DNA of 35,777 nt, from assembly GCA_023133275.1 (NCBI GenBank), contig JAGLWU010000009.1, positions 1 to 35,777 of the forward strand, written 5' to 3'. The notes beneath the pieces are model-generated. The model was not told the DNA's origin, searched no databases, and worked only from the letters and a program-made list of their open reading frames with translations. Made by a program: the position numbers and the translations under genes. The stretch's first letter is position 1. Each line of letters begins with the position of its first letter. Of the stretch, positions 1 to 35,777 are shown piece by piece. Origin of the DNA: Candidatus Moraniibacteriota bacterium (GTDB lineage Bacteria; Patescibacteriota; Minisyncoccia; Moranbacterales; GCA-2747515).

Positions 1-42
1 GGGGCTTCGGGGTTTGAATTCGGGGGTTTTTAAAATTATTGT

Positions 43-48
43 TATAAT
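43..48 (+). promoter_or_regulatory. Possible -10 box of the restriction-modification cassette
   Basis: A perfect TATAAT lies 55 bases before the methyltransferase ATG in an AT-rich stretch. No convincing -35 is seen. The G-rich sequence before it ends in TTCGGGGGTTTTT, which could be the right arm and T-run of a terminator whose left arm lies outside the window. Confidence 0.3.
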
Positions 49-102
49 AAATTTTTCATGTTAATATTTAAGTAATACATAAAAAAATAAATTTATATAA
101 AC

Positions 103-1278
103 ATGCAGAAAAATAAAAAACGACCAAAAGTTGTAAGTCTTTTTGCTGGATGTGGAGGCTTGGATTTGGGTTTTATAAATGCTGGTTATGAAATTATTTG
201 GGCAAACGACTTTTTTCCTGAAGCTGTAGAAACTTATGAGAAAAACATAGGAAAACATATAACTTCTGATGATATTTCAAAAATTAAAAGTTCTGAAATA
301 CCTGATAATTTTGACATTTTATTAGGAGGTTTTCCATGCCAAGGCTTTTCAATTGCAAATTCAAATAGAAGCATGGAAGATGAAAGAAATTTTCTTTATA
401 GAGAGATGTTAAGAATCGTCAAAGACAAAAAACCAAAAATGTTTTTAGCTGAGAATGTTAAAGGTCTACTTTCCATGCACAAAGGTAAAGTCATAAAAAT
501 GATAGTAAAAGATTTTGAAAAAATAGGCTATAAAGTAGACTATAAATTAGTTAATTCTGCTGATTATGGAGTTCCTCAACAAAGAGAAAGGGTTATTATT
601 ATGGGAAATAAAATTAAAAAAGAAAATATTTTTCCAAAAACTACTCACAAAAATAATCATATCACAGTAAAAGACATTGTTGGAGATTTAGCAAAATTAA
701 GAACTAGAGATTCTTCATTTAAAACTAAAGGTAAAACTATATACAATCACATAGCTAGAACAAATGTTCATGATAAATTTTGGGGAAGAAAACATAAAGT
801 TGATCAACATAAAATATGTGATTATCTAAAAAAATGGAGAAATAAAAAAGGAATTTCTACTAAAAAAGTAGATGAACATTTTGGATATAAACATACAGCT
901 GGACATTGGTTCAGAAAAGATAATGGTTCTGGAAGCATCCCTAAACCAGAAGATTGGAAAAAATTAAAAAAATTATTAGGCTTTGATAATAAAAATGATA
1001 AAAAAGTAACAGAATTAGAATTAAAAGAAATAAAATTTGAACAATCCTTAAGAATAAATAATTGGAAAAGACCTAGTGACACAATTACTGCCACTGGGCC
1101 AGAAATACATCCAAACAAAAAGCGACGAATGTCTGTTAGAGAATGTGCCAGAATACAAACATTCCCAGATGATTTTATATTTTATGGAAGCTTAGGAAAT
1201 ATGTATAAACAAATAGGAAACGCTGTTCCTGTTTTATTAGCAGAAAAAATAGCAAAAACCATGAAAAATAATTTATAA
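103..1278 (+). CDS. DNA (cytosine-5-)-methyltransferase of a type II restriction-modification system
   Basis: This enzyme transfers a methyl group from S-adenosylmethionine to C5 of cytosine in a DNA target and would protect the host against the nuclease encoded next door. The classical m5C motifs appear in order: FAGCGG near residues 14-19 (motif I, SAM binding), GGFPCQG with catalytic Cys79 (motif IV), ENV at 117-119 (motif VI), QQRERV at 159-164 (motif VIII) and QIGNAVP near the C-terminus (motif X). Its 391 residues are normal for the family. The target-recognition region (about 215-310) contains a helix-rich Lys-rich segment with GHWFR and PEDW motifs that looks helix-turn-helix-like. 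The target sequence cannot be read from this. The next gene starts 12 bases downstream, so the two are probably co-transcribed. The ATG has no SD, as is usual in this window. Confidence 0.95.
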   Translation: MQKNKKRPKVVSLFAGCGGLDLGFINAGYEIIWANDFFPEAVETYEKNIGKHITSDDISKIKSSEIPDNFDILLGGFPCQGFSIANSNRSMEDERNFLYREMLRIVKDKKPKMFLAENVKGLLSMHKGKVIKMIVKDFEKIGYKVDYKLVNSADYGVPQQRERVIIMGNKIKKENIFPKTTHKNNHITVKDIVGDLAKLRTRDSSFKTKGKTIYNHIARTNVHDKFWGRKHKVDQHKICDYLKKWRNKKGISTKKVDEHFGYKHTAGHWFRKDNGSGSIPKPEDWKKLKKLLGFDNKNDKKVTELELKEIKFEQSLRINNWKRPSDTITATGPEIHPNKKRRMSVRECARIQTFPDDFIFYGSLGNMYKQIGNAVPVLLAEKIAKTMKNNL

Positions 1279-1290
1279 TTTTAAAACAAT

Positions 1291-2049
1291 ATGTTATCAG
1301 ACAAACAAATTGAAAAAATCGAGGAAAAATATTTAAAAAAGTTTTTTCATTTAATGAAATATGCGGAAGATGAAATGATGATTGGTTTTCAAACTAAAGA
1401 AAAAATCAAAGATGATTGGCAGGGAAAATATGGAACTGAAATATCTAGCTTTGCTATTGGTGCTGAAAGAATTATTTATGCCTTGATGAATGGTAAAGGT
1501 ATTGGTCAACCTAATTCATGCCCAGTTGGTTCCAATATGTTTTTTGAAGTTGAAGATGCTTTTATACATATAGATTTAAAAACTGTGCAAACTAGAAATA
1601 TTGGAGATATAACTAGAAGTATTTTTGTAGGAGAAAATCAAAATAGTTACAAAGGCAAAATGATAGTAAATACAAAAAAAGGGATGGTAGAAAGAGAATA
1701 TAATCCAGCATTACCAACTTTTTACAATAAAGGCAAAGAAAATGAAAAAATCTGTCTTTCATATTTCATTACCATTTTATATGAAGATGAAAATTTAAAC
1801 ATTTTAAATATAAATATAGTTTGCATGCCTAATGGAGAGCTAGAAAAACATTACCAAACTAGAACATTGCAAGCTGGAAAAAATCCAGGCAAAACAAGAT
1901 TTAGATTTTCAGAATTACCAAATTTTGAATTGTTAGATGATCCCTCAAGTAGAATAAAAGTTATTTATTTTAATAAAAAGATGAAAGATGAATACAAAAA
2001 TAAATTGAAACTTTATGAAAATATTCATGATAAACAAAAAGATAATTAA
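1291..2049 (+). CDS. Putative type II restriction endonuclease, PD-(D/E)xK-like
   Basis: I do not recognise the exact family of this 252-residue protein. Its position 12 bases after an m5C methyltransferase in the same orientation is typical of the cognate restriction enzyme. A plausible PD-(D/E)xK core is visible: acidic residues E86, E88 and D89, a beta strand, then D95-L96-K97 in the run IHIDLKT. This matches the D...DxK metal-binding arrangement with the short spacing known from MutH/Sau3AI-like nucleases. No membrane segment or signal peptide is seen. Translation starts at ATG without an SD. The length fits a type IIP enzyme. The nuclease assignment rests on context plus one motif. The alternative is an unrelated accessory protein of the cassette. 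Confidence 0.7.
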   Translation: MLSDKQIEKIEEKYLKKFFHLMKYAEDEMMIGFQTKEKIKDDWQGKYGTEISSFAIGAERIIYALMNGKGIGQPNSCPVGSNMFFEVEDAFIHIDLKTVQTRNIGDITRSIFVGENQNSYKGKMIVNTKKGMVEREYNPALPTFYNKGKENEKICLSYFITILYEDENLNILNINIVCMPNGELEKHYQTRTLQAGKNPGKTRFRFSELPNFELLDDPSSRIKVIYFNKKMKDEYKNKLKLYENIHDKQKDN

Positions 2050-2152
2050 AGAGTATTCCTTTACAAATCCCCCAACCCATGATATAAATAAGAAACTAGT
2101 CTGATAAAATACATGCTCATAAATTTATCAATAATTAAGAAAAAACAACAAT

Positions 2153-2425
2153 ATGCCAATCAAAGATTCAGCAAAGAAATACATTAAGGTAACAGAAAAA
2201 AAGACCGAACAAAACCGAAAAACACGAGGAGCTTTCCGAAGTGCAATCAAAAACCTGATGAATGCCGTTGCAGAAAAAAACATAAAAGCAATGGATGAAT
2301 GGTTAAGTAAATCACAAAAAACTCTTGATAAAGCCGTACAAAAAAACGCACTTAAGAAAAATACTTGTGCAAGAAAAAAATCTCGATTAAACAAATTAGT
2401 TCAAAAAACAAAGCAAGAGGCTTAA
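2153..2425 (+). CDS. rpsT: 30S ribosomal protein bS20
   Basis: bS20 binds the 5' domain of 16S rRNA and supports 30S assembly. The 90-residue product has the family layout: a basic N-terminus with KSA-like KDSAKK, a QNRKTRGAF segment, and the conserved C-terminal half containing TLDKAVQKN and ARKKSRLNKL. Lys-rich helices with no acidic domain are expected for S20. It stands alone, followed 20 bases later by a strong terminator, and converges on holA. The holA/rpsT neighbourhood is also seen in Firmicutes, which supports both calls. An antiparallel reading frame covers the same bases but is a shadow. Confidence 0.95.
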   Translation: MPIKDSAKKYIKVTEKKTEQNRKTRGAFRSAIKNLMNAVAEKNIKAMDEWLSKSQKTLDKAVQKNALKKNTCARKKSRLNKLVQKTKQEA

Positions 2426-2440
2426 AACTAAATACTTCAT

Positions 2441-2478
2441 AAAAAAACTTCCGACTCATTTCGGAAGTTTTTTGTTTT
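2441..2478 (+). terminator. Rho-independent terminator of rpsT
   Basis: Stem ACTTCCGA / TCGGAAGT with a short CTCAT-type loop, preceded by an A-run and followed by TTTTTTG and more T. It could also act in the other direction through the A-run. Confidence 0.9.
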
Positions 2479-2504
2479 TTAAAATATTTAAATTGTCATT
2501 AAAA

Positions 2505-2680
2505 TATGTCATCCTAAAAAATTATTTTGTAACAAGGTGGAAAAATAATTTATTCAGGATCTCGGAATAAAGTTATATTTTAAATTTTCTTTAAAATTAA
2601 AGTATAGATTCCGGATAAATTATTTTCTAATTTCTCGCTATTGTTCAAAAATAAAATATATTTTCCAGAATGACATACCT
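2505..2680. repeat. Imperfect long inverted repeat of the GTCATYCTGA family
   Basis: The rpsT-holA gap of about 320 bases has no gene. It holds the terminator and then a degenerate palindrome. The left end reads TATGTCATCCTAAAAAAT and the right end, on the opposite strand, reads TATGTCATTCTGGAAAAT. Inner parts (ATTCAGGATCTCGG and the opposing ATTCCGGAT) also resemble each other. Related arms occur near 19030, 29030-29060 and 35607. Confidence 0.55.
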
Positions 2681-2747
2681 AAAAGAATACCAAAAATCTA
2701 ACTTTCTTTAAAAAGATAAATATCTAACTATCTATAAATCTAATCTT

Positions 2748-3704
2748 CTAAACCTTCATTACAAAAAAATCCAAAGCACTTTCAATTTTCCTTTTCCCTA
2801 ATTTAACTTCCCTATCCAAACTCAATAAAAGATGATGAGCATTCAAAAACTTTTTCGCCGATAAACCTCTAATCAACGCCAAAGATTTTTTCACCACAAA
2901 CGGATGAAGTTTAACCTCTTTCGCAATCGAATATTCGTTCGCATTATTTTGCTGTTCCATGCAACCTGAAATTTTCAAAAGCACTCGAATCTGATAAACG
3001 TACATCGAAAAAATGTAAAAAGGATCATCCCCTTTCGCCAACTGTTGTTTCAACAAAAGCATCGCTCGTTTTTTATCATTTCGAAATACCAATTCAATTG
3101 TTTGAAAAATATCCGCCTCAACTTTATTCGCCACTAATTTATGAATATCATCCAAAGTTATTTCGCCGACTGAAACATAACTTGCCAACTTATTAAGCTC
3201 AATATCAACTTTCCGCAAATCCCCGCCCGTCAAAAAAATTAATTCTTGAAGTGTTTTACTTTCAATATTCACTTTTTCCTCAATTTCACGAAGCTGTTTT
3301 TTTATCCAATCAGAAAGTTTTTTATCCTGCAATTTAGAAAATTTTTTAGAAATTTTTGCATTCTTCTTCAGCCATTTAAAAAGTCGTCCATTTTTCCGAG
3401 GTTGAATCTTTTCAGAAAAAACTAAAACATCACTCAACTCTATTTTTTTCAAAATATCTAATAAATTATTCTGATCATCCGCTTTCGTATTCGCAAAAAA
3501 ATCTTTGACGATAATTAATTTATTTTCGGTAAACAGATTTTGCTCTGAAAAATTATCAATTAAATTTTGAGAAGTTACTTCCTGATCAAATTCAAAAACA
3601 CACAATCCACTCCCCGTCGGATTTTTCGCAAGAAATTTATTTTTCAATTCTTTAACTTTTTGTTCAGCCAAAAAATCTTCTTCCCCGTAAAAAAATAGAA
3701 TCAT
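2748..3704 (-). CDS. holA: DNA polymerase III subunit delta
   Basis: The delta subunit opens the beta sliding clamp as part of the clamp loader. The 318-residue length is normal. An N-terminal region starting MILFFYGEEDFLAEQ corresponds to the degenerate AAA+ domain, which like other delta subunits lacks a working P-loop. The middle carries the family signature TGGDLRKVDIELNKLASY followed by the DDIHKLV and IFQTIE segments. The C-terminal collar domain has the PFYIFSMYVYQIRVLL pattern. The gene is monocistronic and converges with rpsT. No SD is seen before the ATG. Confidence 0.9.
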   Translation of the reverse strand: MILFFYGEEDFLAEQKVKELKNKFLAKNPTGSGLCVFEFDQEVTSQNLIDNFSEQNLFTENKLIIVKDFFANTKADDQNNLLDILKKIELSDVLVFSEKIQPRKNGRLFKWLKKNAKISKKFSKLQDKKLSDWIKKQLREIEEKVNIESKTLQELIFLTGGDLRKVDIELNKLASYVSVGEITLDDIHKLVANKVEADIFQTIELVFRNDKKRAMLLLKQQLAKGDDPFYIFSMYVYQIRVLLKISGCMEQQNNANEYSIAKEVKLHPFVVKKSLALIRGLSAKKFLNAHHLLLSLDREVKLGKRKIESALDFFVMKV

Positions 3705-3769
3705 TTGTTGCTCAATAAAAAAATTAAACTACTGATATTATAACATAATTATTTTCTTAAATTTTAATA

Positions 3770-3803
3770 AAAAAAGACAGGCTCATTACCTGTCTTTTTA
3801 AAA
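3770..3803. terminator. Bidirectional terminator between the DUF3048 gene and holA
   Basis: AAAAAGACAGG pairs with CCTGTCTTTTT around a CTCATTA loop. Flanking A and T runs let it work on both strands. It lies 20 bases past the stop of the minus-strand DUF3048 gene. Confidence 0.9.
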
Positions 3804-3823
3804 AGTTACAAATTATTTTATCA

Positions 3824-5047
3824 TTATTGAACTTCTGTTCCCTCAGCCGCTTCGTCCTCCAATCGCTCAGCATATTCCTCCGCATCTTCGTAACCAACTT
3901 TTTGTCCATGAGGCAAAACATGCATCCAAATTTGTCCTGACACAAAATGTACCTCACTACCATCTTCGTAATAAAATTTAAATGGTTTATTTTGACCTTT
4001 TTCTCTCTTCCACGTTCCTTTATATTCCTGACCATTCATATAAAATTTCGCATCACCTTCAAATTTTGTGTCAAACCACGGATCTCCCAACTGCATATTT
4101 GGATATTGGTTACTTTCAACTTTTTCCTGAGGAACTCCATCCCACGGATCTAATAATCCTTCTGCAACATAATCTTTTTCTGCTAACCAACTATCACGTT
4201 TCGCAATAATTCCAATAATATTTTTCGGTGCATACTGTTCACCACTTATCATATCTTTACTCGGCTCACCTTTGTGAAATCGTTTATATGAATTTGTTTC
4301 TTTATCATACTGATATTTAATACGATAACTAGATGTATCAAATTTTACATCAACCATTCCATAATCTGGACGTTCTTCCATTGCAATTTCTCCTTGATGT
4401 TTAAATCCTTCGAAAATATTATCACCACTGTAACCCTTATCTTTTGACATTCCAATAATTCCATTCAAATCAGCGTAGGCAGAGTTTGCACTATAAAACT
4501 TGATACTTGAATCAATATATCCAGCTCGTGTTCCATCACTTGATTTTGTTCCATTTCCCACTTCTAAATTATCTGCAAATTCTTTATCCATAGCAGATTT
4601 AGCAACAATTGATTTTCCCCAAGTAACAAAAACTGCACCCAATGAATCTGCTACTGACATATGATCTATACGACCACTTCGCATTGGACCAATTTCATTT
4701 GGAACATCACATTGAAAAATTCCCATCAATCGTGGTTCATTATGCATTCGATGTGGCATTTCCAACACGAAATCTGCTTTGTCTAAATTTTTCCAATATG
4801 GTCGAGCGTCATTACTTCCACTGTACATTACTCCGAAAGATCTTTTTTGATAATTATCACACGCTAATCCTGTAATTGGACTTGCGTTTTCTGGTTTATC
4901 ATAAGGTATTGTTGCAACTACCGGTTCCGCAGGTTGTTCTTCCACTTTTATTTCTTCTTTCTTTTTACAACCGCATCCACAACCCGCTAGAGCTGTAATT
5001 AAAATTAGAGATAGTACTGATAATTTTACGTAATTTTTTGATTGCAT
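3824..5047 (-). CDS. DUF3048 domain lipoprotein (YerB-like)
   Basis: Predicted envelope lipoprotein of 407 residues. The N-terminus has a lipobox LAGC with the modified Cys at position 23, followed by an unusual Cys/Lys-rich CGCGCKKK stretch and an acidic linker. The N-terminal DUF3048 domain follows (ASPITGL, then GIFQCDVPNEIGPMRSGR and VTWGKS). The C-terminal DUF3048_C domain starts near NSYKRFHKG and ends with GTWKRE and IWMHVLPHG. The family is widespread in Gram-positives and CPR bacteria and its biochemical role is not established. An acidic tail closes the protein. The gene is monocistronic and ends in a strong terminator. Confidence 0.85.
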   Translation of the reverse strand: MQSKNYVKLSVLSLILITALAGCGCGCKKKEEIKVEEQPAEPVVATIPYDKPENASPITGLACDNYQKRSFGVMYSGSNDARPYWKNLDKADFVLEMPHRMHNEPRLMGIFQCDVPNEIGPMRSGRIDHMSVADSLGAVFVTWGKSIVAKSAMDKEFADNLEVGNGTKSSDGTRAGYIDSSIKFYSANSAYADLNGIIGMSKDKGYSGDNIFEGFKHQGEIAMEERPDYGMVDVKFDTSSYRIKYQYDKETNSYKRFHKGEPSKDMISGEQYAPKNIIGIIAKRDSWLAEKDYVAEGLLDPWDGVPQEKVESNQYPNMQLGDPWFDTKFEGDAKFYMNGQEYKGTWKREKGQNKPFKFYYEDGSEVHFVSGQIWMHVLPHGQKVGYEDAEEYAERLEDEAAEGTEVQ

Positions 5048-5193
5048 ATTTTATTTATTATGATTAAAATTAACTCTTTTTATATTAACATAGCGAGGAG
5101 GAAATGCAAGAAATTCATTTGAAATTATTTGAAATGTTTCAATAAAGTGATACACTTTAAAATAGTAAATATCATATATTTAATTTAAACGCT

Positions 5194-6183
5194 ATGAATG
5201 AAGTATTAGAAAATTCTGCAATCTTAGAAAGTCATTATTATGGAAAAAATGGTTCTGCTATAAAATATCAAACAAGAAACATTTGTTCTGATGCTACCGC
5301 AAAAATTTTAGAGGAAATGGCTAAAATTTTATTTCCAAAAGAAGATGTAAGAATTTATGTTTTACCAGCAAAAGATGGTTGTCATCAAGATAGTTTTTTA
5401 ATAAAGTTTTCAAAAAACCCAATGGCCGTGACTATATCTGGAATTTTACTAACAGCTCTTTTAGCACATCTCTCTCCCCTCACTCAATCTACAATCAAAG
5501 TAAATAATTCTCAAAATGAACTGAATGAATTAGAAATGAAACTAAAAAAAGACCTAGATAAAAACGATGTAAGGGACGCTGATAGTAAAATAGAAGCACT
5601 GATAAAAAATGATGAGATTAAAGAAAATACAGATAGACATTTTAGACAATTACAAAAAGATTCTGAAATTATTAAAGAAAAATTTATTGCCAAATCTGAA
5701 AATGAAGTTATAGCAGAAAAAACAATCGAAAGAGATGATTTCAAAAAATATATTGAATTACCAAAAGAAAATGTATCCAAAACATTCACAGCCATTCATA
5801 ATTTACGTATAGTTTCCCAAATAAATACACACGAAAATAAAAAACTCGCATAGCAAGTAAAAGACATAAAAAAAGATAAAGATCATTATTCTATTTATAT
5901 GAAAGATGAAAATTTTTATAAATCTTATTTTGAAGATACTTTACAAGTAAAAACAATTACAGCACAAGTTAATTATACAATATCCCCACAAAAAAGTGGT
6001 GATAAAAAAATAACAAGAGAAGTTGTGCTTGTTTATAAATATAATGAAACAGAAATTATAAATCTTCCCATAGACAAAAAAATTGAAACATTTCCTTTAT
6101 CAGTAACTAAAGTTGACGATAAAAACATAAAAATAATTCTAAAAAATAAAAAAGAACCTAAACAACTATCTATACAACTTTAA
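5194..6183 (+). pseudogene. Membrane-associated hypothetical protein split by an in-frame amber codon
   Basis: Two open stretches, 5194-5853 (219 residues) and 5899-6183 (94 residues from an internal ATG), lie in the same frame. A single TAG at 5851-5853 (codon 220) separates them. The 15 codons between that stop and the second ATG are open. Read through, the product would be about 329 residues. A hydrophobic segment at about residues 75-95 could cross the membrane. A charged, probably coiled-coil region covers about 104-185. The C-terminal part is rich in beta-type residues. I do not recognise the family. A point change such as CAG to TAG would explain the break. Alternatives are a truncated but functional 219-residue protein plus a separate small gene, amber readthrough, or a base-call error. 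Confidence 0.6.
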
Positions 6184-6207
6184 AAAATAATCTGCAATAC
6201 AACCAAT

Positions 6208-6232
6208 CAAAAAAACGTAGCAATGCTACGCT
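6208..6232 (-). terminator. Terminator of polA, built from a dispersed repeat
   Basis: On the minus strand CGTAGC-ATT-GCTACG is followed by a run of T, 35-50 bases past the polA stop. The same hairpin with the tail TTCTACAAT is one copy of repeat family C, so a mobile-type palindrome appears to serve as the terminator. Confidence 0.7.
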
Positions 6233-6266
6233 TCTACAATCTACTTTCTACTAACCACTTATAAAC

Positions 6267-8921
6267 CTACAATTCCCCCCAATCAACCCCAACCGCAATA
6301 TCAACCACCAATGGCACAGAAAATTTATAAACCTCCTCCATAATTTTTCTAATATCCTCAGAAACCCTCTCCACCAAATCATCCTGAACCTCCAAAATAA
6401 CCTCATCATGAATCTGCAAAATCATCCTCGCTTCATCAGATTCAAAATTATCCTTCAAATAATCAAAAACCCCAATCATCGCCAACTTCATAATATCCGC
6501 CGCCAAACCCTGAATCGGCATATTCACCGCCATCCGCTCCCCCATCGTTCGAAGTTGAAAATTTTTTGATTGAATTTCCGGAACATTTCGTCGTCGTCCC
6601 ATTTCCGTTTCCACAAAACCATTTTCCTCAACTTCCTTTTTAGTCTGCTCAATATATTTTTTCACCTCAGGAAATTTCTCAAAATATTTTTTAATAAAAT
6701 CCTTCGCCTCTTCAACAGTAATTCCCGCCGCTCGAGAAAAACCAAAAGAACCCATTCCATAAATAAGTCCGAAATTCAATTCCTTTGCTGCACTTCGCTC
6801 AGTTTTACTAACTTCAGAAACATCCTTCCCTCGCACCGTCGCCGCTGTGAAAGAATGAATGTCCATATTATTTTTAAACGCCTGAATCAAATTTTTATCC
6901 TGACTGACATGAGCAATACATCGCAAATCAATTTGAGAATAATCCGCACTCACCAATTTAAAACCTTTCTCCGCCACAAAACCTTTTCGCAAACGTCGTC
7001 CAGTTTCCGTTCGAATCGGAATATTTTGCAAATTCGGTTCAGAGGAAGAAAGTCGTCCCGTCGCTGTAATCGCTTGATTGAAAGTAGTGTGAATCCGATT
7101 ATTAGAATCTGTTAATTTTGGCAAAGCATCAACATAAGTCGTTTTCAATTTAAACAATTCTCGATATTTTTCAATTTTCAAAGCAATCGGATGCATTTCT
7201 TTAATTTTTTCCAACTCACTGGAAGCAGTCGAAAAACCTGTTTTCGTTTTTTTAATATTAGTCGTATCAATTTTCAGTTTTTCAAAAAGAATCACTCGCA
7301 ACTGTTTCGTCGAATTAATATTAAATTCCTCGCCCGCCATTTTGTAAATATCTTTTTCTAATTTACCAATTTTTTTATTAAAATCTTTCGCAATTTCTTC
7401 AAAAATTTTGCTATCAAAAGCTACACCATTTTTTTCCATGTCGAATAAAATTTGAACAAGTGGCATTTCTAAATTTTCTAAAAGAGATTTAATATTTTTT
7501 TCCTTATTTTGCTGTTTAGCAATAGATTTAATTTCTTTGGTAAAAAAATCGTGGATTAATAAAATATCTTTCGCTTTCTGACAAACTTCTTGCTGAGCCT
7601 TTTTTTCATTTCGCAAATTTAAAGCCATTTGATTACTTTTCTTCTCAGGACTAACTACTCGCCCCGTAACTTCAAAAATCAAATCATCTAACACAATCTT
7701 CTTCCCCGTCCGACAAACGTAAGCTTCCAATAAAATATCAGAATCAATTTTTTTCAAACTCAAATCATTTTTATCAAGAATGTGTAATAAATTTTTCACA
7801 TCAAAAAAAGTTTTTTCAATTTCTTCATTTAGCAAAAATTCCTGAAAAATTTCTTTATTTTTTTTATCAAAAGGTAAATAAAAATTTTCTTTTTCCGTCG
7901 CCAAACCCAAACCGTAAAAAATAGAATCTTCCACATCCGGAAAAACACCAATCATTTTTTTAGAAAAAGATTCAACAATTTTACTAATATTAGAAGAATC
8001 TAAAATTGTAAACTGATTAGCATTTTTATTTTTCTCTTCAAACTCGCCATTGTCAGGCAATCGTTTGATCAATCGCTTAAACTCAAATTCATGAAAAATC
8101 TTCCTTGCTCCATCGAATGAAATTTGATTAACATCCGCTTTTTTCAAATCAAGCTTCACCGGAACATTTGTTAAAATAACTCCTAACTCTCGAGACAAAA
8201 AAGCTTTCTCTTTATCAGCGATTAATTTTTTCCGAACGCTCTCTTTAATATTATCTAAATTTTCGTAAATTTTTTCCAAAGTCGGATATTCTTGCAATAA
8301 AGTTAAAGCCGTTTTATCGCCAACGCCTTTTACCCCCGGAATATTATCACTCGCATCTCCTCGTAAACCTTTATACTCAATCACTTGATCTGGCAAAACA
8401 CCCATTTTATCTTTCACCATTTCTTGATCGTAAAGTAGCATATCATTAATTCCCCGCGACATAGTAAAAACTTTCACCTGATCGTCAACGAGTTGCAACG
8501 TATCTTTATCACCTGTAACAATAATCGTTTCCAAATTTTTCTCACTCGCCTGAACGGATAATGTTCCAATAATGTCATCAGCTTCAAATCCCGCTTTTTC
8601 TAAAATAGCAATGTTAAAAGCTTTCATCACATCTTTCACTAAAGTAAATTGCGGAATTAAATCTTCAGCAGTTGCTTTTCGATTTGCTTTGTAATCAGAA
8701 AATTTTTCATGCCGAAAAGTTTTTCCTGGTAAATCAAAGGTGGCGACAATGTAATCTGGTTGGAATTTTTCTAGGACGTTAAGAAAAGTTGCAGTAAATC
8801 CGTAGACGGCGTTGACTTGTAATCCACTTTGGGTGGTGAGTGGTGGAATTCCGTGAAAGGCTCGATGAACGATTGCGTTTCCGTCAAGTAAGAGTAATTT
8901 TTTTGATTTGTTTTTTATCAT
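6267..8921 (-). CDS. polA: DNA polymerase I without an obvious proofreading site
   Basis: Repair and Okazaki-fragment polymerase of 884 residues. The N-terminal 5'-3' exonuclease/flap domain (about 1-290) is intact, with LLLLDGNAIVHRAF, AGFEADDIIGTL and VTGDKDTLQLV. The Klenow-like polymerase domain has motif A with Asp660 (SADYSQIDLR), motif B with Arg709, Lys713, Phe717 and Tyr721, and motif C with His838-Asp839-Glu840. Phe717 corresponds to the E. coli Phe762 position, a discriminator against dideoxynucleotides. The middle domain (about 300-480) keeps the exonuclease-like fold pattern, but the first DxE metal site (E. coli DTE) is replaced by a PDVED stretch in a poor context. Proofreading is therefore probably absent, as in Taq polymerase. 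The gene is divergent from the secreted glycosidase-like gene. Confidence 0.95.
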   Translation of the reverse strand: MIKNKSKKLLLLDGNAIVHRAFHGIPPLTTQSGLQVNAVYGFTATFLNVLEKFQPDYIVATFDLPGKTFRHEKFSDYKANRKATAEDLIPQFTLVKDVMKAFNIAILEKAGFEADDIIGTLSVQASEKNLETIIVTGDKDTLQLVDDQVKVFTMSRGINDMLLYDQEMVKDKMGVLPDQVIEYKGLRGDASDNIPGVKGVGDKTALTLLQEYPTLEKIYENLDNIKESVRKKLIADKEKAFLSRELGVILTNVPVKLDLKKADVNQISFDGARKIFHEFEFKRLIKRLPDNGEFEEKNKNANQFTILDSSNISKIVESFSKKMIGVFPDVEDSIFYGLGLATEKENFYLPFDKKNKEIFQEFLLNEEIEKTFFDVKNLLHILDKNDLSLKKIDSDILLEAYVCRTGKKIVLDDLIFEVTGRVVSPEKKSNQMALNLRNEKKAQQEVCQKAKDILLIHDFFTKEIKSIAKQQNKEKNIKSLLENLEMPLVQILFDMEKNGVAFDSKIFEEIAKDFNKKIGKLEKDIYKMAGEEFNINSTKQLRVILFEKLKIDTTNIKKTKTGFSTASSELEKIKEMHPIALKIEKYRELFKLKTTYVDALPKLTDSNNRIHTTFNQAITATGRLSSSEPNLQNIPIRTETGRRLRKGFVAEKGFKLVSADYSQIDLRCIAHVSQDKNLIQAFKNNMDIHSFTAATVRGKDVSEVSKTERSAAKELNFGLIYGMGSFGFSRAAGITVEEAKDFIKKYFEKFPEVKKYIEQTKKEVEENGFVETEMGRRRNVPEIQSKNFQLRTMGERMAVNMPIQGLAADIMKLAMIGVFDYLKDNFESDEARMILQIHDEVILEVQDDLVERVSEDIRKIMEEVYKFSVPLVVDIAVGVDWGEL

Positions 8922-8957
8922 ATTTTTTATAATTTTTTAATAATGTTTTCTTTATGT

Positions 8958-8986
8958 AGTATAGCGAGATTTGAAGTTTGAGGCAA
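8958..8986 (-). promoter_or_regulatory. Sigma70-type promoter of polA
   Basis: On the minus strand TTGCCT (8981-8986) and TATACT (8958-8963) are 17 bases apart, giving a leader of about 30 bases. It is back to back with the next promoter, and the two -35 boxes are 4 bases apart. Confidence 0.6.
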
Positions 8987-8990
8987 AAGC

Positions 8991-9018
8991 TTGACTTATT
9001 TAAAAAGTGCTATATAAT
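8991..9018 (+). promoter_or_regulatory. Strong sigma70 promoter of the secreted glycosidase-like gene
   Basis: TTGACT (8991-8996) and a perfect TATAAT (9013-9018) are separated by 16 bases. The leader contains a good SD, AAGGTGAA, 6 bases before the ATG at 9069. This is a rare case of a consensus SD in this window. Confidence 0.8.
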
Positions 9019-9068
9019 TATTTGCAAGCTCTTTAATAATTTTAAACCTCAAAAAAAGGTGAATCAAA

Positions 9069-10220
9069 ATGAAAAACAGTTTGAAAACAATGCTACTAGT
9101 ATTGTCAGCAGTATTGCTACTGAATTCAGTAGCATTGGCAAAAAAACCTGTACGACCTGAGCCTGTTGAACCAATGACAGAAAAAACAATTATCATTCGA
9201 ACTCCTGAAAATTTCGTCTGGTGGGATGCTGCAGACACACATCTCGAACTCTTCAAGAACGAAGGTATAACAACAATCATTCTACTTGTAAAGAATGATG
9301 AAGATCTGCCCCATATGGATTCAGGGGAAGTTTTTTATGACAGCTCAATTGCCCCCAAAGCATTTGACTATCAGGAATCTAATTTGGATGCTTTGCGATA
9401 TGTAGGAGAATTTTGTAAAGCTAATGGAATTAAGCTGTATGCTTGGGTTCCACAATTCCATGATAAAGTCGTCATAATAAAGAATAATTCAGATCTCCAA
9501 ATGATATGGCTCAATCCTGATACGGAATTAGTGGAGTTTTATAATCCAAATAACGAATGGTTTGTCAATCCATCCCATCCTGAAGTTCAAAACTACCAAA
9601 GATCTATACTAGCAGAAATTGCCACTAATTACGGTCATCTGCTCACTGGCATTTATTTGGATTGGGTAAGATTCGATGATTATAATATGGATCTCAGTGA
9701 TTCTGTCCGTGCTAAATTTCAAGCATTGTACGGAATCGATCCTATTAGTATTAATTTTTCAACGGAAAATGATACGTTACTTCTTTGGAATAAATTTCGA
9801 GAAGATATAATTGCTAATTATATCATTGAATCAGCTAACCTGATCAAGAGCATTGATCCGAATTTGGAAGTGGGAATTTTTGTACTTCCAGTTGCGATGC
9901 ACGAAGTTGCCCAAGATCCATCAAGATTTGAAGACGCTATCGACTGGGTTTCTCCAATGCTTTACAATGATGATTGGGGATACCCTCAAAGCTGGATCTA
10001 TGAAACAGCCATTTCTGATATCATGGAGAATATGAGTGATGACAGTAAAATCATTCCAACTCTAGATCTTCAGGACTGTGGTGATGCTGCCCTTTGGCAA
10101 AAGATCATAGCAACAGGAATTACGAGAAAAAACTGCTTCTGGTATTGGGACTGGACGCCAGAAACACTAGATATGGCTTTTCCGCGAGTATTAGTTAGGG
10201 GAAAAAAGGAAAAGAAATAA
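9069..10220 (+). CDS. Secreted TIM-barrel glycoside-hydrolase-like protein (GHL10/DUF187 or DUF4015 type)
   Basis: Exported protein of 383 residues with a clear signal peptide (hydrophobic core 8-24, probable cleavage after VALA at 24). The rest has a (beta/alpha)8 pattern like putative glycosidases of the GHL10/DUF4015 group: GIKLYAWVP (120-128), NPSHPEVQNY (167-176), then GIYLDWVRFDDY (194-205). That last motif matches the family's DGIHLDYIRYP-type motif with Asp198 as a candidate catalytic acid. AIDWVSPMLYNDD near residue 300 fits the usual late strand. The substrate is unknown, with polysaccharide or peptidoglycan-linked glycans the likely classes. The gene has its own strong promoter, a consensus SD and a strong terminator. 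Its base use is less AT-skewed than its neighbours, which hints at recent acquisition. Confidence 0.75.
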   Translation: MKNSLKTMLLVLSAVLLLNSVALAKKPVRPEPVEPMTEKTIIIRTPENFVWWDAADTHLELFKNEGITTIILLVKNDEDLPHMDSGEVFYDSSIAPKAFDYQESNLDALRYVGEFCKANGIKLYAWVPQFHDKVVIIKNNSDLQMIWLNPDTELVEFYNPNNEWFVNPSHPEVQNYQRSILAEIATNYGHLLTGIYLDWVRFDDYNMDLSDSVRAKFQALYGIDPISINFSTENDTLLLWNKFREDIIANYIIESANLIKSIDPNLEVGIFVLPVAMHEVAQDPSRFEDAIDWVSPMLYNDDWGYPQSWIYETAISDIMENMSDDSKIIPTLDLQDCGDAALWQKIIATGITRKNCFWYWDWTPETLDMAFPRVLVRGKKEKK

Positions 10221-10263
10221 TAAAATGTTTCTTTAGCTAACTAAAATTATTAAGAGCTAATTA

Positions 10264-10298
10264 GGTTGTAATGGCAAACGCTATTACAACCTTTTTTA
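10264..10298 (+). terminator. Rho-independent terminator of the glycosidase-like gene
   Basis: GGTTGTAAT pairs with ATTACAACC around GGCAAACGCT, whose GC/GC ends extend the stem. TTTTTT follows. Confidence 0.9.
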
Positions 10299-10559
10299 TT
10301 TGCTAAAATTATCCAGTATTATAATTAGAATTACCCTCAGAATTCAGATCTCGTATAATATGATGGAGTAATTATCTAAACAATTACTACTATAAATATA
10401 AGAGGAAACACACTAGAAAAAATCATGGATATGAAAGATTAAAAATTGATATAAAAACTTACAATATTTCAGATTTTAAAATTGTATGCTATAATTTCAG
10501 CAATGTTATAAACTATTTAACATTGTAAAATTAAATAAATAAATTCATAAAATAAAAAT
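10299..10559 (+). promoter_or_regulatory. Upstream region of the secreted repeat protein: extended -10 promoter and 5' hairpin
   Basis: No gene is seen in this stretch. An extended -10, TGCTATAAT, has its TATAAT at 10490-10495, which places the transcript start near 10502. The first transcribed bases form a hairpin, CAATGTT (10501-10507) with AACATTG (10519-10525), which could protect the mRNA 5' end. A second TATAAT-like box lies near 10350 in a region with no recognisable product. The ATG at 10560 has no SD. Confidence 0.5.
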
Positions 10560-11405
10560 ATGAAAAAGAAAATTTTCGCAGGAGCAATTGTCTTTTGCCT
10601 AGGAGTATTACCAATGTACTCAGCCACAAAAATTGCAAGTGCCACATCCGTCAATGCCGACAATGTCAAAGTCAAAGTTTACACAGAACAAGGAGACGAT
10701 TGGTTTAAAGCCATGGAAAAACACACAACCAGTCATGGAACTTTAAAATTAAAAAAAATGCTACCTGGAAAATACAGATTAGAAATTGACGAGGATGATG
10801 CACAAACATCTCAAATTTTAGATGTAAAAGCTCAAATGTATGATGAAAAAGGACGAGAATTTGATGAAAAAGTTGATGTAAAAGTATACGCTTACATTGA
10901 TACAGCTTCTTTGCCGAGTATTGTTGCTGGTAATAATAAAATTTTGGTAAATGTTTATGAAACTGATAGTGATGGCGAACTTGAATTAGAGAACGTTATT
11001 CCTGGAATGGAATACAAAATTGAAGTTGATGAAAATGCATCTTTAAGTAAAAAGAAAGACCGACCACGTATTAAAGTAAAAGCTAAAATTGATGATAGTG
11101 ATTGGTTTTACACTGCTTACGAAAGAACTGACACGACTAATACATTACGTTTAACTGATGTAATTTCTGGAAAATATAAATTTAAATATAAAGACGGCGA
11201 TGTCGCAAATCCAATGCAAAGATTTAATTTGTACATTAGATTGCGTGATGAAGACGGAGAAAAAATTAAGAAATCACACAAAGTTAAAATTTACACTTAC
11301 ATCAATGATCAAAAAATTCCAGTTGGAGAATTTATGACAACAAAAGATGGTAAGTTGTATTTACCAAACGTGATGCCAGGCGAATATAAAATTGATGTAA
11401 AATAA
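10560..11405 (+). CDS. Secreted protein with duplicated beta-rich modules
   Basis: Exported protein of 281 residues with a signal peptide at about 1-30 (hydrophobic core 5-20, Ala/Ser-rich exit). The mature part is built from two kinds of unit in the order A-B-A'-B'. Unit A (about 36-77) and A' (about 169-210) share a KVK.....DDWF/DSDWF start and end in GKYRLEID or GKYKFKYK. Unit B and B' share a D.KGREFDEK or DEDGEKIKK turn, a KVYAYID or KIYTYIN strand, and close with VIPGMEYKIEVD or VMPGEYKIDVK. The recurring PG-x-Y-x-I ending recalls prealbumin-like/CnaB surface domains, but no isopeptide residues can be assigned. It was probably made by an internal duplication. Function is unknown. A strong terminator follows. 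Confidence 0.7.
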   Translation: MKKKIFAGAIVFCLGVLPMYSATKIASATSVNADNVKVKVYTEQGDDWFKAMEKHTTSHGTLKLKKMLPGKYRLEIDEDDAQTSQILDVKAQMYDEKGREFDEKVDVKVYAYIDTASLPSIVAGNNKILVNVYETDSDGELELENVIPGMEYKIEVDENASLSKKKDRPRIKVKAKIDDSDWFYTAYERTDTTNTLRLTDVISGKYKFKYKDGDVANPMQRFNLYIRLRDEDGEKIKKSHKVKIYTYINDQKIPVGEFMTTKDGKLYLPNVMPGEYKIDVK

Positions 11406-11433
11406 TTTAGCTTTACAAAAAAGTTGAATTAAA

Positions 11434-11464
11434 AAAAGACGAGTTTTAATACTCGTCTTTTTAT
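11434..11464 (+). terminator. Terminator after the secreted repeat protein
   Basis: AAAAGACGAGT pairs with ACTCGTCTTTT around TTTAAT and is followed by T-rich sequence. Confidence 0.9.
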
Positions 11465-11490
11465 TTTATTTAATTTTAATTATTTAAAAA

Positions 11491-11541
11491 GTGCTCGCCG
11501 CACGAGCTTTTCTGAAACAAGGGGTCATGACCTCTTGTTAA
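11491..11541 (+). repeat. Dispersed repeat family A, copy 1, with a near-perfect palindrome
   Basis: GTGCTCGCCGCACGAGCTTT starts this copy. It is followed by a palindrome in which AACAAGGGGTCATGA pairs with the opposing arm ending CCTCTTGTT. Other copies of the first block are at 28959, 35550 and, inverted, 33231-33247. The rest of the gap up to valS (to 11782) is AT-rich with a small hairpin (GTTGA/TCAAC near 11580). No T-box consensus or gene is seen. Confidence 0.7.
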
Positions 11542-11782
11542 AATTCTAAAAAATTTTCTGTTATTGTAATATAGAGGTTGAAAATTCTCAACTCAAAGAT
11601 AACGTAATACTAATAATTTATATTTTCTGAACAGTTACCTTGCTTGTTTTTCTATGACCTAAAACACCGTAGTGCAATGTCTCTATATATATCTAATTTG
11701 TTACCTGTCTAATTAATTTCTTCTTGAAACTTCCCTATTTTACTGCTATATTTAAACTATTAAATTTAATGAATAAAAAACT

Positions 11783-14700
11783 ATGTCTAAAGATTTTTCA
11801 AAAACTTACAATCCTCAAGAAGTTGAAGATGACATTTATAAAAAATGGGAAGAAAGTGGATATTTTAATCCTGACAATTTAGATGGTGAACCATATTCCA
11901 TAATGATGCCACCACCAAATGTTACCGGAGTGCTTCATCTCGGTCATGCAATGGAAAATTCAATTATGGACATAATGATTCGCTATCAACGCATGAATGG
12001 TAAAAAAGCACTTCTCCTCCCTGGAACAGATCACGCAGCCGTGGCCACTCAAGCAAAAGTAGAAAAAATATTAATTGAAAAAGGTATTAAAAATCCGCGC
12101 GAAGAACTTGGTCGAAAAAAACTACTTAACGAAATTCGTGAATATGCTGAAAATTCAAAATCAACTATCATTTCACAAATTCGTAAAATGGGTACGAGTT
12201 GCGACTGGAGTCGTTTAGCTTATACATTTGATGAAACCCGATCACAGGCAGTTAATACTGTATTTGTAAAAATGCACGAAGATGGATTAATCTATCGCGG
12301 ACATCGAGTGATCAATTGGTCTGTTAAAGGTCAATCTACTTGTTCTGATGACGAATTGGAACATATTGAACGACCAGCCAAATTATATACTTTTAAATAT
12401 AGTAAAGATTTTCCAATTACAATCGCTACAACACGACCAGAAACAAAACTTGGTGATACGGCAGTAGCAGTTAATCCAGATGATAAAAGATACCAGGAAT
12501 TTATTGGTAAAATATATACTGTTGATGTGGGTGCAAAAAACCCCCTTGAAATTAAAATTATTACTGATTCTGAAGTTGAAAAAGATTTTGGAACTGGAGC
12601 ACTTGGAGTAACTCCGGCACATAGTCCAATTGATTTTGCAATGTATGAAAAACAAAAAGCTAAAAATGATCCTATTGGTTTAATTCAAGTAATTGATAAA
12701 GATGGAAAAATGACAGCTGAAGCTGGCGTTAATTATCAAGGACTTTCAGTTGATAAAGCTCGAGAAAAATTTGTTAATTACTTAAAGGAAAATGATTTAT
12801 TAGAAAAAGAAGAAGAAATTACGCAAAATGTTGGTACTTCAGATAGATTTGGTGATGTTATAGAATCGATTCCAATGACTCAGTGGTTTATTGATGTTAA
12901 TAAAAAAATTCCTGGAAAAAATAAAAGTTTAAAGGAGTTGATGCAGGAAGCTGTGCGAACTGGACATAATAATAATCCTAAACAAAAAATAAATATTACA
13001 CCCAAACGATTTGAGGAAACTTATTTTTCTTGGATTGATAATTTACGAGATTGGTGTATTTCACGACAAATTTGGTGGGGTCATCAAATCCCAGTTTGGT
13101 ATCGAGAAAATAATGGAGAAAAAGAAATTTTTGTCGGAGAAAATAAACCTAAAGAAAAATATAATAAAGTTGTTTTATTACATGCTTGGGGATCTGATCC
13201 AACAGAAGCATTTTTTCCATGGCTAAAAAAAGAATTAGAAGATCTTAATTTACACGTTGAAGCACCTAAATTACCAAATGCTGAAAATCCAAATTACGCT
13301 GAATGGTTATCTGAGTTTAAAAAATTAAATATAGATGAAGATACAATTGTTATTGGACGTTCTTTGGGCGCAACATTAGCTTTAGCAACAGCACAAGAAG
13401 GTCATAAATTTGGTAAATTAATAGCAGTTTGCACACCTTTAGAAAATGAGGCTATTCCTGATTTTTTTAATGATATTGGTGAATGGAAATTTGATAAAAT
13501 AAAAAATAATATTAGTGAAATTGAAGTTTTACATTCTACTGATGATCCTTACATTCCCAATGAAATGTCTGAAAAATTATCTGAAAAATTAAATGTACCA
13601 CTCACAATAGTGAAGAAGGCTAATCATTTTACAGGAGACAAGCATCAAGAAATTTTAGATTCTTGCAAATTGTGGCAACAAGATCCTGATACTTTAGACA
13701 CTTGGTTTTCCTCTGGACTTTGGACATTTTCAACATTAGGCTGGCCTGAAAAAACCAAAGACTTCAAAGATTTCCATCCAACAAATTTCATGACAATGGG
13801 ACGAGATATTATATTCTTTTGGATGGCACGTATGATACTAATGACAACCTACACATTGGATGAAATACCTTTTAAAGATGTCTATCCCCATGGAATGCTT
13901 ACTGACAAGGAAGGTAATAAATTTTCAAAATCACTTGGAAACGCCATGGATCCAATAGATATTGTAGAAGAGTATGGTGCTGATGCTCTGAGACTTAGTT
14001 GCATTACAGGAATATCACCTGGTAATGATTTAAAAATTTATCCAAAAAAAATTGAAAGTAGTCGAAATTTTACTACAAAATTATGGAATATTGGTCGTTA
14101 TATAAATTCAGCATGTCCTGATTTACAAAATAATATTCCTAAAAAATATAATCTAACAACGACCGATAAATGGATTTTAACTAAACTTATTGAAATTACA
14201 AAAGAAGCTACTGCTGACATTGAAAAATATGATTTTTCTCAAGCTAGCGAAAAACTACGGAACTTCACTCGAAATGATTTTGCCGACTGGTATGTTGAAG
14301 TTCATAAAATAGAAAAAAATGATGCAATTCTAATTTACGTTTATAAACAAATTGTGAAAATGTGGCACCCTTTCATACCTTTCGTAACTGAAAAAATTTG
14401 GCAAGAAATGTTTGCAACTGATAAGAATAATTTATTAATGGTTGAAAAATGGACTGACAATAAAACGTTAAAATCTGAATTGGACAATCCTGAGCTTGAA
14501 AATAATTTTGCTTTGATTCAAGAATTAATTGTGAAAATTAGAAATATTCGTTCAACTTACAACGTAGCGATTAATGAAAATGTAACTATTACTTTGGTAA
14601 ATTCTGATGAAAATGAAGAAATAAAAGAAAATAAAGAAATAATTAAAAAATTAGGTAATATTTCTGAAATTAAAATTATCGAAAAAGATGAGATTCAAAA

Positions 14701-14962
14701 ACAATCTGCTTCAGATGTTGTTGGCGATTTGAAATTGTATGTTCATTTGGAAAATGTGATTGATATTAAAAAGGAAAAAAATAGAATTGAACAGGATTTG
14801 CGGAAAACTATTGGTTATCAAAAAGGATTGGAAAAAAGATTGTCCAGCGAACAATTTGTAAGTAAAGCTCCTGAAAATGTTGTTAATCAAGAACGAGATA
14901 ATTTTAAAAAAACTCAAGAAAAAATAATTAAATTAGAAGAACATTTGAAAAATTTAAGTTAA
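11783..14962 (+). CDS. valS: Valyl-tRNA synthetase with an inserted alpha/beta-hydrolase domain
   Basis: Class I synthetase that charges tRNA-Val and edits misacylated Thr. At 1059 residues it is longer than usual. The catalytic motif HLGH is at 52-55, and the second motif is KFSKS (713-717) rather than KMSKS. The editing domain has TTRPET and GALGVTPAHS. DTWFSSGLWTFSTLGWP follows D634, and the C-terminal tRNA-binding coiled coil is present. Between IPVWY and the DPDTLDTWFSS motif lies about 170 residues (about 459-630) absent from ordinary ValRS. They match the RBBP9/YdeN serine-hydrolase family: VVLLHAWG (463-470), GRSLG with Ser527, DDP with Asp587/588, and NHF with His615. All three triad residues are present. 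The frame is intact across both junctions, so this is a fusion rather than an error. The substrate of the extra domain is unknown. Confidence 0.97.
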   Translation: MSKDFSKTYNPQEVEDDIYKKWEESGYFNPDNLDGEPYSIMMPPPNVTGVLHLGHAMENSIMDIMIRYQRMNGKKALLLPGTDHAAVATQAKVEKILIEKGIKNPREELGRKKLLNEIREYAENSKSTIISQIRKMGTSCDWSRLAYTFDETRSQAVNTVFVKMHEDGLIYRGHRVINWSVKGQSTCSDDELEHIERPAKLYTFKYSKDFPITIATTRPETKLGDTAVAVNPDDKRYQEFIGKIYTVDVGAKNPLEIKIITDSEVEKDFGTGALGVTPAHSPIDFAMYEKQKAKNDPIGLIQVIDKDGKMTAEAGVNYQGLSVDKAREKFVNYLKENDLLEKEEEITQNVGTSDRFGDVIESIPMTQWFIDVNKKIPGKNKSLKELMQEAVRTGHNNNPKQKINITPKRFEETYFSWIDNLRDWCISRQIWWGHQIPVWYRENNGEKEIFVGENKPKEKYNKVVLLHAWGSDPTEAFFPWLKKELEDLNLHVEAPKLPNAENPNYAEWLSEFKKLNIDEDTIVIGRSLGATLALATAQEGHKFGKLIAVCTPLENEAIPDFFNDIGEWKFDKIKNNISEIEVLHSTDDPYIPNEMSEKLSEKLNVPLTIVKKANHFTGDKHQEILDSCKLWQQDPDTLDTWFSSGLWTFSTLGWPEKTKDFKDFHPTNFMTMGRDIIFFWMARMILMTTYTLDEIPFKDVYPHGMLTDKEGNKFSKSLGNAMDPIDIVEEYGADALRLSCITGISPGNDLKIYPKKIESSRNFTTKLWNIGRYINSACPDLQNNIPKKYNLTTTDKWILTKLIEITKEATADIEKYDFSQASEKLRNFTRNDFADWYVEVHKIEKNDAILIYVYKQIVKMWHPFIPFVTEKIWQEMFATDKNNLLMVEKWTDNKTLKSELDNPELENNFALIQELIVKIRNIRSTYNVAINENVTITLVNSDENEEIKENKEIIKKLGNISEIKIIEKDEIQKQSASDVVGDLKLYVHLENVIDIKKEKNRIEQDLRKTIGYQKGLEKRLSSEQFVSKAPENVVNQERDNFKKTQEKIIKLEEHLKNLS

Positions 14963-14971
14963 TAAAAATAT

Positions 14972-14999
14972 AGTCCGCATCAAGTTTCTGATACGGACT
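14972..14999. terminator. Probable terminator between valS and the small membrane peptide
   Basis: AGTCCGCATCA pairs with TGATACGGACT with one mismatch. It lacks a T-run on the plus strand. On the minus strand it is followed by ATATTTTTATT, so it more likely ends the 60-aa gene. Confidence 0.55.
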
Positions 15000-15006
15000 T
15001 ACCAAT

Positions 15007-15189
15007 TCAACGAGAAAAAATATTTCTCAAAAAACATCTGATAATTTCCAATTCGTTGGAAGAACTTCTACATACTTCCCTATCTTCTTTTTTGCATTTC
15101 ACACCACTAACAAACCCCTTAAACATTCCAATAGTAAATACTGCTACAAATAAAATCACAATGTTACTAATAGTAATAATTAATTCCAT
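15007..15189 (-). CDS. Small single-pass membrane protein of 60 residues
   Basis: Not a recognised family. Residues 4-25 form a hydrophobic segment starting MELIITISNIVILFVAVF. They are followed by a Lys/Cys-containing cytoplasmic-type tail with a CKKEDREVC stretch and a basic C-terminus. The case for a real gene is translational: a consensus AGGAG lies 7 bases before the ATG, one of only three such SDs in the window, and a hairpin follows the stop. It is convergent with valS and divergent from the PrsW-like gene. The stop is TGA. Confidence 0.6.
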   Translation of the reverse strand: MELIITISNIVILFVAVFTIGMFKGFVSGVKCKKEDREVCRSSSNELEIIRCFLRNIFSR

Positions 15190-15315
15190 TTTTTTCTCCT
15201 GAATTTTAAATATTGAATATCTATCATCTGCAACATTTTACTTTATCAGAAGAAGAAAAAGAAGTCAAGTGCAATTTTTTTAAAAAATTTAATTAAAATT
15301 TAAAATTTCAAAAAA

Positions 15316-15813
15316 ATGAAATACATCGAATCACTAATTTGGGGTTTCATCGTAGCTTTAACTGCATTAATTTTAGAAGTCTTTTGCGAAATAATTATCA
15401 AAGACATTTTAGGATTTTCCGCTTTCACTTTTCAATATACAGAATTCGCTTTTCCATTAGCTTTATTAATTATTTTCCTAGTCGCCACAATTGAAGAAAG
15501 TTTAAAATTCACAATTTTCTGGAAAAGAACATTACTTTACGTCACAAAAAAAAATTTAACTTTACACGGAGGATTACTCGGAAGCGGTTTTGCTCTCACA
15601 GAATTAATTTTATTTTATTATAAAAACAATCATTCCCTTTCAATGATTTCCATTTGGCAAATAACAGTAGTTTTTTTAACCCACATAATTTTAGGAATTT
15701 TACTAATTTACAGCCTTTCAAAAATACCAAAAAATTACATATTCATAATGTTGCTATTTATAATAATTTTACATGCCGGAATTAATATTGTAATTTTATC
15801 GTTTTTAAGATAG
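15316..15813 (+). CDS. PrsW-like polytopic membrane protein, putative intramembrane protease
   Basis: A 165-residue protein with about five hydrophobic segments. Conserved features in membrane context match the PrsW glutamic-protease pattern: E60-E61-x-x-K64 (IEESLKF), then G86-GLLGSGFALTE with Glu96, His123 in LTHIILG and His153 in LHAGIN. PrsW-type proteins cleave membrane-bound regulators such as anti-sigma factors. This protein is shorter than typical PrsW. No partner such as an anti-sigma factor is next to it. The protease call is an inference from motif order. Another member of the wider CAAX/PrsW membrane superfamily is possible. Confidence 0.6.
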   Translation: MKYIESLIWGFIVALTALILEVFCEIIIKDILGFSAFTFQYTEFAFPLALLIIFLVATIEESLKFTIFWKRTLLYVTKKNLTLHGGLLGSGFALTELILFYYKNNHSLSMISIWQITVVFLTHIILGILLIYSLSKIPKNYIFIMLLFIIILHAGINIVILSFLR

Positions 15814-15825
15814 AATGAAAGGGTA

Positions 15826-15854
15826 TTGCATTTTTGAAGTAAATGTTCTATAAT
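15826..15854 (+). promoter_or_regulatory. Sigma70 promoter of hsp20
   Basis: TTGCAT (15826-15831) and TATAAT (15849-15854) are 17 bases apart, 22 bases before the hsp20 ATG. No CIRCE-like inverted repeat overlaps it. Confidence 0.75.
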
Positions 15855-15876
15855 AAAGAAAAATTAAAATAAATAT

Positions 15877-16425
15877 ATGCAAAAACAAAAGTCATCTTTT
15901 TTAAACAGAATCACTGGTTCTGAAGAAGAAAATGTTGAAGAAAATACAGCTCAACAATCTTTAAATTCTACACCTATTTACAGTGGTGAAGAAGATTATC
16001 CACAAGACAATTTAGATACACCTGATCAAGATATTGACGTTGTTCAGGAAAATCCTAATGAAGAATATTCAGAGTATGAAGAAAATGGAGAGGCTGATGG
16101 TCAATTAACAATCGACGTATATCAAACAAATACTAGCATTGTTATCAAATCAACGATTGCAGGAGTAAAACCTGAGGATGTTGATGTTTCAATAAGTAAT
16201 GACATGATCACTATCAAAGGAGAGCGTAAACAGGAGGAAAATATTGACGAAGATAGTTATTATTATCAAGAATGTTATTGGGGAACTTTCTCTCGATCAA
16301 TCGTTCTACCTATGGATGTAGTTACTGATAAAATTGATGCGTCTTTAAAAAATGGAATTTTGACAATCAAATTACCTAAAGCTGACACTTTAATCGCTAA
16401 GAAAATTCAAGTTCGCGGATTCTAA
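15877..16425 (+). CDS. Hsp20 family small heat shock protein
   Basis: ATP-independent holdase chaperone of 182 residues. The alpha-crystallin domain covers about 75-180, with LTIDVYQTN, the IAGVKPEDVDVSI strand-turn, GERKQEEN, the YWGTFSRSIVLP block and the conserved LKNGILTIKLPK ending. The N-terminal 70 residues are acidic, low in complexity (many Glu, Asp, Asn) and probably disordered. A second hsp20 copy on the minus strand at 23133-23506 is inactivated, so this may be the only working copy in the window. It has its own promoter and terminator. Confidence 0.93.
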   Translation: MQKQKSSFLNRITGSEEENVEENTAQQSLNSTPIYSGEEDYPQDNLDTPDQDIDVVQENPNEEYSEYEENGEADGQLTIDVYQTNTSIVIKSTIAGVKPEDVDVSISNDMITIKGERKQEENIDEDSYYYQECYWGTFSRSIVLPMDVVTDKIDASLKNGILTIKLPKADTLIAKKIQVRGF

Positions 16426-16454
16426 AAAAAATAGTTTTACCAAATTTTTAAAAT

Positions 16455-16490
16455 AAAGAGAGCTTGATTTTACGCTCTCTTTATTTATTT
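16455..16490 (+). terminator. Terminator of hsp20
   Basis: AAAGAGAGC pairs with GCTCTCTTT around TTGATTTTAC and is followed by T-rich sequence. Confidence 0.85.
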
Positions 16491-16509
16491 CTAAGAAAAT
16501 TTTAATTAA

Positions 16510-17727
16510 ATGAAAAATCTTTTTCGAAAAAAATATATATTTTTAAAATTTAATGCAATATTATTTATTGGATTAATATTTTTGCTTGCAAATACAAAAA
16601 ATTCCTTTGCAAATAAATCTTCACTTAAATTAAAAATTAACGATATTGAAGAAAATTTAGCTTACTCAACCCTTGCAGATTGGTTTGAGTTTACGCCTTA
16701 TTTAATAACAGACAATTCTTATGACTCAGAAATTGAAAATATAAATTATTACCAAAATCAAGAAGATATTTGCTTATTAACTAATTCTTTACAAGATAAA
16801 TATCATATTCAAAAAAATGTCCACTTCTCTGTTAATGAATCAAGTATAGCTTTTTACGTGTCGACCTTGTCTCAAAAAGTTAACAAGAACACCAAAGATG
16901 CTAAAATAAAATTTAACGAAGAAACTGAAAAAGTTGAAATAGATTTTCCAGAAAATGATGGCTTAAGTTTAAATATTCCCGAAAGTACCCAGATAATCAT
17001 CGACACTATCACCGCTAACACAGAACTTCCAGAAAATGTAGAATTATCTTATAAAATTGAAAAAGCCGATGTCAGATCTGATAACTTGAAAAGTCTAGGT
17101 ATAAATAAGCTTGTCGGAGAAGGAAAATCTAATTTTCATGGATCTACTAAAACTCGTATTCATAATATTAAAACTGCTGTCAATAAATTTGATGGATTAT
17201 TACTCAAGCCAGAGGAAGAATTTTCATTTGTTGACACATTAGGACCAGTTGACGGTGAGAGTGGTTACAAAGAAGAATTGGTTATCAAAAAAGATGAAAC
17301 AGTTAAAGAATTTGGTGGCGGAATTTGTCAAGTTTCCACCACTACATTTCGAGCAGCTATTTACAGTGGATTAGCAATTACAGCGAGAAGAAATCATGCT
17401 TATCCCGTTCACTACTACGCGCCTCAAGGAATGGATGCCGCTATCTATTTACCTAAACCTGATTTAAAATTTGTAAACAATACGCCTAATCATATTTTAG
17501 TTCAAGTGGAAATTAAAGAAGATACTAACGATTTATTTTTTAGATTTTACGGAACAAGTGATAAACGCAAAGTGGAAGTTAAAGGACCTTTCGTAACTGA
17601 AAAAAATCCCGATGGATCAATGCGAACTTATTTTACTCAAAAAGTTTTCGATAAAAATGGCGAACTCGTAATCGATGAGGTTTTCAGAAGTTTTTACGCT
17701 TCCCCTGATAAATATCCCCGATCTTAA
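16510..17727 (+). CDS. VanW family protein, membrane-anchored or exported
   Basis: A 405-residue protein with an N-terminal hydrophobic signal or anchor (about 12-30). A middle region of about 180 residues, predicted beta-rich, resembles the peptidoglycan-binding-like part often found before VanW domains. The VanW domain covers about 210-380, with KTRIHNIKTAVNKFDG, FSFVDTLGPV, the hallmark EFGGGICQVSTT, HAYPVHYY and NHILVQVEI. VanW proteins occur with vancomycin-resistance clusters and in many Gram-positive and CPR genomes. Their exact activity is unknown, though a role at the cell wall is supported by the other wall genes in this window. The ATG has no SD. Confidence 0.88.
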   Translation: MKNLFRKKYIFLKFNAILFIGLIFLLANTKNSFANKSSLKLKINDIEENLAYSTLADWFEFTPYLITDNSYDSEIENINYYQNQEDICLLTNSLQDKYHIQKNVHFSVNESSIAFYVSTLSQKVNKNTKDAKIKFNEETEKVEIDFPENDGLSLNIPESTQIIIDTITANTELPENVELSYKIEKADVRSDNLKSLGINKLVGEGKSNFHGSTKTRIHNIKTAVNKFDGLLLKPEEEFSFVDTLGPVDGESGYKEELVIKKDETVKEFGGGICQVSTTTFRAAIYSGLAITARRNHAYPVHYYAPQGMDAAIYLPKPDLKFVNNTPNHILVQVEIKEDTNDLFFRFYGTSDKRKVEVKGPFVTEKNPDGSMRTYFTQKVFDKNGELVIDEVFRSFYASPDKYPRS

Positions 17728-17793
17728 AATGTTATAAAGAATAATTTTCATAGGAAATAGCTTCAAACCGTTCCCTATTTTATTTCTAAAACA

Positions 17794-17828
17794 AAAAAAC
17801 CACTCAAATTAATGTAGTGGTTTTTTAA
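17794..17828. terminator. Bidirectional terminator between the VanW gene and the tRNA pair
   Basis: AAAAAACCACT pairs with AGTGGTTTTTT. Both flanks suit termination in either direction. It ends the tRNA transcript on the minus strand and vanW on the plus strand. Confidence 0.88.
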
Positions 17829-17833
17829 ATTTG

Positions 17834-17905
17834 TACCCCCACTAGGAATCGAACCTAGATCTCCAGCTTAGAAGGCTATTGCTCTATCCGTTGAGCTATG
17901 GGAGC
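17834..17905 (-). tRNA. tRNA-Arg (anticodon TCT)
   Basis: A 72-base cloverleaf reads from GCTCCCATAGCTC on the minus strand. The acceptor stem has two G-T wobbles, the anticodon loop is CTTCTAA, the T arm is CTAGG-TTCGATT-CCTAG and the discriminator is A. CCA is not encoded and must be added. It decodes AGA, a frequent codon in these AT-rich genes. It lies 31 bases downstream of tRNA-Lys in the same transcript. Confidence 0.95.
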
Positions 17906-17936
17906 GAAAGAAATCCTCAAAAAAGGACTTCACCTG

Positions 17937-18009
17937 TGCGCCGTGAGGGATTTGAACCCCCGACCGTTTGATTAAGAGTCAACTGCTCTACCGACTGAGC
18001 TAACGGCGC
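17937..18009 (-). tRNA. tRNA-Lys (anticodon CTT)
   Basis: A 73-base cloverleaf with acceptor GCGCCGT/ACGGCGC, D arm GCTCAGTCGGTAGAGC, anticodon loop CTCTTAA, T loop TTCAAAT and discriminator A. CCA is not encoded. It decodes AAG. Confidence 0.95.
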
Positions 18010-18031
18010 AAATTATTAATCAATACTACCT

Positions 18032-18060
18032 ATTGTATTCAAAAATTAGACATTAGTCAA
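18032..18060 (-). promoter_or_regulatory. Promoter of the tRNA-Lys/tRNA-Arg transcript
   Basis: On the minus strand TTGACT (18055-18060) and TACAAT (18032-18037) are exactly 17 bases apart, ending 22 bases before tRNA-Lys. Confidence 0.75.
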
Positions 18061-18062
18061 GA

Positions 18063-18091
18063 TTGACCAAAGTTGTTTTAATATGTAACAT
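18063..18091 (+). promoter_or_regulatory. Possible promoter of rnpA
   Basis: TTGACC (18063-18068) and TAACAT (18086-18091) are 17 bases apart, 28 bases before the ATG. It lies back to back with the tRNA promoter. Confidence 0.45.
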
Positions 18092-18119
18092 GAAAAGGTA
18101 ATTAAAAAAATGATTTTTA

Positions 18120-18446
18120 ATGTTTGCTAAAAAATATCGTATTTCTAAAGATGATGATTTTAATAAAGTTTTTCGAAATGGAAAAAGTTTTTATGGTGAT
18201 TTTTTTATGGTTAAAGTTTTAAAAAATAATCTTGAACTCAATCGTTTTGCAGTTGTAGTTTCTAAAAAGGTTTCTTTGAAAGCTGTTGAACGGAATGGAA
18301 TTAAAAGGAAATTGCGAGAAGTTTTGAAAAAAAATGTTAATCTTTTTCCTGAAAATTGTGATGTTATTATTTATGTTAATAAATCTATTTTGGGTAAGTC
18401 TTTTAATGAGATTGAGGATAAATTGAAAGGTTGTTTTAGAAAATAA
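18120..18446 (+). CDS. rnpA: Ribonuclease P protein component
   Basis: Protein subunit of the ribozyme that matures tRNA 5' ends. The 108-residue length is normal. The signature basic helix is visible as VVSKKVSLKAVERNGIKR, matching the family's RNR pattern, after an N-terminal KYRISKDDDFNKVFRNGKSF block that contacts pre-tRNA. It adjoins two tRNA genes, a sensible setting. The usual partner rpmH (bL34) is not next to it, since the gap upstream is only about 110 bases. No SD is seen. Confidence 0.93.
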   Translation: MFAKKYRISKDDDFNKVFRNGKSFYGDFFMVKVLKNNLELNRFAVVVSKKVSLKAVERNGIKRKLREVLKKNVNLFPENCDVIIYVNKSILGKSFNEIEDKLKGCFRK

Positions 18447-18460
18447 AAATCTTTGAGACA

Positions 18461-18488
18461 TTGACTAAATACTAAAAAAATGTATAAT
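18461..18488 (+). promoter_or_regulatory. Strong sigma70 promoter of a short transcript
   Basis: TTGACT (18461-18466) and a perfect TATAAT (18483-18488) are separated by 16 bases. No convincing gene follows before a terminator 75 bases on. Confidence 0.7.
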
Positions 18489-18494
18489 AAAGAT

Positions 18495-18602
18495 ACATTG
18501 AAGTACGCAAGTATGGTTTGCCTTCGAGGTTAGTAATAATTCCATATGAGTGAAAACAATTCGAAAAACTCGGCCCCTCTAGCTAGCGGGCGGAGTTTTT
18601 AC
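18495..18602 (+). ncRNA. Candidate small RNA of about 105 bases
   Basis: A consensus promoter and a strong terminator bracket about 105 bases with no SD-led gene. The terminator stem pairs AAAAACTC (18564-18571) with GAGTTTTT (18593-18600) and GCCC with GGGC inside it. A six-codon frame (MVCLRG) starts at 18513, and a longer ATG frame at 18546 runs through the terminator. Neither looks real. It has no resemblance that I can see to tmRNA, 6S or RNase P RNA. It could also be a decayed leader. Confidence 0.4.
18564..18600. terminator. Bidirectional terminator between the short transcript and the 126-residue gene
   Basis: An eight-base AT/GC stem is extended by a GCCC/GGGC stem after one G-G mismatch, with an 11-base loop containing TAGCTAGC. 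The minus-strand gene at 18599 stops inside its right edge. Confidence 0.8.
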
Positions 18603-18979
18603 TTTTTGGAGAAAAAACATGAAACAAAAAATAATTTTTTATTTTTTCCCTTATCTGTAATTTCTTCTCTAATATGTATTCCGACAATCATTTCATCAAC
18701 TGAATTTCCTTTAATCTCAAACTCTCTTTCATGTTTACCATTTATTTTTTCTTTATAATTACGTTCGTATTTCAAAATATCACACGCAACTAAAAAACAT
18801 TGCAAGCGTTTTTTTCTTGTACTTTTGCGATGTATAATTGCATTTGGTAATTTATCTAAAAATACTTTTCTTTTCAATGCTTTTACATAAATAAAATAAT
18901 GACTTTTTAAATAGTCATCGAGATCTTTACGTAAAACTGCCAGTGATTTATTTTCTATTTTTTTATTTGAATTATACAT
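18599..18979 (-). CDS. Hypothetical protein of 126 residues, probably leaderless
   Basis: I do not recognise the family with confidence. The N-terminal two thirds are basic and helical (KALKRKVFLDKLPN, HRKSTRKKRLQCFLVACD). The C-terminal part has an EFEIKGNSVDEMIVGIHI strand pattern followed by REE and KKLFFVSCF, which faintly recalls small phage- or toxin-type nuclease domains. That resemblance is too weak to name a function. An extended -10 TGTTATAAT ends 7 bases before the ATG, so transcription would start at or near the start codon. The stop lies in a bidirectional terminator. There are no membrane segments. Confidence 0.6.
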   Translation of the reverse strand: MYNSNKKIENKSLAVLRKDLDDYLKSHYFIYVKALKRKVFLDKLPNAIIHRKSTRKKRLQCFLVACDILKYERNYKEKINGKHEREFEIKGNSVDEMIVGIHIREEITDKGKNKKLFFVSCFFSKK

Positions 18980-18986
18980 GATTTTG

Positions 18987-18995
18987 ATTATAACA
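18987..18995 (-). promoter_or_regulatory. Extended -10 promoter for a leaderless transcript
   Basis: TGTTATAAT on the minus strand leaves only 7 bases before the ATG at 18979. No -35 box is visible. A fragment of the GTCATTC repeat (AATGTCATTCCCGTCCG on the minus strand) lies just upstream. Confidence 0.55.
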
Positions 18996-19051
18996 TATCA
19001 TCAGTACCCCACTTCGCTACGGACGGGAATGACATTTTAGAGATTTTTGAT

Positions 19052-20421
19052 TTATTTAAAAGTTTCTAAAAAATCTATAATAACAATATTTATTGCTAAC
19101 ACTTTATTCTCTTCCCTAAATTCAGATATTTTTTCCAAACTTTTTTTAATTTTTTCTAATTTTTCTTTCTTACCATAAAAATTCAGGAATAGTTTTTTCA
19201 TTAAATTTATTGTATTTATTTTTTCATTTTTAACTCGTCTTTTCTCCTCTTCACTACGAAAACTAACTAGTCCATCTATTGAAACCCACAGATCTGTAGT
19301 TAAAAAACTTTTAGGATCATAAAGATAGAAAGAAAGGTAGCACATAAACCATTTAACACTGATTTTAGGAAATAATACTTTAATAGTATCAAATACATCA
19401 TACGTGTTGTTATTTGTTTTTGAAAATTTTATAAATTTTTCCTGAATCACCTTTTGAAAAAAGTTATTATAATCCTCCTCTGTTATCTTCCAATCTTCTG
19501 GAAAAGTATTTAGAATAGCTGACTTCAAACTACTATCCCTACAATCAAAAATATAACGGAAAATTTTATCAAAAAATAAATTTATAATTTCCTTATCATT
19601 TTCATACTTTTTAATTTCATCATAAATACATCCAAAATTCGATAAGTTATCTTTTGGCTTACTCCTTAAAATATCATCAAAAAAGTAATTTCTAAAAAAC
19701 CACCCCTTACAATAAAAAATTTTATTTCTTTGAATTTACCTTCTCTCTCCATTTTTGTTTCAATCTTAATCCATTTCAACAAATTAGGAAGTACAACTGT
19801 TGCAATTAGATAATAATCTCTATTCTTTATATGCTTTCTATAAACATTTGCCATTATTGTAGCAGAATTATAATCACCCTCACTAATAATTTCATTAACA
19901 AGACCACAAAAAATTTCTGTATACTCTTCTTCCAAACTATCACCTTTACTAACCCAAACAGACTCCCAAGACTTTAAAAGAATTTTTTTATCCATTTTAT
20001 ATTTTTTCAAAAATTTTAAAGCAAAATCTTTATCTGACTCAAAAACCCATTTCCAAATATTTCTAAAGGGACTCCAAATAAGCCAAATTATAAAAGCTAA
20101 AAAGCTAAAAATTAATACAATCTTAAAAACCCAAAAATAATTTTTATAAAAAATAAAATTAAACAAAACAAGGGTAGAAAAAAATAAAATCTTATCTACT
20201 TTTAAGATCTCTTTTAATAGAATGAATAATTCTAAATTTGTATCGACTTTTCCTTCTGCTCTTTTTTCAAAAAAATAACTCAAAACTGCAACTCCAATCG
20301 GAACTAACATAGTCAACATTCCCAAAATAACATTCTGAAAATGAGACGGATCTAATTTATTTAAAAATTCAATAAACCCTAAATTACCCCAATCAACTAA
20401 TAAGTCTAAAAATTCTTTCAT
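19052..20421 (-). pseudogene. Membrane protein gene broken by a one-base frameshift
   Basis: Two minus-strand frames, 19666-20421 (251 residues) and 19052-19528 (158 residues), are parts of one gene. Adding one base in the run of six A at 19714-19719 joins them into an open frame of about 456 residues, including the stretch FFYCKGWFFRNYF at the junction and an open link to the second frame. The N-terminal part has hydrophobic segments at about 30-50, 78-93 and 97-117, then a soluble region. The C-terminal half is charged and helical. I do not recognise the family. The start lies about 15 bases after the dnaK terminator, leaving little room for a separate promoter. The break may be real decay, slippage or a sequencing error. 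Confidence 0.6.
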
Positions 20422-20435
20422 AATTTATTTATTAC

Positions 20436-20467
20436 AAAAAACCGAAGGCTCTCGCCTTCGGTTTTTC
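20436..20467. terminator. Terminator of dnaK
   Basis: AAAACCGAAGGC pairs with GCCTTCGGTTTT around TCTC with flanking A and T runs. It starts 9 bases past the dnaK stop. Confidence 0.92.
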
Positions 20468-20475
20468 CAAATTCC

Positions 20476-22431
20476 CTATTTCTTCTCTTCACCCTCACCA
20501 TCATCTTTCTTCTCCTCCTCTTCTTTCTCAACCTCAGCCTCTTTAACATCACTTTTCTTCTCATCATCACCCCCACAAGTTCCCCCAGCACAATCGCCAC
20601 CCTCTTTAGCCTGAGCCTCCTGAGCCGCTTTATAAAGCTTCTCACCAATCACCTGAGCCGCAGTAGAAAGCTCTTCACTAGATTTCTTAATCGCCTCATT
20701 ATCAGCTTTCTCATCAGCCAATACCGTTTTCAAAGCCTCAATCTTTTCCTCAACCGGCTTTTTCTCATCAACCGTAATCTTATCACCAGCCTCTTTCAAA
20801 GCCTTTTCACTTGTAAAAACTAACGTATCAGCAGTATTTCGAATCTCAACACCCTCTTTCTTTTTCTTGTCCTCCTCAGCGTGAGCCTCAGCATCCTTTT
20901 TCATCTTATCAACTTCCTCATCAGACAAACCAGATGAACCCTCAATCTTAATTGACTGCTCTTTTCCACTAGCCTTATCAATCGCTTTAACATTCAAGAT
21001 ACCATTTGCATCAATATCGAAAGAAACTTCAACCTGTGGCACTCCTCGAGGAGCTGGCGGAATCGAATCAAGAATGAAACGTCCCAAAGTCTTATTATCC
21101 ACAGCCATCTCACGTTCACCTTGCAAAACATGAATCTCAACACTCGGTTGATTATCAGCCGCAGTAGAAAAAGTCTGAGATTGACTAGCAGGAATAGTAG
21201 TATTCTTTTCAATCAATGGAGTTCGCACACCACCCATAGTCTCAATTCCCAAAGTCAAAGGAGTAACATCCAAAAGCAAAACATCTTTCACATCACCTTG
21301 AAAAACACCACCCTGAATCGCAGCACCACTTGCCACAACCTCATCAGGATTAACAGAAACATTAGGTTTTTTACCAAAATATTCCTCAACAGTTTTCTGA
21401 ATAATTGGCATTCGAGTCATACCACCCACCAAAATAATTTCATTAATATCACCCTTTGAAAGTCCTGCTTCTTTAATCGCTGCTTCAGTCGGCTCTAATG
21501 TTTTTTGAACCAAATCATGAACTAATTCTTCCATCTTCGCTCGAGTCAAAGTCATAACCAAATGTTTTGGACCATCTTCTCCTGAAGTAATAAACGGTTG
21601 GTTAATCTCACTCTGAGCAGCTGTTGAAAGCTCAATTTTTGTCTTCTCTGCCGCTTCCTTAACTCTTTGTAATGCTAGATTATCTTTTGAAAGATCAATT
21701 CCCTCAGCCTTTTTAAATTCATCCAAAATCCATTTAATAAGAACCTGATCAAAATCATCACCACCTAAGTGAGTATCACCATGAGTAGCCTTAACTTCAA
21801 TTGTGTCTTCACTAACCTCCAAAACAGAAACATCAAAAGTACCACCACCTAAATCATAAACAACAATTTTTTCTTCATTCTTTTTATCAAATCCGTAAGC
21901 CAATGCAGCTGCAGTCGGTTCGTTAATTACTCGACGAACTTTCAAACCTGCAATCTCTCCCGCCTCTTTTGTTGCCTTTCTCTGTGCATCATCAAAATAT
22001 GCAGGAACTGTAATTACTGCTTCTTCAATTGTTTCGCCTAATTTCTCTTCCGCATCTGCTTTCAATTTACCAAGAATCATTGCACTAATCTCTTGTGGAG
22101 TGAACTCTTTTCCGCCCATCACTACTTTGATTCCACCATTGTCAGCCTTTGCAACTTTAAACGGAAAAAGTTTAATATCTTCTTGAACTTCTGAATCCGT
22201 AAAATCACGACCGATCAAACGCTTTGTTGAAAACAATGTGTTTTCAGGATTAGTTACAGCTTGACGCTTTGCCAACAGACCTACTAAACGTTCATCATTT
22301 TTATTGATTGCAACTACTGAAGGAGTTGTTCGGTTTCCTTCTTTATTTTCTAAGATCTCTGGCTTTCCACCTTCAACTACAGCCATCGCTGAGTTTGTGG
22401 TTCCGAGATCGATTCCTAATATTTTTCCCAT
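20476..22431 (-). CDS. dnaK: Chaperone protein DnaK (Hsp70)
   Basis: ATP-dependent chaperone of 651 residues. The nucleotide-binding domain begins [17 protein letters not shown] (residues 5-21) and contains [28 protein letters not shown], the phosphate loop [14 protein letters not shown] and [10 protein letters not shown]. The substrate-binding domain contains [14 protein letters not shown] and LQGEREMA. The helical lid ends in an acidic tail after a Cys/Gly-rich [13 protein letters not shown] stretch. The C-terminal tail is rich in Glu and Lys rather than ending in the EEVD-like motif of eukaryotes. It is controlled by a CIRCE operator. The partners grpE, dnaJ and hrcA are not in the window. 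The transcript has a leader of about 125 bases. Confidence 0.98.
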
Positions 22432-22472
22432 ATTGTTTTTTGTTAATTTTTTGATTGTTCTAATTATCTTTC

Positions 22473-22505
22473 GTAGTAGAACGGTTTTAAACCGTTCACT
22501 ACTAC
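22473..22505 (-). promoter_or_regulatory. Long hairpin in the dnaK 5' leader
   Basis: AACGGTTT pairs with AAACCGTT, extended after a two-base bulge by GTAGTAG with CTACTAC. It lies about 50 bases after the predicted start site and 40 bases before the ATG. It resembles repeat family C. A role in mRNA stability or temperature sensing is possible but not shown. Confidence 0.5.
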
Positions 22506-22562
22506 CGCAAAACTAACAACCAAAAAACTTAATTAAATTACTTATATTTTTGTTACATTTGT

Positions 22563-22591
22563 ATTTTACGAGAAATTGGCACTCATGTCAA
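22563..22591 (-). promoter_or_regulatory. Sigma70 promoter of dnaK
   Basis: On the minus strand TTGACA (22586-22591) and TAAAAT (22563-22568) are 17 bases apart. The -35 lies inside the CIRCE spacer, so bound HrcA would block RNA polymerase. Confidence 0.8.
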
Positions 22592-22602
22592 GAGAGTGCT
22601 AG
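22576..22602. promoter_or_regulatory. CIRCE operator, HrcA binding site
   Basis: TTGGCACTC and GAGTGCTAG are separated by exactly 9 bases. This matches the CIRCE consensus TTAGCACTC-N9-GAGTGCTAA except for one base in each outer arm. By family knowledge HrcA represses heat-shock genes through this site. Confidence 0.92.
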
Positions 22603-22623
22603 TTTTTAAAAAATTCACATTTG

Positions 22624-22656
<33 letters not shown>

Positions 22657-22713
22657 GATAACCTAAAGTATCTAGTAATTTTACTGGACAACTCAGAAGC
22701 AAGGAGAAAACAC

Positions 22714-23010
22714 ATGATCCCTGAAATTTCAGAAATAAAAGATAAAGATATTTTTTATAGCTCACTCAAAAAGGAAGTGCTTATAGTAAAAACAGTAGAA
22801 ATAGCTGATGAAAATCACGCAGGTTTTTTCTATACAGCAATATATCACTCTTCCGAAGAAAGTACGGAAGTAATAATCAGAGAGAGGTGTTGGTTCTCAA
22901 CTGCCCAATACAATACAAGATTTCGAAAAGAACATCTCAAAATAACAACTTTAGATGAAATTTATCTATTGCCTTTGCAAAATGCCACTAAACAGGCACT
23001 GCAACAATAA
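22714..23010 (+). CDS. Small soluble hypothetical protein of 98 residues
   Basis: The start is fixed by a consensus AAGGAG (22701-22706) 7 bases before the ATG. A longer reading from TTG at 22621 would add a poly-Ser stretch encoded by the microsatellite and is unlikely. The product begins MIPEISEIKDKDIFYSSL and is a mixed alpha/beta protein with no signal or membrane segment. It contains a charged RERCWFSTAQYNTRFRKEH segment. I do not recognise it. The gene has its own terminator. Base use is more balanced than in the neighbours, and the SD sets it apart with the genes at 9069 and 15189. Confidence 0.6.
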   Translation: MIPEISEIKDKDIFYSSLKKEVLIVKTVEIADENHAGFFYTAIYHSSEESTEVIIRERCWFSTAQYNTRFRKEHLKITTLDEIYLLPLQNATKQALQQ

Positions 23011-23018
23011 AGGAGTTT

Positions 23019-23060
23019 AGCACGGGGAAGCACAAAGCTGTTTCCTGTGCTTCTTTTTTT
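23019..23060 (+). terminator. Terminator of the 98-residue gene
   Basis: AGCACGGGGAA pairs with TTTCCTGTGCT, allowing G-T pairs, around GCACAAAGCTG. TCTTTTTTT follows. Confidence 0.85.
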
Positions 23061-23132
23061 AAACACAATTTCAAAAGCTCTAACTTTTCCAAAAGGTCAT
23101 TCAGCTCATCCGCCAAGCAACCCAAAGAAAAA

Positions 23133-23506
23133 CTAATCCTCCATTTCAACCACTATCTTTTTCGATTGAGATTTTTCAATCTTAGGAATCACAATCCGCA
23201 AAACACCTTTTTTGTAACTCGCTTTAGCTTCATCCTCCTTAACCATCACAGGCAAAGAAACCGATCGAGAAAAACTCCTCTCTCAAACATCCTTTCGATA
23301 ATAGGACTCCTTTTTAACCTCTTCTTTACTTGATGTATTTCCAGAAACAGTCAAAGCATTGTCCTCAATCAAAATATCAACATCCTCCTTATCAATACAA
23401 TATCAGAAATAGGAGTCTTCACCACAACATTCTCACCCTCTTGATAAACATCAATAAGCGACGTAAAATCAAATTCATTATTAAAAATCCTTAATAAACT
23501 ACCCAT
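23133..23506 (-). pseudogene. Decayed second hsp20 gene
   Basis: Read from ATG at 23506 the frame begins MGSLLRIFNNEFDF and soon meets the Hsp20 pattern YQEGENVVVKTPISDI. It then loses a base near 23390-23405. After correction it continues DVDILIEDNALTVSGN, KKESYYRKDV, a TGA at 23283-23285, then RSFSRSVSLPVMV and KGVLRIVIPKI to a TAG at 23133-23135. The TGA stands where the intact paralogue at 15877 has Trp (YWGTFSRS), so TGG to TGA is likely. The corrected length is about 124 residues, without the acidic N-terminal extension of the other copy. One frameshift and one nonsense codon together make this a true pseudogene. A remnant of an insertion sequence abuts its start. Confidence 0.88.
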
Positions 23507-23512
23507 CAAGAG

Positions 23513-23542
23513 CTGACAGGGTATTTTTTAAAGCGGTGTCAG
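23513..23542. repeat. Hairpin at the probable right end of the IS200/IS605 remnant
   Basis: CTGACA (23513-23518) and TGTCAG (23537-23542) can pair, overlapping the stop codon of the TnpA fragment. IS200/IS605 elements carry subterminal hairpins in this position. It is too short to be sure. Confidence 0.35.
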
Positions 23543-23751
23543 TTGCTGAGAGTGTATTTTTTGTAATTCTTAATTTCTTGATTCTTCATATAACTTGTTA
23601 TACTTTTTTCACTTCCAAATTTACTTACCGTATTTATAAAATATCCGCTTGACCAAAATTTTTCTCCCCACAATTCTTTTTTAACTTTAGGACATTCTTT
23701 GAAAATTTGTTTTGCTATTAGATTTTTTATTAAATTTAGCTGGACATACAA
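23539..23751 (-). mobile_element. IS200/IS605 family TnpA transposase, C-terminal fragment
   Basis: The 70-residue frame matches the C-terminal half of Y1 (tyrosine HUH) transposases: a LIKNLIAKQIF helix, then KKELWGEKFWSSGYFINTVSKFG, then ITSYMKNQ. The ITSYMKNQ segment holds the Tyr that attacks DNA in TnpA. The N-terminal part with the HUH metal-binding motif is missing, and no earlier part of the gene is visible upstream. The element cannot move by itself. It lies head to tail with the dead hsp20, 33 bases before its ATG, and probably replaced that gene's promoter. Confidence 0.85.
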
Positions 23752-23894
23752 AATAATAAATCAATATTGAAACATTGTGACTTTTTTGTATATATTTAAT
23801 CATTAATTCAGTATATCACGAACGTAGCAGAACTACGGAAAATTAGACTCTTAGTGAATAAAAACTAAGTAATAATTACTACTCCTCGCAAAAC

Positions 23895-23930
23895 AAAAAA
23901 GTAATAATTTACGAATTATTACTTTTTACT
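23895..23930. terminator. Terminator of the secreted 219-residue gene
   Basis: AAAAGTAATAATT pairs with AATTATTACTTTT around TACG, with A and T runs on both sides. It lies 20 bases past the minus-strand stop. Confidence 0.85.
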
Positions 23931-23951
23931 AAAATTAAAATCACACAACTA

Positions 23952-24611
23952 TTATTCCACAATAACCTCTTCAATTTCTTCCTGAAAAGATTCTGGCAAA
24001 AGACCTAACTTAATATATTTATTAATATCTTTTATATTCACTGAATCTTGTTTCAAAGCTGCCTGCATAAAAATTTCTTTTTTCTCTTCAGTATTAAAAA
24101 TCTCACACTTCTGTCCAGCATGCCTTTTTGCTAAATTTTTCTTTGCTAAAAAAGGATCAATTGGACGCCCAGCAGTTCCTGAAGTAAAAGTTACAGAATT
24201 GTTACTGGCATTAAATACAAGTCTCACATCTTCACCTGGTCGAGCAATTACTGAAACAGTTGCTACTTTTTTATCACTGCTACGAATTTTAGTTTTGTTA
24301 TCAGTTTTATGAGGCATGCAACTGTCTTTACATTTGTAAAAACTTACTGTATAAACACCATTTTTTGCATCATCGAAAACTGCATTATTTCCAAATTCAA
24401 CTTCTACATATTTTCCATTTTGAAACATCACTCCTTTGTATCTCTTGGAACTGCCTCCAACGATCGTGTAGGTAATTGTTGTTCCACCATGAGCTCTCAC
24501 CCATTCTGGCGATCGATAACCTTCTCCCCACCAAGCATCTGCTGAAACATTTTCTGAAATTATAATGATTCCTCCTACAACAACTAATATTGTTAATAAT
24601 ATTTTTTTCAT
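23952..24611 (-). CDS. Secreted hypothetical protein of 219 residues
   Basis: The signal peptide is clear: MKK, a hydrophobic core to about residue 19, and probable cleavage after VSA near 24. The mature protein starts DAWWGEGYRSPEWV. A beta-rich middle follows (THGG-like TTITYTIVGG, KYVEVEFG, GVYTVSFYKCKDSC, VSVIARPGEDVRLVF) of the kind seen in Ig-like extracellular domains. The C-terminal 60 residues are helical and charged with one Cys. The two close Cys in KCKDSC may form a disulfide. I do not recognise the family. It is monocistronic with its own terminator. Confidence 0.65.
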   Translation of the reverse strand: MKKILLTILVVVGGIIIISENVSADAWWGEGYRSPEWVRAHGGTTITYTIVGGSSKRYKGVMFQNGKYVEVEFGNNAVFDDAKNGVYTVSFYKCKDSCMPHKTDNKTKIRSSDKKVATVSVIARPGEDVRLVFNASNNSVTFTSGTAGRPIDPFLAKKNLAKRHAGQKCEIFNTEEKKEIFMQAALKQDSVNIKDINKYIKLGLLPESFQEEIEEVIVE

Positions 24612-24783
24612 AAAATTAAATATAAATTATTATCTTAAAATTTTTTCATTAATTAAATCTGGAATTATTTTATTACGAATAATTGGAAAAACTTTTTTAA
24701 ATTATCTTTTTCAGTTCAGTAAATTATATTTTATTCAATTGTCTTTTTTGTAAATTTTTATAATTTTATAGAAAAAAGATAAT

Positions 24784-27096
24784 TTATTTCCTCCTTCCTG
24801 AATACCCCAATGCCTTTTCCCATCTCCAAAGCATCTCATCACTATAATCTGGTTTTGCCGTTGGGTCAAGAGGATTATCTCTATTTACATAATATAAAAT
24901 ACTGTGTCCGAAAGATTGTGTATATCTTTTCTGCAATTTACTCGCATCCATTTTCCTAGCTTTGTCAACAGAAATCCTTTCACCTGTTTTTTTATTATAA
25001 TACACTGCACCGCCTTGAGAAATACTACCCCCTAATTTACCCGTAACCATAGAATGTACAGAAGTATTTGGCTCATAATCTTCAAATTGAGTATCTGGCA
25101 AAGACTCCAATTCCCTTTCAATAAATTTCCGCCACAAAGGAGCAGCCACTTGACTTCCTAAACTGCCTTTTTTCAAAGGTTTATTTTCATTGTTTCCCAC
25201 CCAAACGCCAACAGCTAAATCAGGAGTATAACCTAATGTTAAAACATCCCTCGCTTCTTGAGTTGTCCCAGTTTTAGCTGCTACCTTTCGCTCTGGAAAA
25301 TAAAGATTATTTTTCTTGCCAAAAACATAAGTTCTTGCATCATTATCACTAAGAATACTATTAATTTTACGAGCAACATCAGCATTAATAACTCTCTCTG
25401 ATTCTGGCGGATGAACGATTTCTTCATCACTAGAATCAACCACACGACTAATTCCATGAACTGGAGCTTTAACCCCATCATTTGCAAAAACTGAAAAAGC
25501 ACCTACTTCTTCCAAAAGTTTAACCTCGCCACTACCTAAAACTAATGACAATCCAAAGCGACTCCTATCTTTCAAAGTAGTAATTCCCAACTCCTCCGCA
25601 AAATCAATTGACTCATCAATTCCAACTAAATATAAAGTTTTAACCGCTGGAGTATTCAATGAACCTGCCAAAGCTTTTCGCATAGAAACTAATCCATGAT
25701 TTTTTCCATCATAATTACTCGGTTTATATTCATTGCCTGAACCATCTTCACCAAAATTTGTTGGCACATCGTAAAGCAAAGTTTCTGGTTGATAACCTTT
25801 ATCAAAAGCGGCTGCATAAACAATTGGCTTGAAAGATGAGCCTGGTTGTCGTTTACTTAATGTTACATTTACTTCTCCATCATTCTCAGCATCAAAATAA
25901 TCAACGCTTCCCACCATTGCTAAAACCCCGCCACTTTTAGGATCAATCGCTACTAAAGCCGCATTACTTGCTCCGTGTTTTGGCAATTCAACTGCATAAT
26001 CTTTAACATCCTGTTCTGCTCTTTTCTGCATTTCATAATCTAAAGTTGTATAAACTTTAAATCCCCCTTGTTGCACTCGTTCTTCTCCAAAAATTTTTGT
26101 TAATTGTTCTTTAACATAAAAAACAAAATGAGGAGCTTGAATTGTTTCTTTATGTGCTTTAAGTTTTCCCAAAGTATTAGTTGCCAACGCTTCATTGACT
26201 ATCTCTTTATCATACATTTCTAAATCAGCCATTCGATTTAAAATATATCTCTGACGCTCAATCAATCTATCAGTATTTTCAGCATAAGGCGAAAAATCAT
26301 ACGTAGCTTTTGGCAAAGACGCTAATAAAGCTGCCTCGTCCAAAGTTAATTCGCTAGCATTTTTACCAAAGAAAACTTCCGACGCTGACTGCACTCCATA
26401 AGCATTTGAACCATAAGGAACCTCATTTAAATAATAATCAAGAATTTGATCTTTTTCAAAATATCTTTCTATTTTTATCGCTAAAACAATTTCTTTAAAT
26501 TTACGTTGGTAAGTTTTTTCTCGAGTAAGAAAAGTATTCCGCACTAATTGTTGCGTGATTGTACTTCCTCCTTGCGAATTTTCTTTTTTGATAAAGTTTT
26601 TATGAGCTGCTCGTAAAATTCCGTAAATATCAATTCCAATGTGTTTATAAAAATCGTCATCTTCCGCCGCAATCGTTGCATTACGCATGTAATCAGAAAT
26701 ATCATTGTGATTAACTACTTTACGATCTTCCTCACCATGTAATTCGTATAAAATATGTTCACCAGTTTTATCATAAATGATTGTAGTTTCATAAATATCC
26801 ATTTTAACCAAAGCTTCTGCGTCAACTGTATTGTAATAAGCATACAAAAAAACTGTCGCTCCTGCTAGAGCCACAACCAAAATTAAATCTATAGAAGTAC
26901 TTGCTATAAACCCTATTATTTTAAAGAAAATTTTCCACTTGCTATTTTGCTTTTCGCCTTTTTTCTTAGTCTTTTTGCTCTTTTCTTTAGTAGTTTGCTT
27001 CGTTTTTTCTAGTTTAATTGTTCCTAATTTGGAGCTTTCTTTTTTTTTGAAAAAACTTTGAGATTTGCTCTTTAATTTGTTGAAATTTAGTTTCAT
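24784..27096 (-). CDS. pbpA: Class A penicillin-binding protein 1A (GT51 transglycosylase plus transpeptidase)
   Basis: Bifunctional peptidoglycan synthase of 770 residues. A basic cytoplasmic tail of about 50 residues precedes one membrane segment (about 53-80). The GT51 domain has the catalytic Glu145 in AAEDDDFYKHIG, then GGSTITQQLVRN and EIVLAIKIER with LNEVPYG. The transpeptidase domain has SxxK at Ser420-Lys423 (PGSSFKP), SxN at Ser479-Asn481 (SLNTP) and KTG at 608-610 (AAKTGTTQE). Both active sites look intact. The very Lys-rich N-terminus is longer than usual. The symbol follows common use, and pbp1A or mrcA would be equally suitable. It is transcribed alone. Confidence 0.93.
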   Translation of the reverse strand: MKLNFNKLKSKSQSFFKKKESSKLGTIKLEKTKQTTKEKSKKTKKKGEKQNSKWKIFFKIIGFIASTSIDLILVVALAGATVFLYAYYNTVDAEALVKMDIYETTIIYDKTGEHILYELHGEEDRKVVNHNDISDYMRNATIAAEDDDFYKHIGIDIYGILRAAHKNFIKKENSQGGSTITQQLVRNTFLTREKTYQRKFKEIVLAIKIERYFEKDQILDYYLNEVPYGSNAYGVQSASEVFFGKNASELTLDEAALLASLPKATYDFSPYAENTDRLIERQRYILNRMADLEMYDKEIVNEALATNTLGKLKAHKETIQAPHFVFYVKEQLTKIFGEERVQQGGFKVYTTLDYEMQKRAEQDVKDYAVELPKHGASNAALVAIDPKSGGVLAMVGSVDYFDAENDGEVNVTLSKRQPGSSFKPIVYAAAFDKGYQPETLLYDVPTNFGEDGSGNEYKPSNYDGKNHGLVSMRKALAGSLNTPAVKTLYLVGIDESIDFAEELGITTLKDRSRFGLSLVLGSGEVKLLEEVGAFSVFANDGVKAPVHGISRVVDSSDEEIVHPPESERVINADVARKINSILSDNDARTYVFGKKNNLYFPERKVAAKTGTTQEARDVLTLGYTPDLAVGVWVGNNENKPLKKGSLGSQVAAPLWRKFIERELESLPDTQFEDYEPNTSVHSMVTGKLGGSISQGGAVYYNKKTGERISVDKARKMDASKLQKRYTQSFGHSILYYVNRDNPLDPTAKPDYSDEMLWRWEKALGYSGRRK

Positions 27097-27215
27097 TAAA
27101 ACTTTAAATTTATTGAAATTTAATAGAAAACAAACCTTTAATTTTGATAGAATATTTAAAGATTTTTATAATGTTATTTAACCACAAAAAATTATTCTTG
27201 TCAATAAAATTAATT

Positions 27216-27598
27216 CTACCTCTCCATAACTGATTTTAAGTTAATTAAAGTATCTTTAATAAATGGATTGTCTAATTCTCCATTTTTCATCCATTCAAAA
27301 TATTCCATCTCAGTTTTATTTTCATCAATTTCTTTGTAAGTATATTTAACTGAATAATTTTCTTCTAAATCGGTTAGTATGAATATATTATTTTTTTGAA
27401 ACTCTACAACTTTATAAAAATCCCATTCAGAACCCCCCCTGTATTTTTATATTGAGTGCCTATTTTTGGAGGATATTCATCTACAATTTCTTCCTCGATA
27501 GAAGAAATCCATAAATGAGTATTTTTTGGATTTGTCGTAAATTCAAAAACTTCTTCAATTGGCTTATCAATAATAATTGTAATTTTATTCTTTTTCAT
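27216..27598 (-). pseudogene. SRPBCC (START-like) protein gene frameshifted in a C7/G7 tract
   Basis: Frame 1 from ATG at 27598 reads MKKNKITIIIDKPIEEVFEF and PPKIGTQYKNTGG, then meets a run of seven C (27433-27439, G7 in the gene). Past it the frame ends within 20 codons. Adding one G, or removing two, restores an open frame: SEWDFYKVVEFQ, VKYTYKEIDENKTEMEYFEW and NPFIKDTLINLKSVMER to TAG at 27216-27218. The corrected product of about 127 residues has the beta-helix-beta layout of SRPBCC lipid/hydrophobic-ligand binding proteins (VFEFTTNPKNTHLW early, long C-terminal helix). Homopolymer slippage could switch it on and off. It may also be a pseudogene or a read error. Confidence 0.75.
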
Positions 27599-27628
27599 AT
27601 AATTTTTTATTAAATGTATATTTAAAAT

Positions 27629-28810
27629 TTATTTATTACTTTTATAAATCCCCTCCAACTGTTCTCCAATTTTCTTCCAACTAAATTTCTCCGCTCTCCG
27701 AAAAGCATTTTCAGCATAATTCTTAACCAATTCCCTATCATTATACAACTTTTTCACAGATTGACAAATATTCTCCGCATTCACTTCCGACAAATATACG
27801 CCGCCATCATCACCTAAATAATTCCTATTAATCGCACGATCACAACAAATAATCGCCGTCTTTGCCACCATATAATGCAATATTTTTCCACTAGCCTGTT
27901 GAACAGAATTATCCTTAGGATCCACCGCCACATCTGCCAGAGAATTTACTTCTGCCAGAGAAAAATAATTCAAAGGAGAAATCACCGTTACGCTTTTTTC
28001 CAAATTATTTTTCGCAATATAATTTCTAACCCATCCAGCTGGAAAACCTCCAATCACAAAATAAACATCAGGTAAATTTTTTACTGTTTTTTTAATCGAA
28101 TTTATTAAATGTTTCACACCTTTATTTTCAATCAAGGCACCTGTGTAAACAACTACAAATTTATCAACTGGAATATTAAATTTTTTTCGTAAATTTTTTT
28201 TATCATCCAAATCTTTATAATAATCAACATTTACACCATCAGATACATGAAAAGCTTTTTCATCACCTCGAGCATTTTTAATAATTTTTACATTATTTTT
28301 ATCACTCACCACGGCGACATCACCGATACTATTTATTTTCCTTTCAAGAAAATTAAAAATTGATTTCAACCAACTAATTTTTAAATAACCATGAGATTTC
28401 ATTTCATTTACCAAACTGCCATGAAAATCAGAAACAAGCAAAAACTTACGCCAAAAGAAAATTATTCGCATCATTTTGCCAATCAAAGCTCCTTCATGTA
28501 AATGACCATGAACCACATCTGGTTTCCAAGTACGAATCATGTAAAAAGTTTTCCGAATCAAAAAAATATTTAATAAAACTTTTTGCCAATCAGGACCCGC
28601 CTCAGTTTTTTTATACCAAAAAAGCCAACGTCGAATTCTCCTCACGTCAATCTTTGTTTCTATATATTTGTGAATATCATCACCATTATGATAGGTAACA
28701 ATAACTATTTCATGACCCAGTTTTTCCAAAGCTCGAGCTTCTTCATAAATACGAATATGCGTACCACGATGAGAAAAAAACGGAGTCGGTGCAATCATTA
28801 AAATTTTCAT
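27629..28810 (-). CDS. GT4-family (GT-B fold) glycosyltransferase
   Basis: Likely transfers a sugar from a nucleotide donor in surface polysaccharide or glycolipid synthesis. The 393-residue protein starts MKILMIAPTPFFSHRGTHIR, the glycine-containing acceptor-side opening of GT4 enzymes, with DVVHGHLHEGALIG in the N-terminal Rossmann domain. The second domain has VVVYTGALIENKGV, DVYFVIGGFP and DVAVDPKDNSVQQASGKILHYM, which corresponds to the donor-binding region. The last segment lacks the textbook E-x7-E spacing, so the retaining mechanism is inferred from overall similarity only. No signal peptide. There are no other sugar genes next to it. Confidence 0.85.
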   Translation of the reverse strand: MKILMIAPTPFFSHRGTHIRIYEEARALEKLGHEIVIVTYHNGDDIHKYIETKIDVRRIRRWLFWYKKTEAGPDWQKVLLNIFLIRKTFYMIRTWKPDVVHGHLHEGALIGKMMRIIFFWRKFLLVSDFHGSLVNEMKSHGYLKISWLKSIFNFLERKINSIGDVAVVSDKNNVKIIKNARGDEKAFHVSDGVNVDYYKDLDDKKNLRKKFNIPVDKFVVVYTGALIENKGVKHLINSIKKTVKNLPDVYFVIGGFPAGWVRNYIAKNNLEKSVTVISPLNYFSLAEVNSLADVAVDPKDNSVQQASGKILHYMVAKTAIICCDRAINRNYLGDDGGVYLSEVNAENICQSVKKLYNDRELVKNYAENAFRRAEKFSWKKIGEQLEGIYKSNK

Positions 28811-29155
28811 TTCCGCAATATTTTTTATAAAAAATAAATTTTTAAAACATTTTCAATCTATTAAATCAAATTGAAAGATTCTAATTTATATATTTAATAC
28901 TAACTCATTTTCCACAACTTCACAAGAAAACATTAAAACTATAAATAAAATAATAATTGTGCTCGCCGCACGGGCTTTTCACCATTCAACATTTTCCAAA
29001 ATTATGAAAATTTATTGTTATCCGAATTTCCTGTCATTCAAAGTTATCTGTCATTCTGAACGGATTTATTTTTTCTTTAGAAAAAATAAAGGAATGAATA
29101 ATCCCCTACAGAAAAATACAAAACCTTAAAAATCACACTTTCACAAAAACAAAAC
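28811..29155. repeat. Gene-free gap with copies of repeat families A and B
   Basis: The family A block GTGCTCGCCGCACGGGCTTT starts at 28959. It is followed by two GTCATTC arms (near 29032 and 29048) and the inverted ATTTATTTTTTCTTTAGAAAAAATAAA hairpin-like stretch near 29062-29090. No gene, RNA or clear terminator is seen in the rest. Confidence 0.6.
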
Positions 29156-29953
29156 TCAAACAAACAAGTTTAACAAATCTGGAAAAAGAAATTTAACAAA
29201 AAACATCAACATAAATCCAAAAATTAAAAAAGGACCAAAAGGCACTTGAGATTTTAAATCTGCCTTTCCTAAAATAACAATAGTAATACTAAAAATTGAT
29301 CCCACGCAAAAAGCCACTAAAATTGCCAGAAAACTCGCCACTGGACCCAAAGCTAAACCGATTAACAACGCTAAAAAAGAATCGCCGTAACCCATCCATT
29401 CTTCATTTGAAATAAAACTCAAACCGAAAAAAAAGATGAAAGCTACTAATCCACTTAAGCCATTGATGAATATCGTACTTTCGAAAAAAATAGAACAGTC
29501 AATCAAATTAATTTTGTCTGTAAAAAAATTAATTGCAATAATTAAAACTAACGAAAACCAAACTAAGTTCATGGGTATTTCCATATACTTCCAGTCGTAA
29601 ATAAAAATAACCCACAAAGCTGAAAAAATTAAACTCCACGTAATTGCAATAAAAAAGTTTTCGAAAAAATTAAAATAATACAAATATCCAATCAATCCCC
29701 AAGTAATTCCCACTAAAAATTCCACCATCGGATATTGCCATGAGATTTTTGCTTTACAATTTCGACATTCACCTCGCAAAATTAAAAAGCTAATTATTGG
29801 AATATTGTCTCTCCAAATTATCTTCTTTTTGCAGGCGAAACAATGTGAAGCAGGTTTAACAACACTCATTGAATTTTTCATGCGAAAAACAAGGACGTTG
29901 CAAAAACTTCCTATCAAAAGTCCAAAAATGAAAAATATAAATATCAAAAACAT
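29156..29953 (-). CDS. pilD: Prepilin peptidase (type IV leader peptidase, A24 family)
   Basis: Polytopic aspartic protease of 265 residues that trims and usually methylates type IV pilin-like leaders. The N-terminal methylase-type region has the zinc motif Cys38-x2-Cys41 and Cys63-x2-Cys66. The catalytic aspartates are Asp120 in IYDWKYMEIP and Asp191 in GYGDSF, both in the expected membrane setting. About seven to eight hydrophobic segments are present. GYGD replaces the more common GGGD. No pilin or assembly genes are in the window, so its substrates lie elsewhere, perhaps for DNA uptake or attachment to a host cell. The stop is TGA. Confidence 0.92.
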   Translation of the reverse strand: MFLIFIFFIFGLLIGSFCNVLVFRMKNSMSVVKPASHCFACKKKIIWRDNIPIISFLILRGECRNCKAKISWQYPMVEFLVGITWGLIGYLYYFNFFENFFIAITWSLIFSALWVIFIYDWKYMEIPMNLVWFSLVLIIAINFFTDKINLIDCSIFFESTIFINGLSGLVAFIFFFGLSFISNEEWMGYGDSFLALLIGLALGPVASFLAILVAFCVGSIFSITIVILGKADLKSQVPFGPFLIFGFMLMFFVKFLFPDLLNLFV

Positions 29954-30163
29954 AAAAGATTATTTAAACCTGTTATTTCTACTTAAAAAAAGTTTCAAAC
30001 TTTAAAATTAAGTGAAAAATTTTACTATAATTTTAACCCATTATCATTATAATCATCTTTGCGATAATTGTCATCTTTTGTACTTTGAAAATTTTCCATA
30101 TTTATACGCTAAATTAATATTATTTTAAAAAACGTAGAAAGTGCTAGCAATTAAAAAATAATT

Positions 30164-30173
30164 TTGCTATAAT
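30164..30173 (+). promoter_or_regulatory. Extended -10 promoter of the M23 peptidase gene, leaderless
   Basis: TGCTATAAT ends 6 bases before the ATG at 30180, so the transcript would begin at or next to the start codon. The -35 region is weak (TAGCAA). Confidence 0.65.
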
Positions 30174-30179
30174 AGAATT

Positions 30180-31424
30180 ATGAAAAATAATAAGATAAAA
30201 TTTAATAAAACTGCTTTATTGCTATTTTTAGTTTACTTTTTTATGTATGTTTTTTTTGCATTTACAACAGTAAAGGCTGATGATGAAAAAGATGATTTAT
30301 TAGATGAGCAAGAAAAAATTGAGGAAGAAATAGAAAAAACTCAAAAACTGATTGATTTAAAGGAAAAAGAGCAGAATATAATTAGTTCTCAAGTAAATAA
30401 ACTGGAAAATGAAAGTCTTCGTGTTGAAGAAGATATTAATGTAAATAAAAAAGAAATTAAAAAAATCGAAAGTGATATTGATCGAATTGAGAGAACTGTT
30501 AAACAGAAAGAAAGTCATATCAATTTACAAAAGCAAATTTTAAGTAAGATTATTCGGGATTATTACCAAGATCATTCAGACACAAATGATTTTTTCACTA
30601 TAGCAAAAAATACTGACGATCCAAGTTTATTTACTAATAATGATCAACTTGATCAAACAACTAGTAAATTAAGCGATGTTACAAGTTCTATTATGCAAGA
30701 GCAAGTTGATTTGACTGAAGAAAAAAATAAACTTGAGAATAAAACAACTGAAATTAAAGATACCAAACATGAATTGGAAAAAAGGAATCAATATTTGGAA
30801 AGTACTAGAAATCAAAAAGAGGGTTTGATGGCACAAGCTACGAATGAAAAACAAAAGTATGAAACGAAATTATCTAAATTGGAAACTGAGCAATTAGCTA
30901 TTCAAGATGAAATTAACAGTATCGATTATGGATCTACAGACAATTATTCAAAATCTGATCTACCTTCAAAATCCAAAGCTGATCTATCCAGACCAGTCGC
31001 TAAGCCTTATGTAGTAACTCAAGGTTATGGAAAAACTAATTTCTCTCATAATTATAAAGGTGGACTACACAATGGTGTTGATTATGTTGCAAAGGGTAAT
31101 AAAAAAATTATGGCAGCTGCTGATGGAAAAGTTATAGGTACTGGAAACATGGGTTATTACGGTTATGGTCGGTGGGTAGCAATTGATCATCAAAATGGAT
31201 TAGTTACTCTTTACGGGCATATGAGTTCTGTTAAAGTTGATAAAGGAGATAAAGTTGATAAGGGTGATAAAATAGGTGTTATGGGCAATACTGGATTTTC
31301 TACTGGAACTCACCTTCATTTTACTGTATTTGTTCGCAAGACTTTTGCAATTGTTAAATCAAGTTCAGTAAGCGGTATTTATATTCCAACTGGTGCAACT
31401 GTTAATCCTGCTAGTTATTTATAA
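30180..31424 (+). CDS. Exported M23 metallopeptidase with coiled coil, murein hydrolase or activator
   Basis: Cleaves peptide cross-links in peptidoglycan or activates an amidase, as do EnvC, NlpD and PcsB types. The 414-residue protein has an N-terminal signal or anchor (about 11-33), then about 220 residues of heptad-rich Glu/Lys coiled coil (about 38-250), then a lytic domain (about 280-410). The zinc site is intact: His297 and Asp301 in HNGVD, His347 in LYGHMS, His378 and His380 in HLHF. With a complete site it may be active rather than an EnvC-like activator. It has its own leaderless promoter and terminator. It likely acts with the PBP1A in wall growth and division. Confidence 0.92.
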   Translation: MKNNKIKFNKTALLLFLVYFFMYVFFAFTTVKADDEKDDLLDEQEKIEEEIEKTQKLIDLKEKEQNIISSQVNKLENESLRVEEDINVNKKEIKKIESDIDRIERTVKQKESHINLQKQILSKIIRDYYQDHSDTNDFFTIAKNTDDPSLFTNNDQLDQTTSKLSDVTSSIMQEQVDLTEEKNKLENKTTEIKDTKHELEKRNQYLESTRNQKEGLMAQATNEKQKYETKLSKLETEQLAIQDEINSIDYGSTDNYSKSDLPSKSKADLSRPVAKPYVVTQGYGKTNFSHNYKGGLHNGVDYVAKGNKKIMAAADGKVIGTGNMGYYGYGRWVAIDHQNGLVTLYGHMSSVKVDKGDKVDKGDKIGVMGNTGFSTGTHLHFTVFVRKTFAIVKSSSVSGIYIPTGATVNPASYL

Positions 31425-31451
31425 TATAAAACTTTTCCTAAAAAATATCTT

Positions 31452-31496
31452 AAAAACAAAAAACATTATCTTAAAAAATAATGTTTTTTGTTTTAC
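31452..31496 (+). terminator. Terminator of the M23 peptidase gene
   Basis: AACAAAAAACATTAT pairs with ATAATGTTTTTTGTT around a TTAAA-type loop and ends in T. Confidence 0.85.
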
Positions 31497-31512
31497 GATG
31501 AAGTTATAAAGT

Positions 31513-31692
31513 CTAATTTGTCATATTATTTTCTTCTTTTTTCTTCTCAGTCTCATCAGATTCATCTTTTTTATTTGAATAAAAATCACCCGCCAATACA
31601 TCTTCAGCAGACTGATCTTTCACATTCCCTTTCCAAGAACCAGAACCACTTTTCAAAACACCAACTTTTCTCAAAAAATCTAGAATACCCAT
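31513..31692 (-). CDS. Small soluble protein of 59 residues, conserved-type N-terminus
   Basis: Short minus-strand frame starting MGILDFLRKVGVLKSGSG and ending in a Glu/Lys-rich tail (DETEKKKEEN). The N-terminal half forms an amphipathic helix followed by a Gly/Ser-rich turn, and the middle has AEDVLAGDFY. Proteins with this GILDFLRK-GVL opening occur, as I recall, as short conserved hypotheticals in CPR genomes, with no known role. No SD is visible. The frame is biased toward real codon use, unlike the plus-strand frame over the same bases. Confidence 0.55.
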   Translation of the reverse strand: MGILDFLRKVGVLKSGSGSWKGNVKDQSAEDVLAGDFYSNKKDESDETEKKKEENNMTN

Positions 31693-31755
31693 ATTTTTAT
31701 TTTTAATAGTTATTTTTTAAATTTAAACTAAAACAATCTCTCTTAACATTTTACA

Positions 31756-31941
31756 TTAAAAACTTTTTGTTTCGCATTGACTATTTATACAGTCACAAGA
31801 TGTTGGAGCCACACAAAAACACTCTCCACCAGTTCCAGATGGTAAATTATTTTTGTTATAACATCCGCAATTACAATCCCCCGTTTTACCAAAAGCAACA
31901 CAATCTGAATTAACTTCACAATTTTTGCTTTTCACCTCTTT
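31756..31941 (-). other. Cys-rich coding stretch in frame after the stop of the upstream gene
   Basis: The 61 codons after the TAA at 31942-31944 are open in the same frame. They encode a Cys-rich module, with NCEVNSDCVAFGK, DCNCGCYN, ECFCVAP and SCDCINSQCE segments holding about 11 Cys. It has no signal peptide of its own, and its only early start is a GTG (31933-31935) with poor SD. A disulfide-rich module without export makes little sense, so it is either the lost C-terminal domain of the anchored protein before it, a readthrough extension, or a separate GTG-started gene. Confidence 0.5.
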
Positions 31942-32319
31942 TTATTCAACTCTACAAGCACAAGGACAGCGTAACCCTTCAATTGTTCCGATTAATTCGC
32001 CAGAATAAGTTGTTTCTCCAAGAATATTAAAAATCTCTCCGCCTTGAGCTTTGCAATCTTCCATTGAAATTATATTTGGAGGTAATTGTATAATTTGTGG
32101 TTTTTCATAGTTATCATCTAAATGTGGCATTGTTGTGCCTGGACATTTTGCAAATTCACAGTTATTAGTAACTTCTCGACCGACATAAGTTCCGTCAAGA
32201 CATAGTTTTGCTTCTTGATTACAGATTATTAATTTATCCTCATGTTGAATAAGCTTAATGAATAAAAAATATCCTCCAATTGATATAATTGCTATTATTC
32301 CTATTATTGTTTTTTTCAT
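31942..32319 (-). CDS. Membrane-anchored Cys-containing protein of 125 residues
   Basis: One N-terminal membrane segment (about 4-21) is followed by an outside part with two Cys modules. The first is CNQEAKLCLDGTYVGR to CEFAKCPG, a Kazal-like short repeat seen in many secreted CPR proteins. The second is EDCKAQGGEIFNILGE to LRCPCACRVE, ending at a TAA. The function is unknown. The frame continues past the stop into another Cys-rich module, see the entry at 31756-31941. It lies 17 bases after pyrH in the same direction, so it is probably co-transcribed. Confidence 0.7.
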   Translation of the reverse strand: MKKTIIGIIAIISIGGYFLFIKLIQHEDKLIICNQEAKLCLDGTYVGREVTNNCEFAKCPGTTMPHLDDNYEKPQIIQLPPNIISMEDCKAQGGEIFNILGETTYSGELIGTIEGLRCPCACRVE

Positions 32320-32336
32320 ATTAAATTATAATTGTA

Positions 32337-33044
32337 TTAACCATTTTTAACCACACTCCCCTCAAATTTATCACCATTTAAATAATTCTTAAGGTTTTCT
32401 AAATTTCTACCATTCATAGTAATCAATTCCAAATTCTCTTCATTAGAAAACTTAATCGCCACTGGATCAAAAGGAGCATTCATACCAGGCGTCCATTTAT
32501 TATCAATCATATTCTGCAATTCATTCCAAGACAACTCATCTAATTTTTTAGCATCGGAAAATTTATTCGGATCCTTATCATAAATATAATCAATATTGGA
32601 CAAATTAATCATCTTTCCAATCTCTAAATATTTAGCCAAAAGAGCTGTGTCGTAATCAGTAGAAAAACCTGGTCGCCACCCAGCCGCAATAATAATTGGT
32701 TCTTTACATTTATAAAAATCTTCCAAATCATGAGGATTAGTATTTATTCTAGGATAAGCATAATCACGAAAAATTGTTCGTACTAAATGAGCATTTAATC
32801 GTGTTGCGTGAATTCCTAACCAATCTTTATCTTCATTAGTAACGTGTTCTGAAATCTCCCCTGCTACACTTGCATAATTACGAGCTGTTTTACCACCTCC
32901 CGTAATAAAAACAAATTTTTGATCCTTTTCTTCAATTTGCTTAACAATAATATCCCGAAATTCTTTTAAAAATTTCCCATCAATCTCTTCTGGAACAATA
33001 ATAGATCCACCTAAATTAACAACGAAAGTATTTTCTTTTTGCAT
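32337..33044 (-). CDS. pyrH: UMP kinase, archaeal type
   Basis: Amino-acid-kinase family enzyme that phosphorylates UMP to UDP. The 235-residue sequence has VVNLGGSIIVPEEID (phosphate loop), FVFITGGGKTARNYA, AAGWRPGFSTDYD (UMP-binding region), the NIDYIYDKDPNKFSDAKKLDE segment and PFDPVAIKFS. The Gly-Gly-Ser opening and the lack of the bacterial Lys-rich start place it with archaeal-type enzymes, which are common in CPR bacteria. It appears to be first in a transcript with the Cys-containing membrane protein. Confidence 0.9.
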   Translation of the reverse strand: MQKENTFVVNLGGSIIVPEEIDGKFLKEFRDIIVKQIEEKDQKFVFITGGGKTARNYASVAGEISEHVTNEDKDWLGIHATRLNAHLVRTIFRDYAYPRINTNPHDLEDFYKCKEPIIIAAGWRPGFSTDYDTALLAKYLEIGKMINLSNIDYIYDKDPNKFSDAKKLDELSWNELQNMIDNKWTPGMNAPFDPVAIKFSNEENLELITMNGRNLENLKNYLNGDKFEGSVVKNG

Positions 33045-33274
33045 AAAAATAAATTATAAAAATTAGATTACTACTTTTGATAATAGCTCAAAAACTAAAA
33101 AAAATCAAATGATTAATTAGAAAGTTAGTTAGTAGAATTGTAGAAACGTTGCATCGCAACGCTTAGATATAAAATCAGAAATTTATAAAATTTAAAAGCA
33201 GGAACGGTACCTCGCATCTGTACAGAAAAAGCCCGTGTGGCAAACACAAAAAAATTCATAAAAAATTATCATTA
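33045..33274. repeat. Intergenic repeats of families A and C
   Basis: A family C hairpin, CGTTGC-ATC-GCAACG, lies at 33147-33161 in a GTAGAAACGTTGC context. An inverted family A copy at 33231-33247 reads GTGTTTGCCACACGGGC on the minus strand. No gene is seen. Confidence 0.6.
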
Positions 33275-33661
33275 TTAATCACAAGAAGATGTCTTTGTGT
33301 AACCTTTGTTGACTGCATCCTCGTCTGAAGAGAAACATCTTAAATTTTCTGAAATAATTTTCTCTGCATACGAACAAGTTGGCGGATAATATTTACTTCC
33401 TTTTTTACTTCCAACATAAATACATGTTGTCAAAACTTCTCCTATTTTATTTTTTTCTTCGGCAGATGATTCACTTGAATTAATAATAACTGGAGGAACT
33501 TCTGGCATTGAAATAACTAGTGGCTCCTGAGAAATTCCTTTCCCTTTCATAATTCCAAAAGTAAAACTAATCAATGTTATTAAAAAAATACCAAAGCCCA
33601 CAACTATTCTACGTTCATTTTTAACAAAAAAACTCACTAAATTCCTAAAATAATTTCTCAT
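33275..33661 (-). CDS. Membrane-anchored protein with an Ada-type metal-binding-like C-terminus
   Basis: A single-pass protein of 128 residues from the ATG at 33661. A TTG four codons earlier is possible but lies inside the divergent rpmA promoter. A basic start is followed by a hydrophobic segment (about 20-40) and a Pro/Ser/Glu-rich linker. The C-terminal domain has YVGSKKGSKYYPPTC, then SENLRCFSSDEDAVNKGY and a final Cys. This is the pattern of Ada-like metal-binding modules found on many secreted proteins. It would sit outside the membrane. The role is unknown. Confidence 0.7.
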   Translation of the reverse strand: MRNYFRNLVSFFVKNERRIVVGFGIFLITLISFTFGIMKGKGISQEPLVISMPEVPPVIINSSESSAEEKNKIGEVLTTCIYVGSKKGSKYYPPTCSYAEKIISENLRCFSSDEDAVNKGYTKTSSCD

Positions 33662-33666
33662 AAATG

Positions 33667-33694
33667 TTGACAATATTAATTTCCTTGTTATAAT
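33667..33694 (+). promoter_or_regulatory. Consensus sigma70 promoter of rpmA
   Basis: A perfect TTGACA (33667-33672) and a perfect TATAAT (33689-33694) are 16 bases apart, with TGT before the -10. The leader is about 47 bases. It overlaps the possible TTG start of the divergent gene. Confidence 0.85.
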
Positions 33695-33747
33695 AGCATA
33701 ATGAATACTTAAAGAAAAGAAACGAGTAATTATTTAAATTAAATATT

Positions 33748-34026
33748 ATGGCACATAGAAAAGCTGGCGGTTCCACTAGACTGGGTCGCGATTCTATATC
33801 AAAACGTCTTGGCGTAAAAATTTTTGGCTCACAGACAGTAAAAACTGGAAATGTTATCGTTCGACAAAGAGGTACTAAATTTCATCCTGGGAAAAATGTA
33901 CTTCGAGGAGCTGATGATACTCTTTTTGCAAGAGTTGATGGAATTGTTGAATTTACTCATAAAAGAGTTAAAGATTTTACTGGAAAACTTCAAAAAAGAA
34001 AGTTTGTACATGTTATCACTGAATAA
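33748..34026 (+). CDS. rpmA: 50S ribosomal protein bL27
   Basis: bL27 reaches the peptidyl-transferase centre with its N-terminus. The 92-residue sequence has the family opening [47 protein letters not shown] and DGIVEF. The N-terminus starts directly with MAH, so it needs no leader cleavage as in Firmicutes. rplU, its usual partner, is not adjacent. It has its own promoter and terminator. Confidence 0.96.
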
Positions 34027-34050
34027 CATTTGTTTTCTTTATAGAATTTT

Positions 34051-34082
34051 AAAAAACACTTTTTTGCAAAGTGTTTTTTATA
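34051..34082 (+). terminator. Terminator of rpmA
   Basis: AAAAAACACTTT pairs with AAAGTGTTTTTT around TTTGC. Confidence 0.9.
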
Positions 34083-34246
34083 TTTAGAAATTTTATAATA
34101 TTTTAAGCTTATATTCACAACTTATTTAAAACAAAAAAATCTCTGAAAGCTAAATTTTAATTTTGCTATTTTCTTGTAAACTTGAAAATAGAATAATTCA
34201 ATCAAATTAAATTTAATAATTTTTCGACCATTGAATTTCATGAAAA

Positions 34247-35302
34247 TCAAACAATCGCCCCGCCACCCAAACAATATTCACCATCGTAAAAAACCGCAAA
34301 CTGCCCTGGAGTAATTCCCTGATCTTTTTCCCCTAATTTAACTTTCAATAAATCATCTTCGATAAAATCAATCTCACAATCATAAAACTTTTCGCCGTGT
34401 CGCAACTTAACTCGAAGATTTTTATTTTTAGGTTTGCCACTAATCCAATTCAAATTACTAACCTCAAATTCATCCCGTCGCTGATCATCACCACCAAAAC
34501 CATGCGAAACAAAAACAATATTTTTTTCAATATTTTTATCACAAACATACCACGGACCGCCTGACAATTCTATCCCTCGCCGTTGCCCAATCGTATACAA
34601 ATAAGCCCCGTCATGCTCACCGATAATTTCACCAGATTCTTTTTCAATGATTTTACCTTTCTTTTTGCCTAAATGATGCAACAAAAAATCCCGAAAAGAA
34701 ATCTTACCTAAAAAACAAATTCCTTGAGAATCTTTACGTTTGGCTGTCGGCAAATTCCACTTCTCTGCTAATTCTCGAACCTCACTTTTCTGCATTTTCC
34801 CAATCGGAAAAATCGCTTTTTGTAATTGTTCTTGCGTTATCATTGCTAAAAAATAAGTTTGATCTTTGATAGGATCAGGTGCTATTTTTAATTTTGCCAA
34901 TTCAGTTTTTTCATCACGATCAACAAAAGCATAATGCCCAGTCGCCACCAAATCAAAATCCTTACCATATTTTTCAATAAAAGCTCCAAACTTAATCTGA
35001 GAATTACACAAAACATCAGGATTCGGTGTCAAACCTTTCCGAACTGCATCAATTGTATAATTAACAACTTTTTCGTGATATTCTTTTTGGAATGGTACTA
35101 CAGACAAAGAAATATTCAACTGATCACAAACCGCTTGTGTATATTCCAAATCTTCTTCCCAAGGACAAGATCCTAAATAAGCCATTTCATCCTCCAGCCA
35201 AATTTTCAAATAAAAAGCCTGAAGTTCATGACCTTCTTTTTTTAAAATATTTAAAGCCACCGAACTATCTACCCCACCACTAAGTAAAACTGCAATTTTC
35301 AT
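34247..35302 (-). CDS. mnmA: tRNA-specific 2-thiouridylase MnmA
   Basis: Adds sulfur to U34 of Lys, Glu and Gln tRNAs using ATP and a persulfide donor. The 351-residue protein has the PP-loop LSGGVDSSVA (7-16), catalytic Cys99 in NPDVLCNSQIKFG, Cys196 in DSQGICFLG, and the TGHYA, KDQTYFLA and YTIGQRRGI blocks. The distance between the two Cys matches the E. coli enzyme (Cys102 and Cys199). It ends GGGAIV and TGA. Its ATG overlaps the TGA of a 54-aa membrane protein gene by four bases, so the two are probably translationally coupled. Confidence 0.96.
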   Translation of the reverse strand: MKIAVLLSGGVDSSVALNILKKEGHELQAFYLKIWLEDEMAYLGSCPWEEDLEYTQAVCDQLNISLSVVPFQKEYHEKVVNYTIDAVRKGLTPNPDVLCNSQIKFGAFIEKYGKDFDLVATGHYAFVDRDEKTELAKLKIAPDPIKDQTYFLAMITQEQLQKAIFPIGKMQKSEVRELAEKWNLPTAKRKDSQGICFLGKISFRDFLLHHLGKKKGKIIEKESGEIIGEHDGAYLYTIGQRRGIELSGGPWYVCDKNIEKNIVFVSHGFGGDDQRRDEFEVSNLNWISGKPKNKNLRVKLRHGEKFYDCEIDFIEDDLLKVKLGEKDQGITPGQFAVFYDGEYCLGGGAIV

Positions 35303-35463
35303 AAAACCGAAATTATTTCAAATAATGATTCATCCCAAAATATTTCAAACATAAAATACAGAACGATAAAATAAATAATAGTATAAATAAAAAGCTTAAT
35401 CAAAATAACTTTAAATGTTTTACTCGTAAAAATTTTTTTAAACCAATTTAATATTTTCTTCAT
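35299..35463 (-). CDS. Small membrane protein of 54 residues overlapping mnmA
   Basis: Minus-strand frame from ATG at 35463 to the TGA at 35299-35301, which shares the bases ATGA with the mnmA start. It begins MKKILNWFKKIFTSK (amphipathic, basic), then has a long hydrophobic segment (about 19-42, rich in Ile, Phe, Tyr) and an acidic end (FWDESLFEII). It is not a family I recognise. The gene overlap, Lys-rich start and clean membrane helix support it. No SD is seen. Confidence 0.55.
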   Translation of the reverse strand: MKKILNWFKKIFTSKTFKVILIKLFIYTIIYFIVLYFMFEIFWDESLFEIISVL

Positions 35464-35777
35464 CGCAAAAAATAGTTAATTTATAATATTATTATTCTAA
35501 CACGCTCACCAAACAAATCAAGAAACATTAATTTAATTAAAAGAAAAAAGTGCTCGCCGCACGGGCTTTCCTGAACAGGAAATCATAACACCTTGTTTAA
35601 TTCATGTCATCCTGAAAAATTTTTTTAGTTTTCACAGAAAAATGAAATGATTTATTCAGGGTCTCAGACTTAAAATTAAATTTAAAGTCAAAGTTAAAGT
35701 TAAAGTTAAAGTTAAAGTTTTATTATTAATTTTGGTATTGCTACTAAAATACAGAAAATACTTATTTTTTAGCTTAA
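35464..35777. repeat. Gap with repeat A, repeat B and a hexanucleotide tandem repeat
   Basis: Family A starts at 35550 (GTGCTCGCCGCACGGGC) and is followed by a degenerate palindrome ending in CCTTGTTT. A GTCATCCTGA arm lies at about 35607. Six tandem AAAGTT-type units (the first AAAGTC) occupy 35684-35719. No gene is visible to the window end. Confidence 0.7.

Follow-up and report, generated by a model that had tools for sequence, protein, structure and literature searches.

A small gene on the minus strand of the window (the whole stretch of DNA analysed here, 35,777 nt) loses its reading frame at a run of seven G, which reads as C7 on the plus strand, lies exactly at 27433-27439 and is the sole run of seven or more G or C in the window. 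The frame-0 ORF runs from an ATG at 27598 to a stop at 27404 and encodes 64 aa, and the remaining half of the gene occupies another frame, which stays open over 76 codons (71 beyond the G7) up to a TAG at 27216-27218. The features of the locus, with the basis for each in brackets, are:

27629..28810, minus strand: predicted glycosyltransferase-like gene, immediately upstream, with a 30-bp gap (sequence reading)
27440..27598, minus strand: 5' half of the SRPBCC gene, frame 0, 53 codons starting at the ATG (ORF and homologs)
27433..27439, minus strand: G7 tract (C7 on the plus strand), where the reading frame is lost (sequence)
27404..27598, minus strand: ORF as assembled, truncated, 64 aa, with an out-of-frame tail past the tract (ORF list)
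27216..27431, minus strand: 3' half of the SRPBCC gene, other frame, 71 codons and a TAG, conserved in homologs (ORF and homologs)
24784..27096, minus strand: predicted class A penicillin-binding-protein-like gene, downstream (sequence reading)

The glycosyltransferase-like gene and the SRPBCC gene are possibly co-transcribed. Eight full-length homologs (L007-L014), 65-73% identical to the window copy, are intact and align to both of its halves without a gap, which puts the window copy out of frame by a single base; they are also ungapped over the tract, and the break thus falls at the position of the G7. An earlier note, made from the letters of the DNA, had placed seven G at the exact point of frame loss and had seen about 70 codons with a proper stop in the other frame, and both statements hold. 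In the assembly both the tract and the frame break are genuine, and the gene has, as phase-variable loci do, an internal mononucleotide tract at the point where the frame is set. No further stop or indel was found in either half besides the tract break. Pairwise dN/dS between the window copy and the homologs is 0.06-0.33 for the 5' half and 0.09-0.35 for the 3' half, in both cases the range seen between intact homolog pairs, and values this low argue against old decay and for a break that is recent or reversible, or else an error. The SRPBCC gene therefore seems to have been disrupted recently and is otherwise intact. Decay, which the same note had offered as a simpler option, does not fit two halves under purifying selection that lack a second lesion; nor do the eight homologs carry the further lesions that it had named as speaking against a switch.

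When both halves are joined, the gene encodes a 127-aa protein that matches PF10604 (Polyketide_cyc2) with E=1.2e-4 and 22.8 bits, under the gathering cut-off of 27.4, and the same profile is matched by 9 of the 10 members of the alignment at E<=0.01. The AlphaFold model of one intact homolog (L007; pLDDT 75.5) has a helix-grip fold, as expected of the SRPBCC/START-like superfamily, and its best PDB structure matches are Bet v 1-like proteins, PYL receptors and TcmN ARO/CYC, with E values of about 1e-6 to 1e-7; a sequence search of the PDB with the family profile gave no significant match. These structure matches support a predicted SRPBCC/START-like fold for the gene product, in agreement with the original gene call. 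The window copy thus resembles the small SRPBCC/Polyketide_cyc2 proteins in the predicted fold of its intact homolog and in the Pfam match of its family, but differs from them in being truncated as assembled and in matching below the gathering score. In the model the tract maps to a loop between two strands (residues ~55-60), a variable place in the family, and a protein cut short at this point lacks most of the sheet as well as the long C-terminal helix; for this reason the predicted product of 64 aa would very probably be non-functional.

The homologs come from Parcubacteria, Komeilibacteria, Moranbacteria, SR1, Gracilibacteria and some DPANN-labelled bins. The gene was sought in 56 relatives from the same family or order and found in none of them, which marks it as an accessory gene of patchy distribution that has probably spread horizontally; the genus consists of one genome only. 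The scatter of the close homologs over CPR and DPANN-labelled bins, together with their absence from the 56 relatives, suggests either horizontal spread or mis-binning. An intact paralog, 48% identical, lies on another contig of the same genome (C49) and could relax the need for the window copy.

The genome (1.03 Mb in 74 contigs, 93% complete, with a GC content of ~30% in the window) holds 16 runs of 7-10 G (seven G7, six G8, two G9 and one G10) and 22 runs of exactly six. Independent codons predict ~5 runs of at least seven G per 1.03 Mb, and a synonymous shuffle ~22; the 16 runs observed genome-wide are thus no clear excess and give no sign of selection for tracts. An enrichment suggested by the heavy tail of run lengths disappeared against the synonymous-shuffle expectation, and the earlier view that a G tract is striking in so AT-rich a genome was overstated. 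A profile search of this 93%-complete genome found neither MutS_V (PF00488) nor MutL (PF01119), each of which was detected in 11 of 14 control genomes. The repair background is therefore permissive, as in genomes with phase-variable loci, and the failure to find MutS and MutL, together with the other coding tracts of at least seven G that lie at frame breaks, makes slippage plausible.

Reading the frames around the tracts placed 7 of ~14 coding tracts of at least seven G at a frame break (on C6, C9, C12, C14, C21, C47 and C74, the last being the contig of the SRPBCC gene), some of these judgements (C9, C12, C47) coming from ORF reading only. The firmest of the other cases is a PF04463 (2-thiouracil desulfurase/DUF523) gene on C6, broken exactly at a G8 (L048 2000-2007), whose halves match profile positions 1-43 and 47-141. 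Further breaks at G7-G10 lie at L052 2001-2008 (C14), L054 2001-2010 (C21), L049 2001-2007 (C9) and L059 2001-2008 (C47), and at L050 2001-2008 (C12) the break falls at a G run directly after an ATG, and another frame holds a long ORF. The tracts in trmD, lepA and several other genes are in frame. A codon-model frame finder, applied to ~132 kb of the genome in samples centred on G runs, called between 4/13 (strict settings) and 6/14 coding tracts of at least seven G broken, 0/21 runs of six G, 1-2/196 A/T runs of seven and, at strict settings, 0/55 A/T runs of 8-10; at strict settings the difference between runs of at least seven G and of at least seven A/T (1/251 broken) is significant (Fisher p ~2e-5). 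In three relatives of the same family, whose GC content is higher (37-43% in the sampled stretches) and which offered little sequence for training the frame finder, 0-1 of ~16-19 coding tracts of at least seven G were broken, so that the pattern is possibly peculiar to the window genome or to its sequencing. This genome-wide association of G tracts of at least seven with frame breaks, in a CPR genome without MutS and MutL, is the most interesting by-product of the analysis. Two more frame breaks in the window lie away from homopolymers: an Hsp20-like gene at ~23100-23500 on the minus strand is spread over two frames with a break near 23397, and the ORFs of 251 aa and 158 aa at 19052-20421, also minus, look like one gene broken near 19679. 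A viral-contig pattern scan gave no match.

On balance, and with a confidence somewhat better than even, we favour a small SRPBCC/START-fold gene that has recently suffered a one-base slippage frameshift in a G7 born by chance in a repair-poor CPR genome. The run would have arisen from neighbouring Gly codons in the variable loop; replication slippage within it would then have produced the frameshift, now fixed or dominant in the sampled population, and slips of this kind would persist in a genome that lacks MutS and MutL. In the assembled majority sequence the gene would be off, its product comprising 53 native residues and 11 further ones, under half of the fold. The frame could be regained by another slip, and nothing points to selection keeping the tract as a switch. 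Slippage as the cause, the recency of the event and the off state of the gene are all what we infer; slippage is the simplest account, and it makes the frameshift reversible in principle.

The main rival, to which we give a low but appreciable probability, is an error of consensus or base calling in the G run, the real gene being intact and the tract length wrong in the MAG. Such an error would sit well with a gene that is otherwise pristine and under purifying selection in both halves, with the two window breaks that involve no homopolymer, and with the clustering of frame breaks at G runs here but hardly in relatives, which could also reflect an effect of sequencing or consensus in these particular data. 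However, short-read indel error is usually low at seven bases, none of the A/T runs of 8-10 is broken at strict settings, the trmD and lepA tracts are in frame, and a second assembly has the same G7. Contig JAGLUC010000165.1 (L046), assigned to a Methylococcales MAG, matches the window at every position over 22.2-35.7 kb (13.5 kb), the tract and the frame break included. On the left this contig runs into a foreign dnaK and on the right it breaks off within a short tandem repeat, and these different contig ends indicate a separate assembly run. The contig may derive from the same sample as the window, and its agreement makes a random slip of assembly less likely, bearing on the assembly and not on polymorphism in the population. 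With a foreign dnaK on the left (L046 1-3000) and CPR sequence on the right, it is a chimera or a mis-binned sequence; an apparent strain divergence at 20861-22200 was rejected, a different dnaK being joined to the contig there. The split sequence of the Hsp20-like gene is identical in this assembly, and a search of the bin that holds it for the other G-tract contexts of the window genome found none.

Less likely, and in our view improbable, is that the gene is an evolved contingency locus in which reversible slippage of the G tract toggles the SRPBCC protein, much as in Campylobacter. The poly-G contingency loci of C. jejuni, the closest working model by analogy, are mainly G9-G10, switch reversibly at 1e-4 to 1.6e-3 per division, lie in surface-structure genes and belong to a species without functional mismatch repair (PMC8355987). 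The two systems are alike in a small AT-rich genome, an intragenic poly-G, the absence of mismatch repair and the loss of frame at the run; the undamaged 3' half and the several genes with frame breaks at G7-G10 also speak for a switch. The two nevertheless differ: (i) the tract is a G7, shorter than the C. jejuni norm; (ii) no polymorphism in its length was seen in the one other assembly found, which is possibly from the same sample; (iii) the tract is not conserved, none of the eight intact homologs having a G run longer than 5 at the site; (iv) tracts of at least seven G are not enriched over the codon-shuffle expectation, and those of relatives are in frame; (v) the SRPBCC protein looks cytosolic and is not the product of a surface-structure gene. 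An evolved switch predicts, besides mixtures of tract lengths, that orthologs retain the tract and that long tracts are in excess, and neither of these last two was observed, so that a phase switch is not favoured. The suggestion of such a switch in the earlier note thus survives in part: slippage is plausible, in view of the missing MutS and MutL and the other tracts at breaks, but no polymorphism was seen in the one other assembly, and conservation and enrichment do not accompany it. A second comparison is offered by inlA of L. monocytogenes, where slips in a 5' poly(A) have been measured in frequency and have arisen repeatedly (PMC2831843). There too a homopolymer slip truncates an otherwise intact gene and could revert; the window gene differs in having a poly(G), in its mid-gene position and in the single allele seen.

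Recoding at the G run, whether by -1 frameshifting of the ribosome or by slippage of RNA polymerase, would yield some full-length protein from the G7, and the conserved 3' frame and the GGG GGG codons at the shift point speak for it; it is very improbable, since the intact homologs carry no tract and need no recoding, the site is not conserved, and the run does not form a standard X XXY YYZ heptamer in which both codons re-pair. An old pseudogene in decay, with which the other frame breaks of the window would agree, is excluded at this resolution by the clean halves and by dN/dS values as low as those of intact homologs.

A wider version of the switch, doubtful even beside the single-locus one, would have uncultured candidate-phyla bacteria without MutS and MutL hold a few contingency genes with poly-G tracts, turned on and off by slippage, and would give Patescibacteria a switching repertoire like that of Campylobacter; as similarly doubtful candidate members we would name the SRPBCC gene, the PF04463 desulfurase-like gene, a peptidase-like gene with a HELSH motif, and others. 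No case of G-tract switching in Patescibacteria was found in the literature searched. If tract lengths proved to be mixed in the reads, they would be evidence for such switching in this group, and many apparent pseudogenes in genomes of this kind would merely be off in the consensus. If they were not mixed, the finding would be a caution that in repair-poor MAGs genes break at G runs and annotation goes astray.
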